Below are positions 1-64,000 of a DNA stretch of 64,000 bases, piece by piece; positions within the stretch are counted from its first letter, which is position 1, and each line of letters begins with the position of its first letter. The DNA lies in assembly GCA_947179485.1 (NCBI GenBank), contig OX359245.1, forward strand, positions 33,157,067 to 33,221,066, given 5' to 3'. This DNA comes from Allacma fusca. Its lineage: Eukaryota > Arthropoda > Collembola > Symphypleona > Sminthuridae. The notes under the pieces are model-generated. The model ran no database searches. It was not told where the DNA came from and saw nothing but the letters and a program-made list of their open reading frames with translations. A program made the position numbers and the translations under genes.

Positions 1-3
1 TGT

Positions 4-473
4 AGGGGCTACTTAAGGGTTTTTTGGAGATAAATACTTGAAAATTCCGGAAGGAGGGCCCCAGGCTGGGGGGAATCTGAAAGCTGAAGGGGGTCACTCC
101 AGTATCGGATTTGTGATCCGGTTCATATGAAATTTTATGTGTAGTCTTAATAGGATTTTAGTAAGGTCCTTGCTAGAAAAATAGTCAAAATCCTAAGGGA
201 ATGGAGATTTTTGGAATTTGTTCAGAGTGTTTACAAATGTAATCAGATCCGGATTTGCTCCTTCTGAACTATAATAAAGGATTTTGACGAGTTCGACATT
301 ATGGACCTTACGAAAATCCTTTTAGGGCTGTATGTAAAACATTTCATGAGAATCGGACCTCAAATAAATGAGATACAGGAGTAGATCTTTCAATTTTGGA
401 GTCCCCCCCCAGCCAGGGCACTTATAAATGGAATATTTTGAGTATTTTCCCGGAGGTACCTTAAGTAGCCCCT
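4..473. mobile_element. Foldback (long inverted repeat) MITE-like element
   Basis: The two ends are inverted copies: AGGGGCTACTTAAGG at the left and its reverse complement at about 459-473. The similarity continues inward. The left stretch at about 60-80 (CCAGGCTGGGGGG), the ATGAAAT block near 130 and the GGATTTTAGTAAGGTCC block near 155 all recur in reverse complement between about 270 and 415. The element is therefore one imperfect palindrome with arms of about 200 bp around a centre near 240. There is no ORF. The left flank is cut by the window start, so a target duplication cannot be tested. It lies upstream of the first visible DNAJC9 exon, probably in an intron of that gene. Confidence 0.75.
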
Positions 474-741
474 GCGAGAAAGGTTGTAATTTTAATGATA
501 ATTCAGATACGGAGCAATGTAGTAGTAGAGTGCGTTTGTAAACACCTAATTATTTTTGGTATTTACATCCTGAATAAAATATGAATGGTTTTGATGGTTC
601 TATGTAACAGTAGCAAGGCCGTAAGAAATAAATATTTTGATGTACACTGTTGGACCAAGTGCTATGACAGTTCTTTACTTTGTGTTTGTTATTCAGTGGA
701 TAAAATGTGTGGATTATAATTTACTTGTGTGTAACAGCTAG

Positions 742-1389
742 GATGTATTGTTTAAAATAGGAGAGTGGCCTTCGGAGAAGTTTGAAATTGACTTGACCCG
801 ATTCGACGTCCGGATTGACATGAATGCTGTGGAACAGTTCAAGAAGGAGTACCAAGGCTCTGAAACGGAAAGGGATGACATTAAGAAATGTTACGAAGCC
901 AACCAGGGCTCCTTCATCAAAATATTCGACACGGTCTTCTTCATCAACGTCATCGATGACCTGGACCGAGTCACGAAGATCATCGAGGACGCTATTGAAA
1001 CCGGGGAAATTAAGAGAGCAGCTCAGCCCAAAGGATATCCCCATCGCTGGAAGAAGTACTTAGCAAAGGTAATCCATCAAAAAATATTCTTTTCCAAAAT
1101 ACTTACAAATCTAAGGCTATATTTTTGAAGAAAAGTAAAATTATCCTCCTCATCCATACAGTGTCAACGTGAGGCGAAAGAAGCCGAAGAGATCCTCGCC
1201 TCCATGCACCAACGAGACTCCCGTCGTCGAGGAGCCAGGGACAACTCCAGCAATGATGAATCATCCCTGCAAGCAATGATCCTCCAAAGAGGGGAAGAGC
1301 GCTCGAAAAGTTTCCTGGAACAGTTGGAAGCCAAGTACGGAGACAGTGCCCCACAGGATAAGAAACGACGAAAAATGTCTAAAAAATAA
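742..1389 (+). CDS. DNAJC9: DnaJ homologue subfamily C member 9 (DNAJC9), C-terminal two exons
   Basis: Exons 742-1068 and 1162-1389 (stop TAA) join in phase 0 and give 184 residues. The first exon follows an AG acceptor at 740-741 and the intron 1069-1161 is GT-AG. The protein matches the part of DNAJC9 downstream of the J-domain: a KxYQGSExExxDIKxxY segment, an IEDAIETGEI helix, a basic QREAKEAEEI helix, and the C-terminal MILQRGEERSKSFLEQLEAK followed by a lysine/arginine-rich end. In other animals DNAJC9 is a J-domain co-chaperone that recruits HSP70 and binds histones H3-H4. The J-domain is not in this window; it must lie upstream, beyond the foldback element. The ERCC3 gene starts about 640 bp downstream on the same strand. 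The identification rests on remembered family sequence and is firm; the exact 5' edge of the first exon is less certain. Confidence 0.87.
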
Positions 1390-2033
1390 TACTCTCACAA
1401 GAGTATTAAGTACATAGGCAGAAAAAAACAAGGACAACTTTAACACGCTCGACTCTCATAATTTTATTACTTAGCTTTTTTTTTTAAATTCAAAACCGGA
1501 TCCAAAAATCCACACAATAACATTGAAAGCTGTAAAGTACCAGCCATTTTAATATCATAGTAATATTATACTTACTTCCGTATTTGTATATTTGTTTTTG
1601 TAAAAATCAGCAATACACAAAAAATAGTAATAAACAACAACATTATAATTCTATAAGCTTGAAATATATTAATAAATCAAACCACAAAATAACAACTCTT
1701 CTTATTATGATCACAGGATGAGAGGCTAATACTGTACTTCTTGCAGTTTAATTTCGTCTCAAATCCTATGTAATTCACAAATTACTCCAAAAATTGTACA
1801 ATAAGTTCATCATGATATTTTAAGCCCAAAAGTATCCTCCACTCTTTAAGACTGCACGTTTTGAATTCTCCAACGCTTCATAAAAGCTGACATGAAGTGG
1901 AGGGAAGCTTCAATTGAACGTCCACTGAGCTGCGGGAAGGAACTTCCAAACTTTTACTCCTAAACTTTGACACGAACTTTACGAAAGGTCGCAGGTCATG
2001 TTCTAAGAGCGCTGTATCTTCTGTTTGCATATA
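1390..2033. other. Intergenic: DNAJC9 3' end and ERCC3 5' leader
   Basis: AT-rich DNA of about 640 bp. AATAAA-like motifs between about 1630 and 1680 could serve as the DNAJC9 polyadenylation signal. The last 200 bp are less AT-rich and probably hold the promoter and 5' UTR of the helicase gene. I see no other gene. Confidence 0.5.
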
Positions 2034-6015
<3,982 letters not shown>

Positions 6016-6104
6016 GGCTAAGGAATGTGGGCTGGTTCCAAGATTTTTATTTAAAATGTTTGCATTTTTTCCAATGAAATTTTTATAATTAAATGTTTAA
6101 AAAC

Positions 6105-6110
6105 AATAAA
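6105..6110 (+). terminator. Polyadenylation signal of ERCC3
   Basis: AATAAA lies 90 bp after the ERCC3 stop codon in AT-rich sequence, and the next gene begins about 430 bp further on. Confidence 0.6.
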
Positions 6111-6539
6111 TTCCCTATGTGTGCAATCTGCTTTAGTTGTACGTTAAGCACTTTTTACTAAACTTTAGTTCACTGCTGTAAGTTACTTTCAACATGATAG
6201 TATTTTATTGAGAAAGTTTTCATTTCCTTTATATTTTATCTCTCGGAACATTTTAAACACAGAAGAACTCTTCTCAATTTTCGGAATCGAAGCAATGTCC
6301 CCATTCAATTTCAAAAAGTTTAAAAATAACTTAGCTATTATTATTATATACATATGCAAAAAAAGATGATTTCACTTCTTTGTCCGTTAACAATGAAACA
6401 AACGATTCTGAATACTAAACATATCACAAATGACAACAACAACCTATGTTTTCCTCTGAGCCGCATTTCAGCCAGGGTCAGTGCTAATGTTGGCGTCAAT
6501 AACAATATAAATATTTAGTCCTCACTTAAACCACAATTA

Positions 6540-8223
6540 ATGATGAAATCAAAATGTTTCCCTATTTACGGTACCTGCCTTGTCATTTGCAGCGTCATCA
6601 TTTATCCTTTGCTTTATTGGCTGACAATTACGAGATACAGTACTGTTCCAGTTCTCCATATCACTCTCTCTGAAAAGATGTCGTCTTCCAAACAAGCTGA
6701 ACTTCTCAAAACACTGATGGACTCAAAACCTGAAATATTGTTTCAAGGGAAAGACGGTCAAAATTCAGAAGCAGTTCCAGCCCTTTTGAGTTTTTCCAAT
6801 ACTACCTATTCCATGATCAAGCCTGCAGAACGCGTAACCAGTATTTTAAATGACAACATGTCCATGGACGATCCCCATTTAATAGAAACCATTCGGTCAG
6901 TTCATTAATGGTCAGGGCAATAAATTATAAATGAAATAAATGAAAATTGCAATTTCTTTTTCAGGAAAAATTTGATTCCACCTTCGGAGAAACGTTACAA
7001 ATTTAAAAATCTACTGTACTATAAGCCTAACGCAAATCCTTCCGCTGGTCAAGTTCAAGCTGTGCAAGATATATTAAAAAATTTTGTAAATAATAATATT
7101 TATGTTCAATTATGTATACCTATATGTTACAAATATTTCAGTTTAAAATTCAGAAAACTTTTTGTAGAGATACATTTATAAGTGATACCTGCTTCAATTG
7201 AATTTGAAACCAATTATTAATATTGACCCCAAACTTTTTCCTACTATTTATTTAACCACTCATTTATAAGTAATTACATATTTTGTTATTGTACATAGTG
7301 TATTTTATTTCATAACAAAATGTTTTATGCGCACCGAAAACTTACAAACAGATTTTTGATTTGTTTCTAAATTTCAGTTCAAGGTTTAATTTTGAAAATT
7401 ACTGGTGGAATTTTAAACAGGGCTCGAACGGTTTTTATGTTGAATGCGGTGCCAATGATGGTGAATATTTCTCCAATTCCCTTTGGTTAGAAAGCACCCT
7501 TAAATGGGAAGGCCTGCTGATCGAAGCCGATCCGAAAATTTTTAAACATTTGAAGTCTAAAAATAGGAAAGCATGGATCGGTGGATTTGGCCTCTCTGAC
7601 ACCACATACGCTAAAAATGTAAGAAAATTGTGATAATTTTTTTGTGATTCAATACCCAAAACTCATTTGATTCTTCCAGACAAGCTACTACATCCAAAAG
7701 AGATTCTCTTCGCGTTTGGGAAGTGGACTTATTCCCAGTAAAAATTATCACGCAACACAAAATGTTTCAATACAGTGCTTCCCTCTGTACTCGGTTCTGC
7801 TGGCACTAAATAGAACCGTTATAGACTTTTTCAGCTTGGATGTGGAAGGGAGCGAGATGGATATTTTAAGGACTATCCCATTTGACAAAATTTTAATAAA
7901 GGTAATCTTTCATTTTCGTTCAGATAATTAACACACTCATGTTCTTCTTATCATTGGGACTTGGGACCTATATTTTTGATCCAGTGCATAAACTTGATTT
8001 TGTGTAGGTAATAACTGTAGAACATCTAATTCTAAAAGAGGGTAAACTCGGACTGAGAAGATTTCTGGCCGACAAAGGTTACATTTTTTTTAGGACAGTA
8101 GTGACCCCTACTTATTCCTCTGGAGATTCCATTTTCATACATAAAAGCGTTCAGCTCTCCAAAGCTCAAATAGCCCGCATTGGGATTGAAGACAGCAATG
8201 TTAAGAGGCCACCTCGTGTATAA
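6540..8223 (+). CDS. FkbM-type methyltransferase domain protein, Star-like type II membrane protein
   Basis: Exons 6540-6895, 6965-7085, 7421-7618, 7680-7901 and 8008-8223 (TAA) join to about 370 residues. A short cytoplasmic N-terminus is followed by one hydrophobic segment at about residues 8-27, then a luminal part. Residues about 165-185 read GFYVECGANDGE, the glycine-rich SAM-binding loop of the FkbM methyltransferase family. FFSLDVEGSEMDIL and VITVEH follow at the usual places. In insects this architecture is found in the EGFR-pathway protein Star and many relatives; the substrate of the relatives is unknown. Exon 3 is uncertain: an acceptor at 7375 would break the frame with exon 2, while the acceptor at 7420 keeps it, so I chose 7421. 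I do not assign it as Star itself, because arthropods have several paralogues. Confidence 0.82.
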
Positions 8224-9003
8224 GGTGTACAAATGTTAAGTGTACCTACAGCTTTTACAATTATTACTTAATACAAAATTACATAATAGGTAGATATTTA
8301 GAATGAATTTTCTTTTAAACTGCTTTATTCAGTACCACAGTAAAAATAATGCCAGTTATTGGGAGTTTTAATAATAATTCTACAAAATTACGTATGGTTC
8401 AGATTATAAATAAATATAAGTAATTCGATAATAATTAAAATGAATGTGATACTGAAGACACAAGGGATTGGTCTTGATGTTAGTTAAAATATAAATAAAA
8501 AAGCTTGCTTTCATTTTCAATAGCTGATGCTAATTTTGAAAACATGATAATTTTTTTCTCATATACTTATTCAATATCATAGAGAATAAATACCCTAATG
8601 TTTGACATTTAACCTATTTTTAGGGGGATTCCCAGAATCTTGTAATATCTTTCCTCCGCTATCAGAAAATATTTTAATTGTACAATAATTCATCACATAC
8701 TTTGCATATAGGGTTTACCTCGGGTCATTACAGGTCACTCAAGCATGCAGTACGTTACTTCGAGATAGAAATACATATTACGTAATGCACATGTAAAATT
8801 AGTCTGTATTTCAAAATTGTAAAATATACAAACACAATTTATGTATCTACATATGCATATTTGGCTTTCAAAAATAATTGCAAGCTTGTCTATAAGTTTA
8901 TCTTACCCCAGTCCACTTTGACCTGTTTACTGAGAAATCTGCGATAATAATAATTGCATGATAATTAGCAGACAATAATATAAAAAAACCTGGTCCTTTC
9001 TCC
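8224..9003. other. Intergenic, no gene seen
   Basis: AT-rich DNA. An AATAAA at 8409-8414 may end the methyltransferase transcript. No ORF with a recognisable family or splice structure is visible. Confidence 0.5.
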
Positions 9004-9010
9004 TATAAAT
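9004..9010 (+). promoter_or_regulatory. TATA box of the DM9-protein gene
   Basis: TATAAAT sits about 125 bp upstream of the start codon at 9134. Transcription would start near 9035, leaving a 5' UTR of about 100 bp. A TATA promoter suits a regulated, tissue-specific secreted protein; that use is inference. Confidence 0.5.
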
Positions 9011-9133
9011 ATCCGAGCTGTGAAAAGAAGCTCAAGTTTTAGTGTCGATTAAGGGCAGTCTATAGCAACAAACCTCCTGTGTCAAAATAACTTTGGGTTT
9101 TACATCAGGTTCTAGCAACACTCAGCACTCAGA

Positions 9134-9966
9134 ATGCACCAATCAACTATAATCGTGGTGAGCCATTTTTCCTAAAATCATAAAATTAAATCTGACTTTT
9201 AATTTGACTAAATTTTGAAAACAAACTAAAATCATTAAAATACACGAAATTTTGGAATTAGAGATATATATTTTTGTATTACGTAATAAAAAAATGTTTA
9301 CTTGAAAGGGTTTGGATATTTATTTAGTAACTGTTCAGTAGGCGTTTCAGAATTTTGTTTAAATTTAAATGGTCCCCTAAATTTGAATATTAAAAATTGC
9401 AGATCTTCGCTGGACTTTTCCCTCTTTTGGCAACTTCCGCCAAATTCCCCGCCCAATTTCCCACAAAGCTAGAGCGCTATTGGTGGCGCAAAGGTTTCTG
9501 GCGTCAGCCCTCAAAAACGACAAATCCTCTGGAAGCAGGGATGGACCTTGTGAAAATGCCCTTTAAAATCTGCCGTTCAGTTAACTACAAAGGGGAATCC
9601 ATTCCAGGGAAGTTTCTCGACGGGGCTAACATTTGCTACATTGGATTCAACGGCTCAGAAATCCGTCTATCCAACCCCAACGAGTACCAACTCCTTGACA
9701 CAGACAAAACATCCCACTTTGAATGGATCCCTTCAAGGAACGGTGATATCGCCAATGGGGCAGTGATTGGAGGGATCTCAAAAAATTTCGAAGTTTATTT
9801 CATTTGCACAGCTGCTCACTTGGAAAAAGGCAAGACTGTGATTCTCATTGGGAAATTACAACCCAGTGAAGGTGCTTGTTTCGTAGCTTTTCACGGAAAG
9901 GAATTTTTTTACGAAAGTTACAGTGTCTTAAGGGATTCTAGATACGCTGTAAAATTTCAGGACTAA
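9134..9966 (+). CDS. Secreted DM9-repeat (DUF3421-type) protein
   Basis: Exons 9134-9157 and 9403-9966 (TAA at 9964) give 196 residues. The first exon codes only MHQSTIIV and, with the start of exon 2, forms a signal peptide ending near LLATSA. The mature part holds two DM9-type repeats: GESIPGKFLDGANICYIGFNG followed by FEWIPSRNGDIANGAVIGG, then GKLQPSEGACFVAFHGKE followed by a YESYSVL segment. The W-x-P-x-x-x-G-x-I-x-x-x-A-V-x-G-G pattern is the core of the repeat. DM9 proteins in other animals can bind mannose-type glycans and act in recognition or secretion; the role here is unknown. The mature N-terminus is basic and tryptophan-rich (RYWWRKGFWRQP) and is not part of the DM9 fold. A run of nine C follows the stop codon. 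Confidence 0.83.
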
Positions 9967-12900
9967 ACCCCCCCCCCTGAAAATAGCAACAGCAACTGTT
10001 CCAACATTTTTTAATCATTTTTTGAAAATATTCAATAAAATTTTATGAGCAAAAAAAATATGCAAATCTCATTCAAACTAATGCTACGAGAATTGCGTAA
10101 TTATATGTTTCGAGCCAGAGCTTTGAACGGGAGCTTTAATTGTTAATTAATTCTGTCAGAGATGATTATTATCAATTATATACATTTTGGATCATTAAAT
10201 AATATTATCAATAAAGATTTATGTCGTAGAAAGTATACACGTAACAAGATTCTTCCTTGCGGGAGCAACTTCCGCTTAGAAAGGAATCATACACACTTGC
10301 TATAGGATTACGACTCACAATCATCAGTGGACAAGACTGTAAACAAATCAGGTTTACTACAAGTAGTATCTGTATTGAGCTTGTTTATACTCAAAATGCA
10401 TATGCAATTATGCTCAAGTATTCACACGCCCAAAGATATAATCTTCCCCAGTGAATTTAATCCCAACTGAGGAAAGCCAGCATAACCGCGGTCATTGTAC
10501 GTCTGCAGTGCTCGGACGTAGGATTTGTAGACAACTGGGTCAGGAAGTCAGGATGCAAAAGCATACACTTGAATGACTCACCCGCTCATACATTCGTAAT
10601 AGGACATGCAGATAATACATATGAAAGTGCATATAAAAATATTATTTATTAGGCAACGCATCATACAGCAGTATTCACAGAAGTTCAGAGATAAGGGCTC
10701 TGCAGACAAACCTGTTTTTAAACATTTAATCCTATGTGTTGTGTAGCACGCCTATTTCTTGTCAGTGAAATTATAAACAATAAAGGTACATGTTATTGTT
10801 ATGATGAGTGTGTATACAGCTTCTACACAAGAGCTCCTAATGAGTGTCTTTCTTATGTGAAGGCAATTTGTAATTTTTTAGCAAACTCTCTAAATAATGT
10901 CATTTTTTCTCTCTGGAACACAACTTTGTCACAAGGGTCAAATTTTGCTAATTTCAGGAATTATGTCTCATGTGAACAAGTAATAAGCAAAAGATTGGAG
11001 GAGAACATTATTTTTATTAAAAGATTCATTTTTTTAGTTGGTATTTATTCCTAGAAAATTTTTAGGGGCACCGTGAAACAAGCTAAACAATTATTGTAAA
11101 TGCACCATGCATAGCCTTTTCCTTTCCCCCTAGCTCATATGCAGGCAATATAATAACACATGTTACTCCCCCATTTTAAAGTAAATTGTTTTCCAGATTT
11201 TTTAAATTTTGTTTCATTGACGTAGGTCAAAAATTGACGTCACAGGTCTTAAGAACTTCAAGCAACGTCGAGATTATTTCTTGTATTGTATTGTCAAAAT
11301 TGCCAACACTACAAATTTTGGTTCTCAGGCAAAACGTTTTCTAGAATTTCTGTCAATGATCATTTGTAGAAACTTTTATGGGCTTTCTGTGGAGTTATTC
11401 AAAAGATCCCAACGATTAGGATTACGAATATGACCCAAAAGGGTAGAGAACACTGTTGGGGAAATTCATCTTCAGAAGCAAAGATGATGGAAAAGGAGAG
11501 TTCCTGAACTTGCCTTTCTTCATGGATGTGTTTATCTTCATCCAAATTTCTAATTTGCATTTTTTGCAATAATTACTATAGAATTGACATGACTCAACTT
11601 TCCATGAAAAATTGGTGAATGTTACATCAACGCTAGATCAACCTTTTAGCAGGAGACATCATAATTGTCGTAAACTTTGTACTGTATGTATAATTTGTAC
11701 ACTCAGTAGCTAATTACAATGTATGGACCAATAAATTAAAATTTCCTGTTGAAGTCCAAACCTATACAGTAATCTATGTTCAATTCAAGCAAGTATGTAC
11801 ATATTGTCAGGGTTGGGGAAATAAAAAGGAGGAGGAGATAAAAATATATCGAAGATTAGTACAATGTACTAGACTTTATTCAATTACATGAAAAGAGTAG
11901 GCAAGAGACAAAACGAGACGCACCACGTTTGTTAAAATATAAATGTAGAGTGATCCTTAACAATTATCTCCACTATGGAGAGATCGGCCTTCCTATAGTT
12001 AGCATTAGCTAACTATATTAATTTAAAAAGAAATTAAATTGTAGATTTAATTTCAACAATTGGATAACTAAAATAAATATTTTAGTTAAACCAAACATGG
12101 CCAGTCGATGATGCTTGCAGCGGAGACGACCATCACAATATCAAGCATGAATCTTTAAAATGTTCTGAGACAAATAATAGGGCACAAAAAATGACTTGGA
12201 TGATAAATGTTAGGGCAAAAGTAAAAACGAGACCTTACATGCGTGAGAGTGTCAGCTCATCATTGCTCCGAGCATAACCCCTTAAGAACTCAATCATTTA
12301 CATGTTAAATTACTCATCTGGTTGGGCTTGAAAGGAAACTCTACAGTTTTTTTCATACTAAATACTTTTGGCTTTCTTGTTAGAAAAAAAACAAATGCAT
12401 TTTTTTCCTACAATCCTTAGCGCTAAATAATCCTACGCTATCCTTAGCAAACATAGCGCTATATGTTTGCAGGCTATCAGATAGTTTAAAAGGTGTTCAA
12501 GGGGAAATTGATTGTCTTAGCTTTCGCTTAACACGATTATTAGTAGTTGTAATTTATAAAATTCTGTTTGACTTTTTCCCTTTTTACTTTCATCCCAAAA
12601 CCGGATATTTTGTGACGATCTTTCAGATTTTTTCCCCCTTCTGTAGTAATGCTTTAAGAACATGCAAAAGATCATGTGGGATCAACACATTTTTATTCTT
12701 CTGCAAGATACAATTATTTTATTACCCAAAAGTTTACGAGCTTAAAACTTTCAAAATTATTACGTTGCATTTAAACATGCTTTTTGAAGAACTAATGCCA
12801 TTTTTATTAAAAGGCGTCAGGCTTCATTAAAAATAATTTGTTATTTCAACATATTACAATACTTTAATACCAAAAGCGGTTTGAAGCCCTCTCAGAATTT

Positions 12901-14174
12901 ACCCAACTCTTGACTAACAGTCAGAAGGAATGTAATTATTTCACTGAGAGCCTCAAGCCTCAACAATAAACCTCTTAAAATTTTTTAAGATTGTCCAAAC
13001 GCGCTTACATTAATAAAATAAATTTTGCGAAACCAGAATTAAAGAGTCATGGTGATTATGATTAATTTACAAGAAATTGCCAGCAATATTTACGCTCAAA
13101 TCTATAATGACATTTCAGTATTTTAGACATTTTCATTAAAGAAATTTAATTTGGGGCAAAGTGAGAATAAGTACAACTAACCGCAAATAATTACAGGTTT
13201 GACCAATCGTGTTTCACTAGTTACAAAAAAAAAATTCAGACATACATATGCTTGCAAGTATCTTATTTTACATTTACGTCAAAATTGTTTACACTTCCTT
13301 GTAATATATTAGAAATTTGTATCGTACGATCTGGGAGCTGATCTCAAAGGAGAGGATGGTAAAACAAACAATAGTTAGCTCAAATATTGTTATTTACTGT
13401 ATAAATCATTTGTGCTGTAAATACAATTATTTCCGTCCTTAATGAGATCCCATGTCAGTTTGCTATTCAAATGGAAGCTCTTAAATTCATTGGCAAATGC
13501 TTACGTAATTGTAAAATGAGAAGCGGAAGATATTAAATAAATGATAATAAATGCTGTACATGGAGATCATAATATTTGCCCATTGCATGTATAGAGCTTT
13601 GTATGAAATTTAAGCCTGGGGTAGATGCAATCAATATAAGAGTAACGTTTATGATTACGGTAATGGCTTTAACTTTGCCTAAAACAATAGAAAAATTTAC
13701 GCCAAGATGGACTTAAAATTTCCCCAATTTTCCAAGGATGTTCAAATGAGTGAGTGCTTACAAAAGAGACAGGAAATTTCCCTGGCCGGTATGTAATCAA
13801 GCATTACCTCATTGGCAATGGTCAGTATTACCTTACGGGATGTTACAAAGACTAAGGTAAACAATAGGTGCTTCACTTTTGGGAAATTTAGGTGCAGGCG
13901 GCCAGTTACCTCATGAGGAGTCGCGTGTGCTGGCTTCTTGGTAAGAAAGTGGTCTTCCCAGAACCACATGGGAGATCAGAATCTTCTCAGTTTCCTTTTA
14001 ATCTTGGCGAGCGGAACAGGCCCATCATTCCGTACATAGTGGGAAAGTGACTGAAGGTTTGGGCTCGGAAGTGATTCTTTATTTTGTTGTTTTGTGAACT
14101 TTTTGTGTGTGTGTGTGATGGGACTGGTGCATTGAAACATTGGAGCGCTTGGGGTAAATTTATACAATTTGAAA
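9967..14174. other. 4.2 kb stretch without a recognisable gene
   Basis: AT-rich DNA. ORFs up to 106 codons occur but show no splice structure, composition or family resemblance that would support them. A (TG)n run lies at about 14106-14118, and the last 200 bp probably hold the promoter and 5' UTR of the GMC oxidoreductase gene. A small perfect hairpin lies at 11994-12017. The part at about 11800-12300 looks repeat-like, but I could not define its ends. Confidence 0.55.
11994..12017. repeat. Short perfect inverted repeat
   Basis: TATAGTTAGC, a four-base ATTA loop, then GCTAACTATA. It stands alone in noncoding DNA and no role is evident. Confidence 0.7.
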
Positions 14175-17100
14175 ATGGGTGCTAGTTTTTTCCAAACGTT
14201 GCCTTTCATGGCAAATCCGAACTTGGAATTTAAAATGTTCTTGTATGGGTTTGCCTTATCCTTGGGTGTTTACATTACGTCTTTGGATATGGCGGATAGG
14301 GCTGCGGACAGGGTGCGAGCAAAACTTCAGAGAAATCTTCATACGTTTGATTTTATTGTCGGTAAGTTACAATTTTAATTTATACAATTTTGTTGAATTT
14401 AATTTCTCTAAACTTTACCCACATTTCTTAATTAAACAGAAACTTTTCCCTGTAAAAATTTTCCGGGATGTTCATTAATGTTTTTTTATTATACGTAAAA
14501 AAATTCCCAGGAAATTTGTAATGTACACTGAAAACTTTAGCTTGGTTTTTTTTAGAAGATTCTGTAAGAATTTTTTTTGGGGGATTTTAAATAGACAAAA
14601 TAGTAGCAATACAAAATTATAGGAAATTAAATGTATTTTTCTAAATATTTTGCCTATGTTTTTACAGTTGGTGCAGGTTCCGCGGGAGCCGTAGTAGCGA
14701 ATCGTCTCTCCGAAAACCCAAAATGGAAAGTGTTACTTTTGGAGGCTGGAGGGGAACCAGTGCCATTTGGATTCATTCCTAGCTTCTCCCTTTTTATGCT
14801 CAATTATAAAGAAACTGACTGGAGTCACTTTACAGTGCCTCAAAAAGCAGCTTGCTATGCTCTGCCAAAGCATGTAAATGTTTACCACAATTTTTACACA
14901 AAATGTAATGAAGGTAAAGGAAAAAAAATTATAATTAAATGTACTATTTTAAATTTTATTATTAAAGAAATCAGGCTGGTCTCAGGGCAAGTCCTTAGGA
15001 GGGACTTCCAACTTGAATTTTATGATTCATTTAAGAGGCAGCCCTCAAGACTATAATGCTTGGGCTAATTTAACTGGCGACCCAAACTGGAACTATGAAG
15101 GTTGCCTCCCATTTTTTAAAAAGAGTGAAGATTTCCACGGGGACTATGAAAATGGTGAGAAGTTATATTATTATAGTCAGGCGAAAAAAAATTCGTCTTA
15201 AAATGATTTTTCCCTTGAACTGTGAATTTTAATTACGTATTCTGCTTCTTGGAAAAAAAGATGTGATACATGGACGAGGGGGACCTATGCGTATTGAACG
15301 TCCTGGCTACCAAGGATTGTCCAGTGAATTCATTCAAGCAGGCCAGGAACTAGGACTGCCTCATACAGACCTCAATGGCTATTATACGAAAGGTACAATA
15401 CAGTTACGGCACAAAATCCGTGCAAACTTTTCCCTTGAAACCAAAGTATATTCCTTTTTTCAAGCTACGTTTTAGAGATCAAATTGTAATTGGTTAACAA
15501 ATTTTAGGGATTGACTATATCTACTATCCAATCAGGAGAGGTTCTCGTGACGCTGTCTTCAATGCCTTCATCAAACCTGCAAGGCGCAGGCCTAATTTAA
15601 CCATTTTTAAGTTTGCGCATGTCAACAAGGTACGCTAGATTTATACACACTCTACTTTGAAGTTGCTTCAAATTATTGCATATGTCTATTTTACTAATTT
15701 TAGGTTCATTAATTGAATATCGTTAAAAAATTTTTGTATTTCTGCAGATTCTTTTCAAAGATGGAAATGTAGCCCATGGAGTTGTTTTCGATCGTCATGG
15801 GGAACAACGAACTGTGTACGCTACGAAAGAAATTATTTTATCTGCAGGGGCGGTTCAGACGCCCAAGATCCTCATGCTGTCGGGGATCGGCCCAGCAGAA
15901 CATTTGTCATCATTAAGGGTAAGTGCAACGTGCTGTAATGTAAATGTGCTAGATAGTTTATAACCGATATTAAGGGCATGTAAAAAATCGTCTGTGCCTA
16001 AACAATACTGAAAATCCGTTGGAAAATACGTACAATTTTATAAATATTCGAAATTTTAAATTCAAACCCGGGCTATAATATTCAGCAAAGATCTTGCAAA
16101 AATTCAAGTATGTAGAATATTGAACGTGCAGTTCAAAAATTCCTGCTAAATTGATGTTTTTGAATGTTGATTGCAGATCCCCGTAATTTCAAACCTCCCG
16201 GTTGGTAAAAACCTGCAAGATCACATCTCCACCTATTTAGGCCCATTTGTAGTGAACTCAACACAAACGCTACTTTTAGACCGGGACATCACTCCCAAAA
16301 CGTGGGTCCAGTATCTTTTCCGTGGAACTGGGCCATTAGCCACCTCCACTGCGGACGCCACTGCTGTATTCTCCTCAGCATGGGCAAAGGCCAGGGGTGA
16401 AGACGACTATCCCGACATTCAGTACATTTTATCTGGGGGTGCCCAGCACGAGTCTTCGCCCAAAGAATACTCAAAAGCCTTCCATGTCCGGGAGGACATA
16501 TTCTCAAAATATGTTAGGACATCCATTGGGAAGGATTCTTTTTTTATTATTGTCTCACTAGGCCGGCCGGTTGCAAGGGGAGAAATTACCCTGTCTAGTA
16601 ACGACCCCTACAAGGAACCAATTATAGATCCGAATTACCTGACAAATAATGAGGACATTATTCGGATGATTGAAGCAGTAAAGAAGGCTGTAAATTTAGC
16701 GGAAAATACAACCCCATTTAGAAAAATTGGCTCAAGATTAACGGACACACCCTTCCCTGGATGTGAGCACGTGCCCCATAGGAGTGACGCGTATTTTGAA
16801 TGCTACATCCGGTCGTTATCTCTAACCCTTCATCACATTGTGGGGACGGCCTCCATGGGTAGGCCCGACTCGCCCCATGCAGTTGTGGACACTGAATTAA
16901 GAGTTATTGGGACCAAGGGGCTGAGGGTTATGGATGCGTCTATAATGCCGATTGTGCCCGTCACTAACACACAAGCCCCTTGTATTATGATTGGGGAGAA
17001 GGGGGCGGATATGATTATAAGATCTTGGGCAAAAGAAAATAATTTCGGTCATTCAGCTTCCACTACAAAGAATATAAACTTTGGGGCTATTTTCAACACC

Positions 17101-19179
17101 CCTCAAAAATCTCAAAGTTCAAGACCCTCCTTTTTCAGGGCTTTAAAACAATCCTTACTTCGACATCAAAGTACCCGTCCAAAACAGTCAATCTTCCAGA
17201 ATCCTTTTACAACCCAAACGCCCTTCACGAAGTTAGTCAGTTATGGCCCACCTACCCCGAAACCTACCCCGAGACCTATCCCGAAACCTACCCAACAGGA
17301 AGTTAAGCAAATAGCCCCTTTGGATATTCTAGGGATAAATAACGGTATACGTTTCCCCATTGTTGCCAATTCTCCGAGCAAAACTCCAACTATGCCCTCC
17401 TGGTCAAATTTCCTTAATGATCATTTAAATAGAATGAGCGTAATCAGCACCGGATTCTCGAAGGCCCTTCGCCCTGAGATTTGGGAGAATCAAAATACAC
17501 CTGCGTCTGCCTCTGGAATTCCCGCCTTTGGAAATCAACCCCAATTGTCGCAAGCTTATTTGCCACCAATAGAAAATGAACCAGTGACCCATTTAGTACC
17601 ATCAGCTAACAAAGTAACCCAACTAGGAGATTCTTATTTACCTCCGAATAATCAAAATGCCCCAACAACTCATTTGCTACCAGCGTCCAATCACTTGACA
17701 CAAGTATCACAAGCTTATGAGGCTCCGAATCAGAGCGCCAAATATGAAGTGCCCAGGAAGGAAAATGCTGCTTTGAAAGTATCAGTTACTGAAAATCCCC
17801 CAACTGCTATTTCCCCAGGACCTTCCTCAACTACCTCAAGTATATTGCAAGAGGCTTACGGGTTACCAAATCAAAAAGCCCCTAAAATTATTGCCCAGGG
17901 AGGGGTTTCTACATTATTGAACAACAATGGACTATTTTCTCAAGTCCTTACAAACTCTTATGCCTTACCGGAATCAGTTTTTGCAGTGCCTTTGGAAGCT
18001 TACGGAATACCTCAGGCTTCACCTAGCCCAGTGTCTAATGCTGCAATACTGGACAATGCTGGGCACTTCCCCCGACCACCAGTATACATTGAGGACAAAT
18101 TCCAGAGTGAAGGTACTCCGAATCTTGTGAATACCATTGAAAATAGCGTTCCTGCCCCTCCAATTAGCAATGAAAATCCTCACCAGGAACAAATTCAAGA
18201 AAACAATTCTGCAGAACAAAATCCCCATAATAGTCCAAATAATGGATTTGAAAATGCCCACAATAACCCAAATAATGGATTTGAAAATGCCCACAATAAC
18301 CCAAATAATGGATTTGAAAATGCCCACAATAACCCAAATAATGGATTTGAAAATGCCCACAATAGCCCAAATAATGGATTCGAAAATGCCCACAATAGCC
18401 CAAATAATGGATTTGAAAATGCCCACAATAGCCCAAATGAGCAGTTCGAAAATGCCCACAATAGCCCAAATGAGCAGTTCGAAAATGCCCACAATAGCCC
18501 AAATGAGCAGTTCGAAAATGCCCACAACAGCCCAAATGAACAGTTTGAAAATGCCCACAACAGTCCAATTGAACAGTTTGAAAATTCCGATAGTACTTCA
18601 AATGAGCAATATGAAAATGCCCATAATAACCCAAATGTAAACACACAAAATAGCCCAAATGTCCCAAATGAACATTTTCATAATGCCCCTCATGAGCAAT
18701 ATGCAAATGTACATACACACACATTACAGAGCTTATCACCCCATTCAAATTTTGAAGAAGCAAATTCAGGACGTTTTCCCAATCAAAACACTTTTATAGC
18801 CCAAAATATCCCCGACAGTCACGCCCAATTTTATAACGGTCCTTTGAGTATACAAAACATCAACTCACAAGTTCCCTCTTATGACGGTGACTTTGGCAGA
18901 GTACTAAATTACCAACGACCAAGTAGCGAGCTCTCATCAAATCAAAACATACCCAAGGATGACTTTGATCGCTCCTTTGAAGTCACAACTTTCAGACCAC
19001 CAGCTCATTACTTCAAAGAAATTTTGGAGGTTGCTGAAACATCGAACAAAAATATTATCCCTTACAGTTCTAGAACTAAACATCCTGTAAATTCTTCAAC
19101 GGACCGTCAAGATGCAGCTAAAAACAAATTTCTAGCAAACCATGGGTTCGTACGTAGATTCCCATCGAGGAAAGCTTGA
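14175..19179 (+). CDS. GMC oxidoreductase (glucose-dehydrogenase-like) with a very long disordered C-terminal tail
   Basis: Exons 14175-14361, 14668-14873, 14968-15154, 15261-15392, 15508-15629, 15748-15918 and 16177-19179 join to 1335 residues; usual insect members have about 550-650. The domain shows the FAD-binding VGAGSAG and LLLEAGG, GMC signature 1 around GKSLGGTSNLNF, signature 2 around GAVQTPKILMLSGIGP, and the catalytic-histidine motif LHHIVGTASMG. The end of the domain reads VTNTQAPCIMIGEKGADMI, where the family normally has NTNAP. The catalytic second Asn therefore appears to be Gln. After about residue 626 there is a tail of about 710 residues rich in Asn, Pro, Ser and Gln. It contains twelve 11-residue repeats (FENAHN[N/S]PNNG or ...PNEQ) near residues 1018-1150 and SYLPP/AYGLP-type repeats before them. 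The N-terminus has one hydrophobic segment at residues 21-36, a possible secretion signal or anchor. Enzyme activity is uncertain. Confidence 0.88.
18224..18630 (+). repeat. 33-bp in-frame coding tandem repeat
   Basis: About twelve units of 33 bp encode the 11-residue FENAHN-x-PN-x-x repeat. The first six units encode the NNG form, later units the NEQ form, and the last two diverge (FENSDS, YENAHN). Because 33 is a multiple of three the frame is kept, and other frames on both strands are also open through the block. Confidence 0.92.
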
Positions 19180-21068
19180 TTGCTGTCATTCTACGATAAT
19201 GATAGGCAAATTTTCAAAATAGTATTTTATAAACGCGTCTGAATCAATTGTTTTGGTTCAAATTTTTTTAACATGTATATTATTATTGATAGTACATTCT
19301 TATGGGGGTGATTGATTGATATGCATCTGTAGTAGCCAGTATTGTAATATATAATAAGTCGTTGGGATGATAGTTCCGACTGTGAATGTGATTTTCAATG
19401 GATGTCTTGTTAAAGCTTGTGTGATTGTTTACTTGAAATCGGGCATAACGAAACTCCAGGAATAAATTAAGAACTTGTTTTTCTGAAACTGATTACTTGG
19501 AACATTTTCTTTCAATGAGGAATAATATTCATTCCCAGGTATCCATTCAATAGAACATTTATTTCCCCTTTATAAAAAGAACATACATATTTTAAAATTT
19601 GAGGAAAAATCCGTAAATCAAACCGGAAGCGGTTCAAATTTAACTTTAATTTCTGAAACTGAAATAGTGGAACCGCAAAGAACGGCTTTCCACGCAAGAA
19701 AAGTGCTGAATTCCACTATTGCATTTACAGTAGCAAGAATTTTTCATCCTTTTCTACGAAATTGTTATCGCCAATGCGTTTTTTCGGATATGTCAGGAAC
19801 TAAAGTATTTTTTCGTTACTTTAATTTGGCCTCGCATTTTCATGTTTTGATATTAGACAAATGAATCCCCATGAAATTTGTTATGAACAATTTGACCATT
19901 TTTTATGAACGTCGGACCGTCCATAAAAAATTGATGGAATCAGAAATTCAGTTTTTTGGACATTTTTTTCAGCCATGTCCACATTTCTCAACGTAGATAC
20001 CTGTGTTATAGTTCCCTGGACAATCCTGGAACCTTTCTGTAAACTCATTACCTGTAAACAATTTCTGCGAGTATTAAAATATACATGAAAATATGAAGAA
20101 ATTTATATAATCTGAAAAAGCCCCCTTTGCTTGACGTTTCTTGACCCTGTGACTTCAAATGCTGTACCAGGTCATTGAAACAAATTTTTAATAATCTAGT
20201 AAATAATTTACTGCAAATTGTGGGAATCAAATATTTGATGAGTCGTTTTCTATGAGTTTTAGGGAGGGAAGAAATGATTATGATGACCCTGTATGTTAAT
20301 TGTAGTTTTTACGTTGTTTCTTTGTACTACACTAATGTTGGAGAATGTAACAACCTTTCTGTGTTGGCCAGTTAAAAATCCGAGGTTTAGCACCTGGTTC
20401 AATTTTACTGGAGAATTTATCTACTTAAAAATAATAACTACGTTGAAATCCATAGGGGTCAAGATTTTGGGTGAAACAAAATTTTGTACGAGCATTGAAA
20501 CAAGTTGCCGTTGTTGCCTGGACAGGGGCTATTTATATAGACCAAATTGTGCACACCCAATTAAATTTTAATTTGGTCAGTTATGGCTAATGACGACGGC
20601 ACACATTTATCAAAACGACAGAGCTGTTGGATCTCATTAATATTCTTGTAGGTTGCTTAAAAGTCGCAACTGGGACAAATTTTCTATTAAAAAAACAAGT
20701 AAATAACTTTAATAATTTCAACGAGAAAATTACTCACGAGGAGCATAATTGTTCTCCCCGTTGATTGTCAAAAATAATCACTTTAAATTGAAATTCTTCT
20801 TATAAAAAAATCATTGAACATTTCCCCCACCAGTTTCTAATTTGTCAAATGATCAACTATAACAATGCCATACCCGATAAAATGTCTGATAATAATATGT
20901 TTTGAAACTAAAGGAACTATTATAAATCCGTTATTTTACATTACTTCTCCTAACACCAACTTCAGGTTTGCACAGACTGACCTGACGTCGCTGAACACGT
21001 TTAGTCGAGTTGTTTTCCTACCTCGTATTATTAAATTATAGGGAAACCTTCGTAAAGTTTTGTTAAAC
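19180..21068. other. Intergenic region with diverged duplicated segments
   Basis: An AATAAA near 19461 probably ends the GMC transcript. The stretch 19516-20300 resembles pieces of 23.9-27.2 kb (see the repeat entries). The rest is AT-rich and shows no gene. The last 100 bp should include the promoter of the receptor gene. Confidence 0.5.
19516..20300 (+). repeat. Diverged repeat, compact copy
   Basis: Three blocks here match, in the same order and orientation, blocks further right. About 19516-19635 matches 23923-24057 (shared ATCCATTCAATAGAACATTT). About 19655-19740 matches 25228-25330 (GAACGGCTTT, GCTGAATTCC). About 20075-20300 matches 26955-27165 (ATATAATCTGAAAA, GATTATGATGACC/GATTATGGTTACG). 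Here the blocks are almost adjacent, while in the other copy they spread over 3.2 kb. Confidence 0.65.
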
Positions 21069-22478
21069 ATGTACGGAAGGACGGTGCAACGTTTCATGTA
21101 CAAAGGCTTTATCTGGAGCCAGTACTTGTGCTTCAGTCCGTTTGAATGGGATTCGAATAAGCAGGAGTTTCATAGTACAAAATCAGGGGTCAGAAAGGGC
21201 TTGTGGCATTTAAATATTTTAATGATGGCTATGACCGAGACTTTTCTTATCCTGCAGCTACTAAAGTGTTTGAAGCAGAAAGATTTACTGGAAATGGTAC
21301 CACTCCTGGGAGTTTTGGCGGTAATTTTAGCAGTTGGGATTTCATGTCATGTTGTATTCATCAAATCTCACGAAGAATTTCCGGCTGTCGTAGGAAAATT
21401 CCACAGATTCGTAGACTCTTATCAAGGTATGTTTCACAATTAATGTATTATTTCGCTGAAGAAAAATACTCACCTTTCTTTCGATTATTCAAAATATTTG
21501 AGGAAATCTTCATTTATTATAATAATAGTCAATTATGTTTATTTTTAGGGGGCGCTCTTATAAAAACATTCCACAGATTAAAGATTTAAACTCTTTCTTT
21601 ATATAATTTGAACAGAGACTTACCTGCGGAAGGACGGCTTGAAGAAGCGAAACTTGTTCTGGATATTTGATGATTTTCCAGGCCTATTCCTTGCAATGCT
21701 ACATTTAAATTCGTTGGTTATTATCTTGTTCTCAGTAGCACTTGTGTATTTAAGACCTCAATATCCCATATTTTTTATATCGATTTCATCCAATCCTGAA
21801 ACCCTTCCAACTATTTTTTGCTTGCTTCAAATGGGCTACATAGCTTACGTTTTATCGTCCATGTTTGGTGTAGCCATGATGATTGGATTTACCTGGACAC
21901 CCTGGTTATTTTTCGGACTCAAAATGCTAAATGAATTGAGGTAAGTTTTTATAATCATTGTTGTAATATTGCTTAGCACTTTAAAGTATCGTATTTATCA
22001 TTTCTGTATTGGCAGATTGGGACAAGACCAATACAGCACGGACAATAGCCTGCGGATGAATTGTAATTTTATTAAAATTTATAATGAACTCCAAGTCCTT
22101 CAAAGTCACACTCAGCCTTTTTACAGTCCAGTTTTCTTGCCAACTATCCAGTACGGGATGATGATCCTTTGCATTTTTTCGATGTATGGAACCATCCGAA
22201 TGGAAGGACTGATTGTTCTACTTTTGACTGTTTCTTCCTTTGGATCAGCGCAAGTGCTCGCGGTTCTTTTTACATTGCTGGCTAGTTTCGACAAGTACTC
22301 ATTCGAAGTTCTGCTTTCTTGGAAGGGTCGTACAAGAGATCCGGAATTCCGGAAAAAAATGAGGTGCTTTGTTCCCATTCGAATGAAGGTTGGGGGAAAT
22401 TACTACGCGGATTCGGGCTTAGTCCTTACTATTTTTTCAACGGTTTTGCAAAGTGTGGTTTTCCTCATAATTACATGA
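21069..22478 (+). CDS. Gustatory receptor-like seven-transmembrane protein
   Basis: Exons 21069-21426, 21616-21940 and 22016-22478 (TGA) join in phase to 381 residues. About seven hydrophobic stretches are visible, including LLGVLAVILAVGISCHVVF, LNSLVIILFSVALVYL, YVLSSMFGVAMMIGF, MMILCIFSMYG, GLIVLLLTVSSFGSAQVLA and the terminal TVLQSVVFLIIT. The C-terminal exon has FEVLLSWKGR followed by FRKKMRCFVPIRMKVGGNYYADSGLVLTIF, the position where insect and collembolan gustatory receptors carry their conserved last-helix motif. The insect TYhhhhhQF motif is not intact. These proteins are ligand-gated cation channels of chemosensory neurons; the ligand is unknown. The resemblance is closest to springtail receptors as I recall them. 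The start is the ATG at 21069, followed by a short cytoplasmic N-terminus. The gene appears intact. Confidence 0.72.
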
Positions 22479-23034
22479 ATTGAAAATCTCTTTTCAGAAA
22501 TCGAATTATCTTTTGGATGACTTTCTGAGGTTAAAATTTGCTGTGAAATCTTACAATTTTGTAAATTCTTTCATAAAATATTGTTCATTGTTGTTAGAAA
22601 ATCGCAGCACTCTACTTATTCTAAACCAATGTATTTACACCGCGTTGCATAATAGTTTTCGAATCCTAGCTCATGGATACAAGCAGTACATACTTACGGG
22701 GGAAGCTTGGTTTGAAAAGTTAACTATGTACATCGAATTGTTTGAATTATTTCGAGTGCTTGGATGAGGCTAACTTTTCGCAAATTATAACCTAAACATA
22801 CGAGTAACCACTGAGTCTACCAAAAACAGAATAATACAAAAACCCACAAATTGAGGAGGATTTGCACGTACATAGGTTTGAAAGTCAAAAGCTGTGTCAA
22901 GATGTAGTATCAGCGTATTTGGGAAAGGGGCAAAATTGTATTGACCAGTGATTGGTCATGCCATTACCAGGAGCAGGATTTTTGTGTATCTGCCTGGAAG
23001 AACATTTCTGAATTTCTTTGCTGAATCTTATGTC

Positions 23035-23240
23035 ACTACGTGAATGCCTTCAACGATTTCAAAAATCCCTGCTGGAAAAATTAAGGTCAACGATTTTCAC
23101 AATCCCTGTTGGCAAAAAAAATCAATTCTCTTCAAGACGTCAAATCCCTACGAAATAATGTCAACCAAGATGAAAATCCCTGTTTTCACTGCAAAATATC
23201 CTGAAATACGTCAACAGTTTTGAAAATTCCTGCCAAAAAT
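23035..23240. repeat. Degenerate tandem repeat in intergenic DNA
   Basis: About four or five loose copies of a unit like GTCAACGATTTTGAAAATCC-CTG spaced roughly 45-55 bp apart. Units differ strongly, so this is an old array. The remainder of 22479-24047 shows no gene. Confidence 0.5.
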
Positions 23241-24047
23241 TAAGTAAACGAAATGGAAATACCGTTTTTATCAAAGAGTATCCCCTCCCGTTGTTGTTTT
23301 CCTTGCAATTTTTTTCCCCTGCGAAGAATCTTTCCACAAAAATCCAACGCCTGGTCATGTAAGTTCGACATTTTCACCTGTGGTAGTGGTTTTGAATTTA
23401 TTGAAGGAATTTATTTTCAATTAGTTTAAAATTAATATTTCAGAATTATTGTAACTTTATATTTGAAAGATGTTAAATGGTAACTTAAGCATTCAACGCC
23501 CTGCGTCCTGTGAAGAAAGCAATACTTTTTAAATAAATTATTGATCTGTTACGCTTGGAACATTATTTCATGCTACAAGTTTCAGCTAATCATTTTAACC
23601 TAGTCTTTCCAAATAACTATCATACTAATGCCCCCTGGACAAAAATTTGGGTCAAGTTGGAGCCATTTGATTTTATTCCAAATTTATACCAATGAATATA
23701 CTAATGAATTTTGTGACCGTAATTTTAAACGACACATTTACAGAGGACCAGAAAAATTACCCAGTAAATTCGCCCGAACATGTTTCTTGAGTTCTCTTGT
23801 TCTCTGTTTTCTTGAAAGTTGTGTAACAGATTAAATGGAATATGGTCTTGTGCTTCATCCAGACCAGCAAAAAAAATCAAAGGACAGAAAGAACAATTTC
23901 AAGAAGAACGTACTTTTTCGATGATAAATAATATTCGCCCCCAAATATCCATTCAATAGAACATTTATTTCCTCTTTATATATTTCAGAATTCAGATTTT
24001 TTCTCACAATCAGAACAAATTTCAAAATTTTAGGAAAAATCCAGAAA

Positions 24048-24338
24048 TCAAAACTGAAAACAAGAGCTGGTAGCGCATTTGTACGGATGTGCCACGAACA
24101 TGTTCGGGGAAATTTCATAGCATATGAAATAATCTTGGCAGTTTGCAGGGTCAGCGCAGGCAGGGTCCATGATTTAACCGGTCTTGGTACATTTGGGCGC
24201 TGCTTCCACTAATTGCATGGCGACTACAGCCATCTGAAATAGAAAATAATTGTAAAATCATAAGTGGGAAATATTTTCTTATTTAAAAAAAATCACTTAT
24301 AGCAAACTTACCAATCCCACGAGCAAAAGTTTGTTCAT
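24048..24338 (-). CDS. Small secreted peptide gene with in-frame stop before a chitin-binding-type cysteine segment
   Basis: On the - strand exon 1 is 24338-24312 (MNKLLLVGL) with a GTAAGT donor. Exon 2 starts at 24233 after a CAG acceptor and reads MAVVAMQLVEAAPKCTKTG to a TAA at 24176-24174. The first 21 residues form a clear signal peptide. The same frame stays open for 41 more codons to a TGA at 24050-24048. That part reads IMDPACADPANCQDYFIC, followed by PYKCATSSC. It has the cysteine spacing and the DPxNCxxYxxC core of a peritrophin-A/CBM14 chitin-binding domain, and the KC before the stop supplies the first of six cysteines. Stop readthrough, a nonsense mutation or a sequence error are all possible. 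A - strand TATA box lies upstream. The gene structure is fairly clear; the full product is not. Confidence 0.55.
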
Positions 24339-24486
24339 TGTAATGAAATGGTTAGAGAGATGTTATGGTAATAATTCGCCAAAATTTTAGGGGTAAAATA
24401 AAATGTCTAAAATGAAGCTGAAGCTTAAATGTGTTTTTTTGAAAATCTCAGCAGAAACTATAATCGGATTCCGAAATGTCCTGAAC

Positions 24487-24494
24487 TTATATAC
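24487..24494 (-). promoter_or_regulatory. TATA box of the small secreted peptide gene
   Basis: TATATAAG on the - strand, about 150 bp upstream of the ATG at 24338. Confidence 0.4.
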
Positions 24495-25492
24495 GAATCC
24501 GAACTTACTTTAATTATGGATAAATCATGGACCATACAACTGTCATTTAGATGCGAGGCTAAATATTTTTATCATCTGTTTCAAAAGTGAGTCTTTAGCA
24601 TCGATCATAATGATACAGCACTATGAGATCATTTCAAGTTCAAAAAATCCTATAAAAAGTTATGATCCCGTCTGCACGTCTAATCCCTCAGACTGGAAAC
24701 GAGGATAAACAAAATGTGTTGTAAAATAAAATGTGTATTAAAATGTTTTCGGACAAACAATCAATTCGCCCTGGATGTGTTCCCGTCATCACTGCTACAT
24801 ACATACATATATGCTATAAGACAATGTTAAACTGATTATGCAGAAACAAAATCAGACAGATTATGGTTTACGACTTTTAACTTCTCGGGATTCGCATTAT
24901 TTTCAAGAGCTCGTGTTGATAAACGTATGTGCTATTCATATGCAATCATAATATTATAATCCGTCTATACAATTAAATGGATTAAGCGGAATACTGTGAA
25001 TTTAAGCTTAGGGATACGTTTGGCTACTTAAAATTCAATGAGGATGCAATGAAAATTCAACTAAGCAAAATATAAATTCTCGAAAACAATTTAGCAGACA
25101 GGATTTCTTTCAATAAATATTTAATTACTTATTTACCTTCCATAATACAGAAGGAAAATATTTTAAGATCGGGAGTAGAAAACCTGCAATAAGAACATAA
25201 AACTAGTGTAATTGCTAAAACTTTATGGAACTGAATTTGTGGAACCAAAACGAACGGCTTTTGATGTGAGGCATTTGCTGAATTCCTCTATGATTACGTC
25301 GTTAGCAATGACCGCAATGATATGTTTATCAGAAAGGAAAACTCCAGGCAAAAAAATCGACAAAAAGGTATACGTTCCCATGTGAACTTCTAATCGGGAA
25401 CGAAGTAAGGATAAAAAAAAGTATTAAAATATTTAGAGACAAATAATTTAATATTACTGAAGTGTTGTTTGTTTTCACGTCAATATACAGAT

Positions 25493-26298
25493 TAGACATG
25501 TTCATACCATTCTTGTTTAAAATACCGTAATTACCGTTACCGTAAAGTGGAAAAACTCCGGTAATATTTTTAAGGTACGGTATCGTAAATTAATCCGATT
25601 ATGGTAAAAACACGAATATAAGTCGATTTTTATGGTATGTGTGTAAAGATATGAAGTAAAAAATCCAACATCAGTTATTCAACAATCAGTATAGAGTCTT
25701 TGATGTCAATTAATGTGAGAGTATTAAATGTGCAGAAATTCCTTATATAGGCTAGTTTGAAAAAAAAAATCAAATTTCCTTTTTTACATTCGTATGAAAA
25801 ATATGTAAATCATAAAATATAGAAAACGATACCGAATTCTTGGATCTATCTTCTAGTAATTTTTCCTAAACTGAATCTTTACCGAATTCGGTCGTACTTA
25901 TATTAATTTAGGAAGTGACTTCCATTGCTTTCTCATAACAGGTGAAGTTCCATCATGCCGTCAGACCGACTCAAAAAATGACTCCAAACACTTGAATTAC
26001 TAGACGCGCGACTTGGTTTAGATTTTAAATAATCAGTTCGATTAAGTTTTTTCCATATTGACACTACACATAATATTTATTGTCGAACGAATTCCTTTCA
26101 TTTTTGAGTTTAACTCTTTTTAATGAAAATTCGAGTATGTAACACCACAATTTTATGAGCCTTCCGCTAGACTGACGATATCGTATGGAGTTACGATATC
26201 GCTTCAAAAAACCGAGAATTATCGTACCTAAACAGTACCTAAATTTTTCACGGTAATTACGATATTACCGTACTACGATACCGTAGTTGACATGTCTA
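25493..26298. mobile_element. Non-autonomous hAT-like transposon with ACCGTA-type subterminal repeats
   Basis: Inverted ends TAGACATG...CATGTCTA are flanked on both sides by the identical 8-bp sequence ATACAGAT (25485-25492 and 26299-26306). Both subterminal regions are crowded with TACCGTAATTACCG-like words and their complements. At 806 bp with no ORF it must depend on a transposase supplied from elsewhere. An 8-bp target duplication with short inverted ends is the hallmark of the hAT superfamily. Confidence 0.85.
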
Positions 26299-26306
26299 AT
26301 ACAGAT

Positions 26307-27660
26307 GATATGACAATGCCAAACATAATATATTCCCTGCAGAAACTCAAACAGATAGATTAGGGGTTAGGAAATTTAACTTCCCGGGAATCACACAGTT
26401 TTCAAGAACTCCTACTGATAAACGTAGTACAATTCACAGGAACACAATAATATAATCTGTCCATGTAATTAGTTGGAATGGATTACGCAGAATATTTATT
26501 GTGGACTTAAGTCGAGGGATAAAGTTGGTGCACTCAAATCTTCAAATGTAAAATAATTCCCGTTCAAATTTACACCCTTTGCTTTGACATCCGGAGCCAT
26601 TAATTGTTAGTTGAGCCCGAAAGAGCTTGTCTTGAGTTTTTTTAATAATTAGGATATTTAAGTGCGTACTTTATATTGAAGAGTAGCAAAATTTAACTGA
26701 CCAATAAGCCGTTGATTAATTTTATTGGAAGGATAAGTGGATTCATGCCGCTGCAATCAAGAATGATCATTTTTACGGTTTATCATATGTGCATAGGAAT
26801 TTGAAAACATTGAATGCAGTTTTTTTCGGAATGTTTAATTCACGTACTATGGTGACTAAAATCAATAATCCTAGAGATTTCATGGCGGTAAAGTTACACT
26901 ACAACCTAGCGTCAAAACATTATCTAAATAAAATTTCTGCGCTTCTTTTTCTTTTTCTAAAAAATGATATAATCTGAAAACAAAAATCCTTTGCATGACA
27001 TTTATTGACACTGTGACTTTAAATATTGATCTAAGTCAATGAAACAATTTTAACAAAATCTGGAAAAGAATTTGCCAGACTGTGGGAATCCAATTTTTTA
27101 TGAGCTGCTCTACATGAACGTCAGGGGGGGGGGAACAATGATTATGGTTACGATATATGTATGTACACACTTTTAAATTGCAACACCCAAGCGTTGTTAC
27201 CCAACACGGCGTTAATATATCATTATTTAAAAATAATGGCTTAAATAAGAGTACGAAGCGAGATTAACAACGTAACCCGACCGTCGTTGGGAGACCTGGG
27301 AAGCCACGTAAAAATCACAGGATATTTTATACAACAAGGAACCGTACTCTTGGAGTTTAAATTCCATAGTTGCTACATTACTGTCAAATTACACATACTG
27401 GATTACTTCTTGAATTTTCGTATTTTTTCCTTTATTTCTCAAATACAAGTCATTATAATTACGTTGAGCTCTCAGCTCTACGTTAAGGATGCTCAAACGG
27501 CTGGAAAATTGTTTCCTTTTTAAACAGCCCCCTTATACAGATATTCCCACAGATGTAAATGTGAATTGAATTGATGAGTATATGCAAAAAAAAAACGCTT
27601 ACACTTCATCCTTACAAGGTTTAGCTATATATGCATACATATCTTCCATGATCATGCTTG
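26307..27660. other. No gene seen
   Basis: AT-rich DNA containing the third block of the diverged repeat (about 26955-27165) with a run of nine G near 27125. No convincing coding sequence. Confidence 0.5.
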
Positions 27661-27708
27661 ATAATACAATCAATATTTGCTTTGTATTTTGAAACATGAT
27701 AACTAAAC

Positions 27709-28603
27709 ATGAAGAACTTGGCATTTGGATTAGTAGCAATGACCGTGCTCATGGTATCGTTGAAAAGGTAAATGCAGATAGTGATAATAACCTGTAACCC
27801 TATAACTCCGAAGCTTCTTACTATGCTACTATTAGTCTACTAGAGTCTATTAGTCACCATATAGGACGAGTTTACACTTTTGTATCAATTGTCAAATGAA
27901 CTAGGGCGTAACTTCAGTATTTTGCTGTCAATGTTAGTTAAAACTTGCTTCATATACATATGTATGCTATTTTATAAATGAGGTCTCTCAAATTTTTGTA
28001 ATCAATATCTTGAATAATTGCCGTAAGGATGATATAGGCCAAGTTCATACTTTTTCTTCAAAAATACTCAATGGAACTGGACTGGGGATTGTGACTGCAA
28101 GAAGAAGAATTTGTGAAGAATTATGGGAAATCAATAGCAATTGTGCAACACAACCCACTGAAGAATGGGGTAAAAATGCTCCGGATTAATTTAACCAAAA
28201 ATTCTCAGTTAACACTATTATCATCGTTAATTATTATTATTGATTATTTCGTTAAGAAACAAAGATGAGATCAAGCAAGAGGATTTCTGAAATAATACAC
28301 GTTGTAATATATGTACCTCCAATAAATTGCGTACATATTGCTTCTTCCTGTATCGGCAGAAGAATGTATTTCCCCAAAAATAATTGTGAACATTAATAAA
28401 AGCTTGTTTAGTTAATCTCTGTGCTTCTAAACCTTTCCAGTAATTAAATGTATTCAAACGTTAGTTATTTTAGGAAATCAAATTGCATAGTCAATCCTAC
28501 TGACGTCATACTATCTCAAGACTGTTTTGCTCTTCCTGGTTGGCCCTCCATCTCTTGTGGGACGTCGGATTGGTTGACTGCCCCTTCAGTACTAGACGGT
28601 TGA
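27709..28603 (+). CDS. Candidate small secreted cysteine peptide (copy A), unrecognised
   Basis: Candidate exon 1 (27709-27767) reads MKNLAFGLVAMTVLMVSLK, a good signal peptide, and ends AG|GTAAAT. Candidate exon 2 follows a TTTTAG acceptor, starts at 28474 and reads KSNCIVNPTD...QDCFALPGWPSISCGTSDW to a TGA at 28601-28603. The phases match (2+1), giving 62 residues with three cysteines. The second exon lies in a block that is almost identical in copy B. In copy B exon 1 is disrupted by a stop and lacks the signal peptide. The opposite strand of the same block is also open for 80 codons (28758-28516), so coding strand and function remain undecided. A different exon chain cannot be excluded. 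Confidence 0.3.
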
Positions 28604-28756
28604 GAAAAGGTTGCTTCAACGGTATCAATATCCCCAAAAGCAGCAATCATGAGTAAGTTCCAAGAGTGTGTCAGTCTAGTCAGCCAGTTTAGGTAAGATT
28701 CCTTCCAGTATGAAAGGGAAAATAGACCAGGGATTCTATTCATCTTAAGGCAGCGC
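28310..28756. other. Near-identical block shared by both duplicates (pair: about 36873-37307)
   Basis: Over roughly 400 bp the two duplicates differ at only a few positions, while flanking DNA within 100 bp differs by about 10% plus indels. Both strands contain open frames of 60-80 codons. It includes a palindromic TGACGTCA word. It may be exonic, regulatory, or homogenised by gene conversion. Confidence 0.6.
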
Positions 28757-30202
28757 AATTAATACCTTTAAGAATATTTAATCAAAAATTAAATTACAAA
28801 CTGTTGCAGACATGTGTCAAAAATTCTAGACAATTTTACTTACTTCGTTCTTACGCTATATTCCAATTCATTAGCTATCCTCTTCCTTCAATTTACGGTA
28901 AATCACCTGAGTTCTACAATTCGGAAGAACAGCTTTTCAATAACATCATCTTTCAAGCCATTAGTGATCCAGTATAAAAATACGAAAGAATAATTGTCAT
29001 TAAAAATTACAGAAATAAAAAATAAAATCATAAAAAATTTAAGGAAATATTGCTGTTATTCACAAGTGACTGGATCATTTCAAAGTTTTTAATCCTATCA
29101 CCCTTAATTATCTTATATATGTAGTTGAAGTATTTATAGTTTAGTTTTTATAACATTGTGTGTACGCACACAATGTAGTCGTCATATTTTATAAACCTAT
29201 GGCTGATCGATTATTGGAATCTTAATCAAAGCTCATGGTTGGAAATTTGATAAAATATGCAAAATGTTCAAATATCGACTGAAAACATTTTCTTAGAATT
29301 TTTAATTTAATATTTTCTCACAAGTGTGTAAGCTTTTAAAAATAATTATTCTCCTTACGTGATTAGCAACAAAATTCGAAGAAGTTAGGATACAAAAACA
29401 CAGCCAGAGCAAACTCAACTGCTTCTCTTTCAGCAACCAGCAGCAGACTCTAATGTTTATCTTGTTTGGGCTTTCCTCAGAACAAATACGATAAAGTTCA
29501 CATGTGAAACGTTTCACCCTTTTACTGTGACTTGGACGTACGGCTTAAATTCTCTTGTGTGGCAAATGCTGGGATGTAAATGTACAAGGTTCTTATACAC
29601 TTATGTACATAAGCACATCAGTACTTTTTACACAAGCATGAAGTTTGCTCGAGCAAAAGCCGCTATAAGCGTAGATAATTTTTTACGCTATCAATTAGCT
29701 TTGCCATACATACTTACAACTTACTCGCAAATCGTTTTCCTGCCCAATTCTAACGTTTACCAGAAACAAGCAAAATTCCCAATACTGAATACAACCAAAA
29801 ACAGTTATTAATAGCTTTGAGGAGGGCGTTGCCTCAAGAGGAATGAAATAATAAATTATAAAATCCTTTGCTCAAGAAAATATCCTCAAGAAGCCTAAAG
29901 TTTCGTACGGACTGTATAGGTTTAAGAGCATCGGTCTACTGGAAAAATCTTCAGTATTTCTTTTAGCTCCAAGTATTTATTTTTTAAGGGAATTTCATTC
30001 CAAATTTTGGTTAGAAGCCAGTCGTATAAGAAAAGAGTACGCACCATTTCAAATCAAAGGTATTATACTGTGATTCTTAAAAAAGTTAATTAATTAATTT
30101 AAATGTCATGTAAAGTAATTATCATTTTGTTTTTTAATTATATTTCAATTGTCAATTAATTGCTTACAGGATTTAACGTGTCAACCAATTTGTGATTCAT
30201 AG

Positions 30203-30496
30203 ATGGCAGAAACAGCAGGGTGTGCTCACCTCAGCCAACTCCTAAGCGATTGCGCATCAATGGTTTCGAGTACACGTGAGTTGTACGACGCCGCAATGCA
30301 GATTCTGTCAGAACTCAGCGCTTTAATGGTGTCAACAGTGGGGATTGTGATGGTCATTTCTCTCCTGCCAGCCATATTGAGGCAAATTGCTCTGTGGATT
30401 GCACGAGTGAGATTAGAATATCGCAATATGACCCAGTCTCTGACGCTGGCGTTGGATGACCTGGAGAACCATGTTGGTGTCATGAGTGGGGCTTAA
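30203..30496 (+). CDS. Small membrane protein, unrecognised (copy A)
   Basis: A 97-codon uninterrupted frame beginning MAETAGCAHLSQLL. It has one strongly hydrophobic segment at about residues 41-67 (STVGIVMVISLLPAILRQIAL core) and an amphipathic acidic C-terminal helix. The duplicate at 39573 keeps frame and length with no indels. The two differ by eight residues and only a few silent changes, so the difference pattern does not show strong purifying selection. The start is the first ATG, preceded by CATAG, which could also be a splice acceptor. Composition is more balanced than the surrounding AT-rich DNA. No family recognised. Confidence 0.5.
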   Translation: MAETAGCAHLSQLLSDCASMVSSTRELYDAAMQILSELSALMVSTVGIVMVISLLPAILRQIALWIARVRLEYRNMTQSLTLALDDLENHVGVMSGA

Positions 30497-31167
30497 TGAT
30501 TCAATCCAATTCACTTTTTCTCGATTGGACTAGAGTCATTTACGAAAAGATGATATTACATGGTATGTAATATTAGATGTGATTCCAAATTTCAATAAAT
30601 AATGTCAAGTAAATATAAATCCAAAAATTAATTTGTATTCCGAAGAGACGGGATTTAACGAATGATTGTTTGGTACATAGTATGCAAATACAAATTATTT
30701 AACTCTGTAAAAAATCCTTGTTTACATGGCAGTTTAATGAATGTGCATTTGCGTTAGAAGGAATTAATGGCATGGTGTTCATCCTTTAGCCGTAAAAGGT
30801 GCATAGAAAATAAGCCCAAATATAAGAGTATATTATTACCTTACTGGTCACAGATTCATTTATTGAGGTTGTCAATTGTGACTACAGTAGTCATACTGGT
30901 CATTTGAAAATTGACCAAATTACCTATATCAGTTTGAGGACGTTTACAGACATATATTACATATTCAAACTACACACACGGTATATTAATAATTAGTAAT
31001 AATTATCCAATATTAAAATTTCGGATCATGTATGTATATTTGTTTAATTCAAAATCAGACTGACAATTATCAAGACTGCATTGTGGATTAAAATTTCCGG
31101 TAACCAGTACCAGTACTAGATCATATTTTTTTTTTTTTGAATTTGGCGGCATTTAGTCCGTTTGTGT

Positions 31168-34060
31168 CTATATATCTCCCCTCTTTGTCTCCCATTGGTT
31201 CCTTGATGTCCCTCCGTATTGTACGAGTAACTCGTCCGGGTGTATTCTTTTCAGCAACTGTGGTTTCCATTTCTCTTCATTGCTGTCGTACACTTCAATA
31301 GTTAAATAGGGCGAGACTATCAAAGGCTTGAAAACGTTAACTACGTGTAACGCCAATCTCGGGCCTGTATTAATTACCATGAAAAATAATTGACATTTTT
31401 GGAGGGATAAGAAAACAATAACACGAAATTTTTTCAAAATATTCGCACAAGTTACGATCAATTATTATTAATATTTTTCAAAAATCTAAAGTGTAAAATA
31501 TTACAGTTAACTAGAATGAGGGCAGCACCCAAACCAGGAAAGTACTTCAAATAATCCATGGCGAGTTGTTTTAGAAACTTGAAGCCTAAATTTCAAAGCT
31601 TATAGGACTTTCAACATTTAAAGAAATTATTCTTTAGGAAAAAATTAAAGAGCTCAGAATATGTTTTACAAATAATGGAGGAAACTTGACGGAAAGAGAC
31701 ATTCTTCCAGTCCAAGACTAAAGTGTTTCCTTTAATGGTTTCCTCCGTTATAACGTCGCTGCCCTGATTCTCGAAAACTTCCTTGTTCCATTTTATATTG
31801 GCTTCCTCCGCATCCAGAATAGTTTGCTTAACCCGGATGTATGCGTCTTCCATGCCGAATTGGTCCAGAAGTTTTTGCAAGTCAATGTAGGGATTCACAA
31901 AGTAAACTAAAATTTTAAAATGAATGAAAAACGTTAGTGGTTCTTGTTATTTTTCGTGTAAATTGGCTTTGTTGCCTTATGCGGTCTATAAAAGATATAA
32001 AATTCATGATAGGAGGGATTTGTAATAGCATTTTTGTTAACATTAGAACTTGCAATTTTAATCCTGAGCACAAAAATAAGAGAACTTACCCGGTTCCCCA
32101 GTTCTGGTGCGACGCTTAATAAGGGAGAACGTTTCGTGTAACTCCGGATGAACTTTTATGTCCCGTAAACCCTTGGCATTGTCTTCCTCGCGCCATTTTA
32201 GAGCCTGTAATATACATTTATGCAAATACATATATATGCATGCTAACGCTGTAATACACTTGGGACGTCAGTCGCGATATATGGCGAAACGATATTTTCG
32301 TAAATACCACCAAATTAGACGGTGATATTTCAGGCGAAAATTAAGTCGAGAATATCGTTATATGGCAGAACGAGCTTGGTTGGTAGAAGTTTTATAGTGT
32401 AATTTTACGGATTGAACTGGGATTGGGATATTACACACAACACTCTGAAAATCCTGGTTCGGCCAGGACAGTGGAAGTACTCTCATTTCCTTACATTTAT
32501 CACACCTTATGCTTTTCATAGATCCTCCTGTCAAGATTTTTTGTTTGATGGGTCCAAAGGAACTCAAACACCATCTTGCTGTGCCCAAAATTGCAGCCTG
32601 ATGATCTAAAAATGTGAGGCAAAATTAAATACATAATTTTTATTTTTATTGCAGCTTTTTAAAATAATTCATGTACTGTCACCTCCAATCCAACTATATA
32701 AAACGTTGGGGGCAACACACACAAGTTGCGAATGCGTCAATAGGAGGCATTACCTCCAATCTTTTCACGATTGCCTAAAAATAATTGCAGTCCTTTTTGA
32801 TAAAAAAATGGGTCTCGGGAACTATAATTTCAGACGCAAAGTGCGTTAATAGATTCAAACTGTAAATACATTTTTTTCCTCATTTGTTTATTTTTCAAAT
32901 GCTGTTGTTGCCGAAAAGAAACAAAACATATTTTGCAATAAATTTTGCTTATATTAGCTGGTTGGGATTTGATGGCTCGAGCGCGCTGAGCTATTCTCAG
33001 CTCTAATCACTGAGCCACGCCTAATATTTACGCTTTCGCAACTTATGAGTGTTGCCCCAACTCCTCAATATAGTTGGAATGGAGGTGACAGTACTTTGCC
33101 TCACATTTTTTGATCCTCTACCCGTAATTTTTGATTTCGTAAAAGGACATCAGGTAGTTACAAACAGAGCGTCCTAAAATATATTTTTGAAATTCAGGCT
33201 GTCCATAACAAATGGCAATGCTAAAAAAATTCTCTATTGAAACTCTCTTGTAACTGAATTTCCCCAGCCATGTTCACAATCAGTGTTCTTACTTGTCGTA
33301 CCCATTCTCTTCAGATTAGAGGCCTGTTAGGTAGCTCAATTGAAAAGCCATAAAATCTCCCATCAAATATAGACAGTTATATGTGATAGGTAAAGGTTCA
33401 GCTTGGAACGAGACTTTGTTAAGTTTGCAATTAAAAAATCCTGAACACAACCCAGACTTTGCTCCATATTTTTGACGGCCATGACCTGATTTCTCATAAT
33501 AATCCATAGCGAGAGTACAAAATATTTTCCGAATACCCCGAAAGGAAAAAAACAGGCAAAGTTTCGAGTTCAGTTGAAACCATTAATTGCATTAAAATTA
33601 AAATCTTAGGTTTAATAAATTTTTACTGTAGTACAATCCATGAATATTGGAATACGCTGTTTCAGATTCACTTACTCTTCTTAGCATCCGCTCAGCTTTG
33701 TCAGGATCCATCCCACGAGCTACGAAAAATGAGGCAAATAAATTGAGACGTAGAATTTATTATAATCACACTTAACCTTATCGAAGTAGCACAAAAAATT
33801 AAAACTCCAAAGACTTGCCTTTGAGCCAGCGTAGTAAATATAGATCATCCATGATCATCCCATCCTCCAACTGTAGGTCCAGAATTTTAGTTCGAAGCTA
33901 TTAAGGAATAACAAAACACCACGCTGTAATTCACTTAGTGTATAGTTGCGAAATAAAGAAAATTAATGTTTTTAAGTCAACATTTGGGAGTAATTATTTT
34001 GGGATAAATAGTTACATTTGCAATGGCTATCTCAGCCGCGGTCCTCGCTCGTCCATCCAT
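31168..34060 (-). CDS. SEC14-like CRAL-TRIO lipid-binding protein (copy A)
   Basis: Seven exons on the - strand: 34060-34016, 33897-33819, 33719-33676, 32204-32090, 31906-31670, 31585-31505 and 31364-31168 (TAG). They give 265 residues. The N-terminal part reads LYLLRWLKARGMDPDKAERMLRR followed by a KWREE helix, the CRAL-TRIO N-terminal three-helix bundle. The middle VLDWKNVS, LKYFPGLGAALILVNCPR and the terminal RIHPDELLVQYGG match the CRAL-TRIO lipid-binding fold (SEC14 signatures NxP and LPxxYGG-like). Such proteins carry phosphatidylinositol, tocopherol or other hydrophobic ligands; the ligand here is unknown. There is no C-terminal GOLD domain, unlike vertebrate SEC14L2. Intron 2 has a GC donor (CAAAG|GCAAGT) where the other copies have GT. 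Intron 3 hosts an inverted-repeat element. All exon lengths equal those of paralogue C. Confidence 0.85.
32608..33111. mobile_element. Inverted-repeat element in intron 3 of SEC14-like copy A
   Basis: Left arm 32608-32742 and right arm 33024-33111 are inverted copies (AAATGTGAGGCAAA, GTACTGTCACCTCCA, AACTATAT, GGGGCAACAC, AAGTTGCGAA). The left arm has an extra insertion of about 50 bp. TGATC occurs at both edges and may be the target duplication. The tRNA-like sequence lies just inside the right arm. Copy B retains only the right half. Confidence 0.65.
32964..33021 (-). repeat. tRNA-derived (SINE-like) sequence, copy A
   Basis: On the - strand GGCGTGGCTCAGTGATTAGA resembles a tRNA A box and GCTCGAGCCATCAAATCCC resembles a B box, spaced as in a tRNA. 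The acceptor stem does not pair, so it is a tRNA-derived repeat rather than a working tRNA gene. Confidence 0.5.
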
Positions 34061-34422
34061 GCTCAAATAATATCTGTAGTGCAAAATGAGGAAATTCCTG
34101 ATTCTGCTTTGAGATCAAATGAGGGATTTTTACAAACAATACAGCTAAAAAAAAGCTTACGCAAGCTCAGCAATCCCTTGTAGAACTTGCCAGGGAGCGT
34201 TCAATTATTATATCATCACTTACGAGACCCACTCTTTCACTAAACTCCAGTCCTCCAAACAATTGCCATCAAATATACAGATAGGATTATCAAATGATTT
34301 GACACTACACCCACTATGAATCATGTCAGTTGAACTGGACTATGGACTAGATTGGATCTTTCCCAACACTAGCTACCTTTTTCAAAATTCTATATTACTC
34401 CAGTTACGTACTTTATCAGGAA

Positions 34423-35401
34423 TATAGCTCCTCACGGGTTGAGTAGTTAACCATGCCGTATACTCGTATGTACTTGGAACCGTACTCGAATTGTCGACCC
34501 AAATTCCACCTTGACCCGGGACTGTCTCTTCAAGTACGAGTAAAAAATCGTGTACTCGGAGGAGAGTATTATATTTCTTAATTTTTTACCGAACTTGGAC
34601 CGTACTTACGAGTATGAAACGCTTATACCGACCGACCCGTACTTGAACTCGTACTCGAACCGTACTCCAGTATCAATAAGTACACCGAAAAATGACGTTT
34701 TGTAAACGTTATTTTTTGTTAAAGAGAGATTGACGTAGAAAACACGTAGTGAATTCAATTAACAAGGAATTTGTAACTTCAACTTACGAACACTGTTTGC
34801 AATGAAAATTCTCTCCAACGAAGTTAAAATGCTGATGAACTATAGATCAAGATTTGATACTGCCAAGCACATCGACTGGATTCTCTTCAGTCAGCTCAAT
34901 CTCATCCTCAACCTCCATTAATTCATCACTATTCTCCGGTTACATTATATTTTACGGCGATAGGTAATTATTTAATAACTAAACTACAGTAGTACTCCAT
35001 TCGGAGCTGTAAAAATAACTTAATCAAGTGTTGACTCAGTCATTCCGCTGTAGATGCAACACGTTTCATGATATTCGGAGTCATTTTGAATTTAACCACT
35101 TTTCCTTTTTCGCTTCGGAATAACAACTTTTTTTATAATCAAAGATACTTGGATGTGGGCTTTGTACTGGAGGAAATTACTCGAGTATCGCGTATAAATC
35201 CAAGTACGGGGGTTCAAGTACTTTTGAATTTATGTCCCGAACTCGTACTCGTGCTTTGGTTTAAGTACTTTGAAAGTACTCGTACTCGCTCTGATACTCG
35301 TTAGCAATATACTAAAGTTCGAGTACGAAAACGGATACTCGACCCGTACTCGTACTAGAACTTGAAACTCGAGTATCTACTCGTACTCGTGAGGAGCTAT
35401 A
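34423..35401. mobile_element. Non-autonomous hAT-like transposon with GTACTCG repeats
   Basis: Inverted ends TATAGCTCCTCACG...CGTGAGGAGCTATA are flanked by ATCAGGAA (34415-34422) and ATAAGGAA (35402-35409), an 8-bp target duplication with one mismatch. Copy B of the segmental duplication has the uninterrupted site at about 43815-43830 (TTTATCAGGAACAC). Both subterminal regions are dense in GTACTCG and its complement. It is 979 bp with no transposase ORF. Confidence 0.85.
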
Positions 35402-37024
35402 ATAAGGAACACTCATTGAATCTCACAGATATATCCATGTAAGTCTTTCATGCTTATTTTATGGTCATAGGAATGTTCGTTAGGATATGAGAGTCACGAG
35501 AATAGGTCAGGGAGGAATTATTGAGTCAGTATGATTGTGAGCTGAACCATGACACAATAAATACTACTGCTTATATTACGCACTTATCAACAGCGGTACT
35601 TGCAACGTGTATCTTTAGTTTTCATACCCACTCATATACTTAATTACACTTATTGTGATAAACCCATCCTAGGCCGTACCATTTGAATTAGCCAAGCTTA
35701 CTACGATTAAAGTACCATCAATATTTGCTTTATGTATATTTTGAAACATGATAATTTCGCATTTGGATTACGTATGATCTGTAGTTGCAATGACCGTGCT
35801 CATGGACTCTCTGAAAAGGTGCATCCAGATAGTGATAATCAACTTGAAGAGCTTTTTAGTCACCATGTAGGACAAATACACACTTTTGCATCAATTTTCA
35901 TATAAGCTATTACGAAATTTTCATATTTTGTAGTCAATGTCACTTTAAATTTGCCCCACTGCTTTTTTAAATGGGTTGGTACCGAAATTAAATATATTTT
36001 CACCCCATTTACGTAACACTCAACAGAAGTACTTGAAATCATTTACCTATAAATATGCTATTTTTTAAATGAGGTCTCTGAAATTTTTGTGATCAACATA
36101 TCTTGAATAATTACCATATATAAGGTATACAGCTCATACTTTTTGTTCACAAATATTTAATGTAATTGTTTCTGAAATAATTTTGAAAAATGCTATAGAA
36201 TAATGGTATACACGTACTTCAACTGGTCAACTGAGTATATTTTATTAATTAGATTTTTTTTATGTCTTGTCATAAGCCCAATCTACATTAATTGTTTTAG
36301 GGAAGCCTTATTCGTTTAGTAAATGATCGATGATTATTCATGGGACCAGTGTCCGTAGCACATCACGACAAATCTGAGCTACGCATGCGCTTCCGAATTT
36401 CTGGCCACTTGCTTTAAAATTCAGGTCAAAGGGCCGTAATGCAATTCCCAGGGGTATCCTAACCGATCATTTGCTTATAAGAGGAATGCAAATTTTTCAA
36501 CGCCAGAAATTCCATAACCTAAGGCTTTACTTACAATAACTTTCAATACTCCAATACTATTATCTACACCATACGTATATGGAATGGAGATACGTGTATC
36601 TGGAAACGGAGACGCTTTCATTGCTCAAAGAGGTGATGGAACTGGACTGGGGATTGTGACTGCAAGAAGAATTATGGGAAATCAATAACAATTATGAAAC
36701 ACAACCCACTGAAGGATGAGATTGAAATTTTCAGGATTAATTTAACTAAAAATTATCAGTTAACATTATTATCATCGTTAATTATTATTATTGATAATTT
36801 CGTCAAAAAAACGATGAGATCAAGGAAGAGAATTTCTTAAATAATACACGCTATAATACATACGTATCTCCAATAAATTGCGTACATATTGCTTCTTCCT
36901 GTATCGGCAGAAGAATGTATTTCCATAAAAATAATTGTGAACATTAATAAAAGCTTGTTTAGTTAATCTCTGTGCTTCTAAACCTTTCCAGTAATTAAAT
37001 GTATTCAAACGTTAGTTATTTTAG

Positions 37025-37154
37025 GAAATCAAATTGCATAGTCAATCCTACTGACGTCATACTATCTCAAGACTGTTTTGCTCTTCCTGGTTGGCCCTCC
37101 ATCTCTTGTGGGACGTCGGATTGGTTGACTGCCCCTTCAGTACTAGACGGTTGA
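37025..37154 (+). pseudogene. Copy B counterpart of the candidate cysteine peptide exon
   Basis: Identical in sequence to exon 2 of the copy A candidate, with the same TTTTAG acceptor. The matching exon 1 near 35755-35818 has lost the start of the signal peptide: the frame contains TGA, and only a later ATG (MTVLMDSLK) is available. If the gene model is right, this copy is damaged or has another first exon. Confidence 0.25.
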
Positions 37155-37492
37155 GAAAAGGTTGCTTCAACGGTATCAATATCCCCAAAAGCAGCAATCA
37201 TGAGTAAGTTCCAAGAGTGTGTCAGTCTAGTCAGCCAGTTTAGGTAAGATTCCTTCCAGTATGAAAGGGAAAATAGACCAGGGATTCTATCCATCTTAAG
37301 GAAATGCAATTAATAGCAGCGTGCATTTTTAATCGATATATTTTAATTACGAACAGATGTAAACATGCATCAGAAAGGCTAGAAAATTTTTCTTACTTCG
37401 TTCCTGCGCTTTACTCCAATTCATTAGGTATCCTTTCTTCAACTTACGGTAAATCAACCGAGTTCTAGAATTCGGAAGAATAGCTTTTCAAT

Positions 37493-38326
37493 CAAGGATG
37501 GGAAATCGGAAAAATATGAGTTCTAATTCGAATTAAAATATTCAAGGCGAAGAATTCCGATATAAAATACCTATAGCAATACTGAAAAATGTGAATTCTA
37601 ATACGGATTTTAATATCCTCGAGTATTCGTTCATTATGAACTCCGGTTTGAATATTTATTTCAATACTAATATTAATAAAAAATAAAAATAAAATAAATA
37701 CTACTAGTATACTGAAAATACAAAAAAATTAATTACGGAAAAACTTCAACCTTAGAAACATGATATCATCAATGTTTTGGGAAGCTAGTTTCCCCCGCAG
37801 GTCATTAAGTATAATTTTAAGAGCTGAAAAAACACGTTCAACTGATATTTGAACTCCAACATTACTAATTTTGTTTCGGCCCATTTTTAGTTACCTATAA
37901 AATTTTTAGTATCAGTGATTTAAATTACTTGAGTAATTAACTTGTCGGACAAACAATAGTTTTGAGCACAACCGTTAAAAGCCTGACAAGTGCTAATAAT
38001 TCGACTCTATTTTACGTAGAATGCGGAAGCATGTTCATTTCGGATGAAGAAAACGTTCGCCAATGCTCTTTGATTAACTTTACGTTGTAAGTAAAAAATT
38101 GCCACAATTTTAAATTTATATTTAAGTAAATACACTTGATGAAATATACCATTGAAAACGATACTTTATTTTAATCGGAATTCAGTAAAAAATATTTGAA
38201 TACCAATTCCGATCCCAAAAATTTTTTTTGAATGCGATTTTGAATTAAAATACTTCCTGGGAATTATTTGGAACAATATGAAATAAAATTCTCAAATTTT
38301 TGAATATAATTCCGATTCCCATCCTT
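37493..38326. mobile_element. Non-autonomous hAT-like transposon in duplicate B
   Basis: Inverted ends CAAGGATGGGAA / TTCCCATCCTT are flanked by the 8-bp duplication TTTTCAAT (37485-37492 and 38327-38334). The empty site is preserved in copy A as GCTTTTCAATAACATC at about 28932-28947. Subterminal regions repeat GAATTCGGAATT-like words. It is 834 bp with no ORF. Confidence 0.9.
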
Positions 38327-39572
38327 TTTTCAATAACATCATCTTTCAAGCCATTAGTGATCCAGTATAAAAATATGATCAGGTTATTAGAAAAAAACGG
38401 TAAACATTTATGGAAATATTACTGTTATTCACAAGTGACTGGATCATTTCAAAGTTTTTAATCCTAACACCCTTAATTTCTTAAACAGTTGAAATATTTA
38501 TAGATCAGCTTTTTATCCAATTGTGTGTACGTACACAATGTAGCCGTCATATTTTATAAACCTGTGGCTGAACAATTACTGGAATCTTAATCAGAGCTCA
38601 TGGTTTGAAATTTGATAAAATATGCAAAATGTGCAAATATCGACTGAAAACATTTTCTTATAATTTTTAATTTAATATTTTCTCACAAATATGTAAGCTT
38701 TAAATAATAATTACTGTATTCTCCTTACGTGATTAGCAACAAAATTGGAAGAAGTTAGGATACAAAAATATAGCCAGAGCAAACGAGCTGCTTGTCTTTC
38801 AGCAACCAGAAGCAGACACTAATGTTTGTCTTGTTTGGGCTTTCCTCCCAACAAATACGATAAAGTTCACATGTGAAACGCTTCACCCTTCTACTGTACT
38901 GTGACTCGGACGTACAGCTTCAAGTATCTTGTGTGGCAAATGCTGGAATGTAAATATACAAGGCTCTTATACATGTATATACATAGCACATCAGTACTTT
39001 TTACAAAAGCATGAAGTTTGCTCGAGCAAAAGCCACAAAGCGCAGATAATTTTATTGCTTAGTTTTGCAACACATACGCTTGCTCGCAAATCGTTTTCCT
39101 GCCCAATTCTAACGTTTACCAGAAACAAGCAAAATTCCAAATACTTACTGAATACAGAATACAGCCACCAACAGTTATTAATAGCTTTGCGGAGGGTGTT
39201 GCCTCAAGAGGCATGAAATAATAAATGATAAAATCCTTCGCTCAAGAAAATATTCTCAAGAAGCCTTAAGTTTCGTACGGACTGCACGGGATTAAGAGCG
39301 TCGGTCTAACAGAAAATTCTTCAGTATTTTGGTTTAGCTCCAATCATTTATTTTTTAAGGGAATTTCATTCCAAATTTTGGTTAGAAGCCAGTCGTATAC
39401 GAAAAGAGTACGCATCATTTCAAATCAAAAGTATTATACTGTGATTCTTAAAAAAAAATAATTAATTTAAATGTGATGTAAAGTAATTATCATTTTGTTT
39501 TTTAATTATATTTCTATTGTCAATTAATTGCTTCAAGAAAATTTAACGTGTCAACCAAATTGTGATCCATAG

Positions 39573-39866
39573 ATGGCAGAAACACCAGGGTGCGCTTACC
39601 TCAGTCAACTCCTAAGCGATTGCGCATCAATGGTTTCGAGTGCACGTGAGTTGTACGACGCCGCAATGCAGATTCGGTCAGAACTTAACACTTTAATGGT
39701 GTCAACAGTGGGGATTGTGATGGTCATTTCTCTCCTGCCAGCCATATTGAGGCAAATTGCTCTGTGGATTGCACAGGTGAGATTAGAATATCACAATATG
39801 ACCCAGTCTCTGACGCTGGCGTTGGATGACCTGGAGAATCATGTTGGTGTCATGAGTGGGGCTTAA
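39573..39866 (+). CDS. Small membrane protein, unrecognised (copy B)
   Basis: Duplicate of the frame at 30203, of equal length (97 codons) with no indel. Eight residues differ (for example A5P, H9Y and two Arg changes after the hydrophobic segment). The hydrophobic segment itself is unchanged. The + strand neighbour relation to the SEC14-like gene on the opposite strand is the same as in copy A. Confidence 0.5.
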   Translation: MAETPGCAYLSQLLSDCASMVSSARELYDAAMQIRSELNTLMVSTVGIVMVISLLPAILRQIALWIAQVRLEYHNMTQSLTLALDDLENHVGVMSGA

Positions 39867-40735
39867 TCCTTCAATCCAATTCAATTGTTTCGGTTGGGCT
39901 AGAGCCAGTTACCAAAAAGATGATATTACATGGTATTTGATGTTAGATTCGATTCTAAATTTCAATAAAAATATTGTCCAATAAATATAAATCCAAAAAT
40001 TAATTTATATTCCAAAAAGACGGGATTTAACGAATGATTTTTTGGTACATAATATGCAAATACAAATTATTTCACTCTGTAAAAAATCCTTGTTTACATT
40101 GCAGTTTAATGAATGTACAATTGCGTTAGAGGGACTTAATCGCATTGTGTTCATCCTTTAGCTGTAAAAGGTGCATGGAAAATAAACCCAAATATAATAG
40201 CCTAATATTACATTACTGGTCAGATTCATTTATTGAGGTTGTTAATTGTTACTAGTACGTACATAATGGTCATTTAAAAATTCCCTGAACAAAATCCATA
40301 TTAGTACACACGGCATGTTAATAATTATCTAATATTAAAATTCCGGATCATCTATGTATAATTAAAAATCAGACTCATAATCATCAAAACAGTATTGTGA
40401 CTTAAATTGTTTGAGGTTCAAGTTCAATTTTTGGTAATAAAATTTTAAATAAAATTATATTACACCCCTGAGAAATTCCTGAGAAATATTTGTAATCCCC
40501 TGAGCTTGATCTCTATTAATTTACACCTGTTTATGACATACGTACTAGATTTTAATCCTAAATTTATAAGCAAACATTTTGCAATTTTTTTTTACTGCTA
40601 ACATAATAAATGTTGGGTATCCTTTTAAATCGAATCTGACGCTATGTCTAATAATTTTTAGTTTCCGGTAACCAGTACTAAATCATCTATTTCTTTTTTT
40701 GCATTTGGCGGCATTTAGTCCGGCATTCTTGGTGT

Positions 40736-43610
40736 CTATTTTTCTCCCCTCTTTGTCTCCCACTGGTTCCTTGATGTCCCTCCGTATTGTACAAGTAACT
40801 CATCCGGGTGTATTCTTTTCAGCAACTGTGGTTTCCATTTCTCTTCATTGCTGTCGTACACTTCAATAGTTAAATAGGGCGAGACTATCAAAGGCTTGAA
40901 AACGTTAACTACGTGTAACGCCAACCTCGGGCCTGTATTAATTCCCATAAAAAATAATTGACATTTTTGAAGGGATAAGAAAACAATAACACCAAAATTT
41001 TTCAAAATATTCGCACAAGTTATGATCAATTATTATTAATATTTTTGAAAAATCTAAAGTGTAAAATATTACAGTTGACTAGAATGAGGGCAGCACCCAA
41101 ACCAGGAAAGTACTTCAAGTAATCCATGGCGAGTTGTTTTAGAAACTTGAAGCCTAAATTTCAAAGCTTATAGGATTTTCAACATTTAAAGAAAATATTC
41201 TTTAGGAAAAAATTAAAGAGCTCAGAATATGTTTTACAAATAATGGAGGAAACTTGACGGAAAGAGACATTCTTCCAGTCCAAGACTAAAGTGTTTCCTT
41301 TAATGGTTTCCTCCGTTATAACGTCGCTGCCCTGATTCTCGAAAACTTCCTTGTTCCATTTTATATTGGCTTCCTCCGCATCCAGAATAGTTTGCTTAAC
41401 CCGGATGTATGCGTCTTCCATGCCGAAATTGTCCAGAAGTTTTTGCAAGTCAATGTAGGGATTCACAAAGTAAACTAAAATTTTAAAATAAATGAAAAAC
41501 ATTAGTGGTTCTTGTTTTTTTTCCTGTAAATTGGAGTTGTTGCCTGATGCGGTCTATAAAAGCTATAAAATTCTTGATAGGGGGGGGGGGATTTGTAAGA
41601 GCAATTTTGTTAAGAAAATAACCGGTTCCCCAGTACTGGTGCGACGCTTAATAAGGGAGAACGTTTCGTGTAACTCCGGATGAACGTTTATGTCCCGTAA
41701 ACCCTTGGCATTCTCTTCCTCACGCCATTTTCGAGCCTGTAATATACATTTATTCACATACATACATACATACACATGCTCACGTTGTTACATACTTTGG
41801 GGCGTCAATGGTGATATGGCGCTAAAATATTTTCACAAATATCGCCGAATTTTGTCGGCGCTATTTCAAGCGATAATTAGTTCAAATTTTGTCGGATGTG
41901 CTGAGCCTGAAATATTACACACAACATTCTGAAAATCCTGGCTCGGCCAGGAGAGTTGAAGTATGTACCTACGCAAGATAGGAAGATTGGTGTAGATTAA
42001 AGCAGAGCACAGCACTCCAGCGGTGTGTCATGGGATAAACTCCTCTTTTATGTTATTCTTCCTTCATCTTCACAAGTTAAGATAAGATAATAAAACATAA
42101 GGAATCTGAATACTGAAATGCAATGCGGAAATGTAATACAGAAATGTGTAAGAAATTGTAATGCTGAAATTCACAAAGTTCAATAAAGACATATACGTAC
42201 ATACATACATATTAGTATACAACTTATAATATAGTTACAACCATTTGCTCATTTCGAGTCAATTCTGAGACAAGATTTGTTGTACATAAAATTTGTACCA
42301 GCATTTTTGAACAAAAATTATTATTATTAATGAAAGCTTTGTAAGTCTGGCGATCCTATATTAGAGATACACGATATGGTTATGGTGAGACCGAAAACCT
42401 GGATATAAGAAAAGTGGCGCTAAAAAATATGAAGCAAGGTCTAGATTTTTTTGAAGATTTTAGACATTGCAATTCCTTGTTTCCCACCAAGGATTATTTA
42501 AAATATCTTTTGAGTTGGGTTCAAAGGAAATTTTATGGTAAATCAAGAGAGAAATAGTCTTCCAGTACCAGCTGAGGAGAACGGACGTGCAACACAGATT
42601 TTACAATACATTCTGCTTCCTTTTGACGTCAAAATGTTTCTAAAACAATTTTTACGGGTGGGGATTTGATGGCTCGACCACGCCGAGCTATTATCAACTC
42701 TAACCACTGAGCCACGCCTCGTATTGACGCATCCACAACTTGTGCGTGTTGCCCCCAACTCTGCAATATGCATATAAACGTATTGTATGTACTTATAGTT
42801 GGAGTTGAGGTGACAGCACTTTGGCTCACACTTTTTGACACTTTTCCCCTTAATTTTTGAGTTCGTACCAGAACATCCGACTCAAATGAAATTCGAAATT
42901 CGCTCAATTGAAAATCTCCACAAAATCAATCCGCAAATCTCCCATCAAATAGTGACAGTTATATGTATGTGATAGGTAAATTTGACAGGAACAAGACTTC
43001 GTAAAGTTCGTAATTCCAATATCATGAACAAAATCTAGACTTTGCTCCATATTTTTTTGACGGTCGTAAATTGATTCCTCATAATAGTTGTTTGAGTGTC
43101 CCGAAAGAAAAAAACAGGCAAAGTTTTGAGTTCAATCGAAACCATAAAATTGCATTAAAATTAAAATCTTTGGTCTCATAAATTTTTTGTGCAATCCATT
43201 AAAATTTGAATACACTATTTCAGATTCACTCACTCTTCGTAACATCCGCTCAGCTTTGTCAGGGTCCATCCCACGGGCTATGAAAAATAAGGTAATTAAA
43301 TTTCCATGTAAAATTTGCATATATTATCGAAGAAGGACAAAAAACATCCCAAAGACTTACCTTTAAGCCAGCGTAGTAAATATAAATCATCCATGATCAT
43401 CCCATCCTCCAACTGCAGGTCCAGAACTTTAGTTCGAAGCTATGAAGGAATAACAAAAAACAAAAAAAAAACAGGCTGAAATTCACCTTTTCCAGTTGCT
43501 AAATAAAGAAAATTAATATTTTTAAGTCAACATTTAGGAATATCTAATTTGGGATAAATAGTCACATTTTCAATGGCTATCTCAGCCGCGGTCCTCGCTC
43601 GTCCTTCCAT
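40736..43610 (-). CDS. SEC14-like CRAL-TRIO protein (copy B), altered exon 4 donor
   Basis: Exons 43610-43566, 43439-43361, 43277-43234, exon 4 from 41736, then 41474-41238, 41153-41073 and 40932-40736. All match copy A except the end of exon 4. A deletion of about 50 bp removed the GTAAGT donor used by copy A. Ending at the remaining CCG|GTTATT (41623) shifts the frame to an early TGA. A substitution unique to copy B creates ACC A|GTACTG at 41637. Using it shortens the exon to 100 nt (five codons fewer) and restores the original phase, predicting 260 residues. GTACTG is also the donor of exon 5 in the DUF4806 gene in this window. Intron 2 has a normal GT donor here. It is either functional with a shifted donor or a young pseudogene. 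Confidence 0.7.
42661..42720 (-). repeat. tRNA-derived (SINE-like) sequence, copy B
   Basis: On the - strand GTGGCTCAGTGGTTAGAG and GGTCGAGCCATCAAATCCCC match A-box-like and B-box-like promoter elements. It is slightly closer to a tRNA than the copy A version. The stems do not complete a cloverleaf. Confidence 0.5.
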
Positions 43611-44130
43611 GCTCGAAGAATTGTGCAAAAAGGAGAAAATTCCTGATACATACAGCTTTGAGAGCAAGTGAGTAATTTTTACAAACAATACAGCTAAAAA
43701 GCTTATGTAAGTTCAAGGAGAAGGAATGCCCTTGAAAACCTTTTCAGGGAGTGTTCAATAATTATTACAACATCACATATACGAGACCCTCTCTTTCCAG
43801 TAATCCAGTTACGTACTTTATCAGGAACACTTACTGAATCTCACAGTTGTGTCGGATGTGCGTGTAGTCATGATTATTTGATGGTCATACATATGCTTGT
43901 TAGTTAGGACATATGAGAGTCTTGAGAATAGGTCACGGAGGAAGGATTGAGTCAGTCTAGTCTGAGTTGAACCATGATACAATAAATACTGCACTGCTTA
44001 TGTACAGTACATTACGCACTTATCAACAGCGGTACTATCTCTCTAGTTCTCAGACCCACTCGGTTTCGCTTGTGACAATCCCAGCCGAATTCGTAGGCCG
44101 TACCATTCAAATTAGCCAACTTACTACGCT

Positions 44131-44664
44131 TAAAATAACAGTAGCTTATAATTGTTCCTGGTCATGATCTGAGCTAGTGGAAGGCCCTAACTCAAAATGA
44201 CAGCTCTTCACATAAGCGGATTGTTTATGACAGCATGAAGAATGAATGGAAAATGAACCGACGTACTTACTCAGTGTAAATGTAAGCAATAATGGAATTT
44301 CATACTTCAGATATGATGCTGAAGCAATCATGGGAATACATATAACCCAATCTAATTGTAAGCATCCATTAATTCAGAGTTTAATAACAAACATGCGTAT
44401 GTATGTATTTACATATCTACAAGCACCTACGCATGTATTTAAATACTTGTAGCAGCTTTGTAACAGCCGATCACTTTAGGTAAAACGCCTAAATAGCCGC
44501 AGCCCGCAGCATGTACTGTACATTTGCATAGTAAACAGGTTACAGGAATCTATGTATGTACGTACATTATGTTAATCATTACTGTACCAGCTCTATAGTA
44601 CAATCATGGACATTTAATTCTTGTGAGTCTGTAAGTATCTATGTATAAATAAAAGGTACTACTT
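44131..44664. other. No gene seen
   Basis: AT-rich spacer between the duplicated block and the next transposon, with several CATACATAC-like simple repeats. Confidence 0.45.
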
Positions 44665-44672
44665 TCCTATTC

Positions 44673-45572
44673 TGTAGCTACTTTTGGGATCGGGATACAC
44701 CCGGGAATTGGCTTCGGGATCGGGAACGGGTTCGAGTTCGGGTGTCAAATTAATGTTCCCAAATTCTTTGGGACCAGGTTTAGGAACATTGTCAGCAGAC
44801 CCGGGATTTTGGGAACGATACCGGGTATGGGAATGGGTTCAAGCTTGATGAAGGTATTTGTAAGCCCGTCGGGAACCGGGAACATCTTCGTTCCCACACC
44901 CGTTACATGCTTTACGTTCCCGGGAACTACGAATCCATCTAGCGGAGAAAAAATACAAACCATGCACGGTTTGCTTCGTAATAATAATTTCACGCGGCTT
45001 TGCTTGAGCCGTTTCGTATTTTGTCAGTAGGCATTAGGCATCGCATAGTAGTGACTTCCACCTACTCTAACTTGAGAAACGAAAGTCATTGTAAAACGCA
45101 ATGGTGGGAATCGTTTAAGCAATCTTCTTGCAGCTTTTTCGGCAACGCAGACCAGGCTCTTAGTATAATGACCATTTTAAATAGTGCCTATAGGCACTAT
45201 GTATATATATATATATGCAATAGATGTATACATCTATTGTTGCATGGTAAGCATTCATATATAAGTAGTGTTAAATCAATGAAATGTGAAGAAAAAAATT
45301 GGCTTACAGTAACTGCACTGGTACCGGGAACGAGTCCGGGTTCAAGGGATTCGGGATCGGGATTGGGAGCAAATTTTATCTGATTCCGGGTTCGGGATCG
45401 GGATCGGGTTTGAGATCAACAATTTAAACATATTTTATGTCTGGGATTTCGTGCACCCGATCCCAGTATTTCGGGAACGGGTTCGGGTGTGAGTCCGAAA
45501 ATATTAATGACCCGATTTTCGGGATCGGGTTCGGGAATGGGATCAAACTTTTCGTTCCCACAAGTAGCTCTA
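44673..45572. mobile_element. Non-autonomous hAT-like transposon with TCGGGA repeats
   Basis: Ends TGTAGCTACTT...AAGTAGCTCTA are imperfect inverted repeats flanked by the identical 8-bp TCCTATTC (44665-44672 and 45573-45580). Both subterminal regions are packed with TTCGGGATCGGGA-type words and their complements. The interior holds two perfect palindromes at 45181-45200 and 45218-45239. It is 900 bp with no transposase ORF. Confidence 0.85.
45181..45239. repeat. Pair of perfect palindromes around a TA run
   Basis: ATAGTGCCTA is followed directly by its reverse complement (45181-45200). Next comes a (TA)n run, then CAATAGATGTA followed directly by its reverse complement (45218-45239). Confidence 0.85.
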
Positions 45573-45580
45573 TCCTATTC

Positions 45581-46384
45581 TGAGCAAATCAAGATTTCTG
45601 TTGTAACACACTTTACTCCAACCATTTAGAAGTTATTTTAAATAAGATGTAATGTGACGGCTATGAATGAGAAGGGCAAGGGATAGTAGCAAAAGAGTGG
45701 CTGGTTCTTCTGCGACGGGAGTGACGATTGGTACAGTAATTGCGGGTGGAGTTTTTTATGTTTATTAAGATTTCAGATTTATTAGGATTCTTGTGGGGCG
45801 GCGCCCATATCATCCATACAAATCAAATAATATAAATTAGAGAGTTGCCAGGAAAGTATTCCTGGAAAAATTTTATGTTTATTGTTAGAGTAGAGTGTTC
45901 ACGGTGTAGTGACACTTATGGATACCTTGCCCTGGTAAAGGATACGGAATGAGTCAAAAATGAAAGTAGACGTTCAAAAACGGCTAAAATGAAGACAAGG
46001 AGGAAGGAAGGCTTGAAAATTTTGGTACTAAAGGTAAGGTTATATAGGAAGGCTCAATTTATCCTAAGGATTAGGGTAAGCGTGATAAAAATAGCGCTGC
46101 AAGGACAAGGACATCCGATGGCAAGAAATAGAGATAAATGTTTCACGTACTTTCCACGTATGTACATATGTATAAAACGACGAAAAGATGACGTTAGCAA
46201 AGCATTCAGACAAACGCGAGAACACAATATGTCGCGAGACTCATTTTTAGGGCGGCGTCAGTCCTCTTATAAAATCGTGTTGACCGTGTGGGTCTGTATG
46301 TCATGCCGATTTCCTCTGAAACTATTGGACCAATGGCGTCAAAATTTGTTTTACATTCTTTTGGGCAAAAACTCGTATGTGCTC
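45581..46384. other. No gene seen
   Basis: Spacer between the transposon and the inverted repeats of the DUF4806 locus. A segment near 46300-46360 (TTCCTCTGAAACTATTGGACC) has a looser look-alike at about 58660-58700. An open + strand frame at 45989-46474 is basic, repeat-derived in its last third and not convincing as a gene. Confidence 0.45.
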
Positions 46385-46848
46385 CCCAGTAAACCACGAA
46401 TTCATGGGCCAGTACTGGGCCTCGAGCATTTGCCGTTACTGAAAATTAACTGGGCTTGGCCGGTGGCGCGTTAATGGGCCAGTGCTGGCAAATAGTTATG
46501 GTTGCTTGCGGGTACGTGTACGGTCAAATGCAGGGTACCATTCAAGAAACATTGCAGGGCCTAGATCGGTTCGCAATTTCTTTTGTCATGGCTATCGGAT
46601 GATTTTGGATGTCGGGCCAAGACTGGCTTATGAATATCAGCCCAATAATGGCTTATACATATCGGGCCAATGATGGCTTATTTATGAGGAACCAATGAGT
46701 GAATTATGCTGGTCATCGATGGAAGTGGTATGGCTAGTGTGTAATTGCATGTCGATTAATTAGCCATGGCAGGTTCCTTTATTTATAGAATTCCAACAGT
46801 GGATTAATATTTTTAATCTGTAAAAATTGCATATGTAAACAATAATAA

Positions 46849-47370
46849 CTATGAAAAAATCAAGTCAAATGTTAAGGGGATACATACGAATTCGGATATA
46901 TTGTCTACATTAGGCAAAAGAACACATTTTTGCTTAAGTCTAGTAATAGGAATATCCACAGCAGTTGTCGTACCATGACATACATAGATACATAAAAATT
47001 TGCTGTCTACGGGGTAATCATCCAAAGCTCTTAAATTAATAAAATATTTACATGTAACAATACCACTGGGACAATTTTGTAAACCTGTTAAAATTACAAC
47101 TCGAAAATCTTTAGTCATGAAACAGTTGTCACCCTCAAGAGTAGATAGCAAAACATTATTGAGAATGAACTTATTATTATTTGACTTAAAGATAAATCCC
47201 TGTGATAATGGCCTTATTGATTTATATACATTTCCTTCCAGTTCGGTGATACGATTAACAATTTGCTGAACGAAATGTTTTTTAGATCGAACCATTTTCT
47301 TTAGTGTTTGCATGTAATTTTCGAAATCAAAAGCACTAAAGTAAAGTAGTTTCAAAATCATTGTAGTCAT
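46849..47370 (-). CDS. Unrecognised protein, possibly transposon-associated (5' end unresolved)
   Basis: A 173-codon - strand frame. It contains a helical MQTLKKMVRSKKHFVQQIV region, then a beta-rich part with VVILTGLQNCPSGIVTCKYF, FLCIYVCHGTT and QKCVLLPNVDNISEFVCIPL. This order (a strand ending in VxxKYF, then PVDSKF, then KCVLLP, then FVxIPL) reminds me of the C-terminal parts of some transposon-encoded proteins; the recollection is weak. A second frame (47599-47336, starting MAAEQNEIINLQKR) overlaps both this frame and the last exon of the DUF4806 gene. It could be joined to this one by an intron ending at the TTTAG at 47327-47323. The coding potential looks real; the gene model is open. 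Confidence 0.4.
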   Translation of the reverse strand: MTTMILKLLYFSAFDFENYMQTLKKMVRSKKHFVQQIVNRITELEGNVYKSIRPLSQGFIFKSNNNKFILNNVLLSTLEGDNCFMTKDFRVVILTGLQNCPSGIVTCKYFINLRALDDYPVDSKFLCIYVCHGTTTAVDIPITRLKQKCVLLPNVDNISEFVCIPLTFDLIFS

Positions 47371-47549
47371 GCAAAATTAAATTACAACTACAATTACCAA
47401 TGTCGGGGGAAATTCTTTCTGCACTTGTATCTACGTTTAATTTACTAGTATGAACTTTTGACCTATCTCTAATTTCGGATAATATAGCTGACACATTTTG
47501 TGCAACTTTTCGACGTCTTGATCTCTCCGGTTGACGCAAGAGTAATTGA

Positions 47550-50500
47550 TTACTCTTTCGTTTCTGCAGGTTTATGATTTCGTTTTGCTCGGCCGCCATT
47601 TCGATCTCCGGATCCCAGTAACCACTTTTTTACAAAGTTTTCAACTACTGCTTCAGAAGGCTCTGAGTCGTCTTGCTTCTTTCGGACCGAAGCTAAAAGC
47701 AATGGACAAATGAGCTGTAAACCCATGACATGTGAACGTATAGGTGTATACTTGTATGAATAAGATTTTCAGTACCCGTAATGCAGTTTAGTAGTAAGTG
47801 CCCCTTGAAAGCAATTTTTGATTTTGTTCCACCAAATGTCATGCTATTTGCTAGATCTCCACCAATGGTTCTTTGAAGAATTCGTTTTATAAAATTCTCC
47901 ACATCGTGACCTCCAATTCCTTTCAAAAACTTGATCTGAAAAGTAATTATATTCGTGTAAGAGATTTTTATTTTTGTTACTTCATCCGGTGTGCTTACTT
48001 TATACCAAAAAACGAATTTTGGAAAATGGAAGTATTGTCACAATGAATTTAAAACTCTATTCATGTAGAGGTGAACGATATTAAACACAGAAAGATAATT
48101 TTAATATAATGCTTACAAGTTTCATTCGATTATCAGAGTGCTTCAACCAGTCATTCAATTCGCCCCAGGATTTTTCTGTTTGCAAAGGTAAAGTAACTTC
48201 CAGGTCAGACTCGTCCACATACATATCTGAAACTCCGAACGTAATAACCTGTGACATATGGCAAATCTCATCCTTGAGCTGTACAAACTGTTTTGTAAAA
48301 GCTTCCTGGAATCCTGAAATAAAAAGTAACATTATTCTATATTTATTTGTTCCAATAATTACAATATTAAATCAAACGGGCTGGCTTTTACTTTCCCGAC
48401 CAGATTTTCGAATACTACCACCTACCACCTACCACCTGACATACCACTTTACATACCACCTACCGGTAATTTTGCATACCACCTACCACCTTACACACCA
48501 CCTCACCTACCACCTACCGGCAGTCTTACATACCACCTACCGGCAGTCTTACATACCACCTACTGTTTTGGTGGTATGTTCTGGTGGTATGTTTTGGTGG
48601 TATGTTTTGGTGGTATGTTGGTGGTATGTTGGTGGTATGTTTTGGTGGTATGTTGGTGGTATGTTTTGGTGGTATGTTGGTGGTATGTTGGTGGTATGTT
48701 GGTGGTATGTTGGTGGTATGTTTTGGTGGTATGTTGGTGGTATGTTGGTGGTATGTTTTGGTGGTATGTTGGTGGTATGTTTTGGTGGTATGTTGGTGGT
48801 ATGTTGGTGGTATGTTGGTGGTATGTTGGTGGTATGTTGGTGGTATGTTTTGGTGGTATGTTGGTGGTATGTTTTGGTGGTATGTTGGTGGTATGTTTTG
48901 GTGGTATGTTGGTGGTATGTTTTGGTGGTATGTTGGTGGTATGTTTTGGTGGTATGTTTTGGTGGTATGTTGGTGGTATGTTTTGGTGGTATGTTGGTGG
49001 TATGTTTTGGTGGTATGTTTTGGTGGTATGTTGGTGGTATGTTTTGGTGGTATGTTTTGGTGGTATGTTGGTGGTATGTTGGTGGTATGTTGGTGGTATG
49101 TTGGTGGTATGTTTTGGTGGTATGTTGGTGGTATGTTTTGGTGGTATGTTGGTGGTATGTTGGTGGTATGTTGGTGGTATGTTGGTGGTATGTTGGTGGT
49201 ATGTTGGTGGTATGTTGGTGGTATGTTGGTGGTATGTTGGTGGTATGTTGGTGGTATGTTGGTGGTATGTTTTGGTGGCATGTTGGTGGTATGTTTTGGT
49301 GGTATGTTGGTGGTATGTTTTGGTGGTATGTTGGTGGTATGTTGGTGGTATGTTGGTGGTATGTTGGTGGTATGTTTTGGTGGTATGTTGGTGGTATGTT
49401 GGTGGTATGTTTTGGTGGTATGTTGGTGGTATGTTTTGGTGGTATGTTGGTGGTATGTTGGTGGTATGTTGGTGGTATGTTGGTGGTATGTTGGTGGTAT
49501 GTTGGTGGTATGTTGGTGGTATGTTGGTGGTATGTTGGTGGTATGTTGGTGGTATGTTGGTGGTATGTTTTGGTGGTATGTTTTGGTGGTATGTTGGTGG
49601 TATGTTGGTGGTATGTTTTGGTGGTATGTTGGTGGTATGTTTTGGTGGTATGTTGGTGGTATGTTTTGGTGGTATGTTTTGGTGGTATGTTGGTGGTATG
49701 TTTTGGTGGTATGTTGGTGGTATGTTTTGGTGGTATGTTTTGGTGGTATGTTGGTGGTATGTTTTGGTGGTATGTTTTGGTGGTATGTTGGTGGTATGTT
49801 GGTGGTATGTTGGTGGTATGTTGGTGGTATGTTTTGGTGGTATGTTGGTGGTATGTTTTGGTGGTATGTTGGTGGTATGTTGGTGGTATGTTGGTGGTAT
49901 GTTGGTGGTATGTTGGTGGTATGTTGGTGGTATGTTGGTGGTATGTTGGTGGTATGTTGGTGGTATGTTGGTGGTATGTTGGTGGTATGTTTTGGTGGTA
50001 TGTTGGTGGTATGTTTTGGTGGTATGTTGGTGGTATGTTGGTGGTATGTTGGTGGTATGTTGGTGGTATGTTGGTGGTATGTTTTGGTGGTATGTTGGTG
50101 GTATGTTGGTGGTATGTTGGTGGTATGTTGGTGGTATGTTTTGGTGGTATGTTGGTGGTATGTTTTGGTGGTATGTTGGTGGTATGTTGGTGGTATGTTG
50201 GTGGTATGTTGGTGGTATGTTGGTGGTATGTTGGTGGTATGTTGGTGGTATGTTGGTGGTATGTTGGTGGTATGTTGGTGGTATGTTGGTGGTATGTTTT
50301 GGTGGTATGTTGGTGGTATGTTTTGGTGGTATGTTGGTGGTATGTTGGTGGTATGTTGGTGGTATGTTGGTGGTATATTTCAGTGGTATGTTGGTGGTAT
50401 ATTTCAGTGGTATGTTGGTGGTACATTTCAGTGGTATGCTGGTGGTACCTTTCGGTGTTATGTTTCTTTTGCCTATTCATATATTTTAAATCCCAACGTT

Positions 50501-53500
50501 GTTCTCTTTTAATTTCAAATCATGAAACGTATATTTTTTTATAGGGCCAGGGTATGTTTTCTCGATATCGTCCAAATTTTTAAAAAACTTGTTACCCCAA
50601 TTATTTTTTTCTAAAGTCAATCTCAACTAGTTTTTGCAAATGCACTCCGCTAATTGTAAATCGACAGCTTGAGAACCACTTCCACCAAAAATCTGCTTCA
50701 ATAGATTTGTTTTTGAAGTGAATTAATAAACGATTCCCACATATCGTCGGCTAAATTCTGAAACCTATTCTAGATTCTGAGATCCCATTTAAAAGCATAA
50801 TTTACGAAATGAAAATGGTATCTTTTAAAAATTAAGCAATGATATGTTCCCTGCCTTTCTGAAGATAACCATTCCACATAGTTGAAATACACTGAAAGCT
50901 CGTTCGTCAGTAACAGTAAAGTAACATTATTCTATATTTATTTGTTCCAATAATTACAATATTAAATCAAACGGGCTGGCTTTTACTTTCCCGACCAGAT
51001 TTTCGAATACTACCACCTACCACCTACCACCTGACATACCACTTTACATACCACCTACCGGTAATTTTGCATACCACCTACCACCTTACATACCACCTCA
51101 CCTACCACCTACCGGCAGTCTTACATACCACCTACCGGCAGTCTTACATACCACCTACTGTTTTGGTGGTATGTTCTGGTGGTATGTTTTGGTGGTATGT
51201 TTTGGTGGTATGTTGGTGGTATGTTGGTGGTATGTTTTGGTGGTATGTTGGTGGTATGTTTTGGTGGTATGTTGGTGGTATGTTGGTGGTATGTTGGTGG
51301 TATGTTGGTGGTATGTTTTGGTGGTATGTTGGTGGTATGTTGGTGGTATGTTTTGGTGGTATGTTGGTGGTATGTTTTGGTGGTATGTTGGTGGTATGTT
51401 GGTGGTATGTTGGTGGTATGTTGGTGGTATGTTGGTGGTATGTTTTGGTGGTATGTTGGTGGTATGTTTTGGTGGTATGTTGGTGGTATGTTTTGGTGGT
51501 ATGTTGGTGGTATGTTTTGGTGGTATGTTGGTGGTATGTTTTGGTGGTATGTTTTGGTGGTATGTTGGTGGTATGTTTTGGTGGTATGTTGGTGGTATGT
51601 TTTGGTGGTATGTTTTGGTGGTATGTTGGTGGTATGTTTTGGTGGTATGTTTTGGTGGTATGTTGGTGGTATGTTGGTGGTATGTTGGTGGTATGTTGGT
51701 GGTATGTTTTGGTGGTATGTTGGTGGTATGTTTTGGTGGTATGTTGGTGGTATGTTGGTGGTATGTTGGTGGTATGTTGGTGGTATGTTGGTGGTATGTT
51801 GGTGGTATGTTGGTGGTATGTTGGTGGTATGTTGGTGGTATGTTGGTGGTATGTTGGTGGTATGTTGGTGGTATGTTTTGGTGGTATGTTGGTGGTATGT
51901 TTTGGTGGTATGTTGGTGGTATGTTTTGGTGGTATGTTGGTGGTATGTTGGTGGTATGTTGGTGGTATGTTGGTGGTATGTTTTGGTGGTATGTTGGTGG
52001 TATGTTGGTGGTATGTTTTGGTGGTATGTTGGTGGTATGTTTTGGTGGTATGTTGGTGGTATGTTGGTGGTATGTTGGTGGTATGTTGGTGGTATGTTGG
52101 TGGTATGTTTTGGTGGTATGTTTTGGTGGTATGTTGGTGGTATGTTGGTGGTATGTTTTGGTGGTATGTTGGTGGTATGTTTTGGTGGTATGTTGGTGGT
52201 ATGTTTTGGTGGTATGTTTTGGTGGTATGTTGGTGGTATGTTTTGGTGGTATGTTGGTGGTATGTTTTGGTGGTATGTTTTGGTGGTATGTTGGTGGTAT
52301 GTTTTGGTGGTATGTTTTGGTGGTATGTTGGTGGTATGTTGGTGGTATGTTGGTGGTATGTTGGTGGTATGTTTTGGTGGTATGTTGGTGGTATGTTTTG
52401 GTGGTATGTTGGTGGTATGTTGGTGGTATGTTGGTGGTATGTTGGTGGTATGTTGGTGGTATGTTGGTGGTATGTTGGTGGTATGTTGGTGGTATGTTGG
52501 TGGTATGTTGGTGGTATGTTGGTGGTATGTTGGTGGTATGTTTTGGTGGTATGTTGGTGGTATGTTTTGGTGGTATGTTGGTGGTATGTTGGTGGTATGT
52601 TGGTGGTATGTTTTGGTGGTATGTTGGTGGTATGTTTTGGTGGTATGTTGGTGGTATGTTGGTGGTATGTTGGTGGTATGTTGGTGGTATGTTGGTGGTA
52701 TGTTTTGGTGGTATGTTTTGGTGGTATGTTGGTGGTATGTTGGTGGTATGTTTTGGTGGTATGTTGGTGGTATGTTTTGGTGGTATGTTGGTGGTATGTT
52801 TTGGTGGTATGTTTTGGTGGTATGTTGGTGGTATGTTTTGGTGGTATGTTGGTGGTATGTTTTGGTGGTATGTTTTGGTGGTATGTTGGTGGTATGTTTT
52901 GGTGGTATGTTTTGGTGGTATGTTGGTGGTATGTTGGTGGTATGTTGGTGGTATGTTGGTGGTATGTTTTGGTGGTATGTTGGTGGTATGTTTTGGTGGT
53001 ATGTTGGTGGTATGTTGGTGGTATGTTGGTGGTATGTTGGTGGTATGTTGGTGGTATGTTGGTGGTATGTTGGTGGTATGTTGGTGGTATGTTGGTGGTA
53101 TGTTGGTGGTATGTTGGTGGTATGTTGGTGGTATGTTGGTGGTATGTTTTGGTGGTATGTTGGTGGTATGTTTTGGTGGTATGTTGGTGGTATGTTGGTG
53201 GTATGTTGGTGGTATGTTGGTGGTATGTTGGTGGTATGTTTTGGTGGTATGTTGGTGGTATGTTGGTGGTATGTTTTGGTGGTATGTTGGTGGTATGTTT
53301 TGGTGGTATGTTGGTGGTATGTTGGTGGTATGTTGGTGGTATGTTGGTGGTATGTTGGTGGTATGTTTTGGTGGTATGTTGGTGGTATGTTTTGGTGGTA
53401 TGTTGGTGGTATGTTTTGGTGGTATGTTGGTGGTATGTTTTGGTGGTATGTTGGTGGTATGTTTTGGTGGTATGTTTTGGTGGTATGTTGGTGGTATGTT

Positions 53501-56500
53501 TTGGTGGTATGTTGGTGGTATGTTTTGGTGGTATGTTTTGGTGGTATGTTGGTGGTATGTTTTGGTGGTATGTTTTGGTGGTATGTTGGTGGTATGTTGG
53601 TGGTATGTTGGTGGTATGTTGGTGGTATGTTTTGGTGGTATGTTGGTGGTATGTTTTGGTGGTATGTTGGTGGTATGTTGGTGGTATGTTGGTGGTATGT
53701 TGGTGGTATGTTGGTGGTATGTTGGTGGTATGTTGGTGGTATGTTGGTGGTATGTTGGTGGTATGTTGGTGGTATGTTGGTGGTATGTTGGTGGTATGTT
53801 TTGGTGGTATGTTGGTGGTATGTTTTGGTGGTATGTTGGTGGTATGTTTTGGTGGTATGTTGGTGGTATGTTGGTGGTATGTTGGTGGTATGTTGGTGGT
53901 ATGTTTTGGTGGTATGTTGGTGGTATGTTGGTGGTATGTTTGGTGGTATGTTGGTGGTATGTTTTGGTGGTATGTTGGTGGTATGTTGGTGGTATGTTGG
54001 TGGTATGTTGGTGGTATGTTGGTGGTATGTTTTGGTGGTATGTTTTGGTGGTATGTTGGTGGTATGTTGGTGGTATGTTTGGTGGTATGTTGGTGGTATG
54101 TTTTGGTGGTATGTTGGTGGTATGTTTTGGTGGTATGTTTTGGTGGTATGTTGGTGGTATGTTTTGGTGGTATGTTGGTGGTATGTTTTGGTGGTATGTT
54201 TTGGTGGTATGTTGGTGGTATGTTTTGGTGGTATGTTTTGGTGGTATGTTGGTGGTATGTTGGTGGTATGTTGGTGGTATGTTGGTGGTATGTTTTGGTG
54301 GTATGTTGGTGGTATGTTTTGGTGGTATGTTGGTGGTATGTTGGTGGTATGTTGGTGGTATGTTGGTGGTATGTTGGTGGTATGTTGGTGGTATGTTGGT
54401 GGTATGTTGGTGGTATGTTGGTGGTATGTTGGTGGTATGTTGGTGGTATGTTGGTGGTATGTTGGTGGTATGTTGGTGGTATGTTTTGGTGGTATGTTGG
54501 TGGTATGTTTTGGTGGTATGTTGGTGGTATGTTGGTGGTATGTTGGTGGTATGTTGGTGGTATGTTGGTGGTATGTTTTGGTGGTATGTTGGTGGTATGT
54601 TGGTGGTATGTTGGTGGTATGTTGGTGGTATGTTTGGTGGTATGTTGGTGGTATGTTTTGGTGGTATGTTGGTGGTATGTTGGTGGTATGTTGGTGGTAT
54701 GTTGGTGGTATGTGGTGGTATGTTGGTGGTATGTTGGTGGTATGTTGGTGGTATGTTGGTGGTATGTTGGTGGTATGTTGGTGGTATGTTGGTGGTATGT
54801 TGGTGGTATGTTTTGGTGGTATGTTGGTGGTATGTTTGTTTTGGTGGTATGTTGGTGGTATGTTGGTGGTATGTTGGTGGTATGTTGGTGGTATATTTCA
54901 GTGGTATGTTGGTGGTATATTTCAGTGGTATGTTGGTGGTATATTTCAGTGGTATGTTGGTGGTATATTTCAGTGGTATGCTGGTGGTACCTTTCGGTGT
55001 TATGTTTCTTTTGCCTATTCATATATTTTAAATCCCAACGTTGTTCTCTTTTAATTTCAAATCATGAAACGTATATTTTTTTATAGGGCCAGGGTATGTT
55101 TTCTCGATATCGTCCAAATTTTTAAAAAACTTGTTACCCCAATTATTTTTTTCTAAAGTCAATCTCAACTAGTTTTTGTAAATGCACTCCGCTAATTGTA
55201 AATCGACAGCTTGAGAACCACTTCCACCAAAAATCTGCTTCAATAGATTTGTTTTTGAAGTGAATTAATAAACGATTCCCACATATCGTCGGCTAAATTC
55301 TGAAACCTATTCTAGATTCTGAGATCCCATTTAAAAGCATAATTTACGAAATGAAAATGGTATCTTTTAAAAATTAAGCAATGATATGTTCCCTGCCTTT
55401 CTGAAGATAACCATTCCACATAGTTGAAATACACTGAAAGCTCGTTCGTCAGTAACAGTAAAGTAACATTATTCTATATTTATTTGTTCCAATAATTACA
55501 ATATTAAATCAAACGGGCTGGCTTTTACTTTCCCGACCAGATTTTCGAATACTACCACCTACCACCTACCACCTGACATACCACTTTACATACCACCTAC
55601 CGGTAATTTTGCATACCACCTACCACCTTACATACCACCTCACCTACCACCTACCGGCAGTCTTACATACCACCTACCGGCAGTCTTACATACCACCTAC
55701 TGTTTTGGTGGTATGTTCTGGTGGTATGTTTTGGTGGTATGTTTTGGTGGTATGTTGGTGGTATGTTGGTGGTATGTTTTGGTGGTATGTTGGTGGTATG
55801 TTTTGGTGGTATGTTGGTGGTATGTTGGTGGTATGTTGGTGGTATGTTGGTGGTATGTTTTGGTGGTATGTTGGTGGTATGTTGGTGGTATGTTTTGGTG
55901 GTATGTTGGTGGTATGTTTTGGTGGTATGTTGGTGGTATGTTGGTGGTATGTTGGTGGTATGTTGGTGGTATGTTGGTGGTATGTTTTGGTGGTATGTTG
56001 GTGGTATGTTTTGGTGGTATGTTGGTGGTATGTTTTGGTGGTATGTTGGTGGTATGTTTTGGTGGTATGTTGGTGGTATGTTTTGGTGGTATGTTTTGGT
56101 GGTATGTTGGTGGTATGTTTTGGTGGTATGTTGGTGGTATGTTTTGGTGGTATGTTTTGGTGGTATGTTGGTGGTATGTTTTGGTGGTATGTTTTGGTGG
56201 TATGTTGGTGGTATGTTGGTGGTATGTTGGTGGTATGTTGGTGGTATGTTTTGGTGGTATGTTGGTGGTATGTTTTGGTGGTATGTTGGTGGTATGTTGG
56301 TGGTATGTTGGTGGTATGTTGGTGGTATGTTGGTGGTATGTTGGTGGTATGTTGGTGGTATGTTGGTGGTATGTTGGTGGTATGTTGGTGGTATGTTGGT
56401 GGTATGTTGGTGGTATGTTGGTGGTATGTTTTGGTGGTATGTTGGTGGTATGTTTTGGTGGTATGTTGGTGGTATGTTTTGGTGGTATGTTGGTGGTATG

Positions 56501-57899
56501 TTGGTGGTATGTTGGTGGTATGTTGGTGGTATGTTTTGGTGGTATGTTGGTGGTATGTTGGTGGTATGTTTTGGTGGTATGTTGGTGGTATGTTTTGGTG
56601 GTATGTTGGTGGTATGTTGGTGGTATGTTGGTGGTATGTTGGTGGTATGTTGGTGGTATGTTCCTATTCTAGATTCTGAGATCCCATTTAAAAGCATAAT
56701 TTACGAAATGAAAATGGTATCTTTTAAAAATTAAGCAATGATATGTTCCCTGCCTTTCTGAAGATAACCATTCCACATAGTTGAAATACACTGAAAGCTC
56801 GTTCGTCAGTATCAATTTGTCAAATGAAATAAGTAAAACCAATTGTTTCGGATTTCAGCACGTCTAAATTCACGCCCATCTTTCATTTGCAATGAATCAA
56901 GGAAAGTAAAAGCCAGCCAATCAAACGTTTGCTTATGGAACAACGCAATCAAATCCAAGAATAGTCACAAACGTCTGAGCTCCGTTGTGAGATTGTCAAT
57001 TTTTACAGACAATGTTTCCGATCGTTCTTCATCTAAATTTAACACCCCGAAATCAGAGCTATGCGGGATGCTGATAGGATTTTCGGTTTGGTTAGCAACC
57101 ACTGCGGTAACGACTGCTGCAATTTATAAAGCATTTAGAACCATCATTATCTAATTTATTTTTGTATATAATATTCCCCACAATGTCTTGTTTGTTGTTA
57201 AATTGTATTGTTTTTAATTTAAACTTACAATTTGGACCCTGTGCTAGAAATTCTACCGAATCAAAAATGTTCCCAATTAATCCAAGGTCAGGCTGGTTGT
57301 CGACTCCGTTTAAATTTTGGTGAAATGTTTCAGTCATTGGCTGAAAAAAAGGTGGTGATTCATTAGGTAGTTGCGAAGATCCAGCACAATTAGTACTTGA
57401 AATCTGTTGACGACTATGAGGTAAAATCGGGTTTAAAGCTTGTGGCTTCCGGTTTCTCAAGCGCCGCTTTGGTGTTACCACAGTGTTGCCATCCGATTCA
57501 CTAAATTCGAAGTCACTGTTTTCTACAACTTTATCTGCTCCAATTTGGGCCGTCTCAAAAGTATCTAGGCCAGAAAACAGACACATAACAGTATTGTACG
57601 GAGTAGATCAGATGATCATGTGTTTGTACGCTTTACATCATTTACTTATCCGAACAATAAAATAAAATCAATATAAATCACTTACCTGCAGCTACTCGCA
57701 CTTTGCAGTTATAAATCTGCCATTTGATGTTAGGATAAAGAGACGGCTCGACACATTTTTTAATCAAATTCGTAATTTTTAGATCAATAATATTGGTGGG
57801 CCAGTGGCACTTGTTGTTTTCGTCAAAACGCCAGTTGGAGGGAACGGCTTCAACACTTTTGTCCTTGGCAAACTCCACAATATAGAAGAATGGCTTCAT
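47550..57899 (-). CDS. DUF4806-domain protein with satellite-filled intron
   Basis: Six - strand exons: 57899-57686, 57564-57229, 57116-56973, 48313-48117, 47935-47776 and 47692-47550 (TAA). They join in phase to 397 residues. Exon 1 reads FYIVEFAKDKSVEAVPSNW followed by CHWP, the usual N-terminus of these proteins. Exons 2-3 code for a polar linker with a basic patch (PKRRLRNRKPQ). Exons 4-6 carry the DUF4806 core: LPLQTEKSWGELNDWL, FLKGIGGHDVENFIKRIL and GTKSKIAFKGHLLL. The end (VVENFVKKWL then GDRNGGRAKR) also fits. The molecular function of the domain is unknown. Intron 3 (56972-48314, about 8.7 kb) contains the whole satellite region and has a weak GTTTGT donor. The transcript across the arrays would be A/C-rich, repeating ATACCACCAAC. 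No frame damage was found. Confidence 0.8.
48415..48563. repeat. C/A-rich inverted arm of satellite, copy 1
   Basis: About ten loose TACCACC or ATACCACC words, the reverse complement of the satellite core, with CTACCGGCAGTCTTACATAC repeated twice. It joins the G/T array head-to-head at ATACCACCTACTGTTTTGGT, so the junction can fold back. Equivalent arms lie at about 51005-51160 and 55550-55703. Confidence 0.85.
48564..50452. repeat. GGTGGTATG satellite array, copy 1
   Basis: An unbroken array of two unit types: TTGGTGGTATG (11 bp) and TTTTGGTGGTATG (13 bp). The order of the short and long units repeats in longer blocks. The right end changes into units containing ATATTTCAGTGGTATG. Long open frames on both strands exist only because the units contain no stop codon in any frame. 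Confidence 0.97.
51161..54990. repeat. GGTGGTATG satellite array, copy 2 (longest)
   Basis: About 3.8 kb of the same 11-bp and 13-bp units. Between about 53940 and 54840 rare length variants appear: 12-bp units (GTTTGGTGGTAT near 53940, 54079 and 54632), a 10-bp unit (near 54714) and TTTGTTTTGG near 54834. The right end has four ATATTTCAGTGGTATG units where copy 1 has three related units. Confidence 0.97.
55704..56662. repeat. GGTGGTATG satellite array, copy 3 (truncated)
   Basis: About 0.96 kb. It starts like the other two but stops abruptly at GGTATGTT|CCTATTCTAG, which lies in the middle of the spacer in the other copies. The ATATTTCAG units and the first part of the spacer are missing, indicating a deletion. 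Confidence 0.95.
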
Positions 57900-58574
57900 G
57901 AGGCCTTCAATTGAAGTAAAGTACAAGAGAACTGAATTCACAACTCGGTATAAAATGGATGAACCACACTGTTAATATTTTTACTTTGAATGATTTCAAA
58001 CTGGGTTCAGTTGACACTTATGACGCTGCTGCTGTATAACAATAGCATGCCGTATCATAAAGTGTGCATGTGGGAGTCAGCGTTGAACCAGACCAAGCCT
58101 TAAACCTTGCTGGTTAGCCTCATTTGCATCGCTGAGTCAAGCTCCGCCTACATTATGTTGAAATTTAACGGTAAAATACTGGCCAGCCTTAAAAACTTAC
58201 ATGCCCGAATTTGGTTGTAGTTACCAGCACGGGCCCAATAATGGTTTAGATTTTCTAGTTTACTGGAAGATAAATCTTTGGCATGCCAGCCTCGGACCAG
58301 TGTAGGTAAAATCTTGGCAAAAATGATTCTTTGAAACTTACACTGGTCAGCCAGCTTTTAACCGTGAGCCAGTAAGCCCGAACAAAATCGGTAAACGGAC
58401 CATTACAGGGTTTATGATTTTTGCCAATAAATAGTGGTAGTCGAATGTGCCATCACGGCGCCTGGTGATAACCGAAGTTGGATTTCACGGTGAAATTCAG
58501 GTTTGCCTCAATATTCCGTGTGCCTATGTTGAGCCATCAATACCAACAAAGGCCCTATGTAGGGCCAGATTTCC
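57900..58574. other. Upstream region of the DUF4806 gene with GGCC-type repeats
   Basis: Probable promoter and 5' UTR next to the start codon, then scattered repeats (GCACGGGCCCAATAATGG, TAGTTTACTGGA, CAGCCTCGGACCAGTG) related to those at 46400-46680. No gene seen. Confidence 0.5.
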
Positions 58575-58996
58575 TGGTTTACTGGGTCGTTATTGATTGA
58601 AATCACTCGGCGTTTTCGTGCGTAAAAATAAAATTTGTAGATACTTTTAGCACTTTTCCTCCTAAACTGATGTACCCATTTCGTTCAAAATTGTGCAAGC
58701 ATTATATTGGTCACTTCCTCGGATGAGTTCATAAGTTGATATGGGTTCACGTGTTTGTACGGAAAAAATTAAAAGGAATAAAATCTTTGATTTCTCATTA
58801 AAACGTTGAACATAAAATTCAGTTAATTTCTTCAATAAAATTCTGGTTTATCAAAGCATGTGATGTTCAAAGCAATGATTTCTTGTGAATTTACTTCTTC
58901 CGATTCCAACTCTTGCAACACTAATCACTTAGCAAGAATCACAGTATTGTACATCCGAGATGTTTTTTTTCTAAATAGTGGTAACGAATTGTGTGC

Positions 58997-59955
58997 CGTG
59001 TCCGGAGCTAATCCCGCCTCGACAATTCCGACAGTGATAACTCCACCGAATCAACCCCGAGGATTTAATCCCGATCTCAGAAGTATCTAATCCCGCCAAC
59101 CATAACCCCGCTGACGATATTCCCGACCCAGGTTTTATTGTATTACTATCCATGATATAATTTATTATTACTACCCATGGCCTTGACAACAATCGGTGTG
59201 CTGTTGATTTCCTGTTTTCATTGTGTGTATCTACATTGTGAAATCTGACATGTGTATGTAGCTATACCACTAAACTCTGTTCATTTTTAACTCAATTATA
59301 ACTCCAAACAAAAATTTTCGGAAAATAATGTTAAAATGACATTTAAATTGCAACGCTAGGAAAACATTACATGTAGTTTGGCGGAGCGCGCGCTGTAATG
59401 TAAGCACCTGTACAAGGTTCCCTGATTTATGACATTATTTTTTTCGAACAGGAAATTTTCAACCTCCGCCAGATTATTTTTTCCGTTTTCGGAAGTCCAA
59501 TTTACATTGACCACCTTAATTTTTACGTTTTAGGTAAAATAAAGAAAACAAGAAACTATGCAGTTATAGCATCCTGCTGCTTGCATAGATCAAGATTTGC
59601 TCGTCACAAAAGGAAATGCTAGTGGCCATAAAAGTGAAGATAGGTGCATGCATTGACTTGTTGATTGTCGCTCCTGTTGTAGCATTGTAACCAATGGATT
59701 TGGCATCTGCTTTAACTTATGAATGCATAAGTTTATTACTTTGGATCTTGAGTGCTCAACTGTAATACCTTTACTGTTGTTATAGCAACAAAATTTTATT
59801 TCAATTTCCGTGTATTTCATTGCATGGCGGGATTATCTCGTTAGTAGCGGAATTATCGTGAGCGGGCTTATATCCATCGGCCTAACTGACAGCGGGATAC
59901 TGTTCGCGGGAATAATACCAGGGGGATTGTCGTGGCGGGATTAGCTCTGAACTCC
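58997..59955. mobile_element. Non-autonomous hAT-like transposon with AATCCCG repeats
   Basis: The identical 8-bp TTGTGTGC flanks the element (58989-58996 and 59956-59963). The ends share GAGCTAATCCCGCC, inverted at the right as GGCGGGATTAGCTC, while the outermost 7-8 bases are diverged. Both subterminal regions contain many AATCCCG, ATTCCCG or ATAACCCCG words or their complements. It is 959 bp with no ORF of note. Confidence 0.8.
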
Positions 59956-60055
59956 TTGTGTGCAATATGACGCATAAATCGTGCCAATATATGTAATTTG
60001 TTTATAGTTGTAATCAGTTTTAAGTGGTCCACCCTGAATTTCATTAACAAACATA

Positions 60056-60175
60056 CAGGGTTGCAAAATTGAAAATGCCCTCAAAATGCCAAAAACGTCG
60101 AAAATGCCTTACTTTGAAAATGCCCGGCATTTTGGGCAGACATATTCGGCATTTTGGTAAAAACATGAACACTGA
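60056..60175. mobile_element. Probable single end of another hAT-like element
   Basis: Starts CAGGGTTGCAAAATTGAAAA and is filled with AAAATGCC/GGCATTTT words, the same design as the complete elements. I could not find the opposite end within 1 kb, so it is probably truncated. The remainder of 59964-61101 shows no gene. Confidence 0.4.
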
Positions 60176-61101
60176 AAAACATATACATATGTATATGCAA
60201 TATGCACTATAACCATTATTAGTCCTGTAGAGTGAACATGGGAGTTGGTCACATATTAAAGCCCATCCAATCTGAAGAAAGTTTTAATGTTGATTTTCCA
60301 AAAAGAAACCCAATTGTCCTAATTCATTATTTATGATAAGTGGTTTACAAAATGGTTTAAGAAAATATTTCAAAAATCGTCAAACATTTTGAAATATTCA
60401 TTTGCTTTTAAAAGTTGCAAACACTCTATTATGTAAGAAGACTTCACGGGGTTTAAAAGAAAGATTTGTCCACTGCCTATGAATGTTTCGGACTTTGATA
60501 ATAGGGAAAACTACATTAGAAAAATTTCTATAAAAATTAGGTTTCATTGATAATGAATTTTGGATTTTATTATTGTATTACACACGAACTTGTAAAATAT
60601 TTCAAAGCTTTAGAGCTTGTGTAGTAAATGTTTATTAGTCCAAGTAAGACACTAATTTTAGGCGTTCTATATTTTGCAATGCAAAAATTACTTTTTTCTG
60701 CTGTTCAGTATATAAACAATGGAATTCCAGTCAGTTTTAGATATTTTTGTGTTGCATCTTTACAATAATATTTGCTCGCGAAGTCCTATAAGCGCACATC
60801 AGCATGCATGCGAACGAGATCTTAATAGTATAAAATGTAAAACAATAATTTGTTTTTCATAATAATTTTTAATCCCAAGTAAGAACTTAACCGTCATTCA
60901 TTTATTCTTATTTCCTTTCACTTCAAAATATTTTCACAATTTAATACTTCTAGCTTAATAAATGCATGCATCCTTCTCAAATAAATTGTATAGCACATCA
61001 AATAATTTTTACTCTGCTGGAACCAGTTACTAAAATTTTGTTTTGATTTTTTAACTTTTAGCACTTCACTTACAATTAATTTAATTGCAAAGAGCTCTTG
61101 T

Positions 61102-63212
61102 TTAATTGTTTTCCTTTTTGTTCTCCCACTGATTCCTGACTGTGCCTCCGAACTGCACTAGTAACTCATCCGGGTGTATTCTCTTCAGCAACTCTGGTTT
61201 CCATTTCTCTGCATCGCTGTCGTACACGTCGACAGTTAAATAGGGCACTTCCACCAACGATTTAAAAAAGTTGATTAGGTGTAACGACACCCTCGGACCT
61301 GCATTTTATTCACACATTACATTCTTGACATGTTTAAAAGGATTGCAAAATACCTAACGCCTGTGAGTTCCCCCATAAACTCGGACTTGTATGTTAATTT
61401 CTTCTCCTGTTTTTTAGCATTCAATCCATTAATATCTTTTAAAAATCTGATTGTGAGTTGTAAAATCTTACAGTTAACTAGAATGAGAGCCGCACCCAAA
61501 GAAGGGAAGTACTTCATGCAGTCCACCACGAGTTGTTGTACCAGCTTGAAGCCTAAATTTCAAAGTTTGTAAAATTTTCAGCATTTATAAAAAAATCAAT
61601 ATTCTTTAGAAAAATAAATACAGGGCAAGGTCAGGCCATAGGTTTTACATTTAATGGAGGCAACTTGACGTGGGGAGACATATTTAAAGTCCAAAACTAA
61701 AGTATTTCCTCTGATGGTTTCCTCCGTTATAACGTCCGTTCCCTGACGCTTGAAAACTTCCTTGTTACATTTTATATTGGCTTCCTCGGCATCCAAAACA
61801 GTTTGCATGATCCGGACGTATGTGTCTTCCATGCCGTGTTTGTCCAGAACTTTCCGCAAATTAATCCGGGGATTCACAAAGTAAACTGAAATTTAAAAAT
61901 AATAGCATAAACAACTGTTTTTGTTATTTTCCCCGTAAATTGACTTTGTTGCCGGATGTGGTCTATTAAAGTCTATTAGGTCTATTACAATCATTTTTGG
62001 TGAGGGGAATTGTAAGATTTTGAGTTTAGTTGAAGGATTTTTGTAAAAACAGCAGAACTTTTAATTTAATCCTGAGCACAAAAATAAGTGAACTTACCCG
62101 TTTCCCCTGTTCTGGTTGACCGTTTTAAAAGGGAGAACGTTTCGACTAAGTCCGGATTAACTTTTATTTCCCTTAAGGCATTGATATTCTCTTCCTCCCG
62201 CCATTTAAGGGACTGTAATATACATGCATAATTTTACACACATAGTTACATAATTTTATTTTAAATCGTTCCCAATCCTTTCCTCAATGAATAAGTTACT
62301 TTCATTAAAATTGTATTGTCAAGTAAAGTCTGTGGGAATTTACGTCAGCTTTGGATTGAAGCCTTTATCATTATTTCGTACCTTTTAAATCAACTGTGCA
62401 GTCTCTCACAATTACAATAAAAACTGAAACACTAGATTCATCTTTTGGTCAAGTTCAGGAGAGGCTGTGTAGGTCAAGTTGCCCGTGAGTTCCATTAAAA
62501 TAGAATTTACCGCTAGCTCAGTTCAAGTATCTATTGTTAATTTTCAGGTCGTTTTGAAAACATCAAGTTCAAGGTCAAGTCAGACATTAAATTTAAAAGT
62601 CAAGTTCTAAAGTTTTTGCAATTTGCACGTCATTACCTAAGGAATGGAAAATTTTTTCTAGGAGAATCCTTCTACGAAGGGAAGACAAGTGCAATTTTAG
62701 AAGTTCAAAAAGAACTTTAACCACGTGTTATAGTATGAATGGTAACAATTAAACTCTTGGGACACTTGTGAATTTTGTCAATACAAAGTATTAATATACA
62801 TATCAGATTCACTCACTCTTCGCAACATCCGCTCCGCTTTGTCAGGGTCCATCCCACGGGCTATGAAAACCAAAGATCAAGAAAATCTCAAGTAAAATAA
62901 CACACACACATATGTATGTTATCAAGGAAAATAGTGCCGGAAAATAAAAGCACAAGATCGAACCTTTGAGCCAGCGCAATAAATAAAGGTCGTCCATATT
63001 GCTCCCATCCTCCAACTGCAGGTCCAGAACTTTAGTGCGAAGCTATTGACGAAGAACAAAAACCGAAAATTAAATCCCGAACTAAAGTGTAAATATTTAT
63101 TTGCAAAAAATTATGATCACTTAATATTTTGTAAGTAGAGATTTTTTAAGGGTATTTTGAGTCAAACCTCTGCAATGGCTTTTTCTGCCACGGTCCTCTC
63201 TCGCCCTTCCAT
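61102..63212 (-). CDS. SEC14-like CRAL-TRIO lipid-binding protein (paralogue C)
   Basis: Seven - strand exons: 63212-63168, 63042-62964, 62860-62817, 62212-62098, 61885-61649, 61552-61472 and 61298-61102 (TAA). They give 265 residues. Exon lengths and phases equal those of copy A, which proves common descent, but the sequence is clearly older: introns are unrelated and many residues differ. Seen motifs: LYLLRWLKARGMDPDKAERM, LVQQLVVDCMKYFPSLGAAL, ILVNCPRVSLHLI and RIHPDELLVQFGG. The start ATG gives MEGRERTVAEKAIAE. Exon 5 ends at a GTAAAA donor inside a longer open frame. No sign of damage, so it is probably functional. There is no GOLD domain. The ligand is unknown. Confidence 0.87.
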
Positions 63213-64000
63213 TGTCAAAAAAAAAAATTGTGCGAAGGAATAAATTTCCTGATGCTGCTTTGAAAGCAAACAAGTGAATGATACACAAGATATGGATTCG
63301 ATGATGCAAGTTAGAAAAGCAAGAGTGGAGTTATTCCTGTAACAATATTAAATAACAACATTCATAAATAATTCTCCTCCTCCCTGAATGATGTGAACAT
63401 TTTATTGCAATTCATCGGTGGAGAGGTGAAATGATCTAAAAGCAATCGATAGCAATGCTTTTGGATCATTTTACCCCTTCACCGACGATATGTTAATATG
63501 ACTGTGTAGTAACTTTGGAGTTCTCAACATTTATACCTATAAAGGTCCATGTACTATATCTGGACATTTATAAAAATGCGAAACCTTTGCACATTACAAA
63601 AAAGCAGTACTGCTCCTATATGAGGCAAAACTCCAAGATTATTTTGAGCAATCAAGTGCAAGAGAGTGAAATGAGCAATAAATATGTTGATGATGAGATT
63701 CATACTTGGATAGGTACATATAGCTGGTAACTCAAGGTGTAGGGGAATAGCAATTATCTGTGTATTGTGTATACCTTCCCTAATCTTAGGTATACATCCC
63801 AACCTGTTTGCACTCCTTAAGTGAAGGAAGCGTGAGAGAAAGACGCTGAGCTAAGTATAACGTCAGCATTATATGAATCTGCCCTATCTCTTACTAAAGG
63901 GCTACTTGCATCACTAACATTTCCATATTAATCAAGTTAAAAGTGTAGGTACTCCACACTGCATTTGACTTTCAGGAACACTCACTCGTTGGAGTCTGGC
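63213..64000. other. Upstream region of SEC14-like paralogue C
   Basis: Presumably contains the promoter on the - strand. Apart from the hairpin at 63416-63484 I see no gene; short open frames near 63515 have no support. Confidence 0.45.
63416..63484. ncRNA. Candidate microRNA-type hairpin
   Basis: An imperfect hairpin with arms of about 31-32 bases. CGGTGGAGAGGTGAAATGAT pairs with the complement of ATCATTTTACCCCTTCACCG. Next, CTAAAAGCA pairs with TGCTTTTGG, leaving a small loop around TCGATAGC. Mismatches are few and spread, and arm and loop lengths suit a pre-miRNA. It could equally be a short MITE. No known miRNA seed recognised. Confidence 0.35.

What the first reader, a model, noticed from the sequence alone, without database searches (positions are those of the whole stretch)
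48327..56815. A two-letter satellite fills one intron of a DUF4806 gene
About 6.7 kb of DNA consists only of 11-bp (TTGGTGGTATG) and 13-bp (TTTTGGTGGTATG) units. It lies inside intron 3 of a gene whose six exons are intact and in phase on both sides. A satellite made of two discrete unit lengths, with almost no base substitutions, inside a transcribed intron is unusual. The pre-mRNA would carry thousands of bases of ATACCACC-type repeats, which could bind RNA-binding proteins in bulk.
Basis: partly seen in the sequence, partly recalled or inferred. Interest (0 to 1): 0.8.

Follow-up and report, generated by a model that had tools for sequence, protein, structure and literature searches.

The report
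Transposon-borne satellite expanded inside another transposon
The satellite is real, but it is the overgrown inner repeat of a small jumping gene that landed in an intron of a gene carried by a second, larger jumping gene, so it is a well-resolved example of satellite DNA growing from a transposon rather than a strange host intron.

Summary
In detail: three arrays (6,683 bp together) of 11- and 13-bp units lie in an 8,659-bp intron between in-phase exons. The whole genome explains it as nested transposons.

(1) The satellite is the internal array of a non-autonomous Merlin-type element: inverted ends starting GGCTGGC, 8-9 bp target duplications, and a 4.7-kb relative with the same ends that carries a DDE_Tnp_IS1595 transposase domain. 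Here the target duplication is AATCAAACG; a sister copy keeps the empty site in a 109-bp intron.

(2) The "DUF4806 gene" sits inside a CACTA-related transposon, window 46385-58586, with CCCAGTAAACCA ends, 2-bp duplications and further copies with unrelated flanks.

(3) Three sister copies of the same insertion hold 43-73 units. The window holds 556, although flanking DNA differs by only about 0.4-1.5%.

The two unit lengths occur in other copies of the family. Nothing supports an RNA-sponge role. This is a new member of a known kind, transposon-seeded satellite; its value is the graded series from empty site to expanded array.

The parts
46385..58586 (-). Outer CACTA-related transposon, 12,202 bp here; ends CCCAGTAAACCA / TGGTTTACTGGG, flanked by TC / TC (46383-46384, 58587-58588)
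   Evidence: Copies at C1:10.64 and 76.49 Mb end at the same bases with unrelated flanks and 2-bp duplications TC/TC and CA/CA
46852..47376 (-). Remnant of the outer element's transposase-like ORF; 1,248 bp present in two other copies are missing at 47345/47346
   Evidence: 675-codon uninterrupted ORF in the 10.64-Mb copy, interrupted in the 76.49-Mb copy; DUF4218 at 24.8 bits, below the cut-off of 27
47550..57899 (-). DUF4806-like gene of the outer element, six exons in phase, 397 aa
   Evidence: no Pfam hit, pairwise match only
48314..56972 (-). Intron 3, 8,659 bp
   Evidence: 109 bp in the empty-site copy L065
48370..48378 (+). Left target duplication AATCAAACG
56919..56927 (+). Right target duplication AATCAAACG
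   Evidence: single copy of it in the empty site
48379..48541 (+). Left terminal inverted repeat of the Merlin-type element with inverted TACCACC motifs (further copies 50974-51136 and 55516-55678)
56901..56918 (-). Remnant (18 bp) of the right terminal inverted repeat; the rest is deleted here
48323..50917 (+). Higher-order copy U1
50918..55459 (+). Higher-order copy U2
55460..56814 (+). Higher-order copy U3, lacking about 300 bp of the body
48564..50450 (+). Satellite array A1
   Evidence: 154 GGTGGTATG words
51159..54992 (+). Satellite array A2
   Evidence: 320 words
55701..56662 (+). Satellite array A3
   Evidence: 82 words
50440..50917 (+). Interior of the Merlin-type element (second copy ends at 55459)
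   Evidence: 40 scored matches genome-wide, two of them the window's own

Best explanation
A non-autonomous Merlin-type DNA transposon carrying a short array of 11- and 13-bp units inserted into the short intron 3 (109 bp in the empty copy) of a DUF4806-like gene that belongs to a CACTA-related transposon, duplicating AATCAAACG (shown: target duplication and empty site). The outer element is present at several places on one contig with the inner element inside (shown: copies with unrelated flanks). In the window copy the inner element's body was duplicated in tandem; both joints are identical, so one joint was probably made by end joining and then copied by an exchange out of register (joints shown, mechanism inferred). 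The arrays also grew by copying blocks of 51-62 units (repetition shown, mechanism inferred). The two unit lengths are most simply two founder monomers inherited by the family; that 12-bp spacings are almost absent argues for copying of whole units rather than slippage in the T run (inferred). On the transcribed strand the arrays hold essentially no G, hence no GT or AG, which may be why the intron tolerates them (sequence shown, consequence inferred). No function for the host is supported.
For: Target duplication at 48370 and 56919 and an empty site with one AATCAAACG in L065. Of 30 loci read, 25 have both ends; 22 of those 25 have exact duplications of 8 (13) or 9 (9) bp. L074, with the same ends, carries a DDE_Tnp_IS1595 domain (E 2.8e-12) and the same units; a second of 36 such domains lies about 0.8 kb inside one such end on C12. 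Outer element: ends and 2-bp duplications in 3 of 3 copies read at both ends. Expansion: 556 words here against 73, 62 and 43 in three sister copies whose flanks are 98.5-99.6% identical (flanks of the 62-unit copy only partly covered). Joints identical; block word found 8 times. Spacings in 31 other loci: 11 (467), 13 (231), 12 (3), 19 (15).
Against: L074 has no matching target duplication, so it is a relative with the right parts, not a proven parent. Only 2 of 36 DDE_Tnp_IS1595 matches lie near a perfect 18-bp end. 3 of 25 complete elements lack an exact duplication (L048 with one mismatch; L054, L055) and 5 of 30 loci lacked one end. The outer element's transposase reaches no Pfam cut-off. 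An array without recognisable ends exists (L024), so not every array sits in such an element. Assembly of the arrays is unverified.
Confidence: 0.92

Rival explanations
1. A satellite that arose in place in a host gene's intron and acts through its pre-mRNA, binding RNA-binding proteins in bulk.
For: Satellite-filled introns that matter exist: kl-3 and kl-5 of Drosophila (PMC6508621, abstract seen). The gene model is intact and in phase.
Against: Empty site and target duplication show an insertion. The gene lies inside a transposon with several copies. Window against L065: 283 codons, 11 synonymous and 26 non-synonymous differences, about 21% synonymous expected without selection.
Confidence: 0.03
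2. The inner element belongs to another superfamily that makes 8-10 bp duplications (Mutator, as proposed for Tetris) and only shares ends with Merlin by mixing.
For: 8-9 bp duplications and tandem repeats beside inverted ends are also seen in Tetris, which its authors place with Mutator (PMC4079207, passages seen).
Against: The DDE_Tnp_IS1595 domain, given for Merlin in PMC8101967 (passages seen), lies inside the same ends in L074, and another lies 0.8 kb from such an end on C12. Ends start with GG.
Confidence: 0.07
3. The threefold copy is an assembly artefact (alleles or repeat copies laid in tandem).
For: Copies differ by only 1 in 248 (left parts, U1 against U2 and U3) and 1 in 453 (tails); no reads were available.
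Against: The three arrays differ in length and word order, the joints hold bases found at neither outer edge, and the repeated stretch begins and ends inside the intron, not in longer flanking DNA.
Confidence: 0.08
4. Pairing of the two intron ends in the pre-mRNA is a selected device that brings the splice sites together across the satellite.
For: 18-bp perfect inverted repeat; strict alignment score 38 against at most 33 in 2,000 shuffles; duplex -57.9 kcal/mol against at best -48.4 in 1,000 shuffles.
Against: The loose alignment score (58) is within the shuffles (maximum 65); 5 of 19,791 random pairs of window stretches score as high and 4 of 1,485 pair as strongly. The repeat is the terminal inverted repeat of the inserted element.
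Confidence: 0.03

Closest known systems
[quoted passage not shown] passages seen)
   Same: Element with inverted ends, 8-9 bp duplications and internal tandem repeats that expand into longer, more homogeneous satellite-like arrays.
   Different: Repeat of about 220 bp in the inverted ends, foldback structure, placed with Mutator by its authors; here 11/13-bp units inside the left end and a Merlin-type transposase in a relative.
Merlin superfamily (PMC8101967; passages seen)
   Same: GG ends, 8-9 bp duplications, DDE_Tnp_IS1595 transposase in a relative; tandem repeats inside two Merlin copies are mentioned there.
   Different: Here a non-autonomous copy with a kilobase-scale minisatellite.
Helentron-carried satellite-like repeats, Crassostrea gigas (PMC7492417; listing and start of abstract seen)
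   Same: Satellite-like arrays dispersed by a non-autonomous element.
   Different: Helentron, not an element with terminal inverted repeats and target duplications (the first from the title, the second recalled).
Animal CACTA-related (TRC) transposons (PMC1636069; passages seen), for the outer element
   Same: Ends starting CCC, 2-bp duplications.
   Different: Transposase_21 was not detected here; a DUF4806-like gene is carried as well.
Satellite-filled introns of kl-3 and kl-5, Drosophila (PMC6508621; abstract and outline seen)
   Same: Satellite DNA in an intron.
   Different: Megabases in Y-linked fertility genes with dedicated RNA-binding proteins; here kilobases in a transposon gene, no transcript data.

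Membership tests
Merlin (inner element) | Terminal inverted repeats with GG at the ends | tested here: met
   25 of 30 loci with both ends found (up to 3 substitutions allowed in the 18-bp end; L023's right end placed by hand); 24 of the 25 begin GGCTGG, one GACTGG; aligned ends 62-305 columns, 109-163 in 20 of 25
Merlin (inner element) | 8- or 9-bp target duplication | tested here: met
   13 of 8 bp and 9 of 9 bp among 25 complete elements; three pairs share flanks, so about 19 independent (lengths tallied by hand)
Merlin (inner element) | DDE_Tnp_IS1595 transposase in the family | tested here: met
   L074, PF12762 E 2.8e-12 over a 148-aa open stretch inside the same ends; the window copy itself encodes none
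Merlin (inner element) | Mobilised by that transposase | not testable with these tools
   Needs a transposition assay
CACTA-related / TRC (outer element) | Ends starting CCC | tested here: met
   CCCAGTAAACCA in three copies read at both ends
CACTA-related / TRC (outer element) | 2-bp target duplication | tested here: met
   TC/TC, TC/TC, CA/CA in 3 of 3 copies read at both ends
CACTA-related / TRC (outer element) | Transposase_21 domain | tested here: inconclusive
   No Pfam match for the 415-aa core; the 665-aa ORF matches only DUF4218, 24.8 bits, under the cut-off of 27. That DUF4218 accompanies CACTA transposases is recalled
DUF4806 protein family (PF16064) | Match over Pfam's cut-off | tested here: not met
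   No hit for the protein or its parts; a recalled DUF4806-like sequence does hit and aligns to it at 26%
Introner | The element creates the intron and supplies splice sites | tested here: not met
   The intron exists at 109 bp without the element
Transposon-seeded satellite (Tetris type) | Short array inside the element in most copies, expanded array in a few | tested here: met
   4-73 GGTGGTATG words in 25 complete elements against 556 here
Functional satellite intron (kl-3/kl-5 type) | Transcribed intron bound by specific proteins | not testable with these tools
   No RNA or protein data

The most novel reading that the evidence does not exclude
In this orientation the array is G-free in the transcript and so hidden from splicing.
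Probability: 0.1. Interest if true: 0.6.

Novelty: new member of a known kind. Interest (0 to 1): 0.38.

Why it matters
One insertion can be followed through an empty site (109-bp intron), three modest arrays (43-73 units, introns of 1,090-1,675 bp) and a runaway array (556 units, 8,659 bp), while flanking DNA of the filled copies differs by only about 0.4-1.5%. That makes the birth of satellite DNA from a transposon measurable step by step. It also warns that a 'gene with a satellite intron' can be a transposon inside a transposon.

Tried and rejected
Intron-end RNA pairing: strong but explained by the terminal inverted repeats once other copies were read; see the rival. Introner: rejected by the 109-bp intron without the element. 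Folding of the array: 600 nt of the antisense strand fold at -79.7 kcal/mol, of the sense strand at 0.0; kept as description only. Rfam at gathering thresholds and ARAGORN gave nothing in the window. Pfam on the DUF4806-like protein gave nothing. The interior of the inner element was tried for protein: a 29-residue fragment from the window and a 74-residue ORF from L023 gave only sub-threshold hits. One search used exon 5 and exon 6 one base short; the corrected run is. One search gave three intron lengths one base short; one search corrects them. Not done: MULE transposase search, species identification, reads, RNA. That the window array is the longest in the genome was not shown: it holds 375 of 1,297 exact 24-mers, and the place list stops at the first places.
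Full report
Observation. The window has three arrays of 11- and 13-bp units on the plus strand, 6,683 bp in all; 545 of 567 tokens are exactly one of the two units. They lie in a minus-strand intron, 48314-56972, between exons that join in phase. The arrays sit in three tandem higher-order copies (48323-50917, 50918-55459, 55460-56814); left edges match over 248 bp at 99.6%, and the two joints are identical and hold bases found at neither outer edge. A word of 19 units recurs 8 times in the arrays, 51-62 units apart where it recurs within one array; the longest words shared between arrays are 60-61 units, against at most 23 in 100 shuffles. So there are three levels of repetition, the top two being recent copying.

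What brought the satellite in. The window lies in a 392.7-Mb assembly. An exact 24-mer of the satellite occurs 1,297 times there, 375 of them in the window. The non-satellite part of the unit matches 40 scored places (601 candidates at first look), two of them the window's own. I read 30 loci: 28 from that search plus L022 and L023, found through the satellite. Both ends were found in 25 of 30; five lacked one end in the stretch held (L032, L039, L045, L051, L057). The right end of L023 was placed by hand because it has diverged. Of the 25, 22 have exact flanking duplications, 13 of 8 bp and 9 of 9 bp; the other three are L048 (one mismatch), L054 and L055 (tally). L022 and L031 are the same insertion as the window's, and two further pairs share flanks, so about 19 insertions are independent. 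Aligned inverted ends measure 62-305 columns, 109-163 in 20 of 25, and hold the inverted TACCACC motifs. The perfect 18-bp end occurs 90 times in the genome. A 4,687-bp element with the same ends (L074) carries an open stretch that matches DDE_Tnp_IS1595 at E 2.8e-12, and an array of the same units. Of 36 matches to that domain in the genome, this one and one more on C12 lie within about 0.8 kb inside such an end; a third is 7.5 kb from one. GG ends, 8-9 bp duplications and this transposase domain are what PMC8101967 (passages seen) gives for Merlin. L074 lacks a matching duplication, so it is a relative with the right parts, not a proven parent.

In the window the duplication is AATCAAACG at 48370-48378 and 56919-56927. 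A sister copy at C1:59.93 Mb (L065) has one AATCAAACG in an intron of 109 bp: the empty site.

What the gene is. A second copy of the gene region at C1:10.64 Mb is 98.9-99.7% identical in the parts outside the inner element and stops at CCCAGTAAACCA / TGGTTTACTGGG, with unrelated DNA beyond. A third copy at 76.49 Mb has the same ends. The 2-bp flanks are TC/TC (window), TC/TC (10.64 Mb) and CA/CA (76.49 Mb). Seven high-identity (93-100%) copies of one end were found, the window's own included, all on C1; the six others stop at the same base or two bases on. The 10.64-Mb copy has an uninterrupted 675-codon ORF where the window has lost 1,248 bp; at 76.49 Mb it is interrupted. That ORF matches DUF4218 below the cut-off. 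CCC ends and 2-bp duplications fit the animal CACTA-related elements of PMC1636069 (passages seen; there 7 of 14 copies showed a 2-bp repeat). So the DUF4806-like gene is most likely transposon cargo. DUF4806 genes are listed among expanded domains, next to transposase domains, in Hydra (PMC7642931, passage seen), which fits but proves nothing. Between the window and L065, 283 codons show 11 synonymous and 26 non-synonymous differences where about 21% synonymous is expected without selection; L066 gives 8 and 45 with one stop; the 10.64- and 76.49-Mb copies 1 and 4, 0 and 4; L068 0 and 1. There is no sign of constraint.

How it grew. Of the seven outer copies, four hold the inner element at this site (window, 10.64, 53.56, 76.49 Mb), one is empty (59.93 Mb), and two are uninformative there (L066 lacks exons 3 and 4, L067 gives no match in the stretch held). 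The three filled sisters have 73, 62 and 43 words; the window has 154 + 320 + 82 = 556, while flanks are 98.5-99.6% identical (100% over one 152-bp piece), the 53.56-Mb copy being only partly covered. Intron 3 measures 109 (empty), 1,090, 1,225, 1,675 and 8,659 bp. Growth by duplication of the body and by block copying is read from the joints and words; the exchange mechanism is inferred.

The two lengths. In 31 loci outside the window (L024 left out), spacings are 11 (467), 13 (231), 12 (3) and 19 (15; I take these for the terminal repeats). L074 adds 11 (11), 13 (5), 12 (1), 19 (3) and 23 (2). The alphabet is a family trait. Slippage in the T run should make 12s; their near absence favours copying of whole founder units.

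Consequences for the transcript. The trimmed arrays hold one G in 6,429 nt on the transcribed strand and no GT or AG, so they offer no splice signals, and 600 nt of the sense strand do not fold (0.0 kcal/mol). That may be why the intron tolerates them; it is no evidence of function.

Place among known things. Transposons seeding satellites are known: Tetris (PMC4079207, passages seen) and Helentrons in oyster (PMC7492417, listing and start of abstract seen). Tandem repeats inside Merlin copies are mentioned in PMC8101967. I saw no report of a Merlin-borne minisatellite expanding to kilobases in the listings, which show only the best 10-15 papers of an open-licence library.

Noticed in passing
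L024 (C1:24227000-24232500), 2495-3059: A 47-word array of the same satellite with no recognisable element ends, between two direct copies (428 columns, 96%) of another sequence: the satellite also exists outside the Merlin-type element.
   Followed up: partly
C1 at 10.64, 33.2, 35.6, 53.56, 53.71, 59.93 and 76.49 Mb: All seven high-identity copies of the outer element's end lie on one contig, C1 (82 of 393 Mb), which suggests local transposition.
   Followed up: no
L074 (C8:62569180-62573960), minus strand of the element: The 4.7-kb Merlin-type element also holds long open frames rich in K, R and E repeats (202 and 288 codons), perhaps captured host sequence.
   Followed up: no
L023 (C1:17914500-17919500), 3109-4113: In this relative the 54-bp and 23-bp motifs of the terminal repeat, not the 11/13-bp unit, have expanded into arrays: a second satellite from the same element family.
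   Followed up: partly
18218-18688: A 33-bp tandem repeat lies in an open frame that continues a GMC oxidoreductase C-terminal domain and codes for NSPNNGFENAHN-like repeats.
   Followed up: no
48085-56734: The units contain no stop codon in any of six frames, so the arrays give spurious open frames of up to 1,388 codons that a gene finder could call.
   Followed up: yes
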